DNA of 38,080 nucleotides from a virus. The DNA lies in IMG/VR virus record IMGVR_UViG_3300020156_000061, positions 1 to 38,080 of that record, one strand, 5' to 3'. Below, piece after piece: positions 1 to 38,080 of this stretch (positions within the stretch are counted from its first letter, which is position 1; every line of letters starts with the position of its first letter). The notes below the pieces were generated by a model, which made no database searches, was not told the DNA's origin, and saw nothing but the letters and a program-made list of their open reading frames with translations. Position numbers and translations under genes: made by a program.

Positions 1-534
1 CCCATGATGAAATTGTTGCAAGTAGTGCAGAAGATCGACAAGCATTGCCAACGTTCCTTAATATTCTGTTCCTCCCTGGAGCAAGCCGAACGAGCTCGTG
101 AGATGCTCTCTAAGCTTGGTATTCGTGCCGAGATGGTTGATGGGTCAACTAAGCCCGCAGAACGCGCCAGGCTCGTCGATGAGTACCGAAAAGGGGCATT
201 TAAACACATGTTGAACGTGGGAGTTTTCACTACCGGGTTTGACGTACCCGCGCTTGACTGTGTGGTTTTGGCGCGGCCGACCATGAGCCTGGCACTCTAC
301 TACCAAATGGTTGGACGCGGCGTACGCCTGGACCCGGAACGCCCGGGCAAAAAATTACGTGTATATGATCTGGTGCGGGTGAGTGAGAAGCTTGGCCGCG
401 TTGAAACAATTAAAGTGGTAAAGGAGAACGGAGGATTTAGAGACAAAGTAATTTCAGAGGTTGGTGATATGACCGGCGTTGCACTGCACACATTTGCAGT
501 AAATAAGGAAAATAAATTAGAGGAGCCATTCTAA
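1..534 (+). CDS. DEAD/DEAH-box superfamily 2 helicase, C-terminal part (5' end outside window)
   Basis: The reading frame is open to the left edge, so this is the C-terminal RecA-like lobe of a larger helicase. Visible motifs are the motif IV-like RSLIFCSS, the motif V-like VFTTGFDVPALDCVV, and motif VI QMVGRGVRLDP with the arginine finger. The N-terminal lobe with Walker A and DEAD/DEAH is missing. The arrangement fits type III restriction-like or UvsW-like phage helicases, which unwind branched DNA or restart replication forks using ATP. Its TAA shares one base with the next gene's ATG, so the two are probably translationally coupled. Helicase C-domain identity is secure; the exact subfamily is not. 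Confidence 0.88.
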   Translation, partial: PMMKLLQVVQKIDKHCQRSLIFCSSLEQAERAREMLSKLGIRAEMVDGSTKPAERARLVDEYRKGAFKHMLNVGVFTTGFDVPALDCVVLARPTMSLALYYQMVGRGVRLDPERPGKKLRVYDLVRVSEKLGRVETIKVVKENGGFRDKVISEVGDMTGVALHTFAVNKENKLEEPF

Positions 535-827
535 TGGTCAAAATAAGCAAAGCATTACACGAGGAACAGATGCCAAACTCGATACTTATATCAATGAAGC
601 TTGGCGGCAAACTGTATGTAAAGGGGGCTACGCTTAGAAATGTGGACGAAAAAACCGATCTGTCTAAAGACGAAGAACTTGAGAAAGTACTCGACTCCAT
701 AGGGATAGCGATGAAATTCCTATGGCGTTCGGCGGAGCGCACAACGATATCGAAGGTAGCCAACCGTACTACGGATTGGATGATCAGAAGGGTAAAGCGT
801 ATGCAGATAGATGAGGTCGATAAGTGA
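534..827 (+). CDS. Small protein of unknown function, paralogue of the gene at 1050
   Basis: I do not recognise this 97-aa protein. It starts one base into the helicase stop codon, with GAGGAG at 520-525 as ribosome-binding site. Residues 10-40 (EEQMPNSILISMKLGGKLYV and following) align with the product of 1050-1349 (DEQIPDDTITVIIKCGGRTY), and both then continue with KG, an EK, and VLD. The two are therefore duplicated copies separated by one gene. The C-terminus is basic (RRVKRMQ). No membrane segment or catalytic motif is visible. Position inside a replication gene block suggests an early accessory role, which is only inference. Confidence 0.75.
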   Translation: MVKISKALHEEQMPNSILISMKLGGKLYVKGATLRNVDEKTDLSKDEELEKVLDSIGIAMKFLWRSAERTTISKVANRTTDWMIRRVKRMQIDEVDK

Positions 828-1132
828 TGATTATAAACTTTACTAACAATTATGCACACTTCGACCCGCTTGACCCATCCGCGCTCATTATGACATCGAC
901 GACTGGCGCTTGGAAATTGGCAGTACCGCTCCCAAAACTAACCGGAGTATTCTGGAAAAAGTACCACTGTCCGTGTGGCCAAACATTCAACAAGTTTACC
1001 AAATACGCGAATCATTATAAGTCGGCTTACACCGAGGAGAAATACCTGCATGAACAGCAAGAGCAAGCGAAAAAAGCTCATGTACGAACAGCAAAGCGAC
1101 CCGTACAATCCGGAAAATCATCTAAAGGATGA
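827..1132 (+). CDS. Small protein with a CxC/H zinc-finger-like motif
   Basis: This 101-aa protein starts at ATG 827, which overlaps the previous TGA; a GTG at 824 is an alternative start. GAGG at 813-816 lies upstream. The centre holds YHCPCGQTFNKFTKYANHYK, where two cysteines and a histidine about 18 residues later could bind zinc as in C2H2-like fingers, although the second histidine is not clear. The C-terminus is basic (KRPVQSGKSSKG), compatible with nucleic-acid binding. The last 83 nt overlap the next gene in another frame. No family is recognised. Confidence 0.65.
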   Translation: MIINFTNNYAHFDPLDPSALIMTSTTGAWKLAVPLPKLTGVFWKKYHCPCGQTFNKFTKYANHYKSAYTEEKYLHEQQEQAKKAHVRTAKRPVQSGKSSKG

Positions 1133-1349
1133 GCAAATCCCGGATGATACCATTACGGTGATCATAAAATGCGGAGGCCGAACGTACATGAAGGGCATTC
1201 GATTACCGGATACCCAGGAGAAAACGGCCGCACTCGTCGGAAACGCAATGCAAACCGTTCTCGACACAGTTGATGCAAAAGGATTAAAAAAGGGTGGGAG
1301 TCGATTCGACCCAAATAATAAGGAGAAAAAAAGTGAAGGAATTTCTTGA
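1050..1349 (+). CDS. Small protein of unknown function, paralogue of the gene at 534
   Basis: The start is ATG 1050, preceded by GAGGAGA at 1034-1040; an upstream ATG at 975 in the same frame lies deep inside the previous gene and lacks this site. The 99-aa product begins with a basic stretch (MNSKSKRKKLMYEQQ), then DEQIPDDTITVIIKCGGRTY, matching the product of 534-827. The end is also basic (KGLKKGGSRFDPNNKEKK). No catalytic or membrane motif is seen. Duplication of a small early gene with an inserted neighbour suggests diversification of a phage accessory factor; function unknown. Confidence 0.68.
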   Translation: MNSKSKRKKLMYEQQSDPYNPENHLKDEQIPDDTITVIIKCGGRTYMKGIRLPDTQEKTAALVGNAMQTVLDTVDAKGLKKGGSRFDPNNKEKKSEGIS

Positions 1350-1569
1350 AAAACACAAATATGAATTGAGAAGCGTTGTGGTAATTGTCGGCTTGATACT
1401 GGCTGCTACCATGATCGTTATGTCGTTTGTATCTCTTATTGAATGGGACCGCAAGGTCAATGCCGAAGAGTGTGCAAAGGCGGCAAGCGTTGTTAACGCT
1501 AGTGACTGGAAGAGTTCCGGCAGTACTTGCTACCTCGTAAAAGATGGAAAGATTGCTGAGATCGACTGA
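1333..1569 (+). CDS. Single-pass membrane protein, small
   Basis: The start is taken at GTG 1333, because AAGGAG (1320-1325) sits seven bases upstream; the longer ATG start at 1294 has no such site and falls inside the previous gene. The 78-aa product has a short basic N-terminus (KEFLEKHKYELR), one hydrophobic segment (VVVIVGLILAATMIVMSFVS), then a hydrophilic domain with two cysteines (EECAKA, STCYLV). This suggests N-in/C-out topology with a possible external disulfide. No family recognised. Its stop overlaps the phosphatase start. Confidence 0.7.
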   Translation: MKEFLEKHKYELRSVVVIVGLILAATMIVMSFVSLIEWDRKVNAEECAKAASVVNASDWKSSGSTCYLVKDGKIAEID

Positions 1570-2213
1570 TGGACATTGCATACATTAACAAACCGTACTA
1601 CGACAAGGAAGGGTTCGATGGCTTCCTGGTAAATGAAAAGCACAGAGTATTCGGAGTGTTCGATGGCATGGGCGTTAGTGAAGGCGCTCGAGCGATTGCC
1701 ATTATGATCGGCAATGCGATCAATCACCACGCGTCCCTTGGCCACGACTGCAAGCAGATGGCCGAAACGATCAATGCTACCGCTCGCACTTCGGCCGCGC
1801 ATTATCCTCATGATGGCAGCACGGCAACCGTGGTGCGTGTAACAAGCGATGGTGTACTCGAATATGCACACGTTGGTGATAGCCGGCTGTACGTTTACCG
1901 CCGGGGACGCATTAAGCAAATTACGGCCGATGAGGGCATTGGCAACTTGCTTCTCAATTACGTGGGTGCATACAGCCACGGAGTAAATCAGATCGGCCAG
2001 ATCGAAGCGGAAGACTGGGATGCGTTTATGCTTTGCACAGACGGAATTACCGGCGATTTCAAAGATCAGTTTATCGAAGATGAACAGATCGAGCGCGTAT
2101 TCCAGGACCGACAAACTTCCCAGGAAATTTGTAACGATCTTGTCAGCATGAGTAAAAAAGACGATGATAAAACCATAATTGTTGTGAGTAAATTTAAAGG
2201 AGAAAATCAATGA
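1569..2213 (+). CDS. PP2C-type serine/threonine phosphatase
   Basis: This 214-aa protein carries the PP2C metal-phosphatase signature in order: FGVFDGMG (D32, G33), DGSTATVV near residue 82, HVGDSRLYVY (D104), MLCTDGITGD (D158, G159) and DDKTIIVV near 199. The aspartates would bind two Mn/Mg ions. Family knowledge says such enzymes remove phosphate from Ser/Thr. The length fits the compact bacterial Stp/PrpC class, without extra domains. It sits in a tight early operon (ATGA overlap before and after). I infer that it reverses host kinase signalling or regulates phage proteins. No kinase partner is visible in the window. Confidence 0.88.
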   Translation: MDIAYINKPYYDKEGFDGFLVNEKHRVFGVFDGMGVSEGARAIAIMIGNAINHHASLGHDCKQMAETINATARTSAAHYPHDGSTATVVRVTSDGVLEYAHVGDSRLYVYRRGRIKQITADEGIGNLLLNYVGAYSHGVNQIGQIEAEDWDAFMLCTDGITGDFKDQFIEDEQIERVFQDRQTSQEICNDLVSMSKKDDDKTIIVVSKFKGENQ

Positions 2214-3139
2214 CCGAAAGAACAGCCGATACTAAGTTGGAAAAATTTGTAGAGAGTGAAATCGAAGTACTTTCACCTCTTATGGCAAAGTCGAATATGC
2301 TTAAAGCCGAGGCGGATAAGGTAGAAATTACCGACAAAGAAACATATATCAGCGCCAAGGCTACCCGCCGCGAGCTCGTTACTCACCGCAATAGTGTGCG
2401 TGACATGCGCCTTACATTTACCCGTAAACTCGATCAGGTGAAGGGGCTGTTTATCCAAAAACAAGACGAAGTTTTAGCGCCGGCGATCGAAGCGGAAGCA
2501 GGGTTGAAAGACAAAATCTCTGTATGGGAAGAGGAACAAAAACGCCTCAAAGAAGAGGAAGAGGCTCGTATCCAGTCGATTCTCGACAAGCTTACGGTGC
2601 CAGCAATGGACCGCAAAACCGTTACGCGTGACGAAGTACTGCGCGCCCAGGCAGCACTAAAGATGGAACTTGGTTTGCTCGAGCAAAAGGATAAAAACAA
2701 AAAGGCTGTTAAAGATCACGTTGCCGGTGAGCGAGAGAAAATCAATGAGCTCCTAGAGTTTGTTGATGAACGCGACCGCCAGGCAGCTGAGGCGAAAGCT
2801 CTTGCAGAGGAGCGTGCGAAATTAGAGGAAGACCGCGCGAATCTTGAGCACGATAAAGCGCGTACTGAATCAAAAATGCCACAGGTTGGTAAGGACACTG
2901 ATGTCCCTACCAAAAACGAAGACGCACCTGCAGAAGACGATCTGCCCGGCGATACCAATCCGGATTCAATGTACCAACTTATCCGCGATCTTGGTGAGGG
3001 TACTATGGATGCAGCGCTCAAGGTGTTAAATGACCAACTCGAGGGAATTCGTGATACGGAACTTAGCGACGAAGACTACCATAACTGGAAGTTGGAAACT
3101 GTTGATGCTATTTACCAGGTAATTGCTGAGAACCAGTAA
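2210..3139 (+). CDS. Coiled-coil protein, DUF1351-like
   Basis: The 309-aa product is largely helical and charged. Residues about 20-110 resemble the phage DUF1351 family as I remember it: a conserved start, then repeated basic/acidic heptads (WEEEQKRLKEEEEARIQ), a pattern found beside phage recombination genes. A second coiled coil follows at about 180-225 (ALAEERAKLEEDRANLEHDK), then an acidic linker (APAEDDLPGD) and a C-terminal helical part. The start ATG overlaps the previous stop by four bases and AAAGGAG precedes it. A role in recombination or replication is inferred from family and context. Confidence 0.6.
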   Translation: MTERTADTKLEKFVESEIEVLSPLMAKSNMLKAEADKVEITDKETYISAKATRRELVTHRNSVRDMRLTFTRKLDQVKGLFIQKQDEVLAPAIEAEAGLKDKISVWEEEQKRLKEEEEARIQSILDKLTVPAMDRKTVTRDEVLRAQAALKMELGLLEQKDKNKKAVKDHVAGEREKINELLEFVDERDRQAAEAKALAEERAKLEEDRANLEHDKARTESKMPQVGKDTDVPTKNEDAPAEDDLPGDTNPDSMYQLIRDLGEGTMDAALKVLNDQLEGIRDTELSDEDYHNWKLETVDAIYQVIAENQ

Positions 3140-3348
3140 TGGCATTCCTCAAGGCGTCCGATCATAAAGCGATCGCGTGGTGGGCGGAAGAGCGGGGGTT
3201 AAAACCCCAGCTCTCGACGCCGCCGATCATCTATTTCAAGGATAAAAACGGTAACGAAGTATCAGCCAATATAGCCTCACTCGTACCACTGTATAAAGCC
3301 TGGAAAAAAGAACAATCGAAAAACAATAAACGGAAGGTGAGCTCGTGA
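3139..3348 (+). CDS. Small basic hypothetical protein
   Basis: The 69-aa product starts on the last base of the previous stop codon (TAATG). It contains AIAWWAEERGLKPQL and ends with a lysine-rich tail (KKEQSKNNKRKVSS). No known motif is recognised. Its GTGA overlap with the next small gene indicates coupled translation. Coding is supported by tight packing and the absence of a competing frame. Confidence 0.68.
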   Translation: MAFLKASDHKAIAWWAEERGLKPQLSTPPIIYFKDKNGNEVSANIASLVPLYKAWKKEQSKNNKRKVSS

Positions 3349-3476
3349 AAATTATAAAAGTTGGCAAGTACACATTTTTACGGCACTGGTTTCGCTGGTA
3401 CACCGTACACCAAGTACGCCCGGATGGCGAAGTATTTCTGCAACGCACGCAGTTTCCATTAAAAGAACAGGAATAG
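3345..3476 (+). CDS. Very small basic/aromatic protein (43 aa)
   Basis: A GTG at 3345 overlaps the preceding TGA (GTGA) and GGAAGG lies at 3332-3337. The frame stays open to TAG at 3474-3476, three bases before dnaB. The peptide is rich in aromatic and basic residues (FLRHWFRWYTVHQVR, then PDGEVFLQRTQF) and could form a small beta-rich fold. The start arrangement and lack of other coding in the gap support it. Function is unknown. Confidence 0.58.
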   Translation: MKIIKVGKYTFLRHWFRWYTVHQVRPDGEVFLQRTQFPLKEQE

Positions 3477-3479
3477 GGT

Positions 3480-4913
3480 ATGGCTAAGGAAGAACTCGAA
3501 TTACCAATCGCAGAGGACGCGGAGAAATCGATACTTGGATGTATTCTTATCGGTGGTGCTGAGATTATGAAGCAAGTCGATCACATTATCACCAAGGACG
3601 ATTTCACCGATAACAAGCGCGTCATTCTGTACCGGGCACTCCGGGGCGCGTGGTTGAAACATGGCGATGTTGATTTTCTAACCGTAGTTAATTTCTTAAA
3701 AGACAAAGGTTATTACGATCAGGTTGGGGGTGGTGCGTACATCTCCGAAATGACCAATGAGGTGCCAACATACGCCCACGCGGTAACGTATGCTCGAATC
3801 GTAGCGGATAAAGCTGTGGCGCGTCGGACCATCCAGGCAGCCCAGGACATTATCAAGAACGCTTCTAAAGCGGACGATATCGAAGGCTTCATTAATTGGA
3901 GTGAGAACCGGCTAAAAGGCGTAACGCGTACAAGCGCGCGTAGTGAGGGTAGACTGGCTTTAGTTGACCTAGATGAGTGGAGAACCATTGCGCGCGAATC
4001 ACAGCCGCTAGAGGGCGAAATACGCGGCCTGAGTGTGGGTTGGCGCAAGATGGATGAGCTCACGGAAGGATTCGAGCCCGGCGAAGTAATGATTTTAACT
4101 GGCCACACCAAGCATGGTAAATCGAAACTTGCCGCAAATATTGCTTGGAACGTAGCGCAAAAAGGTACGAACGTTTTGTTTGTGAATACCGAGATGACGA
4201 AACTGCAGGTTGCCAGGCGCATGAATGCTATGAGCAAAACGGATGAAAAATTACCAGGCACCATTTACCTGAATGACCGCGCTGATTTACAGTACCGCGA
4301 CGTAATTACGATTATGGAAAACGCCAAAGAAAAAGGGTGTGGCATGGTGATTATTGACCACCTCCACTTTTTCGGCCGCAGCGTTGACAACCAGGTAAAT
4401 GAAATCAGCAAGATCACCAAAGAGTTTAAAGAGGCTGCCGTGCAATTGGAGTTGCCAGTACTGTTGCTTTGCCATATCCAGCAGGGAGATACCAGCAAGC
4501 GGCCAACACTCCAAATGCTCAAAGGCTCGAGCTCAATCGCCCAGGATGCCGACATTGTAATTACCGTATGGCGCGATGATCGGCCGAACGCACCGGACCC
4601 ACATACCACAGAGGTGATTCGCTTGGCACACCGTTCTGCAGAGCGAGCCATCACGAAAGTATACCTGTATGCGGAAGGTATACGATTGCTCGAAGAGCGG
4701 CCACCTACCACAGATCAACAACTACAATATGCCGAGGACACCGCACGGATGCTCGGAGAAAAGGATGATGACGATGCCTTTGATTTGGAAATCGGATGGG
4801 ACGAAGAGCATGAAAGTAACCGAGGAGGCGTACAAGAAACTCCAGATGATAAAAATATTCTGGCCTCCGGAGAAAAAGGTAAAGCTTGGGCGGCGCCTAA
4901 TCCCGATCGGTGA
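3480..4913 (+). CDS. dnaB: DnaB-family replicative DNA helicase
   Basis: The 477-aa product has the DnaB layout. The N-terminal helical domain (about 1-110) starts with AEDAEKSILGCILI, typical of DnaB_N. The RecA-like motor follows with Walker A TGHTKHGKSKL around residues 207-217, Walker B GMVIIDHLHF near 286-295, and KGSSSIAQDADIVI, a DnaB-specific motif. The ring helicase unwinds DNA ahead of the fork. The last ~60 residues are acidic and unlike the core. Start ATG 3480 follows AGGA at 3469-3472. No primase, loader or DNA polymerase is in the window, so these would lie outside it or come from the host. Confidence 0.93.
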   Translation: MAKEELELPIAEDAEKSILGCILIGGAEIMKQVDHIITKDDFTDNKRVILYRALRGAWLKHGDVDFLTVVNFLKDKGYYDQVGGGAYISEMTNEVPTYAHAVTYARIVADKAVARRTIQAAQDIIKNASKADDIEGFINWSENRLKGVTRTSARSEGRLALVDLDEWRTIARESQPLEGEIRGLSVGWRKMDELTEGFEPGEVMILTGHTKHGKSKLAANIAWNVAQKGTNVLFVNTEMTKLQVARRMNAMSKTDEKLPGTIYLNDRADLQYRDVITIMENAKEKGCGMVIIDHLHFFGRSVDNQVNEISKITKEFKEAAVQLELPVLLLCHIQQGDTSKRPTLQMLKGSSSIAQDADIVITVWRDDRPNAPDPHTTEVIRLAHRSAERAITKVYLYAEGIRLLEERPPTTDQQLQYAEDTARMLGEKDDDDAFDLEIGWDEEHESNRGGVQETPDDKNILASGEKGKAWAAPNPDR

Positions 4914-4965
4914 CATCTCTTTAACAAAGCCCGATACGTCTGAGCAATTAAGCTTTAGGGATTGA
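4765..4965 (+). CDS. Possible small ORF overlapping the dnaB 3' end
   Basis: A frame starting at ATG 4765 (alternative starts 4768, 4774, 4810) runs past the dnaB stop to TGA 4963-4965. GGAG at 4755-4758 precedes the first ATG. The part after residue about 16 (MKVTEEAYKKLQMIKIFW, then PPEKKVKLGRR) looks protein-like, yet most of it overlaps dnaB. Its stop codon lies inside the -35 box of the promoter at 4962. It may be a real 51-66 aa gene or only a shadow frame. Confidence 0.25.
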   Translation: MMTMPLIWKSDGTKSMKVTEEAYKKLQMIKIFWPPEKKVKLGRRLIPIGDISLTKPDTSEQLSFRD

Positions 4966-4990
4966 CTTTTTCTCCGGACTTTGTTAAGAT
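4962..4990 (+). promoter_or_regulatory. Sigma70-type promoter for the structured RNA and the following operon
   Basis: TTGACT at 4962-4967 and TAAGAT at 4985-4990 are separated by exactly 17 bases. Transcription would begin near 4996-4998, one or two bases before the first 15-nt repeat. The promoter lies just after dnaB in the largest non-coding gap, so it probably starts a second rightward transcript covering the RNA region and the genes from 5395 on. Confidence 0.75.
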
Positions 4991-4998
4991 GGGATAGT

Positions 4999-5013
4999 CG
5001 AACATTAACAATT
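4999..5013 (+). repeat. 15-nt direct repeat, copy 1
   Basis: CGAACATTAACAATT occurs here, at the predicted 5' end of the structured RNA, immediately before the first long helix. An identical copy is at 5146-5160. It could be a protein-binding linker in the RNA or an iteron-like DNA site. Confidence 0.8.
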
Positions 5014-5145
5014 CGGTTGGCCCGGGGATAGACAGGGCAGGATAGCACCTTTAAATTCCTTTCTTTTTGTTACACGTTAAAACAATTTTAGGAACCATAA
5101 ATACTAAACAGATGCCTAACCTGTCTTTCCCTCGGCCAGCCGCGA

Positions 5146-5160
5146 CGAACATTAACAATT
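5146..5160 (+). repeat. 15-nt direct repeat, copy 2
   Basis: This is an exact copy of 4999-5013. It lies between the two folded domains, three bases after domain 1 closes and three bases before the 17-bp helix of domain 2 opens. I found no third copy in the window. Confidence 0.8.
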
Positions 5161-5394
5161 TGATTTAAGTAGCCAGGGGCGCTTATGACGTGGTATATAT
5201 CCGTGGTGGACCATATGCAGATCATCATAAGCGCCAGCCGTCGGTAGGTTGATGCCCTCTTCCTGCCGGCAGTATCCTGCCAAGGACCTTCTACATATGT
5301 AGTGTCGCTCATATCAGTAGAAGCTTCACATTCGTGTGTTTTATCCTTGGCGGGACCAAGCCCCTGGCTACTTAAAAAATTGGGAAAGGATGCC

Positions 5395-5601
5395 ATGCAG
5401 GAAGAATTTGTAGTCCCTCTTACCAAAGAGGAATTCATAAAAAAAGCCGAGCCTGTTACGATTGTTGGCGCGAAAAGTGTAAAGATCGCTTTGGAAAAAG
5501 AACTTGAAAAAGTTACTACTCCGTTACAAGCTGAGATTGACTTTTTCGACCAGGTGATCGAATACAAAGAAACAGGTGAATTACCGGAAGGATTGAAGTA
5601 A
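5395..5601 (+). CDS. Small acidic hypothetical protein
   Basis: The start is ATG 5395 with GGGAAAGGA at 5382-5390. A longer frame reaching back to 5302 would run through the structured RNA and is rejected. The 68-aa product (MQEEFVVPLTKEEFIKKAEP onward) is charged and helical near the end (ALEKELEKVTTPLQAEIDFF). No family recognised. It is the first gene after the structured leader, so any control by that RNA would act here first. The TAA overlaps the next ATG by one base. Confidence 0.75.
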   Translation: MQEEFVVPLTKEEFIKKAEPVTIVGAKSVKIALEKELEKVTTPLQAEIDFFDQVIEYKETGELPEGLK

Positions 5602-5828
5602 TGACCAATCCGGACACAGAATTGCAGCGCAAACGCCTGAAAACCTTAACTAAACGGTACACTCCGGAACAACGAAAAGAGTGGGCCAGTAAGGCCGGTA
5701 AGGCGTCACCGACTAAGTTCACCAGTGACGCTGCCCGTAGGGCAAACGACATCCGGTGGGCAGCGGTACGCGCTGCGAAAGAAGCAAAACAAAAACACGA
5801 TGAAAATAAAGATTTAAAGGAGGCATAG
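5601..5828 (+). CDS. Small basic hypothetical protein
   Basis: The 75-aa product starts inside the previous stop codon, with GGAAGGA just upstream. It is strongly basic and helical: YTPEQRKEWASKAGKASPTK, then SDAARRANDIRWAAVRAAKE. This suggests nucleic-acid binding, but no defined domain is recognised. It ends one base before the next start. Confidence 0.72.
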   Translation: MTNPDTELQRKRLKTLTKRYTPEQRKEWASKAGKASPTKFTSDAARRANDIRWAAVRAAKEAKQKHDENKDLKEA

Positions 5829-5829
5829 C

Positions 5830-6147
5830 ATGTCTACAGAACAGAACATAACATCCCAAAGCAATACGATGAAGACTGTACCCGATGTATCATTCGGTGA
5901 AAAATGGTCGGCATTTTGGAGCAAAGTCGGAGAAGGTGGCAAACTCATAGGAATGACAGGGTTAGCCCTGGTATTTATCATCAATGGCGTGGCAGTAGGA
6001 TTATACTGTTTCGGATTGGTTCATCCCTCACAAGGAGTTGCCGCGATCTTTGGCGCATTGTCATTCTCGTTCGCAGCCTACGCGCTTGGCGCAATGGTTT
6101 TTAACGGAGTAAAATGGCAACTAAGCAGTAACAAAAAAAGGAGATAG
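5830..6147 (+). CDS. Two-pass membrane protein
   Basis: The 105-aa product follows AAAGGAGG with good spacing. After a hydrophilic N-terminus it has two hydrophobic segments, about 39-62 (LIGMTGLALVFIINGVAVGL) and 68-92 (QGVAAIFGALSFSFAAYALG), and a basic end (SSNKKRR). The layout suggests both termini in the cytoplasm. Size and topology fit a class II holin, but it lies in the replication block, away from the lysis genes, so another membrane role is equally possible. Confidence 0.72.
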   Translation: MSTEQNITSQSNTMKTVPDVSFGEKWSAFWSKVGEGGKLIGMTGLALVFIINGVAVGLYCFGLVHPSQGVAAIFGALSFSFAAYALGAMVFNGVKWQLSSNKKRR

Positions 6148-6150
6148 CCC

Positions 6151-6585
6151 ATGTCCCAAAACCCCGAAGAGGGGCGCTTCACACCCGAGACAAAGGCCGA
6201 GGCCATCCGTGAAGCGCGGAAGCGTACCGTTGAAATGAGACGGCAATTGCGCGCCGCTAAACATAAAAAAGAAGCCGAGAAAAAGGCTGCCCGCTGGCTG
6301 GAGCGCCATGCTCCCAAGCGCGAGGAAGTCCAGGAGCAAATGCACAAGGTCAGTTATGGCCGGGCACCGCTTAATCGCCGAGGCAGGCGTTACTACGCTA
6401 AAAAAATGAATGCTTTCAAAACCCCGCAGGGATGGAAGAACTTTAACGCAGGATACGCCGAAAAGTACGGGCACATGGAAAGTGTCTCGCGCGGCAATCG
6501 AGCCCGCAAAGATGCAATCAAGGCTGCTAAGGCCAAGAATCGCAGCAACAGTATAAATCTAGCAATCAAAAAGGGAGACAAGTAA
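6151..6585 (+). CDS. Highly basic, helical hypothetical protein
   Basis: The 144-aa product is dominated by Lys, Arg and Ala (ARKRTVEMRRQLRAAKHKKE near the N-terminus, RKDAIKAAKAKNRS near the end). This implies binding to DNA or RNA. AAAGGAG lies upstream of ATG 6151. The middle part (APLNRRGRRYYAKKMNAFKT) is less repetitive and may be folded. No named family recognised. It directly precedes the SSB-like gene, which suggests a DNA-handling role. Confidence 0.7.
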   Translation: MSQNPEEGRFTPETKAEAIREARKRTVEMRRQLRAAKHKKEAEKKAARWLERHAPKREEVQEQMHKVSYGRAPLNRRGRRYYAKKMNAFKTPQGWKNFNAGYAEKYGHMESVSRGNRARKDAIKAAKAKNRSNSINLAIKKGDK

Positions 6586-7140
6586 ATGTCAAACGTATAC
6601 GAAGATTATGAACCACCAGTAAGCAAGGGTTTGTACCACACATTTGAAGACAATAAGACTTACACGATGCGTATTGTGAGTGAGCCGGTTGGCTACCTTT
6701 CGACATTCGAGCGCGGTGATAAAGTAACCGAACGAATGATGTACGCATGGCTGGTATGGAACTTTGAAACTGAAAGCGTTCAGGTGATGAAGCTTCCAAA
6801 AACCGCCTACAAAGAAATTGCCAAATTCGGCAAGGACCCAGAGTATGGCGACCCGCAAGAATACAACTTGCGTATTACCCGCACGGGTAAGAACTTCGAT
6901 ACAAAATACGACATCGTTGCCTCTCCTAAGAAACAGAAACTCGTTGAGATTATCAGCCAGGAAGATTTTGAAAAAATCCTTGACGTTGATGTTATCGAAG
7001 CAGTCTCAAAGGGTAAGGGCGTATCGAACGTAAATTGGTTGAAAGATTTTGCCAAGGGCGAAGGTACTACGGAACAGGAAGAAAACAAGAATACTGCCCC
7101 AGCCACCCCTAATAAGCCAGGCGAAGAAGAGGACTGGTAG
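6586..7140 (+). CDS. Single-stranded-DNA-binding-like protein
   Basis: The 184-aa product has a beta-rich core (about 15-130), with KTYTMRIVSEPVGYL, then YAWLVWNFETESVQVMKL and YNLRITRTGKNFDTKYDIVA. This resembles gp32-like or OB-fold phage SSBs in spacing of aromatic and basic residues. A flexible acidic tail follows and ends GEEEDW, analogous to the acidic, aromatic C-terminal tips SSBs use to recruit partners. Such a protein would coat ssDNA during replication by DnaB and recombination by RecA, both encoded nearby. Family assignment is by pattern only. Confidence 0.62.
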   Translation: MSNVYEDYEPPVSKGLYHTFEDNKTYTMRIVSEPVGYLSTFERGDKVTERMMYAWLVWNFETESVQVMKLPKTAYKEIAKFGKDPEYGDPQEYNLRITRTGKNFDTKYDIVASPKKQKLVEIISQEDFEKILDVDVIEAVSKGKGVSNVNWLKDFAKGEGTTEQEENKNTAPATPNKPGEEEDW

Positions 7141-7634
7141 TGTCCGAGCTCGAGCAACTACGCAGCGACATTTACCTGTATGATGGGAAGTACGAGGCAT
7201 TGTACTTGGATATCAAGAATCATACTAATGTCGCGCGTAAGCTCGTGCGGGGCGTCATAAACACCCCTACGTTGGAAGAAACCGCTTTTGATCTGGCGTT
7301 GTGCAACCAGAAGCTCGTGGAATGCGTAGCTATGGCGGGTTCGATTTTCCGAGGAGCCCAAAAATTTTACTACATAACCAAGCAGTCCCACAAAGATCGC
7401 TTGATTAAGGAGAAGAATATTGCCGAGGAAGCAGCCGAGAGCGAAGCGCTTGCGCTTTCAATCGAGGAATTCACAGTGATGGACCAAGCTGCATACAGCT
7501 ACGACATCGCCGTGAGGAGGTGGCAATCAACGGAAACGATGATTAACACTTTGCTTATAAGGCTAGGTTATGGGAAAACCCAAAGTAACACACATACCAG
7601 TGCAGTTCATCCGATCAATCAAAAAACGGATTGA
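7140..7634 (+). CDS. Helical hypothetical protein
   Basis: Translation likely begins at GTG 7140, overlapping the previous TAG by one base, with AGAGGA just upstream. The 164-aa product is predicted mostly helical (LEQLRSDIYLYDGKYEALYL at the start; EEAAESEALALSIEEFT later). Its fold recalls phage proteins with an N-terminal four-helix part. No catalytic motif is visible. The 3' end overlaps the next gene by 65 bases in another frame. Confidence 0.7.
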   Translation: MSELEQLRSDIYLYDGKYEALYLDIKNHTNVARKLVRGVINTPTLEETAFDLALCNQKLVECVAMAGSIFRGAQKFYYITKQSHKDRLIKEKNIAEEAAESEALALSIEEFTVMDQAAYSYDIAVRRWQSTETMINTLLIRLGYGKTQSNTHTSAVHPINQKTD

Positions 7635-7791
7635 AGTCGAGATTGTACCACTGGTGGAATATGAATATTTAACAGACCTTCGCGTATTCAACCGACCTTC
7701 GGGTGCCACGCAGGTATCGACGATGCTGGTGATAGCAATTTCAGGAATGCTATTTATCTTAATCGCCGGAGTACTTATGCTGGTACTATGA
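7570..7791 (+). CDS. Tail-anchored small membrane protein
   Basis: The 73-aa product has a basic beta-rich N-terminus (VQFIRSIKKRIEVEIVPLVE) and a hydrophobic C-terminal segment (TMLVIAISGMLFILIAGVLM) ending at the C-terminus. This is a tail-anchor topology with the soluble part in the cytoplasm. It begins inside the previous gene. Its TGA overlaps the rusA start. No family recognised. Confidence 0.62.
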   Translation: MGKPKVTHIPVQFIRSIKKRIEVEIVPLVEYEYLTDLRVFNRPSGATQVSTMLVIAISGMLFILIAGVLMLVL

Positions 7792-8198
7792 TGCAAGAGT
7801 TTTTCATACCCGTCCGAATGCCAAACCTTAACGACTATACCAAGGCGTTAAAGAGGGACCGGCAAATCGGCGCGAATATGAAAAAAGAATGGACCGAGAC
7901 CACAGCCCAGTATGCACAGCTGGCAAAACTCGGTCACTTCACCGAACCGATTACCCTAGAGTTTCACTGGTACGAACCAAATGAGAAGCGTGATATAGAT
8001 AACATCGCCTTCGCCAAAAAGTTTATACTGGATGGCCTCAAGCTTCGCGGCGTGATCACCGACGATAGCTATAAATGGGTAAAAGGATTCTCTGACCACT
8101 TTCATTACGAGGGCAAAGCTGGGGTACGCGTCGTGATGAGAGAGGTAACACAACCATATGATCACAGCACTACTACACTGGATGATCGACGCAAGTGA
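7788..8198 (+). CDS. rusA: RusA-family Holliday junction resolvase
   Basis: The 136-aa product matches the RusA family. It has an N-terminal segment (FFIPVRMPNLNDYTKALKRD), a conserved acidic core NEKRDIDNIAFAKKFILDGL with the catalytic aspartates of the D-x-D-N motif, and GVITDDSYKWVKGF with the third acidic pair. RusA enzymes cut four-way DNA junctions symmetrically, clearing recombination and replication intermediates before packaging. Length is close to the family norm of about 120. The RecA-like gene downstream supplies the matching strand-exchange activity. The start ATG overlaps the previous TGA. Confidence 0.88.
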   Translation: MMQEFFIPVRMPNLNDYTKALKRDRQIGANMKKEWTETTAQYAQLAKLGHFTEPITLEFHWYEPNEKRDIDNIAFAKKFILDGLKLRGVITDDSYKWVKGFSDHFHYEGKAGVRVVMREVTQPYDHSTTTLDDRRK

Positions 8199-8415
8199 TA
8201 TAGAGCTCGCGCTCTTCCTACTCGCTTGCTTCGGCCTTCTGGTAAAATTACTCATAAGTATCTGGGAGGATATAAATGGCAAAGAAAAAACACGAACATG
8301 GCCCGCTGTACTTGCACGCAAGGCGCGAGCTGGAATTAGCCGGTTTAAGCGAACCGAAGGGCGCAAACGACACATCCGTGTTCAGCACCACCCTACGCTT
8401 AGTAGACACCCTTGA
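8158..8415 (+). CDS. Possible small membrane protein overlapping rusA and the next gene
   Basis: ATG 8158 lies 41 bases before the end of rusA. The first 40 residues (MITALLHWMIDASDIELALF, then LLACFGLLVKLLISIW) form a convincing membrane helix and fill the gap between rusA and 8276. The C-terminal half is basic but overlaps the next gene by 140 bases and could be non-functional read-out. A weak AGAGAGGT lies upstream. It may be real, with only the N-terminal part selected. Confidence 0.42.
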   Translation: MITALLHWMIDASDIELALFLLACFGLLVKLLISIWEDINGKEKTRTWPAVLARKARAGISRFKRTEGRKRHIRVQHHPTLSRHP

Positions 8416-8716
8416 ACGCGGTACAAAGACAGAGTTTCAACGTAATGTCGTAATGGATATGTTCGCCTCGTTATCAAACGGAGCGGTGATCACCGATATC
8501 ACAGACGACCCTAGCGAGTGGGAACAGGTAGAAGGATTGGGCGATGGCGTCTCAGTCAATAAGCGCTGGAATAAAATCTTTTCAAAAGACGGTGGTAAAA
8601 CCTGGATACGCGGCGACGGCAGCGCATCTGGTGTATCAAAGCATATAGAGCCTATTGAGGAGGAATCAAGCGATGCCAACGAAACCAAAAAAGACGTTCA
8701 ACCTGATAAAAGCTAG
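8276..8716 (+). CDS. Hypothetical protein, acidic C-terminus
   Basis: GGGAGGA precedes ATG 8276 closely. The 146-aa product has a basic N-terminus (MAKKKHEHGPLYLHARRELE), a middle region with helical character (ERGTKTEFQRNVVMDMFASL), then WNKIFSKDGGKTWIRGDG and an acidic tail (EPIEEESSDANETKKD). I do not recognise the family. It overlaps the recA-like start by 44 bases, indicating coupling with the recombination gene. Confidence 0.7.
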   Translation: MAKKKHEHGPLYLHARRELELAGLSEPKGANDTSVFSTTLRLVDTLERGTKTEFQRNVVMDMFASLSNGAVITDITDDPSEWEQVEGLGDGVSVNKRWNKIFSKDGGKTWIRGDGSASGVSKHIEPIEEESSDANETKKDVQPDKS

Positions 8717-9542
8717 TGATCTGGCCGAGCGTGAGTACTTGCCAACCGGCATTGCTGATCTCGATGCAGTCATTAAAGGCTTTCCGCGCAAGCAGATAAC
8801 GGAAATATTCGCCCTGGAGAAAGTCGGTAAAACGACACTCACGCTTATGGCTATCGCAGCCATAACGCGGGCGAAGAAAAAAGTTATTTTCGTGGATGCG
8901 GAAAACTCCTTTAACAAGGACCGAGCAATTGCCTTGGGCGTTGATCTTAAACAGCTGATCATTGCCAAGGAAAACATCCTGGAAGACGTGGCGCAGCTGA
9001 TTATGGATAATGTTGCGGACTGCGAGGCGCTTATCATAGATTCGCTACCGCAGCTGATACCAAGGCGTGAATACCAGGGTGAATTCGGTGATGCAAATAT
9101 AGGCGCAAAAGCAAAGGTGCTCAACGAGTTCATGCGGCGTATCACGCCGGAACTGGACAAAAGTAACTGCGCACTCATCTGCATCAACCAGCTACGGCCA
9201 AACGTTGGAGCTGGACCATATGACCCTAAGTACGTCATTCCTGGCGGATGGGCTCTGCGTTATGCGGCAGCACTGCGATTGCAACTTTCGCGCAACAATT
9301 CGAGCGATCTTATTGTGAAGCAAGTTGACGGAGTAAGGATGCAGGTCGGGCATATCGTTCACTGTAAGGTAATCAAAACCAAGAACGGCTCGTACGAAGG
9401 TGCTATTGTTGATTACCGATTGATGTACGAGGACGCACCGATTATTCCGGAAAGCGAAGTCGTGGACCCAACCGAAAAAAAGCCGGTTACAAAAAAGGCA
9501 GCCGGCAAGAAAAAGGCACCTGCAAAACCAAAGAAAAAATAG
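8673..9542 (+). CDS. RecA/UvsX-like recombinase
   Basis: The start is ATG 8673 with GAGGAGGA at 8657-8664. The 289-aa protein has Walker A ALEKVGKTT (47-55), KKVIFVDAENSF as in RecA, Walker B ALIIDS with D123, and INQLRPNVGAG followed by IPGGWALRYAAALRLQL, which matches the RecA L2 and following core. It should polymerise on ssDNA and drive homologous strand exchange. It is shorter than cellular RecA (about 350), like phage versions, and ends with a Lys/Ala-rich tail (KKAAGKKKAPAKPKKK) that may add DNA contacts. Neighbours RusA and the SSB-like protein complete a recombination set. Confidence 0.9.
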   Translation: MPTKPKKTFNLIKASDLAEREYLPTGIADLDAVIKGFPRKQITEIFALEKVGKTTLTLMAIAAITRAKKKVIFVDAENSFNKDRAIALGVDLKQLIIAKENILEDVAQLIMDNVADCEALIIDSLPQLIPRREYQGEFGDANIGAKAKVLNEFMRRITPELDKSNCALICINQLRPNVGAGPYDPKYVIPGGWALRYAAALRLQLSRNNSSDLIVKQVDGVRMQVGHIVHCKVIKTKNGSYEGAIVDYRLMYEDAPIIPESEVVDPTEKKPVTKKAAGKKKAPAKPKKK

Positions 9543-9549
9543 AGGATAC

Positions 9550-9939
9550 ATGAAGCTAACTGACCAGCAAATCGCAAACTTACACCGTAACAACAGAGTA
9601 AAGTTCGAGTTGTTGGCCCAGCCATGCGTGGATTGTAAAATCCAGTGGCACCCTCTAGTAATGACCTTCGATCACACAGACAGGAGTAAAAAGAGAAATG
9701 AAATCTCCAAGCTCCTCGTCTGTGCACCGGAGGAGTTCGATGCCGAAGTAGCAAAGTGCGATGTTGTATGTCGCAACTGTCACCAAATCCGAGAATATCT
9801 AAGAGACCTCAATATTCTCAACATTAGCAAAGGAAAACAACCGGCGTACCGTTTCTACGAAAAACTCATACCGTATTTGTGCGGTGGGGCTACCCTCCGT
9901 AGCGACGCTTATCAGTACGTGAAGGCAGACATCCGATGA
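9550..9939 (+). CDS. HNH-like nuclease / zinc-binding protein
   Basis: The 129-aa product carries CVDC (about residue 26), then VMTFDHTDRSKKRNEISKLL and VVCRNCHQIREYLRDL. Two CxxC pairs plus the DH and the CH make a zinc-stabilised HNH fold as in many phage endonucleases. The histidine of FDH would be the catalytic general base. It may be a free-standing homing endonuclease or act in packaging or recombination. A second HNH-type gene follows at once, overlapping by four bases. Confidence 0.75.
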   Translation: MKLTDQQIANLHRNNRVKFELLAQPCVDCKIQWHPLVMTFDHTDRSKKRNEISKLLVCAPEEFDAEVAKCDVVCRNCHQIREYLRDLNILNISKGKQPAYRFYEKLIPYLCGGATLRSDAYQYVKADIR

Positions 9940-10349
9940 AAAATACTGGTGGATTAAAAAACACCGGAGGCTTACGCCCAAATCGTTACGGAATGAAAAT
10001 GCGCGGCGGAATTCGCAAGCGCGGACGCATTGCAGAGGAACGATCGGCCCGGCGAAAACAATGGATAGAGGACCATCCGCCAAAAGTAGCAGCGAACGGC
10101 CGCAAGTATTACATGTGCCACATCTGCGTATATTTTGGCGAGTGGCCAGAGGTCGCGTTAGTATGGTTTGAAAACTTCGTGCTCGAACACGTAGAGGCAA
10201 AGGGCCACATGACCCTAGAACAATCACAAGAAGATAGTAATTTAGCACCCGCACACCGGGATTGCAATTTAGAGAAAGGTTCATTATCACTATGGCAAAT
10301 GAAAATCTCCCCAAAAAGCGGTTTGCCAAATCCGCACCTAAAAGAATAA
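9936..10349 (+). CDS. HNH endonuclease-like protein
   Basis: The 137-aa product begins with a Gly/Arg-rich basic arm (NTGGLRPNRYGMKMRGGIRK) and then has MCHICVYFG, LEHVEAKGHMT and SNLAPAHRDCNLEKGS. CxxC, the H of EH, N of SNLAP, the H of AHRDC and NLEKGS are the landmarks of classic HNH (PF01844-like) nucleases. Start ATG overlaps the previous TGA. A free-standing nuclease is most likely; with no interrupted gene visible, homing is only a suggestion. Confidence 0.8.
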   Translation: MKNTGGLKNTGGLRPNRYGMKMRGGIRKRGRIAEERSARRKQWIEDHPPKVAANGRKYYMCHICVYFGEWPEVALVWFENFVLEHVEAKGHMTLEQSQEDSNLAPAHRDCNLEKGSLSLWQMKISPKSGLPNPHLKE

Positions 10350-10516
10350 GGGTAGAAGTGTGGGAAGAATTAAAACAAAACGACACCATCCCCCCTATGC
10401 TTAGAGCTGGTTGGGAATCTGCGAGTAGTGTATTTAGCAGTAGCACTGTCCAACACTACGACATACGCCGAAGCAACGATAAAGTATATATGGTATCAGT
10501 ATGGCCCGCTTCATAA
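10292..10516 (+). CDS. Small hypothetical protein
   Basis: I place the start at ATG 10292, giving 74 aa (MANENLPKKRFAKSAPKRIR onward); a start at 10262 exists deeper inside the HNH gene. AGAAAGG is 12 bases upstream. The N-terminus is basic, and the C-terminal half (VFSSSTVQHYDIRRSNDKVY) looks beta-rich. No family recognised. It overlaps the lysozyme gene by 16 bases. Confidence 0.6.
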   Translation: MANENLPKKRFAKSAPKRIRVEVWEELKQNDTIPPMLRAGWESASSVFSSSTVQHYDIRRSNDKVYMVSVWPAS

Positions 10517-11124
10517 CGATACTATTAATCGCTGCGGTTCTGTACATTGTAGGAACGAGCCAGCAAACATACGCGTTTTTCGTTAAAAATTCGCACGCTG
10601 AGGCCGTTCCGGCACCAAACCCGACCAACATACCATCTCCAACTCCAGAAGCCCGTACAGAGCCTCTCACGGCGTCAAATGAAAAACCGGCAGAAAAATT
10701 AGTACAGCCGAGTATACCAATCTCCCCCCAAATTAGTACTCCACAAAAGACTAATGAGCAAATTGTATGGGAGCGATTGATCGCCGAGGGGTTCTCGCGC
10801 GAGCAAACAGCCGGCATAATGGGAAACCTGCAGCAAGAGCATAACTTCAAGACAAACGATTCTCCTGGAGGACTTGGCATTGCACAGTGGATGGGTGGCC
10901 GACGCGCTGCGCTCCTGGCAAAAGCGAACCCTTATGATATCAACACGCAGTTTGATTTCATGATGGAAGAATTGGCCGGAAGTTACGCGTATGTAAAGAA
11001 GGCTATCCTGGCATCCGGACTAGACGGGGCGCTCCTGGCGTTTCAAAATGAATACGAAAGGTGCGGCAAGTGCATGGAATCGAAACGATTTATGTACGCC
11101 CACCAGATATTAGGAAAATATTAA
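10501..11124 (+). CDS. Membrane-anchored phage lysozyme (tail-lysozyme-type domain)
   Basis: The 207-aa protein starts with an N-terminal hydrophobic segment (FITILLIAAVLYIVGT), which is either a signal peptide or an anchor. A Pro-rich linker (30-85) follows, then a globular domain with WERLIAEGFSREQTAGIMGN, QQEHNF (E113) and GGLGIAQW. This is the pattern of Phage_lysozyme2 (PF18013), which hydrolyses the glycan of peptidoglycan; E113 is the likely catalytic acid. Closing residues include two cysteines (RCGKCME). Unlike the leftward amidase, it is in the early-strand operon. It may be exported by the host and act in lysis or in superinfection control. Confidence 0.83.
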   Translation: MARFITILLIAAVLYIVGTSQQTYAFFVKNSHAEAVPAPNPTNIPSPTPEARTEPLTASNEKPAEKLVQPSIPISPQISTPQKTNEQIVWERLIAEGFSREQTAGIMGNLQQEHNFKTNDSPGGLGIAQWMGGRRAALLAKANPYDINTQFDFMMEELAGSYAYVKKAILASGLDGALLAFQNEYERCGKCMESKRFMYAHQILGKY

Positions 11125-11399
11125 TGCAAATATACCGCCACAACATTCTGCCGCAGGGCGAAGAGTTGATGCACGTTCCGTTCGATAACTGCAAGTGCAA
11201 ACCGAAAGTTATAGACAAGGGAGGTGTACCGCACCTGTTTCATCAATCGTTCGATCACCGCGAGCTTGTGTATGCTGTGGAAATAATGCTTGGTTTTCGC
11301 TGCAAGGAGCACGGCCATTATGTTGACCGCGATAAGCCCGGATGCGCGCACACCGGACTGCCGGACCGATACTACGAATACCCTCACCCAAAGCAATAG
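11124..11399 (+). CDS. Cys/His-rich small protein
   Basis: The ATG at 11124 overlaps the lysozyme stop by one base. The 91-aa product has the cysteine/histidine clusters NCKCKP, RCKEHGHYV and GCAHTGLP, suggesting a zinc-binding fold. It also has HNILPQGEELMHVPFDN near the start. It ends inside the 5' arm of the terminator hairpin and is the last rightward gene. No named family recognised. Confidence 0.7.
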   Translation: MQIYRHNILPQGEELMHVPFDNCKCKPKVIDKGGVPHLFHQSFDHRELVYAVEIMLGFRCKEHGHYVDRDKPGCAHTGLPDRYYEYPHPKQ

Positions 11400-11427
11400 C
11401 CCCGCGAGATGCGAGGCTATTTTGTTT
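11395..11427 (+). terminator. Rho-independent terminator of the rightward operon
   Basis: AATAGCC (11395-11401) pairs with GGCTATT (11415-11421), and CGC (11403-11405) with GCG (11411-11413) around a GAGAT loop. TTTGTTT follows. The stop codon of the last rightward gene lies in the 5' arm. On the opposite strand no T-run follows the stem, so it should act mainly on rightward transcripts. Confidence 0.78.
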
Positions 11428-11524
11428 GACGTGATGTTTATTTCTAACTTATGTGTGAGGTGGAGTTTTTTGGGAGGTGTGTTGTTAAGGAAGGTGCAAA
11501 GTATTGTTCGACCACTACTTATGG

Positions 11525-11680
11525 CTAAAGTGTACCAGTACCCTGGCGGCTGCGCAATAACCAAACGATAAGCGCAATGATTATCACGACCCATAACAGA
11601 TGCCATAGGCTCATTCCCAGCTGTGTGATCGCCCACAGAGCCAGAAGGAACACGAGGATTGCGACGATGATATCCCACAT
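11525..11680 (-). CDS. Two-helix small membrane protein (51 aa)
   Basis: AAAGGAGA precedes ATG 11680 on the minus strand. The product has two hydrophobic stretches (MWDIIVAILVFLLALWA; then SLWHLLWVVIIIALIVWLL), a short turn and the basic end RSRQGTGTL. Its size and pattern resemble the lmo0937-type small membrane protein family. It is the last gene of the leftward lysis cassette, so a holin or antiholin role is possible. It is not in any larger frame and has a clear ribosome-binding site. Confidence 0.68.
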   Translation of the reverse strand: MWDIIVAILVFLLALWAITQLGMSLWHLLWVVIIIALIVWLLRSRQGTGTL

Positions 11681-11696
11681 AATTCAGTTCTCCTTT

Positions 11697-12005
11697 CTAT
11701 TTGTTATCTTTAGATTTGTATATGCCGAACATCGTCAGTATGAATGCGCCGGCGGCCGAGCACACGCTGCTGAGCGCCACGATTCGTACCACATCTGTCC
11801 AGCCCATCACGACTGCTAAGCTTGGCGTAATGATGCCGAGGCCGATCAGCGTGTCGCCGATAATGTACACGCGCAGCTTTGTTTTTTCCGAAACGGTACC
11901 AACCAACTGTTGTACGTTCGGGTCCTGGCTAACTTCGTCGGCCGTCGCTTGGACGCGTTCTGTTTGTATTTTTAATTTTTCCTGGTCCTCTGGGCTGAAA
12001 GCCAT
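11697..12005 (-). CDS. Nested holin-like protein started inside the endolysin gene
   Basis: In the same frame, Met385 of the endolysin is preceded on the minus strand by AAAGGAGG (12018-12011) and a five-base spacer, as strong as any start in the window. Initiation there gives 102 aa: a hydrophilic helical part (SPEDQEKLKIQTERVQATAD) followed by two membrane helices (VYIIGDTLIGLGIITPSLAV; VRIVALSSVCSAAGAFILTM) and KSKDNK. This is the size and layout of a class II holin. The gene could give both the fusion and the free holin. Confidence 0.66.
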   Translation of the reverse strand: MAFSPEDQEKLKIQTERVQATADEVSQDPNVQQLVGTVSEKTKLRVYIIGDTLIGLGIITPSLAVVMGWTDVVRIVALSSVCSAAGAFILTMFGIYKSKDNK

Positions 12006-13157
12006 ATCATCCTCCTTTGGATTATCATTATTTGGGTCGGGTGGTATATCTGGGTTTGGTTCCGGAGCGACGTGGGTGCCTACTCCTACGATTTGATTCA
12101 CCGGCTGCTTAGTAACGGTGTTGCTCTTTACAGTGCGGCCAGTTTCTTTACCGTCGGTTAAGGTGACAGTATAGACGATTGTGCGCACACCATCCAGTCC
12201 CATTTGCAATACGCGCTCTTCGCCTTTCGGAATTGTAGGGTCATCCTGACGTGTAGTTTCAAACGGTACGACCTCTGTTTTTGTTTCCTCTTTGGTGGTA
12301 ACTACGGGTGCAGGTGGTGGGGTGGTAGGGCGTGGTCCTGGGCGCGGCGTACCCGCATCGCCTGAGCCAACCTCGGTAGCTGTTTCAATATCTACCCAGA
12401 ATTTTAGGCCATTCCAGTCGATCTGCGCAAGCCACATACCGGCATACAGGCCGACATCGTGAACGTAGAATTTACCAGGTATTTTGTAGCGTGAGCCGCT
12501 TTGTGCGTTTCCTAAGTCCTGGTCAGGAGTTGCGTATCCATCCGCGTCAACCTCTACGAGCGGTTCAGCTGGGATACCGTTTTCATCCCAAGTAAAGTCG
12601 TGTCGGCATAATTCGTTGGTGCGGATTTGCCAAATACCACCAATGAATTGAACGTCATTCACAGCGTAAATTTTATCGAACTTGATATACGAGCCAGGCT
12701 CAACGATTTGGTCAACGAGATTAACTGGAGGAGGTGGAGGGGTACCAGTGTAACGATATACGGTTACTTCCGGACGGCCGTTAAGATTCCACAGCCAGTT
12801 ATGATCATCGATGTGGATTCCGTTATAGCCATACGCGCAGTGGATAATGCGCGAAGTATCGATGTAGTATCCGGTGTGACCGGCCGCTCCACCACTCGCG
12901 CCGCGACGACCCCATATGAATACATCACCACGCTTCCTGGAGCCGTCAGTTACTCGTGTCCATCCGTTACGCTCAAGATCACCGAATAAGCTATCGGTGT
13001 TTCCTATGTTGACGCCTATTGGCAACCCTCCGGCAAGCCTCAGCGATATGTACACGGCGCTCGAGCAATCGTAGCTATGTGGTCCAAGACGGGCAGCCAT
13101 TGAGTAGGTAACTTTACCTAAACGGTCCCCCATCCATTTTATTGCTGCTTCTATCAT
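11697..13157 (-). CDS. Endolysin: Pal-type amidase + SH3-like + G5 + holin-like C-terminus
   Basis: The 486-aa protein has four parts. Residues 1-140 are a PF05382 (Dp-1 Pal) amidase, with SYDCSSAVY giving catalytic C31 and AAGHTGYYID giving H94; RKRGDVFIWGRRGAS and IIHCAYGYNGIHIDDHNW are family hallmarks. After PPPPP, residues 150-270 look like SH3-type wall-binding modules. Residues about 287-362 form a G5 domain (TKEETKTEVVPFETTRQDD), which family knowledge links to GlcNAc binding. The C-terminus has a helical region and two membrane helices (about 430-455 and 460-478). An in-frame start for the last part is listed separately. No signal peptide is seen. The full-length form would be a membrane-tethered wall hydrolase. 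Confidence 0.85.
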   Translation of the reverse strand: MIEAAIKWMGDRLGKVTYSMAARLGPHSYDCSSAVYISLRLAGGLPIGVNIGNTDSLFGDLERNGWTRVTDGSRKRGDVFIWGRRGASGGAAGHTGYYIDTSRIIHCAYGYNGIHIDDHNWLWNLNGRPEVTVYRYTGTPPPPPVNLVDQIVEPGSYIKFDKIYAVNDVQFIGGIWQIRTNELCRHDFTWDENGIPAEPLVEVDADGYATPDQDLGNAQSGSRYKIPGKFYVHDVGLYAGMWLAQIDWNGLKFWVDIETATEVGSGDAGTPRPGPRPTTPPPAPVVTTKEETKTEVVPFETTRQDDPTIPKGEERVLQMGLDGVRTIVYTVTLTDGKETGRTVKSNTVTKQPVNQIVGVGTHVAPEPNPDIPPDPNNDNPKEDDMAFSPEDQEKLKIQTERVQATADEVSQDPNVQQLVGTVSEKTKLRVYIIGDTLIGLGIITPSLAVVMGWTDVVRIVALSSVCSAAGAFILTMFGIYKSKDNK

Positions 13158-13197
13158 TAATCCCCCTTCCTAGCGATTATGATTTCATTGTACACCA

Positions 13198-13839
13198 TTA
13201 GGATTCAGTTGCAGGAGTGGGGGCGCAGGTATAGCGCGGAGCGGCCGGCTCGAACGGTTCCTCACGAGAGCACGTATATTCAGTCGTCAGGTAAGTAAAC
13301 TTCCAGGAAACAGGAGGTTGGCCATCAGCACCGGGATTCCCGGCAGCACCGGCCGGTCCAGTTGGTCCAATCGGTCCCGCCTCACCCGTATCACCTTTTG
13401 GGCCCGTGCAGTTTCCATTCGCGCAATAATTGACAACTGCATTCTGTATTTGAGCGCTCGTCACCGGAGGCGCATCTTTGCCATTCGCACCGTCTTCCCC
13501 TTTACATTTGCCGTCGTTACAATACTGGGATACGGCTGCGAAAACCGTAGACATCGACGGAGCTTTGCCCTCACAAATGCCGGTGTTGGCACAATAATCA
13601 TAAACTGCTTGTGCTACCTGTTCAGGCGTAGGCGGAGGGCCTTGTGGACCAGTATCACCTTTTATGCCTGGCGATGCTGGTGCGATCGTCGTAACATAGT
13701 CTTTGCCGGCTTCCGCTTTTTCTGCCACCTGGTATGTCGTTAGAGCTAAAAGCCCCATGAAGAGTAGGTTTGCAATTATAATTGCAGCAATTATAATCTT
13801 TTGCCTTTTAGTCATACCTTGAGGTGATATTTGTTCCAT
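13198..13839 (-). CDS. Membrane-anchored collagen-like protein with Cys repeats
   Basis: The 213-aa product has an N-terminal membrane helix (KIIIAAIIIANLLFMGLLAL), short collagen-like Gly-X-Y runs (PGIKGDTGPQGPP; GPKGDTGEAGPIGPTGPAGA), and three copies of a module built like AVxxYCxxGxC: VAQAVYDYCANTGICEG, VFAAVSQYCNDGKCKG and IQNAVVNYCANGNCTG. Each copy holds two cysteines. Similar Gly-X-Y plus YC modules occur in actinobacterial and phage proteins. It sits in the lysis cassette, so a spanin-like or envelope-linking role is possible but unproven. Start MEQIS at 13839 has no strong ribosome site; an ATG at 13815 is an alternative. Confidence 0.75.
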   Translation of the reverse strand: MEQISPQGMTKRQKIIIAAIIIANLLFMGLLALTTYQVAEKAEAGKDYVTTIAPASPGIKGDTGPQGPPPTPEQVAQAVYDYCANTGICEGKAPSMSTVFAAVSQYCNDGKCKGEDGANGKDAPPVTSAQIQNAVVNYCANGNCTGPKGDTGEAGPIGPTGPAGAAGNPGADGQPPVSWKFTYLTTEYTCSREEPFEPAAPRYTCAPTPATES

Positions 13840-13840
13840 A

Positions 13841-14200
13841 CTAATTGCTGCCTGCGTTAATTAGGTATTGCTGGATAACTGCAAATATAAGGCTCAGCAC
13901 CCCCATTGCGACAACGCCTAGGATAACTTTAATGAATTTATAGTCGGACAGCTCAATTTTGAATTGGTCGTTTACCTGCTTGCTGGTCATGTACTTATCC
14001 TCTAAACGAGCATTAATATCTTTTATCCCATCATCTATCTTTTTATCGAGATTGGCAACACGCAATTCATCTGCTACCTTGGCGTCTATACTTTCCTGCC
14101 GCAAGCGCGCTATGTCTTCACGCATATTTATGAATTCATAGCGTGGCACCGGCTCGAGCGGGTTGTGTACGTCCTGTTGCCGATCTTTTTGGTTTGACAT
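13841..14200 (-). CDS. XhlA-like coiled-coil membrane protein (lysis cassette)
   Basis: The 119-aa product has a long coiled coil (about 25-75, including REDIARLRQESIDAKVADEL) and a single C-terminal membrane helix (IKVILGVVAMGVLSLIFAVI). This order recalls XhlA/hemolysin-type accessory lysis proteins, which associate with a holin and an amidase at the membrane. It opens the lysis cassette after the terminator/promoter element, with AGGAG upstream of ATG 14200. Family naming is by layout, not a signature motif. Confidence 0.62.
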   Translation of the reverse strand: MSNQKDRQQDVHNPLEPVPRYEFINMREDIARLRQESIDAKVADELRVANLDKKIDDGIKDINARLEDKYMTSKQVNDQFKIELSDYKFIKVILGVVAMGVLSLIFAVIQQYLINAGSN

Positions 14201-14234
14201 AAGGCTCCTGTTTGTTTCAATTCATTTGATATTT

Positions 14235-14276
14235 AAAAAAGCTGCTCATGCCCCAATTATGGTATACATGAGCAGC
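14235..14276 (-). terminator. Rho-independent terminator of the tail operon
   Basis: On the minus strand GCTGCTCATG (14276-14267) pairs with CATGAGCAGC (14250-14241), a perfect 10-bp stem with a 16-nt loop. TTTTTT (14240-14235) follows. It lies after the gene at 14301 and before the lysis cassette. The loop contains the -10 box of the promoter at 14256. Confidence 0.83.
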
Positions 14277-14284
14277 AAATTCAA
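14256..14284 (-). promoter_or_regulatory. Promoter for the lysis cassette, overlapping the terminator hairpin
   Basis: On the minus strand TTGAAT (14284-14279) and CATAAT (14261-14256) are 17 bases apart. Transcription would start near 14249, after the 5' arm of the terminator, so that transcript cannot fold the hairpin and would continue into the lysis genes. Box quality is good at -10 (5 of 6) and fair at -35 (4 of 6). Confidence 0.58.
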
Positions 14285-14300
14285 CCTTGGATAAGGGAGA

Positions 14301-14879
14301 CTATTCGTTGATATAGCCGTCGGCGACGAGCTTCTTGTAAATCTCTTCGTCGGTTTTCGCGTGGTAGTTTTCAGCGCTCAAAGGAACGAGGAAACCAGCG
14401 ATCGCACGGAGGTGCGTGTGTGGGGTTTTACCATCAAAGAAGTCAACAGTCTTACCGTTCTTACGAGGGAAGCCCATACCTGGCTCGCTTTGCGGCGTGT
14501 TGCTCACGAATGCGCGGCGGCCAGCTGCTTTCTCTTCGTCGGTAGCTGGAGCAGTCTTGTTGCGCTCCCGCTGTACCGTGCGCTGTGCGCTAGAAGCAGA
14601 GTTTTTAGGTGATTCATCAACTTGAGGAGTAGCGGGCTTGTCAGCGCCTTTTTTCTTGCCCTCTTCGTCTTCGGTACCCTTGGCACCTTTTCCTTCAACA
14701 CCGTCACCAGCACCTTGGGTGATTGTGTCTTCATCGATCTCCGTACCTTCGTCGGCAAGATCGAGCTCTTCCTTTAAAGCTGGTGACAATTTGTCTGCTG
14801 GAACTTCCTTATTCGCAGTAGTGTCTAAATACATGTTAGAGCCGTCCTGGGCTTTCACAACTCGTTTATATGTGGCCAT
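14301..14879 (-). CDS. Hypothetical virion-associated protein
   Basis: The 192-aa product starts after AAAGGAG. Its N-terminus (MATYKRVVKAQDGSNMYLDT) is folded-looking. Residues about 45-125 are low-complexity and charged (GKGAKGTEDEEGKKKGADKP). The C-terminal part (NGKTVDFFDGKTPHTHLRAI) is ordered again. No family recognised. It is last before the terminator of the tail operon and next to the Acb2-like gene, so it may be either a minor structural protein or an injected accessory protein. Confidence 0.68.
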   Translation of the reverse strand: MATYKRVVKAQDGSNMYLDTTANKEVPADKLSPALKEELDLADEGTEIDEDTITQGAGDGVEGKGAKGTEDEEGKKKGADKPATPQVDESPKNSASSAQRTVQRERNKTAPATDEEKAAGRRAFVSNTPQSEPGMGFPRKNGKTVDFFDGKTPHTHLRAIAGFLVPLSAENYHAKTDEEIYKKLVADGYINE

Positions 14880-14899
14880 ATGATTTCTCCTTTGGCTTA

Positions 14900-15151
14900 T
14901 TATTTTTGAAACGTGATCGCTTTAACTGCGGCCATCTGTGCTAATATTAGCTGATCAACGGCCATCTTGTCGATATCATACCCGAGCTCATCACTCGAAT
15001 CGGTGCCATTACCATCGTGAACCATGTCGATAACAGCGGCCATATGCTCTTTAATCTTTTGTACTTTTTCGTCACCCGATGGATTGAATGAAAGGCCAAC
15101 TGCCTTTTCACCGTACGTCAGGCTCCTATCTTGCGTTGCTTCCGTTGCCAT
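14900..15151 (-). CDS. Acb2/Tad1-hairpin-like small protein (candidate anti-CBASS sponge)
   Basis: The 83-aa product has TYGEKAVGLSFNPSGDEKVQ near the start, a helical stretch (KIKEHMAAVIDMVHD), an acidic turn and ends LILAQMAAVKAITFQK. From memory this GEKAVG..FNPSG...K(I/V)K and AQM.AVKAIT pattern is that of a phage family with the Acb2/Tad1 hairpin domain (DUF7681-like). Members of the Acb2 group bind cyclic oligonucleotides and block CBASS signalling. Length fits. In the leftward operon it would be made with virion genes. I did not see the binding residues confirmed by alignment. Confidence 0.6.
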   Translation of the reverse strand: MATEATQDRSLTYGEKAVGLSFNPSGDEKVQKIKEHMAAVIDMVHDGNGTDSSDELGYDIDKMAVDQLILAQMAAVKAITFQK

Positions 15152-15190
15152 AAAATCCTCCTTTAATGGTTATAGCTACTTACCACTATA

Positions 15191-18100
15191 TCAACGACTG
15201 GCGTTTTCTTGTAGACTTCGGCGCCGCTGCTTCATTGACCGGCTACTCAGATTGAGCTTGAGGCCCACCAGGCGCTCGGCCAATTCATCATCAACGTTGT
15301 CGCCATATTTCTCAATGTATGGGGTAAACTTCTGGATAAGGTACGCATTGTACTGTTGCGCAGCTTCCTGAGCCGCCGCATTATCGCCGGCAGCAATAGC
15401 GTCGTTAATGTACTTGTTGATCGACGCCTTACTATCACGGGCTTCATTGTAAATTTTGTAGAACTCACTTTGCGATCGAGTACCACCCGAGCCAGATACG
15501 ACATTCTTCACTTGCTCAACAGGAGTTTTACCGCTCAATAGGCCAGCCGACGCACCCTCACGCATTGTCTTTAGGTGATATGGCGAAACGCCGGTGGCCG
15601 TAGCAAGTGCGGCATCAATTGGCGATGTCTTCTCATCGATCTGCTGAGTGGCCGTAAGGCCCTGTTTATTCTCCGGAACAATTTCGCGGCCGGTAAAGTA
15701 GCTGTGGTTGCTAACGATTTCCTGCGGCGTACGGATAAGCGGGTTCGAGAATACAGGAGCGGAGCTAAGGATGGCATCACCGCTAAGCTTGCCCTCTTTT
15801 TCAATTTGCAACGGCGTGGCGTAGCCGATCGTCTTCATGAACAGTTCGGCAAATCCCTGGGAATCCTGGCCGGCCATTTTGTCCAGGGCGACTTCCAAAT
15901 TGTTGCCGAATACTTTGGCGGCGTCGTTCTTTGGAATCTTGATCACATCGGTATATTTACCGTTCTCATCCTTATTGTCACCAAGGATAATCACAAAGTT
16001 ATTTTCCCGGTCGAATTCGCTCAAGTTGTTAAGCACATCCGGATACATTGTGCGGTTCCAAACGTACCCGCTCACAGCCGGCAGCGCGACACCAACAGAA
16101 AGCATACCGATCATTTTCTTCGGGTCTTCTTTTATCGCATCGTACACGCGCTTGTTACCCTGCAGAATCGAGTTAAAGAATGGCGTGTAGTTATTAAGCA
16201 GCCGTGATACCGTTCCGGCGTTCTGGAGGTCCCCTAGCGCATTTCGAGCGGCCAACGCAGCTGCAGGGTCACTCATGCCCTTTTCAATCGCTGCCCGGGC
16301 TTCTGCGAGCCTTGGAGCGTATTCTAATGCACGGCCCGTATTCTGCATGATGCGCGAGTAGCCACGGGCCAATGGAACGACACCCGAGTATTTACCCATG
16401 ATCTTGGCAGCTTTTTTAAACATCCCGTCGGCCGTATCGACTGGTTTGCCGGTGATTTTTTCAGTAACGTCACGAACAATCTGATCAGTATTTCCACGAT
16501 CGTTAAACACGCCGGCAGCACCACCACCAGCTTTCGTAACCTGTTTGGCAAAATCGCTGTTAGTAATCGAATCCATAAAGCCCTGGACCCATCGCTTCGC
16601 GTATGGAACCAACAACAGCCTTTCGGCCACCGGAATGTTTTTAGAGGTAAGCCAGTGGGTACCAGTATCACGAATGGAGTTTTTAACCAAGAAGGCCGGT
16701 GAAAGAATCGTAGCGGCCGCTTTGAACGGGGCGGAGGTAGCGCGCATGATCTCATCCAGTCCGCCGCGCTGGATATCGTTCTTACCTTTGTACGCATCAG
16801 CGATGTATTGTGGCAATGCGATTCGCTCCTGGATGCCGTTATTCCAGCCGGTGACTGCTTCGTACCCATCCGGCACATCAAGATCGGCGTGGGCTTTAGC
16901 CTCGTCAGCATTGGCACGCATTTTACCAACAACTTCGTCGTACTCACTTTTCGCAAAGCCAATATCATCAAGAAGCGCGGACATTTTGGCGTCACGGGTA
17001 CCAACTTGCCTTTTGATTCGATCGATATCAGCGCGGCTACCGTTCTCGATAAGGTTGCGAACGAATGCGCCAGTATCCTGGGTACCAAGTTTAGAGCCCG
17101 TTGTGGCCGCTTCGATTCCAGCACCTTCAATAATGCCTTCGTCAACGATGCCCTGGGCGCGTGCCTGTGTGGCCGGAGAAGCGCCTGGAGCATTACGTCG
17201 GCCGAGTGCCGCTTCTACTTGGCGGGCAAGATCAGTCATTTCGTCATCAGCTACTCGTGATACCTGGCCGGTGCGCGACGTAGGGACATCCCCGCCAAGG
17301 CCGGAAACAGTAAGATCACCGGCGGTCATACGCTGGCCACCACCCTTTAATGAAAGATTCAACCCCTTCTTTTCGAGATTGTTAATTTCAGTCTCCAGGC
17401 GTCGAATTAGCCGATTATCGCTTTTAATGATTCTATCAAGCTGGGTACGGACCGGGCGAAGTTCTTTATTGTCACCGGCGAGGCTCATTCGAGCGCTCAC
17501 ATCGTCGGCATTACGCAGCTTAATAACCATCTCCGGAACAGTGTCGGCAAGCGCCTGGGCGCTCTTAAACACTTTGTTTTTCTGGATGATATTTTCGGTC
17601 TTTACAGCCGCCCGGGTGATTGCCTCAAATGGGTCTTCAATAATAAACTGGCGATCGTCACCCATGCCCTTAACAGCACGAACGAGGTTCTGCGAAATAT
17701 TGTTTGAATTAGTCGATGCAAATAATCTCTGGTTACTATCGATGTAGTCTGCCAGATTAAAACGGGTAAAGTAGTGCGGGTTGAATTCCTTGATGGCATC
17801 GTATCCCTCTTTGGAAATGAAGCCATTGTCACGGAGCCTTTGTAGCTGTTCGTCCTGGAAGTCGATAATGCGCTGAGTGGCCGCTTGCACCTGCTCGAAT
17901 TTTTCAGGTCCCAGGCGTGCGCGCATCTCATCAATTTTTGCCGCTTCGGCCGCCACAGTTTGCGGGCCATACACATCAGCACGGTCATTGACCACCTGTT
18001 GTGCGACACCGAATTGTTTAACGTCTTCGGAGAGGCCGTTTTTGCGCACGTAATCAAAGTCCTGGACAACGTTCTGCAGACGAGCGGCCGCTGCCTCATC

Positions 18101-19270
18101 CATACCGTTACGCAGCTGTGCGAGTGCTGCCGGGTCATCTTCCGGAAGCAGCGTTTTTCCAGTTTTCGCAGTGTATGCTTTACCCAAATCTCTAAGAGGA
18201 GCATTCGCATCAAACAACTGCTCGTTCAATTTATCCATGAAACCACGGTCAGTTTTGTTATCCTTCATTATTTGCTCGCGGCTCTTGAAAGTAACGCCTA
18301 CATTATCGGTCGGCAGTGTTTCATCCGGTTTCACGCCCGACTGGAGCGCCGTGGTTGGTGTTACCTCTGGTTCGAGCGGATTTCGCGTTGCGCCTGGAAC
18401 GGTTTGATCGGCCAAGTCGGTAACACTAGCAACCGCATCAGCCTCTTCTCGCGCGCCTGGAACGCGTATATAGCCCCCTTCACGTATGGAACGGGGTTGC
18501 ATTTGGAATTCTTCTACAGCGCCCTTAGCGCCGCGTATACCGCGTTGTATGCCATGTCCGGCTAATTCAGCCGTGGTACCAAGTGCAGCTGGCAACGCAT
18601 AGTTTCCGGCAACAGTTAACGGATTAATCTCATTACCCTGGATAACATCATTAAGAGTATCGGCCGTACCGTAAACGCTGGCTTCTTTTAGATTCTGCTT
18701 GGCTACTTGCCCCACCAATTGCTTGCCGCCTTGCGCAGCCGCGCCCGCAATATCCGCAGCCGCTTTAACGCCCCGGCCAACAGGGAGGATAGAAGCAGTA
18801 TCGACACCTGATCCAACGAACTGCTTTGTGAATTCACCCAGCTCGCCCATCTTATCATCCGGGTCCGCCTGGACAATACCGGCTTTCGTGACGGTGAGTT
18901 TGTGGCCGATGATATCTTTCGTAACTTCATTGAATTGTTCCTGGAGTTCTTTTTGGTTAATCTCACCGGAGTTATAGAGCTCGTTTAATTCACTAACTTT
19001 ACCCTCCACTTCGGAAGGGTCGATCGCAGCACCGATTGTGGTAATAGCTTTTCGAGGTATACTTGTGGCCGCATCGAACGCGCCTTTGGCAACACCGCCA
19101 ACAAAATCAAGCGCCTGCTCGAGAGGGTTTTTGTCTTCACCCTTTTTCTCCTCTTCGGCGCGTCGGGCTTCTTGCATACTTTTGGCACGTTCACGAAGAC
19201 GGGCCCGGCGGCGTTCTTCTTCCTCCGAGCTTCCGCGAATTGATTCTATAAAATCTTGATAACTGGCCAT
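15191..19270 (-). CDS. Giant internal virion protein with LPD38-like domain
   Basis: The 1359-aa protein is by far the largest here. An N-terminal Arg/Glu coiled coil (EEEERRRARLRERAKSMQEA) leads into helical and glycine-rich parts. Residues about 830-1060 resemble the large polyvalent protein domain LPD38, as in GRALEYAPRLAEARAAIEKG and LLNNYTPFFNSILQGNKR. The remainder is helical, with a hydrophobic patch near 1048 (IGMLSVGVALPAVSGYVW) that could enter a membrane. In podoviruses such proteins are packed inside the capsid and ejected with DNA. No transglycosylase or protease motif is obvious to me. Confidence 0.77.
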   Translation of the reverse strand: MASYQDFIESIRGSSEEEERRRARLRERAKSMQEARRAEEEKKGEDKNPLEQALDFVGGVAKGAFDAATSIPRKAITTIGAAIDPSEVEGKVSELNELYNSGEINQKELQEQFNEVTKDIIGHKLTVTKAGIVQADPDDKMGELGEFTKQFVGSGVDTASILPVGRGVKAAADIAGAAAQGGKQLVGQVAKQNLKEASVYGTADTLNDVIQGNEINPLTVAGNYALPAALGTTAELAGHGIQRGIRGAKGAVEEFQMQPRSIREGGYIRVPGAREEADAVASVTDLADQTVPGATRNPLEPEVTPTTALQSGVKPDETLPTDNVGVTFKSREQIMKDNKTDRGFMDKLNEQLFDANAPLRDLGKAYTAKTGKTLLPEDDPAALAQLRNGMDEAAAARLQNVVQDFDYVRKNGLSEDVKQFGVAQQVVNDRADVYGPQTVAAEAAKIDEMRARLGPEKFEQVQAATQRIIDFQDEQLQRLRDNGFISKEGYDAIKEFNPHYFTRFNLADYIDSNQRLFASTNSNNISQNLVRAVKGMGDDRQFIIEDPFEAITRAAVKTENIIQKNKVFKSAQALADTVPEMVIKLRNADDVSARMSLAGDNKELRPVRTQLDRIIKSDNRLIRRLETEINNLEKKGLNLSLKGGGQRMTAGDLTVSGLGGDVPTSRTGQVSRVADDEMTDLARQVEAALGRRNAPGASPATQARAQGIVDEGIIEGAGIEAATTGSKLGTQDTGAFVRNLIENGSRADIDRIKRQVGTRDAKMSALLDDIGFAKSEYDEVVGKMRANADEAKAHADLDVPDGYEAVTGWNNGIQERIALPQYIADAYKGKNDIQRGGLDEIMRATSAPFKAAATILSPAFLVKNSIRDTGTHWLTSKNIPVAERLLLVPYAKRWVQGFMDSITNSDFAKQVTKAGGGAAGVFNDRGNTDQIVRDVTEKITGKPVDTADGMFKKAAKIMGKYSGVVPLARGYSRIMQNTGRALEYAPRLAEARAAIEKGMSDPAAALAARNALGDLQNAGTVSRLLNNYTPFFNSILQGNKRVYDAIKEDPKKMIGMLSVGVALPAVSGYVWNRTMYPDVLNNLSEFDRENNFVIILGDNKDENGKYTDVIKIPKNDAAKVFGNNLEVALDKMAGQDSQGFAELFMKTIGYATPLQIEKEGKLSGDAILSSAPVFSNPLIRTPQEIVSNHSYFTGREIVPENKQGLTATQQIDEKTSPIDAALATATGVSPYHLKTMREGASAGLLSGKTPVEQVKNVVSGSGGTRSQSEFYKIYNEARDSKASINKYINDAIAAGDNAAAQEAAQQYNAYLIQKFTPYIEKYGDNVDDELAERLVGLKLNLSSRSMKQRRRSLQENASR

Positions 19271-19273
19271 AGG

Positions 19274-19963
19274 TTACTTCAATAGCGAAGAGATGCTATT
19301 GCTCCCTCCGCCGCTTGAAGCACCACCACCCCAGCCGGAGCCGGAATTAAGCTTAAATAACGGACGGTTGTTACTCTGCGAAAAACTCTGGCCGTAGTTT
19401 CCACCACCGTAAATGTGGGGATATTTGCGAATAAGCTCCTGCATAATATCCGAAGCCGTGGACTTAGGGTCAATGCCATTGTCATCCTTCACGTACTGGC
19501 CAATGATTTCTGTATCGCCGGTTTGGATAGCATCGATAAGGTTACGCGTTGAAGCGTAATCGTTAATGAATTGGATATCGAATGGATTCTCAGATTTAGC
19601 CAGCACCTCAGCCGCAGTACGGCCGGTGACTTTAGCAAATTCCTGCACACTAATAGGATTGCCCTCTGGGTCGAAGAAATCAAACCCACCATCATCCTTA
19701 CGCTGCATCCGGTATTTAGATGGGTCCATTCTATCTTGTAGCCTCCTAGCTTCTGCTTGACGTGCAGCCTCGGCCTCCTGCGCCTGGCGATCAGCAACAA
19801 CGCCGGCAAATTGCCCTACGCCAGCTGCCGGTTTTGCAAGCACATCTCCAAAAAGTCCCTGCACAAACTGATTAACAGCACCATTATTGCTGCCGGCATT
19901 ACGATCACCGCCCTGGATACCGGCGAGAACTGCTTGGGAGAGTTGTTTGAGCTGATCTTCCAT
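19274..19963 (-). CDS. Probable internal virion protein
   Basis: The 229-aa product has an Ala/Gln-rich N-terminus (AGVVADRQAQEAEAARQAEA), a small ordered part (DDGGFDFFDPEGNPISVQEF and after) and a Gly/Ser/Asn-rich C-terminus (GGGNYGQSFSQSNNRP). No family recognised. It sits between the giant LPD38 protein and another Gln/Ala-rich protein, a cluster typical of podoviral ejection proteins. Gaps are only a few bases, so co-expression is clear. Confidence 0.65.
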   Translation of the reverse strand: MEDQLKQLSQAVLAGIQGGDRNAGSNNGAVNQFVQGLFGDVLAKPAAGVGQFAGVVADRQAQEAEAARQAEARRLQDRMDPSKYRMQRKDDGGFDFFDPEGNPISVQEFAKVTGRTAAEVLAKSENPFDIQFINDYASTRNLIDAIQTGDTEIIGQYVKDDNGIDPKSTASDIMQELIRKYPHIYGGGNYGQSFSQSNNRPLFKLNSGSGWGGGASSGGGSNSISSLLK

Positions 19964-19984
19964 ATACTTTTTATCCTATCATCT

Positions 19985-20977
19985 TTACATGTAAACCTGT
20001 TTAGCAAGCGCGATATCTTGTGGGCGCCATTGGCCACTGCCTGCAAGGCTGGCAATGAATTGTGCAACCCCTTGCTGGCTGTACGATTGCGTGCGGCTAA
20101 TAATGTCGAGTGCTTTGTCGAGCTCGTTCTGCAGACGGAAGGCATTCTCTTCGTTGGCCAATTGCTGCATAGCAGTATCGAAGTCGATCTGCACAGCCTT
20201 GTCGTCTTGAGCCTTTTTCTGATCGGCACGGACATCGCCCGTTGCAAGGTCCTCAAGCGTACGATCGGCCAGGAGCTCTTTCGCCGCTTCATTGTTTTTA
20301 AACTCTTCGATTTGCCTAGCGGCCGAACGGTTACGATCTTGCAGCTGGCGCTCAACAGTTTGTTGCCCCATACCAGTATCAGTACCACCACCAGCAGCAA
20401 TTTCTTCCTGGAGTGAACGCCTGGCGTCATCAAACTGCGTACCCTCATCGACAAGAAAGTTCTCGCGCACCTGACCGATCTGCGCAAGGGCATTCGCTAA
20501 ATCTTCCCCGGTGCGTACACGGTTCGTTTGGTTGTCAGTTCGAGTGTTAGTACGAGCAATTTCGCTATTTTCAAATGAAAGGTCACGCTGTTTTGTTTTT
20601 GCAGTACGGGTAATCGATTGCCCTTCAAGGAAGTTATTAAGCTTCTGTGTATAGAGGGGCGTTACATCGTTCGTGGCATTTTGTTTTGCCCGGTTATAGT
20701 TACCCAAAATATCAAAGTTAGGCAGCTTCGGTGCCTGGGCTAATTGGTTTTGGAGCGCCGCAAGTTGTGCGCTCATTTGCTGCCATTTCAAATCTTCCGA
20801 ACTAGGGCTCGCGGGTTTCGGTGCGGGTGCAGCTGTTGCTTGCTTGTGAGCCTGGGACATTTGCTGATTACCGCGATCAATCGCGGCTAAAGTATCATTC
20901 GCTGTGCGACTTCCCTGCGTCCACCAGTTCCATGCTGTGGAGAGGGATTTTGCCATTGGGTCCCAGAAGCCGGCCAT
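19985..20977 (-). CDS. Helical internal virion protein
   Basis: The 330-aa product is rich in Gln, Ala and Asn and mainly helical, with MSAQLAALQNQLAQAPKLPN (about 68) and DKALDIISRTQSYSQQGVAQ near the end. The N-terminus (MAGFWDPMAKSLSTAWNWWT) is amphipathic with several tryptophans and might interact with membranes. It has no enzymatic signature. Like its neighbours it probably forms part of the internal core or ejected channel; this is inferred from position and composition. Confidence 0.66.
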   Translation of the reverse strand: MAGFWDPMAKSLSTAWNWWTQGSRTANDTLAAIDRGNQQMSQAHKQATAAPAPKPASPSSEDLKWQQMSAQLAALQNQLAQAPKLPNFDILGNYNRAKQNATNDVTPLYTQKLNNFLEGQSITRTAKTKQRDLSFENSEIARTNTRTDNQTNRVRTGEDLANALAQIGQVRENFLVDEGTQFDDARRSLQEEIAAGGGTDTGMGQQTVERQLQDRNRSAARQIEEFKNNEAAKELLADRTLEDLATGDVRADQKKAQDDKAVQIDFDTAMQQLANEENAFRLQNELDKALDIISRTQSYSQQGVAQFIASLAGSGQWRPQDIALAKQVYM

Positions 20978-21042
20978 AGATTATTTATTATCCTTCATGA
21001 AAAATATTATGTATCATTAGCGTTACTAAGTCCATATTACAC

Positions 21043-21561
21043 CTAACTCTGCAGCACGCTATCATAGGGCTCATCCAGTCCTTCATTCTGGAAAATCGTA
21101 AGCTTAATGCGAAAAAGAATGTCCTGCATAATTGAATTGTACGATTGCGATGGACCGGACGTGCTTCTCACTTGATGTACAAAATATACCTTTTTTTCAT
21201 CGACCCGGAAAAAGACTGATTCACTAAACGGCACACCACCCGCAAATAAATACGAGCTGTACTGGCCTTCCGTACCAGACAGTGCCGGCGGCACCTGCCG
21301 TGTGTAAAATCGAACCGAAACGCGAGGAATGAACGCTGTTACTTTATGGTCCTGACTATAAAAAATATACTCTTTCGTTTCCGGAGTATTAGTGCTCACC
21401 GTAAGCATGATGCCGCCATTCATCTCAAGAATTTTAAGATGCCCCTTCGATGGCGATGGGTCAACGAGTAAGTGTGACCGCTCACTCGAGTAATTTAGCG
21501 GTTCATCTAAAAGAGTTCCGCCCTCCGGCGCCGCAATAATACCAGTACGACGCCCGCTCAT
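21043..21561 (-). CDS. Structural protein of unknown role
   Basis: The 172-aa product is beta-rich (HLKILEMNGGIMLTVSTNTP; YIFYSQDHKVTAFIPRVSVR) with no catalytic motif. It overlaps the upstream structural gene by four bases (ATGA). It lies between the nozzle group and the internal proteins, suggesting a tail or minor capsid component. The 65-bp gap downstream of its stop is AT-rich and shows no clear hairpin. Confidence 0.66.
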   Translation of the reverse strand: MSGRRTGIIAAPEGGTLLDEPLNYSSERSHLLVDPSPSKGHLKILEMNGGIMLTVSTNTPETKEYIFYSQDHKVTAFIPRVSVRFYTRQVPPALSGTEGQYSSYLFAGGVPFSESVFFRVDEKKVYFVHQVRSTSGPSQSYNSIMQDILFRIKLTIFQNEGLDEPYDSVLQS

Positions 21562-22397
21562 CCGGCCAACTCCGCAGGGTCTTTTAAGATAACGCAGCCG
21601 AATTTCCTGTCTCCAAGTGACGACTGCACGCCGGTAAAACTTATGTCGCGCGCGTTCGCCCTGGCATTGGCATACGATTCAAACAGCGCACCGTAAACAA
21701 ATTGTCCGCGAGGAGCAATAATATTTGAGCCTGGGCTACCATTCTCATCAAATGCTGAGCAAAGCAAATAGGAAGGAGGATAGCCGACGTCGTGGACGAC
21801 TTTCAGCAAGCCGTCGTCGGCCTGAAAAACCCCAGAAATATGCACACTGATCTGTTTTGCTGGCGTGTACAGCGTATATTTTCGCGGGTCTGATTCATTG
21901 ATATTGGTGCCGCCACGATTAGGGTCAAGAAACTTTGCGCCGTAACGGGCATTTGGGGACGGCTGAGCAAGCCCGAGCACGGAAGATGGCGCTTTATACG
22001 TTTCACGCAAATCAAGGTCATACACGCGCAGCATTCCACGAATACGCACCGTGGGACCGTCAAAGCCAGAATCCCAGAAAGGAATCGTAAAATAAATACC
22101 ATCCGGGTATGAGTAACACTCCTGCGCAATTTGGCCAGGATTGAAATTAAACGGGTCCGAGCTTATGCTTTTTTTCGATATCTGTATTTCAAACGCCGGC
22201 GCAAATGGAAGTGAGTGCCGCCAAAGTAGCAGCTTCTTAAAACCGTTAGGCTGCCCCGCAAGGTTGAATGTTATATCGATGTACTTCTCAATATAGATAT
22301 CGAGGAACTTCCAGCGCGAATCCATGACTTTTTGGTAGTCATTCGCGCGGCGCCAATCTATCCCCTGCTGGGAGAATACCGCACCATATCGTTGCAT
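21558..22397 (-). CDS. Structural protein, beta-rich
   Basis: The 279-aa product (MQRYGAVFSQQGIDWRRAND onward) contains several beta strands (FEIQISKKSISSDPFNFNPG; FTIPFWDSGFDGPTVRIRGM) and later AKQISVHISGVFQADDG. I do not recognise a family. Its placement directly after the nozzle group suggests a tail-tip or connector component. It starts four bases after the preceding stop and shares four bases with the following gene. Confidence 0.66.
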   Translation of the reverse strand: MQRYGAVFSQQGIDWRRANDYQKVMDSRWKFLDIYIEKYIDITFNLAGQPNGFKKLLLWRHSLPFAPAFEIQISKKSISSDPFNFNPGQIAQECYSYPDGIYFTIPFWDSGFDGPTVRIRGMLRVYDLDLRETYKAPSSVLGLAQPSPNARYGAKFLDPNRGGTNINESDPRKYTLYTPAKQISVHISGVFQADDGLLKVVHDVGYPPSYLLCSAFDENGSPGSNIIAPRGQFVYGALFESYANARANARDISFTGVQSSLGDRKFGCVILKDPAELAG

Positions 22398-22400
22398 AAG

Positions 22401-22691
22401 CTACGCCTCCAGGTCGCCGACACGCCAGACTTGATTGCTGCCATCATCGCGACCTGCAACAAGTCCGTCACCACTTGCGCCATCGATTAAAACCTTACCG
22501 ACTTCAATCATGTCACCCATGTTTCCGGAAACGTGCATCTGATCAAAGTTAATATTGTTCATCACAGATACCGTACGCTTCATCTGATTAAGCGTTCCTA
22601 CTGTGGGGTCACTAGTTATTGTGCGGCGCAAAAAGCCGTTAAAACCGGCATTGGTATATGTGTATCCGCCGCTATTCCTATTCGGGTACAT
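22401..22691 (-). CDS. Small structural protein
   Basis: The 96-aa product (MYPNRNSGGYTYTNAGFNGF start) overlaps the end of the nozzle gene by 14 bases. Its middle (NNINFDQMHVSGNMGDMIEV) and Gly-rich end (DGASGDGLVAGRDDGSNQVW) suggest a short beta structure, as in fibre-attachment or minor tail proteins. No family recognised. Confidence 0.6.
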   Translation of the reverse strand: MYPNRNSGGYTYTNAGFNGFLRRTITSDPTVGTLNQMKRTVSVMNNINFDQMHVSGNMGDMIEVGKVLIDGASGDGLVAGRDDGSNQVWRVGDLEA

Positions 22692-25200
22692 CGCCTTGGC
22701 CCGTCACTTCCTGTACTATGTTGAAGAAATCATAGAACGCCTCGATGATCTGAGGAGGCCCACTAATCGCGCCGACAATCCTAACATCTACGCAAACCCC
22801 CGTAGGAATCGGCCGCTTGTTGTCGGCTATGTAGTTGACCTGCGTTGCGGTACCCTTAATCTCACCAACAGTTATTGGGCGCCCATTATCTACGGATATC
22901 TGAATTTTCAAACCATTCGCATCTTTCGAGTAAACAAAAGCGCCAACATATTCCTTGATGGCTTCGGTGCCGTAGTGTGTTTTTCCGAGTGACATATCGA
23001 ATCGAATGGCTTGGCTGTCATCGGTATAGCCAGTGTCATCCATGTACAAATACCCGTTGTTGGAAGGGAAATACGGCTTAATAACACCGCTAGAACTATC
23101 ATTAATGTACATGAGCGTGGGGTGCGCAGTAGTATCAACCGCCCAAGTGTTCGAGCCAAAGTCATATACGGCGCGGGTATATTCGCCATTAAAAGAACCC
23201 AGATAGATCGTACATTTATCGTCGTTAATACCGAGTGTAGAAGCCTTGAGCTGGTCGAGAGGTATCTTTGATAGCAGTTTGTTGTAAATGCCGCGAGAGA
23301 TATACTCCTGCTGGCCAGAGGCTTCGTTACGTGCATACACGCGCCCACGGGCGGAAAGCCAAACAATCCACTCATCATCAATTGACTGGATTGCGCGCTG
23401 TGAAACACAGCCTACGCGCTTATTAAAGACGATCGGAGCCGGGGTGCTGCCATCCCACCTACTGGCGGTGTTGAGTGTGTATATCATAAGTCGATTGGTA
23501 GATTCTATCACTGCCGTAATGGAGTTATTTGAATCGATTGCCGGCTGCACTGCGGTCCAGTCTGCCTTATCCGGCGTAGGATAATCAGTGTTCCAGAGGG
23601 TTGAAAGCACATTATAGCGTCCAGCCAAATATACCTCGTCATTATTCGAGAATTGATAGCTAAGAGCCATAGTAAGTTGGCCAGAACCGTTGCTTGTTAA
23701 CAAGATATTTTGACCTATTACGGCATCGTTGTACGAAGATGCAAGCTTTATCGAATTATCGTCACCGGCAATACGAATTACATAATACGTCGTATCAGCC
23801 GTTAAGCCGCCAGGCATCGCACCAGTAGTGTAAAACTTTACAGGAGTACCAGTCACAAAGTCATCCGCGCTAAGCGTAGTGGGGAAGTTAATCTGCTCCG
23901 TAGTGTTATCGGCTGTTGCATCCGTACGATTCAATGGCAAATACTGAATCTGGTTATTAGTCTTATCGACATCATATACCGTAATCGTGTACAGTTTTTG
24001 TGGCTTTCCGGATTTATAGATATCGAGTACCATGCCAGGTTTCACGTAACGAACGGTATTAAGATCAAGCTGCATAGCTTTAATCCCCTGCAGGGAAGTG
24101 TACATGGCCAACTCGGCAATATTCACGTATGAGGCAAAACCGTTATTCGCGCTTATGTTGATTCGGTAGTATCGGTACGCAGTAGTATTAGCCGCGCTAT
24201 AAGTGCGCACTTCGCCGTTGCCCCAAGCAGTTTGATTCACACGAGAATCAATCGACACCCAGCCAACATTATCGTTCGACCCTTCAAACGTCCAGTCCCT
24301 AGGCGCTCCGTTCGTGTCGTTTGGCTCGGATGGGTTTGTAGTTTTTGCCGTAACAGCATAATAGGTAATGACTTTCGCATTACCAACACCAAAATCATAT
24401 TTCAACCATCCAGGAGGACCCACGTTACTAAACCAGGCTTGGCCCGGTGTACGCACTGCAGTGCGGTTAAACGCGCCGTATGCAAGCCAAGTGGCACCAT
24501 TTTCAGTCGAAGCAGATGCGACGCCCGCAGGTGCCGTATTCGATGTCATAGCTGGCACCTGGTTAATTAAGGTAGGCTCAACATAGGCATCAGTCTGATC
24601 GCCACGGACAAAGGCAAACGCGCCGGTGCGCGGCGAAGCTTTATAAAGCCGGTCCGGAAATATCTGATCGCCAATTCGTACAGCAACAGCGTATAGCACT
24701 CCCTTGAAAACAACGAAATACTTTGGCCACGGAGCAAATTGAAGGTTGCGGGTGAGTGAAACATTTAATACATTGTTAATATTTCGCGGCTGGAAAGGAA
24801 CGCCGTCGGCCGTAGTATATCCGGATACGAAAACCTCATCACCAAAGTCGCAGAAAAACACCTCTGCACTTGGAGGCAAGTCACTAATAACAGTGGTCCA
24901 AGTACCGTTCGATTCCTGCACACGAACAAGAGTGTTAGTGTCGCTATCGTTATGGCAAGCCACGAACTTCCTGGCACCCGTGGTAAATTGCGCAGTATGA
25001 GCGCCACAGGGAAGCTTGTTGGTAGTAGAGAATTTCTGGCCAACCTTCTCATACCCGTTTCGCCGGACGCCCGCACCAATAATGTCGTTAAAGCGAATAT
25101 TGCGGGCATCGTCCAATTCATTCGGCTTACGATTAAGCCAAGTGCTGGCATTCTGAATTGCCATGCTAAAGTCTTGGCGCTTATATACTCGAGTTCGCAT
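22678..25200 (-). CDS. Tail nozzle (tubular protein B/gp12-like) with inserted F5/8 type C domain
   Basis: The 840-aa protein begins as podoviral nozzle proteins do: GGVR-like phrase LDDARNIRFNDIIGAGVRRN, then CGAHTAQFTTGARKFVACHN and repeated beta segments ending in NRPITVGEIKG-like C-terminal parts. Around residues 225-365 a discoidin (F5/8 type C) domain is inserted: WLKYDFGVGNAKVITYYAVT, PRDWTFEGSNDNVGWVSID and YRYYRINISANNG. Family knowledge says such domains bind carbohydrate or lipid surfaces. The protein would form the DNA-conducting nozzle and possibly contact the receptor. Its ATG overlaps the adaptor's stop. Confidence 0.8.
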   Translation of the reverse strand: MRTRVYKRQDFSMAIQNASTWLNRKPNELDDARNIRFNDIIGAGVRRNGYEKVGQKFSTTNKLPCGAHTAQFTTGARKFVACHNDSDTNTLVRVQESNGTWTTVISDLPPSAEVFFCDFGDEVFVSGYTTADGVPFQPRNINNVLNVSLTRNLQFAPWPKYFVVFKGVLYAVAVRIGDQIFPDRLYKASPRTGAFAFVRGDQTDAYVEPTLINQVPAMTSNTAPAGVASASTENGATWLAYGAFNRTAVRTPGQAWFSNVGPPGWLKYDFGVGNAKVITYYAVTAKTTNPSEPNDTNGAPRDWTFEGSNDNVGWVSIDSRVNQTAWGNGEVRTYSAANTTAYRYYRINISANNGFASYVNIAELAMYTSLQGIKAMQLDLNTVRYVKPGMVLDIYKSGKPQKLYTITVYDVDKTNNQIQYLPLNRTDATADNTTEQINFPTTLSADDFVTGTPVKFYTTGAMPGGLTADTTYYVIRIAGDDNSIKLASSYNDAVIGQNILLTSNGSGQLTMALSYQFSNNDEVYLAGRYNVLSTLWNTDYPTPDKADWTAVQPAIDSNNSITAVIESTNRLMIYTLNTASRWDGSTPAPIVFNKRVGCVSQRAIQSIDDEWIVWLSARGRVYARNEASGQQEYISRGIYNKLLSKIPLDQLKASTLGINDDKCTIYLGSFNGEYTRAVYDFGSNTWAVDTTAHPTLMYINDSSSGVIKPYFPSNNGYLYMDDTGYTDDSQAIRFDMSLGKTHYGTEAIKEYVGAFVYSKDANGLKIQISVDNGRPITVGEIKGTATQVNYIADNKRPIPTGVCVDVRIVGAISGPPQIIEAFYDFFNIVQEVTGQGDVPE

Positions 25201-26384
25201 TAAAGCGTGTACCTCCGGCGAGGCGTTTGATTAAGCGAAGTAAGGCGCTGGGAATCATTAAAGCTGCGCGGACTGCCAGCGTCTTTACGGTTCATGCGCT
25301 GCAACATAACAACGTGATTGCTGTATTTCTGTTCGTACTTTTGAGCAAGCCCGGCAAATGATGGGTCGCGCTCGGCTTTAATCGAGTAACCCTCAGCAAG
25401 AAACTTGTAATAGTATATCGTACCGCTTGGCGTTTGTATGATATCAGAGAAGTCTTTAATCCGGCGGAATTCAGCCCAATATCCAATTTCGTACGCGTCT
25501 GCCAAATCAGTTCGAGGCGTTGGCTTCAAGAGAATTTTCCGGCCACCTGGGTCGAGGGCGATGCGCGTAAGGATATTGTTGCCAACAGTAGAGGAATCAT
25601 ATGCCTGGACAAATTGCCGGTATGGCATAGGGATAAGCGGCTTGGTGGACAATGTACCATTAAGCGTATTACGAACTATGAAGTAATCAAATTTTTCGTA
25701 ATCTTCGTCGAGATCGATATAATTCTGGCCCGCTACCCGATCTTTCATGACAGTTGTGTGAAGGAAGTTGTAGGGCTTTTCAGTCTGAGGGGTAAGATCA
25801 TCATTAACCTCATTGGCAAAATCGATGTACATATCAGGCGAAATAAGATTGAAACCAGGGTCTTTCAAACGACGCGCTGCGCGTTCAACAGCGGCACCAA
25901 TGCTTTCCTCATCAACACCATCCGCACGAATAAAGTCGGAGTATTCAGTCTCTTCTCCGGTAATACTGTTGCGGTATTTTACCCAGTAATAAGTCGTGGT
26001 AGGAGCCCCAACATCTTCGTAATACGTTTTCTCTTCCTCATTCGTGACATCAATCAGTACATCCGCAATCTGCGTTTTGGTGCCCGAAACAGAGGGCGAA
26101 CTAAAAAACCTAATTCGATCATAGCGAAGTAGGTAAATAGGGTCATCGATGTTATGGGCGAATACCGTAGGAGAAGCCACGTTTACAGTGGTACTATTGG
26201 CCGGTACTACGGTTGTCAGTATTTCCGTCTGTTCGTAACCAAGGTTGCCAATCATGATCATCTTGTTATTCACAAATCGATCAGAGTTTTTAACGGCAAG
26301 AGCACTAGTGGCCGCTGGAACATAAGCCGCCAAATACGTTTTTTCAAGTTCTTCTACTGGTGGGTTCCAAGCGCTTACTATCAT
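25200..26384 (-). CDS. Tail adaptor (gp11-like)
   Basis: The 394-aa protein precedes the nozzle, as the adaptor does in T7-like gene order. The N-terminal half is beta-rich (LTTVVPANSTTVNVASPTVF; TTTYYWVKYRNSITGEETEY). The C-terminal half is helical and includes AAVERAARRLKDPGFNLI, IDFANEVNDDLTPQTE and YYKFLAEGYSIKAERDPSFA, similar in style to podoviral adaptor and head-completion proteins that bind beneath the portal. The one-base stop/start overlap with the nozzle gene supports paired expression. Confidence 0.68.
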   Translation of the reverse strand: MIVSAWNPPVEELEKTYLAAYVPAATSALAVKNSDRFVNNKMIMIGNLGYEQTEILTTVVPANSTTVNVASPTVFAHNIDDPIYLLRYDRIRFFSSPSVSGTKTQIADVLIDVTNEEEKTYYEDVGAPTTTYYWVKYRNSITGEETEYSDFIRADGVDEESIGAAVERAARRLKDPGFNLISPDMYIDFANEVNDDLTPQTEKPYNFLHTTVMKDRVAGQNYIDLDEDYEKFDYFIVRNTLNGTLSTKPLIPMPYRQFVQAYDSSTVGNNILTRIALDPGGRKILLKPTPRTDLADAYEIGYWAEFRRIKDFSDIIQTPSGTIYYYKFLAEGYSIKAERDPSFAGLAQKYEQKYSNHVVMLQRMNRKDAGSPRSFNDSQRLTSLNQTPRRRYTL

Positions 26385-26413
26385 GTTTTATTCCTTATGT
26401 CTATATTCTATCA

Positions 26414-26860
26414 TTATGCTGTTCGTTTCCACATATATACCGTAATGTACGGCTGTAAAGTACTTCCCGCATCAGTAGTACCAGTAAGAGCCGTGTTATG
26501 AGAACGAGACGCAGCGGGAGTATCTTGAGTGCCACGAACCGAGTAGATGGTCCCGGTAAGATCACCGTTCTGGCTGGCTCGAAAGGCAATAGTATCAGCT
26601 TGTCCTTGGTCAGAACCGATTTGGGCCGCCCCGGCTGCGAGGCCATGGATATGGGTTTTGTCACCGCCAGTTTCTTCGACAGTATCAAATTCAGTTTGCC
26701 CCATGTCTACGCCGACAATAGTGCGACCTGTAGCGAAAGCTGTCCACGTACCTCCGAACAAAGTGCTAGGATTCACCGGATTCACGCTAAGGTAAATACA
26801 CCCGACAGGGTAAATCGCGTCAAAATTCAATTCGCCTTTTCCAACTTTAGTTTCAGCCAT
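26414..26860 (-). CDS. Short tail-collar/fibre protein
   Basis: The start is ATG 26860 (MAETKVGKGELNFDAIYP), overlapping the previous stop and preceded by GGAGGACG; a longer in-frame start lies inside the neighbour. The 148-aa product has YPVGCIYLSVNPVNPSTLFG, GTWTAFATGRTIVGVDMGQ and a GGDKTHIHG-like turn, then LQPYITVYMWKRTA. This is the collar-type fibre tip pattern, which the upstream gene also has. The two are tandem paralogues. Likely a receptor-binding tip or fibre accessory. Confidence 0.78.
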   Translation of the reverse strand: MAETKVGKGELNFDAIYPVGCIYLSVNPVNPSTLFGGTWTAFATGRTIVGVDMGQTEFDTVEETGGDKTHIHGLAAGAAQIGSDQGQADTIAFRASQNGDLTGTIYSVRGTQDTPAASRSHNTALTGTTDAGSTLQPYITVYMWKRTA

Positions 26861-27771
26861 TATGCCGTCCTCCTCCACATATAAACAACAACGTACGGCT
26901 GCAAGTTGTTGTGAGCACCACCGCCTCCGGTGTTCTCCATCTGCCCTGCCGCCGTGTAATAGGTCGAACCATTAGCACGAATCTGATTATATTGGCCAGG
27001 AGGACCACTGTTTAGGTTAGCATTCGTACCAAATTCAAGTGACATGCGGTGTGCGTGGGCTGGCATTTCGGCCGTGGTAAGCGTGTGCGTCTTTGCTCCC
27101 CCTGTTTCACCAGCCGTATCAAATTCCACTTGGGAAATATCGATACCGACGGGCACCCGGCCAGCTCCAAACGCGGTCCAGGTGCCGAAGCCGAGCAAAG
27201 TGGCCGGGTTAGTCCCATCGGTAGCATTAAGGTAAATTGACCCCACTGGATACATGGCCTGTTTTGCGGCTGCAATAATATCGGTAGCATGGTATCCATC
27301 AACAGTATCCGCATTATTCGATATACCGGCAGAAACCATGTAATCAACCAGGACACGCGTGCCTGTAGCGGGGGCAACAGCCATCGTAAAACCGCCGGTC
27401 GTTTCTACATAATCGTTGCCGGCTCCCGATTTCAAGCGCACACCGTTTTTATACACCTTTAATGAGTTGATGATAAAAGTATGCGGAACAGTAAAAGTAA
27501 CATTCGAGCCGTCAATTGCCCCTGATGGCGTAACGTTTTCGTACACAGAATTGGTGGAACCAGACTGTAAATCCTGCACCGCTTCTTGCAAATCGGCAAT
27601 TTGTTTCGTGTGCGAAGCCGGGTCTACCGAGCCATTCGTGCCGACTTTTTCGGCGATTGCATCGACTTCGGCATGGACCTTGTTGTGCCGGGCTGCGTGG
27701 TTATTTGCAGCGAGCGAGGTTGCCGGATTGAAGTCTTGGAAACTTGGGATACTCCCGGGGAAATCTGCCAT
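26860..27771 (-). CDS. Tail fibre with collar-type C-terminus
   Basis: The 303-aa protein begins MADFPGSIPSFQDFNPATSL, followed by a helical neck (HAARHNKVHAEVDAIAEKVG), a beta domain with NVTFTVPHTFIINSLKVYKN, and a C-terminal collar domain with MYPVGSIYLNATDGTNPATL, FGTWTAFGAGRVPVGIDISQ, and the histidines TLTTAEMPAHAHRMSLEFG before LQPYVVVYMWRRTA. HAH turns of this kind bind metal in T4-like fibre tips. AAAGGAG precedes the ATG. The last ~105 residues parallel the following gene. Confidence 0.82.
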   Translation of the reverse strand: MADFPGSIPSFQDFNPATSLAANNHAARHNKVHAEVDAIAEKVGTNGSVDPASHTKQIADLQEAVQDLQSGSTNSVYENVTPSGAIDGSNVTFTVPHTFIINSLKVYKNGVRLKSGAGNDYVETTGGFTMAVAPATGTRVLVDYMVSAGISNNADTVDGYHATDIIAAAKQAMYPVGSIYLNATDGTNPATLLGFGTWTAFGAGRVPVGIDISQVEFDTAGETGGAKTHTLTTAEMPAHAHRMSLEFGTNANLNSGPPGQYNQIRANGSTYYTAAGQMENTGGGGAHNNLQPYVVVYMWRRTA

Positions 27772-29273
27772 GCTGCTCCTTTCGGTTTAGTTTGATTTGC
27801 ATTTACTTTTATTCTAGCACCCGTTTCTGCATTTGGCGCTGCTATGCCGGTAATGTTTACGAGCTGCCCAGCCAATGCAAACGGGTCGTCTACTATGGCA
27901 ACAGGGTCATCAACAAGCGGCGAGTTCGGGTCTTCGATTTCGTACGATCGTACCTTCTTTGCGCCCACGCGCGCTACCTGTACATCGGAGTGCATACGTG
28001 ATCTAACGACAGAGGTAGAAGGAGGGTTTTTGCTTTTCTGTACCACGCCTCCGGCCCTCGCACTTGGCCGCATAATAATCTGAATCTCAACAGAATCAAG
28101 TGTGTGCTGCTGAAACAATTCCTGCAATGCAAGCCCGGGCAGTTCTAGCAATTGTATTTGTAGCATGTTTTCAGGCGCTAGGAGGTGCCTTTGCGACAAA
28201 GATGGTTCACTTAGCGTCTGTGCGTTTAAAACGTCTGAAATCGCCAGCAAATGGGCTTGAATGATGTTTGTGGCGCCTAAATCCTGTGACTGTGCAGCAT
28301 CATCAACAACCAATACCAATCCTTCCACCGGCTCAGGAGCTTCCAATAATTGAGCCTGCAGCATATCATCGATCGACAAAGTATGCTTTTGAGACAAAAC
28401 AGCCGCATCGAGCGTTTGCGCGTGTTGCAAATCCTCTGGGAATACAATGCCTTCCGGCATAACCTCCGGAGATTCTAGTGTTTGAGCCTGGGACAAATCG
28501 TCTACAGTAATAAAAATATTGTGAATAACATTCACGTCATCCAGGGCGTGTGCCTGGGATATATCATTTACCCCAAGAGTATGGCTTTGAACAAGTGTCA
28601 CCGCATCTAGTGATTGTGCTTGTGATACGTCGGCCATTGTCGCCTGGATGCCAGGAGCACTATCGCCATTCGTACCAAACGAAACGAAATAATAAGTGAC
28701 CGTCGCAGCGGCAGCATTGTTGATGCTATAGGTGTGCAAACCATTGTATGTCCCGGTAGGTTTCGTACCGTTAGTTCCCGCAGTAGTCCATCCGGCCGGT
28801 TCGGGCGTTCCGTTGGTCCACACCTTTGCATATTGATTATTGCCATTAACACGAAAGCGTACCCAGTAATCGATGTTTGGCAAATAATTCCAGGGTGCCC
28901 AAAACAAATAACCCACTTGTCCTTCGTCGATTGCCAATTGGCCGGCGCTAGAAATGAATGAGCCGGACGCCGCATAACCCGCAGTAGTTGCTTCCGAGTT
29001 TCCGTCATATCGAAGCATCACGACACCCTGCTTACCAAAATCGCTCGAAAGCCTGAATTTAACCAGGACCTCTATATCGGTGACACTGTTTACGGGGACA
29101 TAATTAAAAATCTTCGTGCCCGCTACGTTGCCGAAGATTTGGAGCGTTTTATTTGGCGATGTTCCGGCAACAGTAAGTGTCGTACCGGCCCTAGTAATAG
29201 GGTTTGTCCAATCGCCCGTTGATAGCGCGTTGCCGTTCGCGTAAGCGTTTATCGGAACGATCAGTTGTGCCAT
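27624..29273 (-). CDS. Tail protein: LamG/concanavalin-like N-terminus plus 22-residue repeats
   Basis: The 549-aa product has an N-terminal beta domain (about 1-205) with DIEVLVKFRLSSDFGKQGVV, IDYWVRFRVNGNNQYAKVWT and YSINNAAAATVTYYFVSFG, like LamG/concanavalin folds that bind sugars. From about 210 to 400 run roughly eight and a half tandem repeats of 22 residues, each near D(L/M/I/V)xQAQxL with an H about eight residues on. A basic low-complexity C-terminus follows. It overlaps the fibre gene by 148 bases in another frame, unusually long. A cell-surface-binding appendage is likely. Confidence 0.76.
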   Translation of the reverse strand: MAQLIVPINAYANGNALSTGDWTNPITRAGTTLTVAGTSPNKTLQIFGNVAGTKIFNYVPVNSVTDIEVLVKFRLSSDFGKQGVVMLRYDGNSEATTAGYAASGSFISSAGQLAIDEGQVGYLFWAPWNYLPNIDYWVRFRVNGNNQYAKVWTNGTPEPAGWTTAGTNGTKPTGTYNGLHTYSINNAAAATVTYYFVSFGTNGDSAPGIQATMADVSQAQSLDAVTLVQSHTLGVNDISQAHALDDVNVIHNIFITVDDLSQAQTLESPEVMPEGIVFPEDLQHAQTLDAAVLSQKHTLSIDDMLQAQLLEAPEPVEGLVLVVDDAAQSQDLGATNIIQAHLLAISDVLNAQTLSEPSLSQRHLLAPENMLQIQLLELPGLALQELFQQHTLDSVEIQIIMRPSARAGGVVQKSKNPPSTSVVRSRMHSDVQVARVGAKKVRSYEIEDPNSPLVDDPVAIVDDPFALAGQLVNITGIAAPNAETGARIKVNANQTKPKGAAWQISPGVSQVSKTSIRQPRSLQITTQPGTTRSMPKSMQSPKKSARMAR

Positions 29274-29286
29274 GAGGCTTTACCTC

Positions 29287-29664
29287 CTATACGGCGTCTG
29301 CTATTTCATCGTCGAAGGCTGGGACTGTAACTGTGTTTCCAGCTGTTAAAGCTTGAGCCGTGCAAGTGGTAACGAGCAGAAGGTCAGTACCATCACAAAT
29401 TGCAACGTGAGTAGCCGAACCTGTTGTATCGACCGGGATGTCGGTTTGCTGTTCGATGCGCACCTTTCGGCCGCTTACATCCCCGTTAGAGATTGTAAAG
29501 TCGCCATTTCCGTCTCCAGGCGTTAACGCAACATCAGCAAGCTTATAAGTGGTGACTGCTTCGGTGCGGTTCGTAGGCTGCTGGGAACAAACCGTAAGAA
29601 TATTGCCAGTTGCAATTTTCGCCAGGGCAGCATCCATAACTATATCGTTTACATACTTAGCCAT
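29287..29664 (-). CDS. Small virion protein
   Basis: The 125-aa product (MAKYVNDIVMDAALAKIATG start) continues with ILTVCSQQPTNRTEAVTTYK and a beta-rich second half (VRIEQQTDIPVDTTGSATHV; GTDLLLVTTCTAQALTAGNT). From memory this is a common small phage family of unknown function near tail genes. GGGGG lies upstream of the start. A minor fibre or decoration role is inferred. Confidence 0.68.
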   Translation of the reverse strand: MAKYVNDIVMDAALAKIATGNILTVCSQQPTNRTEAVTTYKLADVALTPGDGNGDFTISNGDVSGRKVRIEQQTDIPVDTTGSATHVAICDGTDLLLVTTCTAQALTAGNTVTVPAFDDEIADAV

Positions 29665-29740
29665 TATTGCCCCCTAAATTCTGGCCCTTCAATGGCTGGC
29701 GAACACTTTGCACTTCCAGGACCGTATTAGTTGTCGACAT
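29657..29740 (-). CDS. Possible 27-aa peptide gene
   Basis: ATG 29740 shares one base with the TAA of the gene above (TAATG), and the frame runs to TAA at 29659-29657, inside the next gene's start. The product is MSTTNTVLEVQSVRQPLKGQ and seven more residues. There is no strong ribosome site, so translation would depend on coupling. It fills the gap exactly, which makes it plausible but unproven. Confidence 0.35.
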   Translation of the reverse strand: MSTTNTVLEVQSVRQPLKGQNLGGNNG

Positions 29741-29958
29741 TATTTTTTCGCTTTCTTTTTGCCAAGTACTTTATTGGCTTTTGCATCAATTTTGGCTTGC
29801 TCGGACTTACTCAAGTTGCCTTTTTTCACTTGTTGAGATGCACGAGCTTTTGCATTACGCGCGTGGCTTTTATCTGGCATGGGGTATTTACGTGAGCCCG
29901 GCATACCGAAACTACTTTTAGGTAGTGATTTTCGCTTGCTAGCTGTTAACTTTGCCAT
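29740..29958 (-). CDS. Small basic phage protein (DUF6582-like)
   Basis: The 72-aa product (MAKLTASKRKSLPKSSFGMP start, then YPMPDKSHARNAKARASQQ and NKVLGKKKAKK) matches, from memory, the DUF6582-type family found widely in phage structural operons. It is highly basic and likely binds DNA or an acidic virion protein. No catalytic motif is present. Confidence 0.74.
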   Translation of the reverse strand: MAKLTASKRKSLPKSSFGMPGSRKYPMPDKSHARNAKARASQQVKKGNLSKSEQAKIDAKANKVLGKKKAKK

Positions 29959-29962
29959 GAGA

Positions 29963-30145
29963 TTATTTCCCTTCTGTGCCTTGCTCTTTTTTCTTAGCGG
30001 CAGCGGTTGCTGTGTCGGCTTCGGGTTCAGCGGCTAATACTGAAAGTGCATACTGCAATTCGGCATGAGTTTGACGGGTAACGGCCAATTGAGAAATGGC
30101 TTGATCGATAATTTGTGCGGCTTGCTGTTTTGTAATTTCTTGCAT
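29963..30145 (-). CDS. Small helical protein
   Basis: The 60-aa product (MQEITKQQAAQIIDQAISQL, then AVTRQTHAELQYALSVLAA) is helical with an Ala/Lys-rich end (TATAAAKKKEQGTEGK). It lies between two other small genes with minimal gaps. It may be a minor virion or assembly factor; no family recognised. Confidence 0.64.
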   Translation of the reverse strand: MQEITKQQAAQIIDQAISQLAVTRQTHAELQYALSVLAAEPEADTATAAAKKKEQGTEGK

Positions 30146-30154
30146 TGTATTCCC

Positions 30155-30385
30155 CTATGTGATTGTTATTGTATCTATATCGGTGTTTACGGTATTTCTA
30201 ACCTGTGAAGCTTGATAATTGCCTTCACTTTCTTTTACCGTATTTTTAATGAAGTTGACAAGTTGTTGTTTGGCGAAAACGGTTTTTGTGACACCCATCT
30301 CTGGCGTCCAGCCATAAGTTGCGGCGAAAGCATCAAGGATGCGAGGCGCTTTATCGTCCGGAATGTTCAACATTATTTGTGCCAT
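30155..30385 (-). CDS. Small phage protein of unknown function
   Basis: The 76-aa product begins MAQIMLNIPDDKAPRILDAF and continues with AKQQLVNFIKNTVKESEGNY. This resembles short phage proteins with an N-terminal LxIPDxxxxRxLxAF stretch. A role in fibre assembly is possible from its place between fibre genes. Its ATG overlaps the preceding TAA. Confidence 0.68.
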   Translation of the reverse strand: MAQIMLNIPDDKAPRILDAFAATYGWTPEMGVTKTVFAKQQLVNFIKNTVKESEGNYQASQVRNTVNTDIDTITIT

Positions 30386-31734
30386 TATGCAGGTCCTAGA
30401 GGTGTTACAGTGCCGCCAGAACCGCGATATTTAAGCGCACCAGCTTCGACGTAAAGGTATCCACCGTTAGCAGGGTTGTCCACGGGTGCGGCAGTAGTAT
30501 TGTTAAGGTAAAATCGTGCTTGAGACAGAGTGGCCATAATGGCACCCACACCACTGTGAAGGAAGCGCATCGTACCATTCTCATTATCAACAGCCAAAAC
30601 TTGAGCGGCAGTACCGTTAGATAGCGTGAAGCGAGGGTTTAGCCCGGTTGGAATACCTATATACACACCTGCAACCGAGGGAGCGGCCGTATAGTTTCCT
30701 CTAGCTACTACGGCTTCCTGCGCCGTAAGAGTACCGGTATTAGAAATACTTAACCGACTCGCGCCACCAACTTGGAAGTCCGCAAGAAGTTTGGCGCCGG
30801 AGCCTACGCTTGATTCGATTGCATTTACGAGTAGCCCCGTATACCCAGCTGTAGTGCCCTGGCCGATAGTAGGATTTACCTGCAGTCCATATTGAAGGCC
30901 CGTAGTACTGGATAGCGTACCGTTAACATAGTGAATGATGGCACTTGCCGTGGAGCTTGCGCCAGATGACTGCACGAAACCGGAAGAGCTGCTATTGTTT
31001 ATACGCAATGATGACTGGGAGCCGGCACCAAATGCCGATAGTAAAATCGATCGAGATACACCAGTACCTCCCGATTCTGTGAAGATATTAAGTACATTCG
31101 AGCTCCAAACTAATCGGGCGCGCTCATAGTTAGTCACTTCGTCGGTAGTGTTATAGAGGGCGAAACCGCTAGTGTTGATCGATGGCAATGAAAGCTCACC
31201 ACTTGATTTAAGCCGCATGAATATGCTTGGTGCAACGTTCGTATTTACAGGGCGCGTACCAAAAACCAGATCACCTCGAGTGTTGCTCGAGACAGATGTT
31301 TCCTCATACCCAATAACCGCAGGGTACTGGTTGCCGACTGCGGCAATATAGCCAAAACCAATAAGGCGGAATGAGTTCGTATTCCACTCTCCACCACCAA
31401 CACCAAGATAAGTAGAAGCCACTCCGAAAGTGGTTGGCGCATCATTCTGCGTGCCTGGGAGCTTCATTGCTAAGCGAGCTTTGATTCCTGCGACGTTCTG
31501 ATCAATAAGAAGAGGGCCGGTCATTGTATCGCCGGCTTTCGCTACCTTGGCATCAAGATCAGCCTGCAGTCCCGTGACAGTACTAATAGCTTGTGTACCA
31601 GTTTGATTTGCTCGATCTAGGTAATAAGAAGGCGGGTGTCCACCAAACTCCTCACTATCGGAAGCTTCGATACCGCGATTCGATATATCGAGTACCGCGT
31701 TGTCGTGGGTAATGTCTAGTATTGGTGGTTCCAT
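30385..31734 (-). CDS. Tail fibre / spike-like protein
   Basis: The 449-aa protein starts MEPPILDITHDNAVLDISNR, then has a coiled region with TGLQADLDAKVAKAGDTMTG, a phrase common in phage fibre shafts. The body is Ser/Thr/Gly/Asn-rich and beta-repetitive (SILLSAFGAGSQSSLRINNS; STGLQYGLQVNPTIGQGTTA). The end (GGYLYVEAGALKYRGSGGTV) fits fibres of similar style. There is no ribosome-binding site; the -10 box lies seven bases before the start, so the message may be leaderless. It opens the tail operon. Confidence 0.8.
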   Translation of the reverse strand: MEPPILDITHDNAVLDISNRGIEASDSEEFGGHPPSYYLDRANQTGTQAISTVTGLQADLDAKVAKAGDTMTGPLLIDQNVAGIKARLAMKLPGTQNDAPTTFGVASTYLGVGGGEWNTNSFRLIGFGYIAAVGNQYPAVIGYEETSVSSNTRGDLVFGTRPVNTNVAPSIFMRLKSSGELSLPSINTSGFALYNTTDEVTNYERARLVWSSNVLNIFTESGGTGVSRSILLSAFGAGSQSSLRINNSSSSGFVQSSGASSTASAIIHYVNGTLSSTTGLQYGLQVNPTIGQGTTAGYTGLLVNAIESSVGSGAKLLADFQVGGASRLSISNTGTLTAQEAVVARGNYTAAPSVAGVYIGIPTGLNPRFTLSNGTAAQVLAVDNENGTMRFLHSGVGAIMATLSQARFYLNNTTAAPVDNPANGGYLYVEAGALKYRGSGGTVTPLGPA

Positions 31735-31740
31735 GAATTA

Positions 31741-31770
31741 ATAATAGCACTTGAAATTAAAAAACCACAA
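31741..31770 (-). promoter_or_regulatory. Extended -10 promoter of the tail operon
   Basis: On the minus strand TATTAT (31746-31741) is preceded by TGC, forming an extended -10. TTGTGG (31770-31765) is 18 bases further up. The start of transcription would fall at or next to the ATG at 31734, giving a leaderless or near-leaderless mRNA. Confidence 0.56.
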
Positions 31771-31778
31771 ATGTTTTA

Positions 31779-32099
31779 CTACGGCTTTTCTTCGGATTCC
31801 TGCTCGGCATAAAGTGCATCGTAATCTGTTTCCATAGTGAAGCGTTTGCGGCCGTCGAAGTCAGGACCCCACTTAATTTCATCACCCAAATCTACCTTTT
31901 CCGACATGTTTGTGTACATTTCATCTGCGCGCGGTTTGAGCATAATAAACTCCCACTCCTCCGCCTGGGTGATATCCGCACGATTGATACATTCCTCCGG
32001 GTCAACACCGTAAAGCGCGATTAGCTCCTCGTAAGTAAAGGTCTGGACCTCACCGTCTTGTGTAACAACGCTGCCAGGATAAATGCAATATTTAATCAT
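31779..32099 (-). CDS. Small acidic hypothetical protein
   Basis: The 106-aa product (MIKYCIYPGSVVTQDGEVQT start) has FTYEELIALYGVDPEECINR and the acidic end AEQESEEKP. No family recognised. AAGG precedes the start. It lies between the moron-like unit's terminator and the tail promoter, so it depends on read-through or an unseen promoter. Confidence 0.66.
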   Translation of the reverse strand: MIKYCIYPGSVVTQDGEVQTFTYEELIALYGVDPEECINRADITQAEEWEFIMLKPRADEMYTNMSEKVDLGDEIKWGPDFDGRKRFTMETDYDALYAEQESEEKP

Positions 32100-32108
32100 A
32101 GCCTTATT

Positions 32109-32140
32109 CTAAAACAAAAGCCGGTAGTTTCCTACCAGCT
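32109..32140 (-). terminator. Terminator of the moron-like gene
   Basis: On the minus strand AGCTGGTAG (32140-32132) pairs with CTACCGGCT (32127-32119) around a GAAA tetraloop, 9 bp with one G-U pair. TTTTGTTTT follows. It lies 23 bases after the gene's stop. Confidence 0.82.
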
Positions 32141-32162
32141 AATGCTTTTGAGAGGCCGCGTA

Positions 32163-32381
32163 CTACGCAGTTTTCTTTTTAATGACCAGGAAGCCATTAC
32201 GAGGATTTTCAGCTACGAAACGGTCCTCTGGAAGCGCACAGGGCGTACCCTTTTCATTGCGCTCTTTCTTTGCGAAAAAGTAGATAGTTTGTTCCTTACC
32301 ACCACGCAAAGTCACTGTCGTGTTGTGCAGGTAATAAGTCACCCCTTTAGAATTTGTGTGTGAGTATGGTTTTTCTCCCAT
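32163..32381 (-). CDS. Small protein resembling a CPR-bacterial family, in its own transcription unit
   Basis: The 72-aa product (MGEKPYSHTNSKGVTYYLHN start) continues with TTVTLRGGKEQTIYFFAKKE, a proline-linked middle and ENPRNGFLVIKKKTA. From memory, short proteins with THxNSxGxxYYL and VTLRGGxxQxIYFF are frequent in Patescibacteria genomes; I cannot confirm by search. A strong AAGGAGG lies upstream. It has a dedicated promoter and terminator and no functional relation to the capsid or tail genes beside it. Function unknown, probably DNA-, RNA- or protein-binding. Confidence 0.78.
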   Translation of the reverse strand: MGEKPYSHTNSKGVTYYLHNTTVTLRGGKEQTIYFFAKKERNEKGTPCALPEDRFVAENPRNGFLVIKKKTA

Positions 32382-32412
32382 AATTCCTCCTTACTTAAAG
32401 TGTTACTTTTGT

Positions 32413-32441
32413 AGAGTATCCCACCTTACAACACCTGTCAA
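32413..32441 (-). promoter_or_regulatory. Promoter of the moron-like gene
   Basis: TTGACA (32441-32436), a perfect -35 on the minus strand, is 17 bases from TACTCT (32418-32413). Transcription would start near 32406, about 25 bases before the ATG. Inverted repeats lie just upstream of the -35. Confidence 0.63.
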
Positions 32442-32445
32442 CACC

Positions 32446-32489
32446 TTAGATAGTAAATTAGATAGATACCCCTGTTATTTACTATCTAA
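32446..32489. repeat. 13-bp inverted repeat upstream of the -35
   Basis: TTAGATAGTAAAT (32446-32458) and ATTTACTATCTAA (32477-32489) are perfect reverse complements; an extra direct TTAGATAG starts at 32458. It ends four bases from the -35 box. This looks like an operator or activator site for the moron-like gene. Confidence 0.66.
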
Positions 32490-32492
32490 ATC

Positions 32493-32506
32493 CCTCGAAT
32501 TCGAGG
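32493..32506. repeat. Perfect 14-bp palindrome
   Basis: CCTCGAATTCGAGG lies between the inverted repeat and the capsid terminator. It could be a dimeric regulator's site or part of the terminator region. Confidence 0.6.
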
Positions 32507-32534
32507 TAATAAGAAAAGGACCCCGTAGGGTCCT
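32507..32534 (-). terminator. Terminator after the major capsid gene
   Basis: On the minus strand AGGACCC (32534-32528) pairs with GGGTCCT (32523-32517) around a TACG loop, followed by TTTCTTATT. It lies 21 bases after the capsid stop, ending the head operon. Confidence 0.84.
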
Positions 32535-32555
32535 GATCTTTCTACCGCCGTTCGA

Positions 32556-33479
32556 TTATGAGCCGTCGCCGACTGAACCGAAGACACCTTGCCATGCCGA
32601 GTAACCGACAGAGAAACGGGTTTCAACTTTCCATTTCGCAGCGCCATTGTCGAAGTCGTAAACCGGACCTTCGACCTCTTCATCGGTTCGCTTAAAGAAG
32701 TTAAGCTGGTGAGCTTTACTGTCAAGAAGGAACCAAGCAGTGGTGCTGGTAAGGTATGGCCAAACGATGAGGTTCAGCGCACCCTTCATGGTGTTAATAT
32801 CGTTCCAGTCGTTACCGATCGAGCCATCAGATTCAAGGATAACGCGCGCTTTGTAGCGGAGTGCTGGTGGCACAATAAGCGTATCGGGGTTGAAGGTGAT
32901 GATCTGGCCCTTTGAGTCTTTGCGGATTGACATTGCCGTAATAGCAGCCTCAAGTGCGCTCTGGCTCAAAGCAGTGGTGATTTTGTTTGACTGGGTAATT
33001 GTACCCTTTTTGTTTGTGTGGGTTGTTGAGAACAGTGCTTGACCGTCTGCACCATCAAAGGTAGCAAGCCCACCACCACCTGCGACGAATCCAAAGTTGA
33101 ATACGTCAGCCGAAGCGGTTTCAAATGTGCGCCATTTAGCCATTGATAGGGTTTTAGGCAAGCTTTCAATCATGTGCCACTTTTGGTCCTGAACCAATTT
33201 CTTGGAAACCATGCGCCCCTTACGGAATTCACGGTGGACATAAGTGGTGGTCCAGCTTGGGTCGGCATCTTCATACGCGAGAGCACCAAGCTCGTTCGTC
33301 TCTTCCAGGAGGCCGATACCAGTGAAACCAGTGTCTTCCTCGAACGCTTTGTTTGAATTGATGACGTGGAAGATTTTGTCGTACATCATGGTTGGCGCGG
33401 TGAAGTCATCGGTTTCGTTGAAAATCGTACGAAAGATGTCATCTAGTGCGTCAACCCATTCGGGTGTTGCCATAGCCAT
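32556..33479 (-). CDS. Major capsid protein, HK97-like fold
   Basis: The 307-aa product follows the scaffold- and decoration-like genes, as capsid genes do. It has an N-terminal helical arm (EWVDALDDIFRTIFNE), TMMYDKIFHVINSNKAFEED, then a central ALFSTTHTNKKGTITQSNK and an end with KWKVETRFSVGYSAWQGVFG. The ALFSTTH phrase is typical of capsid proteins of this style. It should assemble as hexamers and pentamers of the head. AAAAGGACT precedes the start. Its strong terminator supports high expression. Confidence 0.82.
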   Translation of the reverse strand: MAMATPEWVDALDDIFRTIFNETDDFTAPTMMYDKIFHVINSNKAFEEDTGFTGIGLLEETNELGALAYEDADPSWTTTYVHREFRKGRMVSKKLVQDQKWHMIESLPKTLSMAKWRTFETASADVFNFGFVAGGGGLATFDGADGQALFSTTHTNKKGTITQSNKITTALSQSALEAAITAMSIRKDSKGQIITFNPDTLIVPPALRYKARVILESDGSIGNDWNDINTMKGALNLIVWPYLTSTTAWFLLDSKAHQLNFFKRTDEEVEGPVYDFDNGAAKWKVETRFSVGYSAWQGVFGSVGDGS

Positions 33480-33509
33480 AGTCTATAGTCCTTTTCTGTT
33501 TATTTGCTA

Positions 33510-34019
33510 TTAACCTAGGTTGGCTTCACCCTTACGGATACGGAAGACACCAAAGGTGTTATCTGTACCACGCATACCGTTTCCGAGGCGGACCAATTCG
33601 AGTTGGCCAGCGCCACTGGCGGCTGGTGTAGCGTTCACTAGTTGAGAGCCTGCATTACCTTGCAGGTTGAAAGTCAAACCGACCTGTGCAGCTGTGAGGG
33701 CTGCGCTTGCTTTCATTAAATATTCAGCCTCGGGCTCAATGTTCACTATCACCTTGTTTGTACCAGCGGTGTTACCCGTAGTGCTCAAAGGATAGGTTTG
33801 ATTCGTTCGTTGTGAACGACCAAGCAGACGAGAGTTCCCACCCATTACCATGCCAATCAGTTTCAGTGTTGCTACACTGGCGCTGGTAATACGGCCTGAA
33901 CCATTGTAGCCAACGAAATCACGGTTAAAAACAGTGACGGTATCGGCAATGGCGCATTCGCGTGTGGCGGAATTGCTCTGTGCGTCCTCGCGGTTAATGT
34001 ATTCCGCAAAGTTAGCCAT
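33510..34019 (-). CDS. Head decoration-like / capsid-stabilising protein
   Basis: The 169-aa product is beta-rich (VIVNIEPEAEYLMKASAALT; ARLGNGMRG-like end) and sits directly before the capsid gene. The N-terminus (MANFAEYINREDAQSNSATR) looks like an extension arm. Phages often place decoration proteins here; no named family is certain. A strong AAAGGGG precedes the start. Confidence 0.66.
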   Translation of the reverse strand: MANFAEYINREDAQSNSATRECAIADTVTVFNRDFVGYNGSGRITSASVATLKLIGMVMGGNSRLLGRSQRTNQTYPLSTTGNTAGTNKVIVNIEPEAEYLMKASAALTAAQVGLTFNLQGNAGSQLVNATPAASGAGQLELVRLGNGMRGTDNTFGVFRIRKGEANLG

Positions 34020-34041
34020 ATAACTATTCCCCTTTCAGAGA

Positions 34042-34998
34042 TTAACTTTTTGAAGTACCCTTGACCAAACGATCTTTTGAAATACCCATCTGGCTCGCCA
34101 TATTAAGAGTAAGATCACTAAATTGTTTGGTACCGCTTTTGGCGGGTTTCTTTGTGGGACGCTGCGGTCGGGTTGGGGCCGCACCACCCTTCATCCCTTC
34201 AACGAGGTCTTGTTTAGCTTTTCGCTTATCAGTGAGGCCGAGGTAGGCAAAAGCCTTCTCCATTGCTTCACCAGCCATCATCAGGCGTCCGTGGTCTTTC
34301 AACTCGGCGTCCGAGAATCGCTTCATAAGGCGCTTTACTTCCTTGTTGAGCTTGGGGTCAGTAAGCACTTCTGGGTTTGCATCAACGAATTCCTTTGTAC
34401 TTTTTTCGTTCTTTTCGCGCCATTCGGTTTTCGCATTGAGCAGGAACGGGTCCTCAGCATCAACACTTGAATCCGCACCAGCATCGGCTCCGCTACTTGC
34501 GCCTGAATCACCACTGCCGTCCACGTTCAATAAAGATACAAGCTTCTGCCCGAACGCTGGGTCCTTGGCAGCTGCTTCCTTTATTGCCGCAACTTGACGC
34601 TCGGCAATATCCGCGCGTTCAGTAGTCTGGTCGAGCTCGCGGGCTTGATCGATAAAGCCTTGCTCCAGGTTTTTCGTGTATGAACCACGCTTACCATCCC
34701 CTTTAAATTGGGAAAGTTTGACATCCGACGTGCCTTTATCCTCATCATCGTCGCCGGCATCATCCCCGGAATCATCACCAGCGCCGTCGCCCTGATCATC
34801 ATTACCGCTTCCGTTACCGTCATCGCCGTTCGAGTGGTCGTCGCCCTCCGCGCCATCTGCACCGTTATCGTCGCTATCATCGTTCTCGTTCGGTTTGTCA
34901 TCATCGAGGCCACCAGCCCCCATAACGGCGTCACGAACGCGATCAGCGTCGCTTACTTTTGGTGTAGGTGTTGCATCGCCGGGTTTGTTGTCTGCCAT
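34042..34998 (-). CDS. Scaffold-like acidic protein
   Basis: The 318-aa product has a long Asp/Gly/Asn-rich acidic stretch (about 32-90, e.g. DDHSNGDDGNGSGNDDQGDG). Helical regions follow (ERADIAERQVAAIKEAAAKD; KSTKEFVDANPEVLTDPKLN) and a basic C-terminus (KKPAKSGTKQFSDL). Acidic, helical proteins just before the capsid gene are usually scaffolds that guide head assembly and then leave. GGAG upstream of ATG 34998. No protease motif visible. Confidence 0.73.
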   Translation of the reverse strand: MADNKPGDATPTPKVSDADRVRDAVMGAGGLDDDKPNENDDSDDNGADGAEGDDHSNGDDGNGSGNDDQGDGAGDDSGDDAGDDDEDKGTSDVKLSQFKGDGKRGSYTKNLEQGFIDQARELDQTTERADIAERQVAAIKEAAAKDPAFGQKLVSLLNVDGSGDSGASSGADAGADSSVDAEDPFLLNAKTEWREKNEKSTKEFVDANPEVLTDPKLNKEVKRLMKRFSDAELKDHGRLMMAGEAMEKAFAYLGLTDKRKAKQDLVEGMKGGAAPTRPQRPTKKPAKSGTKQFSDLTLNMASQMGISKDRLVKGTSKS

Positions 34999-35051
34999 AT
35001 TGTTGTACTCCTGTCGGTCTCTTTCGAGGGTCCCGCATTACGTTAATTACT

Positions 35052-35100
35052 ACTACCACGCTTGGCCAGTTTGGTAGTCAAGTAGGGTCAGTCCCTACTT
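35052..35100 (-). other. Two adjacent hairpins before the scaffold-like gene's neighbour
   Basis: ACTACCA (35052-35058) pairs with TGGTAGT (35072-35078), and AAGTAGGG (35080-35087) with CCCTACTT (35093-35100). The second contains the stop codon of the gene at 35095. Neither is followed by a T-run, so they may be processing or stability elements rather than terminators. Confidence 0.5.
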
Positions 35101-35490
35101 AACCTTAGAGATCATTTCTCGAGCTCCGGCAGGTGAGGGTTGCGCACCGTTGGTTTTATTACCCGATTTTTTTGATTCTTCTTCTTTGTTAAAGTCGTCA
35201 ACGATCTTGCGTAATTGCTTTTCCATCTGATCGTTTTCTTTGAGCCTACCCTGCCAGCCCGCAAGGTCTTTTTCGTCAGCGGCCGTATTAATACAGGCTG
35301 CCGCGATTTGCATCGCGCGTTGCTTGCGCCAGATTTTCATAATGACATCCCATAGGGGACCATCTATACCTTTGACGAGCACCAATTTTTCCTCTTTGGT
35401 GAGGTGAATGCCAGCGATCTTTTTCGTATCATCCAGCAAATCATTGCGATTTCGAGGTTCGAGTGTTATGTCTTCGTTCTGCTTCTTCAT
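35095..35490 (-). CDS. Helical protein between portal and scaffold
   Basis: The 131-aa product is charged and helical (KKIAGIHLTKEEKLVLVKGI; LKENDQMEKQLRKIVDDFNK) and ends in a flexible tail. GGAG precedes ATG 35490. The position after the portal suggests a head-assembly accessory; a family is not recognised. Confidence 0.66.
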   Translation of the reverse strand: MKKQNEDITLEPRNRNDLLDDTKKIAGIHLTKEEKLVLVKGIDGPLWDVIMKIWRKQRAMQIAAACINTAADEKDLAGWQGRLKENDQMEKQLRKIVDDFNKEEESKKSGNKTNGAQPSPAGAREMISKVK

Positions 35491-35510
35491 ATTATCTCCA
35501 TTATGGTTTT

Positions 35511-37718
35511 TTATGCAACTGGCAATGCTTGTGTTACTGCGCCGCCGTTAGCGACTGCGGGTATTCCAAGCGCTTCTGATTCAGGTAGAGCCGGTCCGCC
35601 AGGTTGCCCCGGAGGAACTGCTGCACCACCGCCCTGTGCTGGAGCGCCTTGGGCTCCCTCTTGCGACTGTTGGGCCGCTGCAGCAAGCGCAGGGTTCTTT
35701 GAAATCTCGTCTTGGACGTGGAACTCAAATGCGGCCCTTACGGGCTCTGGAAGCTCCTCATACGCGCGGGTTTGCATAAAGTCCAAGTGAACCTCATTGT
35801 GCTCCTGTGTGGCCTTAGGGGTGCCCGGAAGCTGGAATATCTTGCCGGTGAGCGCCATCTGAATGAATATCTGGTTTTCCTGTTCGGCCATCATACGTTC
35901 CTGGTCGCTAGTTAAGCCGCCGTCCAGCATCCATACTGCCGGCGATTCGTCGTTCAATTCGATAACACGGGCAAGCGTCTGCTCGAGATCGAGGAAGCGT
36001 GCAAAAATAGGATTACCAGCAATTTGGCCAAACATCTCATTAACCTGGGCGCGCTTAATCGCCCTGGAAATGACCGGCGAGCTTTCGGCATCCATGATGA
36101 TATCGTAGTTACGCTGCATATAACGTGCGTACGTTGGGTCCATACGGAAACTCGACCAGCCTGGAATCTTGTAAGTAGCAAGCTGCAAATCTTCCGTCTT
36201 TTCATCACCGACAATTTCAAATTCGTACCCCTGTACCTTGATGTTTCGGTATACCTTCTTGTCTTTGAGCTCGTTATCCTCGACAACTTTTTCCATGCGC
36301 TTCGCAGTGTAGAAAAATTGTATATTACTCCACTTTTTCTTACCCAAACGCACAAGCGTGTTCCAGTTTGAAAGCGTATTGATAAGATTGATACGCTGCT
36401 GAGCGGTTTCCTTAACGATCGCTGCCTCCGTAGCCGTACCGCCCTGCTGAATCGCTGGGCGATCGTCCATGCCGTGGGCGCGTCGCTCATCTTCTTTCAA
36501 GGATTCATCCATGCGAAGGCTCGACCCAGGGACATCTCCGTATTCAAGCGCCTGGACAGCTTCTCGAAGCGGCAAACCGTTGGTGTTCAGACGAATAAGG
36601 CCGTGTGGGCGTGGGGTCAAATCCTCTTCGGAAATATCAAACAGGTCATTAACGATAAACATCTTTGAAATCTGCATCTTCTGGCGGTCCAAAGACATGT
36701 TTCGCATACTGCGGCGCTCTTCGACGAGCGAATGGATGATGAATGGGATACCCATGCCGTAAATCTGGCCAGGAATAGGGTAAAAACTCCACACATCCAT
36801 AGGCAATTCCTTATGCTTTGATGGCAATGGAGTGTTTCGGATGATCACATTGTTTGCAAGGATTGCGTAGGTATCAGTTAAACGGTTCCAATAGTGAATA
36901 AGCTCGACATCATTCTTGTCGATATCGTTAGCAATTTTGAAAAATGCAACGTTTTTCGGCAAATCACCAGCGGCAACCACCTGATCAACGTCCTTACACT
37001 CCGGCTTATCCGCATAAAGAGACTTGAATGTCTCATACGGCATCACCTCGCGCCATGCACAGTCCTGTCCGTACTTCTGATCTTCGGCGCCAGGGTCAAA
37101 GAAAGCACTCCAGTTATCGATGAAACGGGTATACACATCATCAAAATCGACGATTGTTTTCTTTTCGTATTTAATCTCCCCATCCTCATAAGAAACAGGG
37201 TCTTGCACTTCTCGAGTTTCGTAACGGTACTCCTCGAGCGTAAATGCCGTGCCGCGAATCGCAGAGGCATTGCGAGCTTTATACGTTTCCTGGTCAAACT
37301 CGGTAGTATCCAGCGCGTAATTGAAAACCGCCGAAGCGAAATGCTCGAGCGGTGCATCCGTTGCATCCACTCCTTTGATCAGAGGGCGCGGACGAAGGTT
37401 GATAGTTTCCTGCATGTGCGACTGCACTGCAGAAAACCCATCAGGTAGAATAACATCAGCTCGCCAATCGCGGGTATCGCGCTCAGGAGCCCACATGCGG
37501 TACATCTTGTCGCCCAAATCCCACTGCTTTTCAGCCTCTTGGCGCAGCGGGTCATCCTTCATCTCATTGTAACGGTCCCAAATAATACGTCGCATAGGCG
37601 AATCTTTTTTGCTTGGGCGATAACTAAAGCTAGTCTCTTTTCCGTCCGTGCTTTTAACGGCATTTTCTGTGCCGGGTTTTCCGCGATATTGGGTGAAAGT
37701 GTCAGGTGTATTATTCAT
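35511..37718 (-). CDS. Portal protein
   Basis: The 735-aa protein follows the terminase and is the right size for a podoviral portal. It includes WRADVILPDGFSAVQSHMQE, ARNASAIRGTAFTLEEYRYE, YTRFIDNWSAFFDPGAEDQK and GMGIPFIIHSLVEERRSMRN. The GxaFxxeey and pxxfFDP phrases are typical of portals that form the dodecamer at one capsid vertex. The C-terminal ~100 residues are Gln/Ala/Pro/Gly-rich (AQQSQEGAQGAPAQGGGAAV). AGGATAC precedes the start. Confidence 0.88.
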   Translation of the reverse strand: MNNTPDTFTQYRGKPGTENAVKSTDGKETSFSYRPSKKDSPMRRIIWDRYNEMKDDPLRQEAEKQWDLGDKMYRMWAPERDTRDWRADVILPDGFSAVQSHMQETINLRPRPLIKGVDATDAPLEHFASAVFNYALDTTEFDQETYKARNASAIRGTAFTLEEYRYETREVQDPVSYEDGEIKYEKKTIVDFDDVYTRFIDNWSAFFDPGAEDQKYGQDCAWREVMPYETFKSLYADKPECKDVDQVVAAGDLPKNVAFFKIANDIDKNDVELIHYWNRLTDTYAILANNVIIRNTPLPSKHKELPMDVWSFYPIPGQIYGMGIPFIIHSLVEERRSMRNMSLDRQKMQISKMFIVNDLFDISEEDLTPRPHGLIRLNTNGLPLREAVQALEYGDVPGSSLRMDESLKEDERRAHGMDDRPAIQQGGTATEAAIVKETAQQRINLINTLSNWNTLVRLGKKKWSNIQFFYTAKRMEKVVEDNELKDKKVYRNIKVQGYEFEIVGDEKTEDLQLATYKIPGWSSFRMDPTYARYMQRNYDIIMDAESSPVISRAIKRAQVNEMFGQIAGNPIFARFLDLEQTLARVIELNDESPAVWMLDGGLTSDQERMMAEQENQIFIQMALTGKIFQLPGTPKATQEHNEVHLDFMQTRAYEELPEPVRAAFEFHVQDEISKNPALAAAAQQSQEGAQGAPAQGGGAAVPPGQPGGPALPESEALGIPAVANGGAVTQALPVA

Positions 37719-37721
37719 TTT

Positions 37722-38080
37722 TTAGTATCCTACCATGGGCGACCTTGGTTTATTTAACATATTAACGTAATCCTTATCCAATGCGCTAGTCCTCGCTTCT
37801 GTGTTTTTAGGTTGCTTCCCCGTTGCACGTATGCCAATTTCCAATATTCCCGAAAAACAGTCGCTCACATCGTCGTGCTTTGCGCGCGGGAATTTCGTCA
37901 GCTCATCCTCCAGCACATCCATGTTCGGCGCACCGATACAATGGAACACTTCATGGTTCTCATAATATGGAGCAAGTGATCGTATACGCTCCTCTTTTGT
38001 CTGCGGCCGTGAACGGAACATGTGACAACGTAGCGAGATACCGCGTTTACGCTCCTCCTGCTTCAACGTGTACTCGATCG
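37722..38080 (-). CDS. terL: Terminase large subunit, C-terminal part (5' end outside window)
   Basis: The frame is open to the right edge. The visible end has the nuclease-domain features TKEERIRSLAPYYENHEVFH, LEDELTKFPRAKHDDVSDCF and SGILEIGIR. The aspartates of HDDVSD fit the metal-binding site of RNase H-fold terminase nucleases. Large terminases pump DNA into the head and cut it. The ATPase half is outside the window. The stop lies three bases before the portal start. Confidence 0.84.
   Translation of the reverse strand, partial: IEYTLKQEERKRGISLRCHMFRSRPQTKEERIRSLAPYYENHEVFHCIGAPNMDVLEDELTKFPRAKHDDVSDCFSGILEIGIRATGKQPKNTEARTSALDKDYVNMLNKPRSPMVGY

Follow-up and report, generated by a model that had tools for sequence, protein, structure and literature searches.

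Phage operon leaders comparable to the locus described here include put of HK022, which is approximately 70 nt in length and is not known to carry a boxA, and nut of lambda, which is composed of boxA and boxB and is associated with the N protein. In rrn operons, one boxA follows the promoter and another precedes 23S; boxA is tethered to RNA polymerase by NusB-S10, and each rRNA is enclosed by a leader-trailer helix (PMC10250234; PMC6614801; PMC4807359), with helices of more than 17 bp being needed (PMC10250234).

The locus lies in IMG/VR record IMGVR_UViG_3300020156_000061, the entire 38,080 nt of which are referred to as the window and supply the positions given here. A search with DnaB yielded two relatives, L005 (72% identity) and L004 (64%), and all three are IMG/VR phages. 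The features of the window are as follows.

4962-4990, plus strand: sigma-70-type promoter, TTGACT-17-TAAGAT, with a predicted +1 at approximately 4997
4997-5146, plus strand: domain 1 of the predicted RNA fold, with the same fold in L005
4999-5013, plus strand: boxA-like linker 1, CGAACATTAACAATT, predicted to be unpaired except for the initial two bases, which form part of the closing helix
5146-5160, plus strand: boxA-like linker 2, CGAACATTAACAATT, predicted to join the two domains as a single strand, except for the initial base, which pairs in the closure of domain 1
5164-5376, plus strand: domain 2, a predicted four-way junction closed by a 17-bp helix
5181-5232, plus strand: predicted arm a of domain 2, GCUUAUGA (5181-5188) with UCAUAAGC (5225-5232)
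5237-5272, plus strand: predicted arm b of domain 2, the L005 counterpart of which differs in length
5275-5355, plus strand: predicted arm c of domain 2, 12 bp, 5275-5286 with 5344-5355
5382-5390, plus strand: ribosome-binding site GGGAAAGGA for the first operon gene, identical in L005
5395-5601, plus strand: first operon gene, 68 aa, function not assigned, conserved in all three phages
5601-5828, plus strand: second operon gene, 75 aa, very basic (pI 10.2), conserved, with no family match

As in rrn antitermination elements, a boxA-like element is located close to the promoter, a second copy precedes the second helix-closed domain, the 3' part of boxA (TTAACAATT) is identical, and the closing helices are long. 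The phage element differs from those of rrn operons in that it encloses folded domains of 150 to 210 nt instead of rRNA, T3 of boxA is replaced by A, linker 1 is situated at the very 5' end, and protein genes lie downstream. It shares with lambda nut a position in front of the genes of a phage operon, a boxA-like sequence, and a small basic protein encoded early, whereas it is much larger; inspection by eye recognised no boxB in it. Like HK022 put, it is predicted to be a phage 5' leader of two stem-loop domains, whereas its length across the three phages is 234 to 404 nt and it carries conserved single-stranded linkers. GOLLD and ROOL are likewise large multibranched noncoding RNAs of phages, from which the present element differs in being smaller, in being fused to an operon as a leader, in having helices that are not conserved in sequence, and in having no Rfam match.

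Promoter, gene order and downstream operon

An earlier note on this DNA had described a promoter with 17-bp spacing that runs into an RNA of about 380 nt. The promoter was found at 4962-4990 and is kept in both relatives, in which its shared form is TTGACNTTTNNTCCGRACTNNNNTAWGATGGGA, again with 17-bp spacing, and conservation among the three phages extends to a TCCGRACT spacer and to GGGA 3' of the -10 hexamer. The RNA at 4997-5376 begins at the expected +1, and promoter and RNA adjoin each other in each of the three phages. The order of dnaB, a short ORF over the dnaB end, the promoter, the element, and the same genes is also common to the three.

The short ORF in the window (4810-4965; 50 to 60 aa) overlaps the 3' end of dnaB and stops inside the -35 hexamer, and it is kept in all three phages with the core RLIPI..DI..xKP. 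Two 13-nt inverted repeats, 4866-4878/4966-4978 and 4921-4933/4975-4987, pair upstream sequence with the promoter region, which could thereby be folded over in read-through transcripts; as judged by eye, L005 lacks the first of these repeats.

Consistent with the statement of the earlier note that the RNA contains no long gene, stop-free stretches in the plus frames of the window do not exceed 43 codons. A 159-aa minus-strand ORF with a TTG start (5088-5567) overlaps the RNA region, and the ORF lists of L004 and L005 contain no counterpart of it. Given the short stop-free stretches and the lack of counterparts for the minus-strand ORF, protein coding by 4997-5376 was rejected.

In all three phages a ribosome-binding site and a gene come straight after the RNA. 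No terminator-like site separates the RNA from the gene at 5395, and the number of plus-strand terminator-like sites within the operon is not above that expected by chance. The operon encodes SSB-like and RecA/UvsX-like proteins as well as others. The product of the gene at 5601-5828 is a candidate RNA-binding partner by charge and position only; its pI is 10.2 to 10.8 across the phages, and its place in the operon is like that of lambda N.

Predicted fold and covariation

The minimum free energy of the plus strand at 4997-5376 is -150.3 kcal/mol, compared with a mean of -100.4 kcal/mol for shuffled sequences (z -8.15), and none of 100 shuffles equalled it. Domain 1 is predicted to be closed by pairing of GUCG (4997-5000) with CGAC (5143-5146), with linker 1 bulged and the apical loop large. 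The 21-of-23-pair helix and the perfect 17-bp helix noted earlier were both recovered, the former formed by 5014-5036 and 5120-5142, with C/C and U/U as its sole mismatches, and the latter by 5164-5180 and 5360-5376. A UUCG hairpin, also noted earlier, sits at 5327-5338 in the window and is not seen in the fold of the relative. The apical motif AUCCRUGGUGGACC of arm a (5199-5212) is shared with L005, although the rest of the arm has diverged; it could be a site of protein or tertiary contact. The element of L005 (6505-6908) has the same two domains, the second being multibranched (z -11.3), whereas that of L004 (6532-6765) is a shorter form composed of two simple long hairpins (z -8.6).

The earlier note had named covariation across relatives as a point on which the RNA could fail, and 19 compensated pairs were found between the window and L005. 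Among 52 aligned helix columns, these 19 differ on both sides with pairing kept, 3 differ on a single side, and 27 do not differ; in the remaining 3, one of the two sequences has a non-standard combination (one being a window pair lost in L005 and two being unpaired in the window). The double-sided changes fall in three helices. In L005, 7 of the 17 pairs of the domain 2 closing helix are changed on both sides and none is broken, with the corresponding numbers for arm c being four and zero. The maximum number of double-sided changes in 20,000 shuffles was 16, and a control with slid partners gave 2 to 8 double changes and 31 to 40 broken pairs; given that this null is simple and that the helices were picked from predicted folds of both sequences, these values represent support and not exact probabilities.

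The view that G-U pairs select the plus strand did not hold on its own for the window, in which the minus fold is almost as stable (-147.3 kcal/mol, z -7.3) and the two strand folds contain 10 and 11 G-U pairs. For L004, the plus fold has an energy of -88.6 kcal/mol with 16 G-U pairs, compared with -54.0 kcal/mol for the minus fold, a difference of 34.6 kcal/mol. Because the plus fold of L004 is far better than the minus fold, the plus strand was taken to be that of the RNA, and covariation together with this strand bias identifies the element as a plus-strand RNA with high confidence.

The earlier statement that the RNA belongs to no known family holds at the level of Rfam, with no match in the window at the gathering threshold. 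A permissive scan of 4800-5500 returned only plant microRNA noise (E values of 0.36 and 1.2), Rfam showed no match near L009 or L010, and blastn against cultured phages gave no match; the element likewise matches no protein. As a structure, it represents a new RNA family with three members so far.

Conserved linkers and their resemblance to boxA

Primary sequence is conserved mainly in the promoter, in the ribosome-binding site, in the AUCCRUGGUGGACC loop of arm a, and in the linkers that precede the two domains. The linker, of the general form GMAC(A/T)TTAACAATT, is conserved and is unpaired in the predicted folds. The copies in L005 are CGCACTTTAACAATT and CGAACATTAACAATT, whereas L004 has AGAACTTTAACAATT as copy 2 and a degenerate copy 1 (UUAAGAAU). 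The repetition at 4999-5013 and 5146-5160 had been overlooked in the earlier note. Being homologous, the linkers of the window, L004, and L005 do not constitute independent evidence.

In sequence, the linker is similar to boxA, the antitermination signal of rrn operons (TGCTCTTTAACAATT in E. coli), a likeness that was conceived only after the sequence had been viewed. The sequence CTTTAACAATT, present in L005 copy 1 and L004 copy 2, is identical to the 3' 11 bases of enteric rrn boxA. In the rrn leaders of several of the Pseudomonadota genomes sampled, TTAACAATT precedes 16S at the spacing of boxA and in every case follows (C/T)TCT; it was not found in rrn leaders of sampled Bacteroidota. A matrix was derived from 60 sampled rrn boxA elements; the search expression fixed several of its columns, so that invariance is not claimed for them. 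The matrix input required T at position 3, which penalises the phage linkers, and with this penalty the window linkers ranked 12 to 17 of 76,132 positions and were not the best in the window, those of L004 ranked 1 to 2 of 22,606, and those of L005 (22,804 positions) ranked 2 to 3 for copy 1 and 3 to 7 for copy 2.

Position 3 is A in every phage linker and T in the gamma consensus and inspected rrn elements, and the window linkers differ from boxA also at positions 2 and 5. Compared with the strict consensus GYTCTTTAANA (PMC5725501), GAACATTAACA of the window has three mismatches, GAACTTTAACA of L004 has two, and GCACTTTAACA and GAACATTAACA of L005 have one and three, respectively. C4, T6, T7, A8, A9, and A11 are kept in all linkers other than the degenerate copy 1 of L004. 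The linkers thus retain the boxA residues that have been described as critical or were mutated, namely C4 and T6 in GYTCTTTAANA (PMC5725501) and U-141 (PMC10250234). A cyanobacterial boxA, GAACCTTGAAAA (PMC8461337), indicates that GAAC is possible in a boxA. An rrn operon with GAACATTAACAATT was found neither in a species-level genome scan nor in the sampled phyla. Matches to the linker pattern in genomes and viruses, none of which is near rRNA, were rejected as chance. Because position 3 is A throughout and no host rrn operon with the phage sequence was found, the linker is best described, on its sequence, as boxA-like and not as boxA. The rrn-type layout, with a boxA-like copy before each helix-closed domain and 3' of the promoter, is fully present in the window and L005, and in L004 copy 1 is degenerate. 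The repeated linker tentatively points to antitermination of the Nus-dependent (rrn/nut) type over that of the HK022 put type.

Possible function of the leader

The rejection of protein coding, the conserved promoter, the strand bias of L004, and the compensatory changes together provide good support for a transcribed large structured RNA, a covariation-supported family with a testable mechanism. Of the earlier proposal of such an RNA from the promoter at 4962-4990, the structure is well supported, and its transcription is something that we infer. The promoter, the RNA structure, its position, and the conserved linkers are established by sequence analysis. The earlier note had considered both a cis-acting leader and a trans-acting RNA. 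The former fits better, in that no terminator follows and the ribosome-binding site and gene come directly after the element; given the lack of a terminator before the gene at 5395, it is also the simplest reading. The element thus appears to be the 5' leader of the operon from 5395, transcribed as a structured RNA of two domains.

The function that we tentatively prefer, and to which we assign slightly less than an even chance, is processive antitermination in cis, by a leader of the rrn/nut type that uses host NusB-S10, with both Nus binding and antitermination being what we infer. RNA polymerase would start at approximately 4997 and transcribe linker 1 at once, and host NusB and S10 (NusE) would bind this linker and remain tethered to the polymerase while helix-closed domain 1 folds behind it. 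Linker 2 would then renew the contact, helix-closed domain 2 would fold, and the modified polymerase would go on to read the operon. Because Nus factors at a boxA may also act as repressors, suhB being an example (PMC5725501), Nus binding would not by itself fix the direction of control.

The main alternative, which we consider somewhat unlikely, is a Nus-independent structured leader, either put-like, with the RNA contacting RNA polymerase, or one that protects the mRNA or is processed by RNase III; the linkers would then be hinges or sites for something else, such as Hfq or S1. The presence of two stem-loop domains right at the 5' end, a feature of HK022 put, the helices of 17 to 24 bp, which are plausible RNase III substrates, and the free variation of helix sequence with shape kept all fit such a leader, as does the failure of the linkers to match strict boxA (PMC5725501). 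However, conservation is higher in the linker than in the helices, the 3' half of the linker is that of rrn boxA, and domain 2, which L004 has as a short hairpin, varies in size and shape, in contrast to a precise RNA polymerase-binding fold.

An improbable alternative is a trans-acting RNA, for example one that is processed out and titrates host Nus factors or another protein, thereby lowering host rRNA synthesis. The fold is large and stable with two boxA-like sites, and there is a precedent in over-expressed nut RNA, which titrates Nus factors with a consequent fall in rRNA expression (PMC4807359), but no terminator follows the element, and in each of the three phages it leads directly to a ribosome-binding site and a gene. 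Very improbable is a translational switch in which the fold, or contact of the RUGGU loop of arm a (5199-5212) with the start region, gates ribosome access to the first gene: the loop is shared by the window and L005 and is complementary to ACCAU/GCCAU around the start codons, but only five pairs are formed, with wobbles in the window, the motif is missing from domain 2 of L004, and in none of the three phages do the closed domains include the ribosome-binding site. Least probable, with no more than a slight chance, is a DNA-level element (a replication origin or protein-binding cruciform), for which the adjoining dnaB and the near-equal folding of the two strands in the window and L005 would speak, but against which stand the 34.6 kcal/mol advantage of the plus fold of L004 with its 16 G-U pairs, the promoter exactly at the 5' end, and the asymmetric linkers.

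The mechanism of Nus-dependent antitermination, if right, would be a new variant of boxA-type antitermination, in which the phage uses an rrn-like leader instead of N protein and boxB, and it would help to separate the role of boxA from that of the leader-trailer helix in rRNA transcription. It is rather doubtful that the phage has borrowed the architecture of rRNA operons as a whole, with an antitermination leader that relies on host Nus factors, folded domains of its own, and no N-like protein. If the element acts otherwise, it would still be a large phage leader RNA missed by existing models.

Search for additional carriers

Searches for other carriers by way of DnaB, the protein of gene 6151, RecA, and RusA-like proteins recovered only L004 and L005, and RecA relatives (25 to 36% identity) have no comparable noncoding inverted repeat. 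A match to the promoter pattern, L008, was rejected as chance, being situated inside other genes. L077, an unrelated virus record (IMGVR 2868257651_000001), was left unproven as a relative, since it has one linker copy only and unrelated genes. It contains a noncoding region of approximately 690 nt within 4300-5000 on the minus strand, in which GCACATTAACAATTC is followed by a hairpin of approximately 25 pairs and then by other long helices (z -5.9), and it also encodes a BstXI-like endonuclease.
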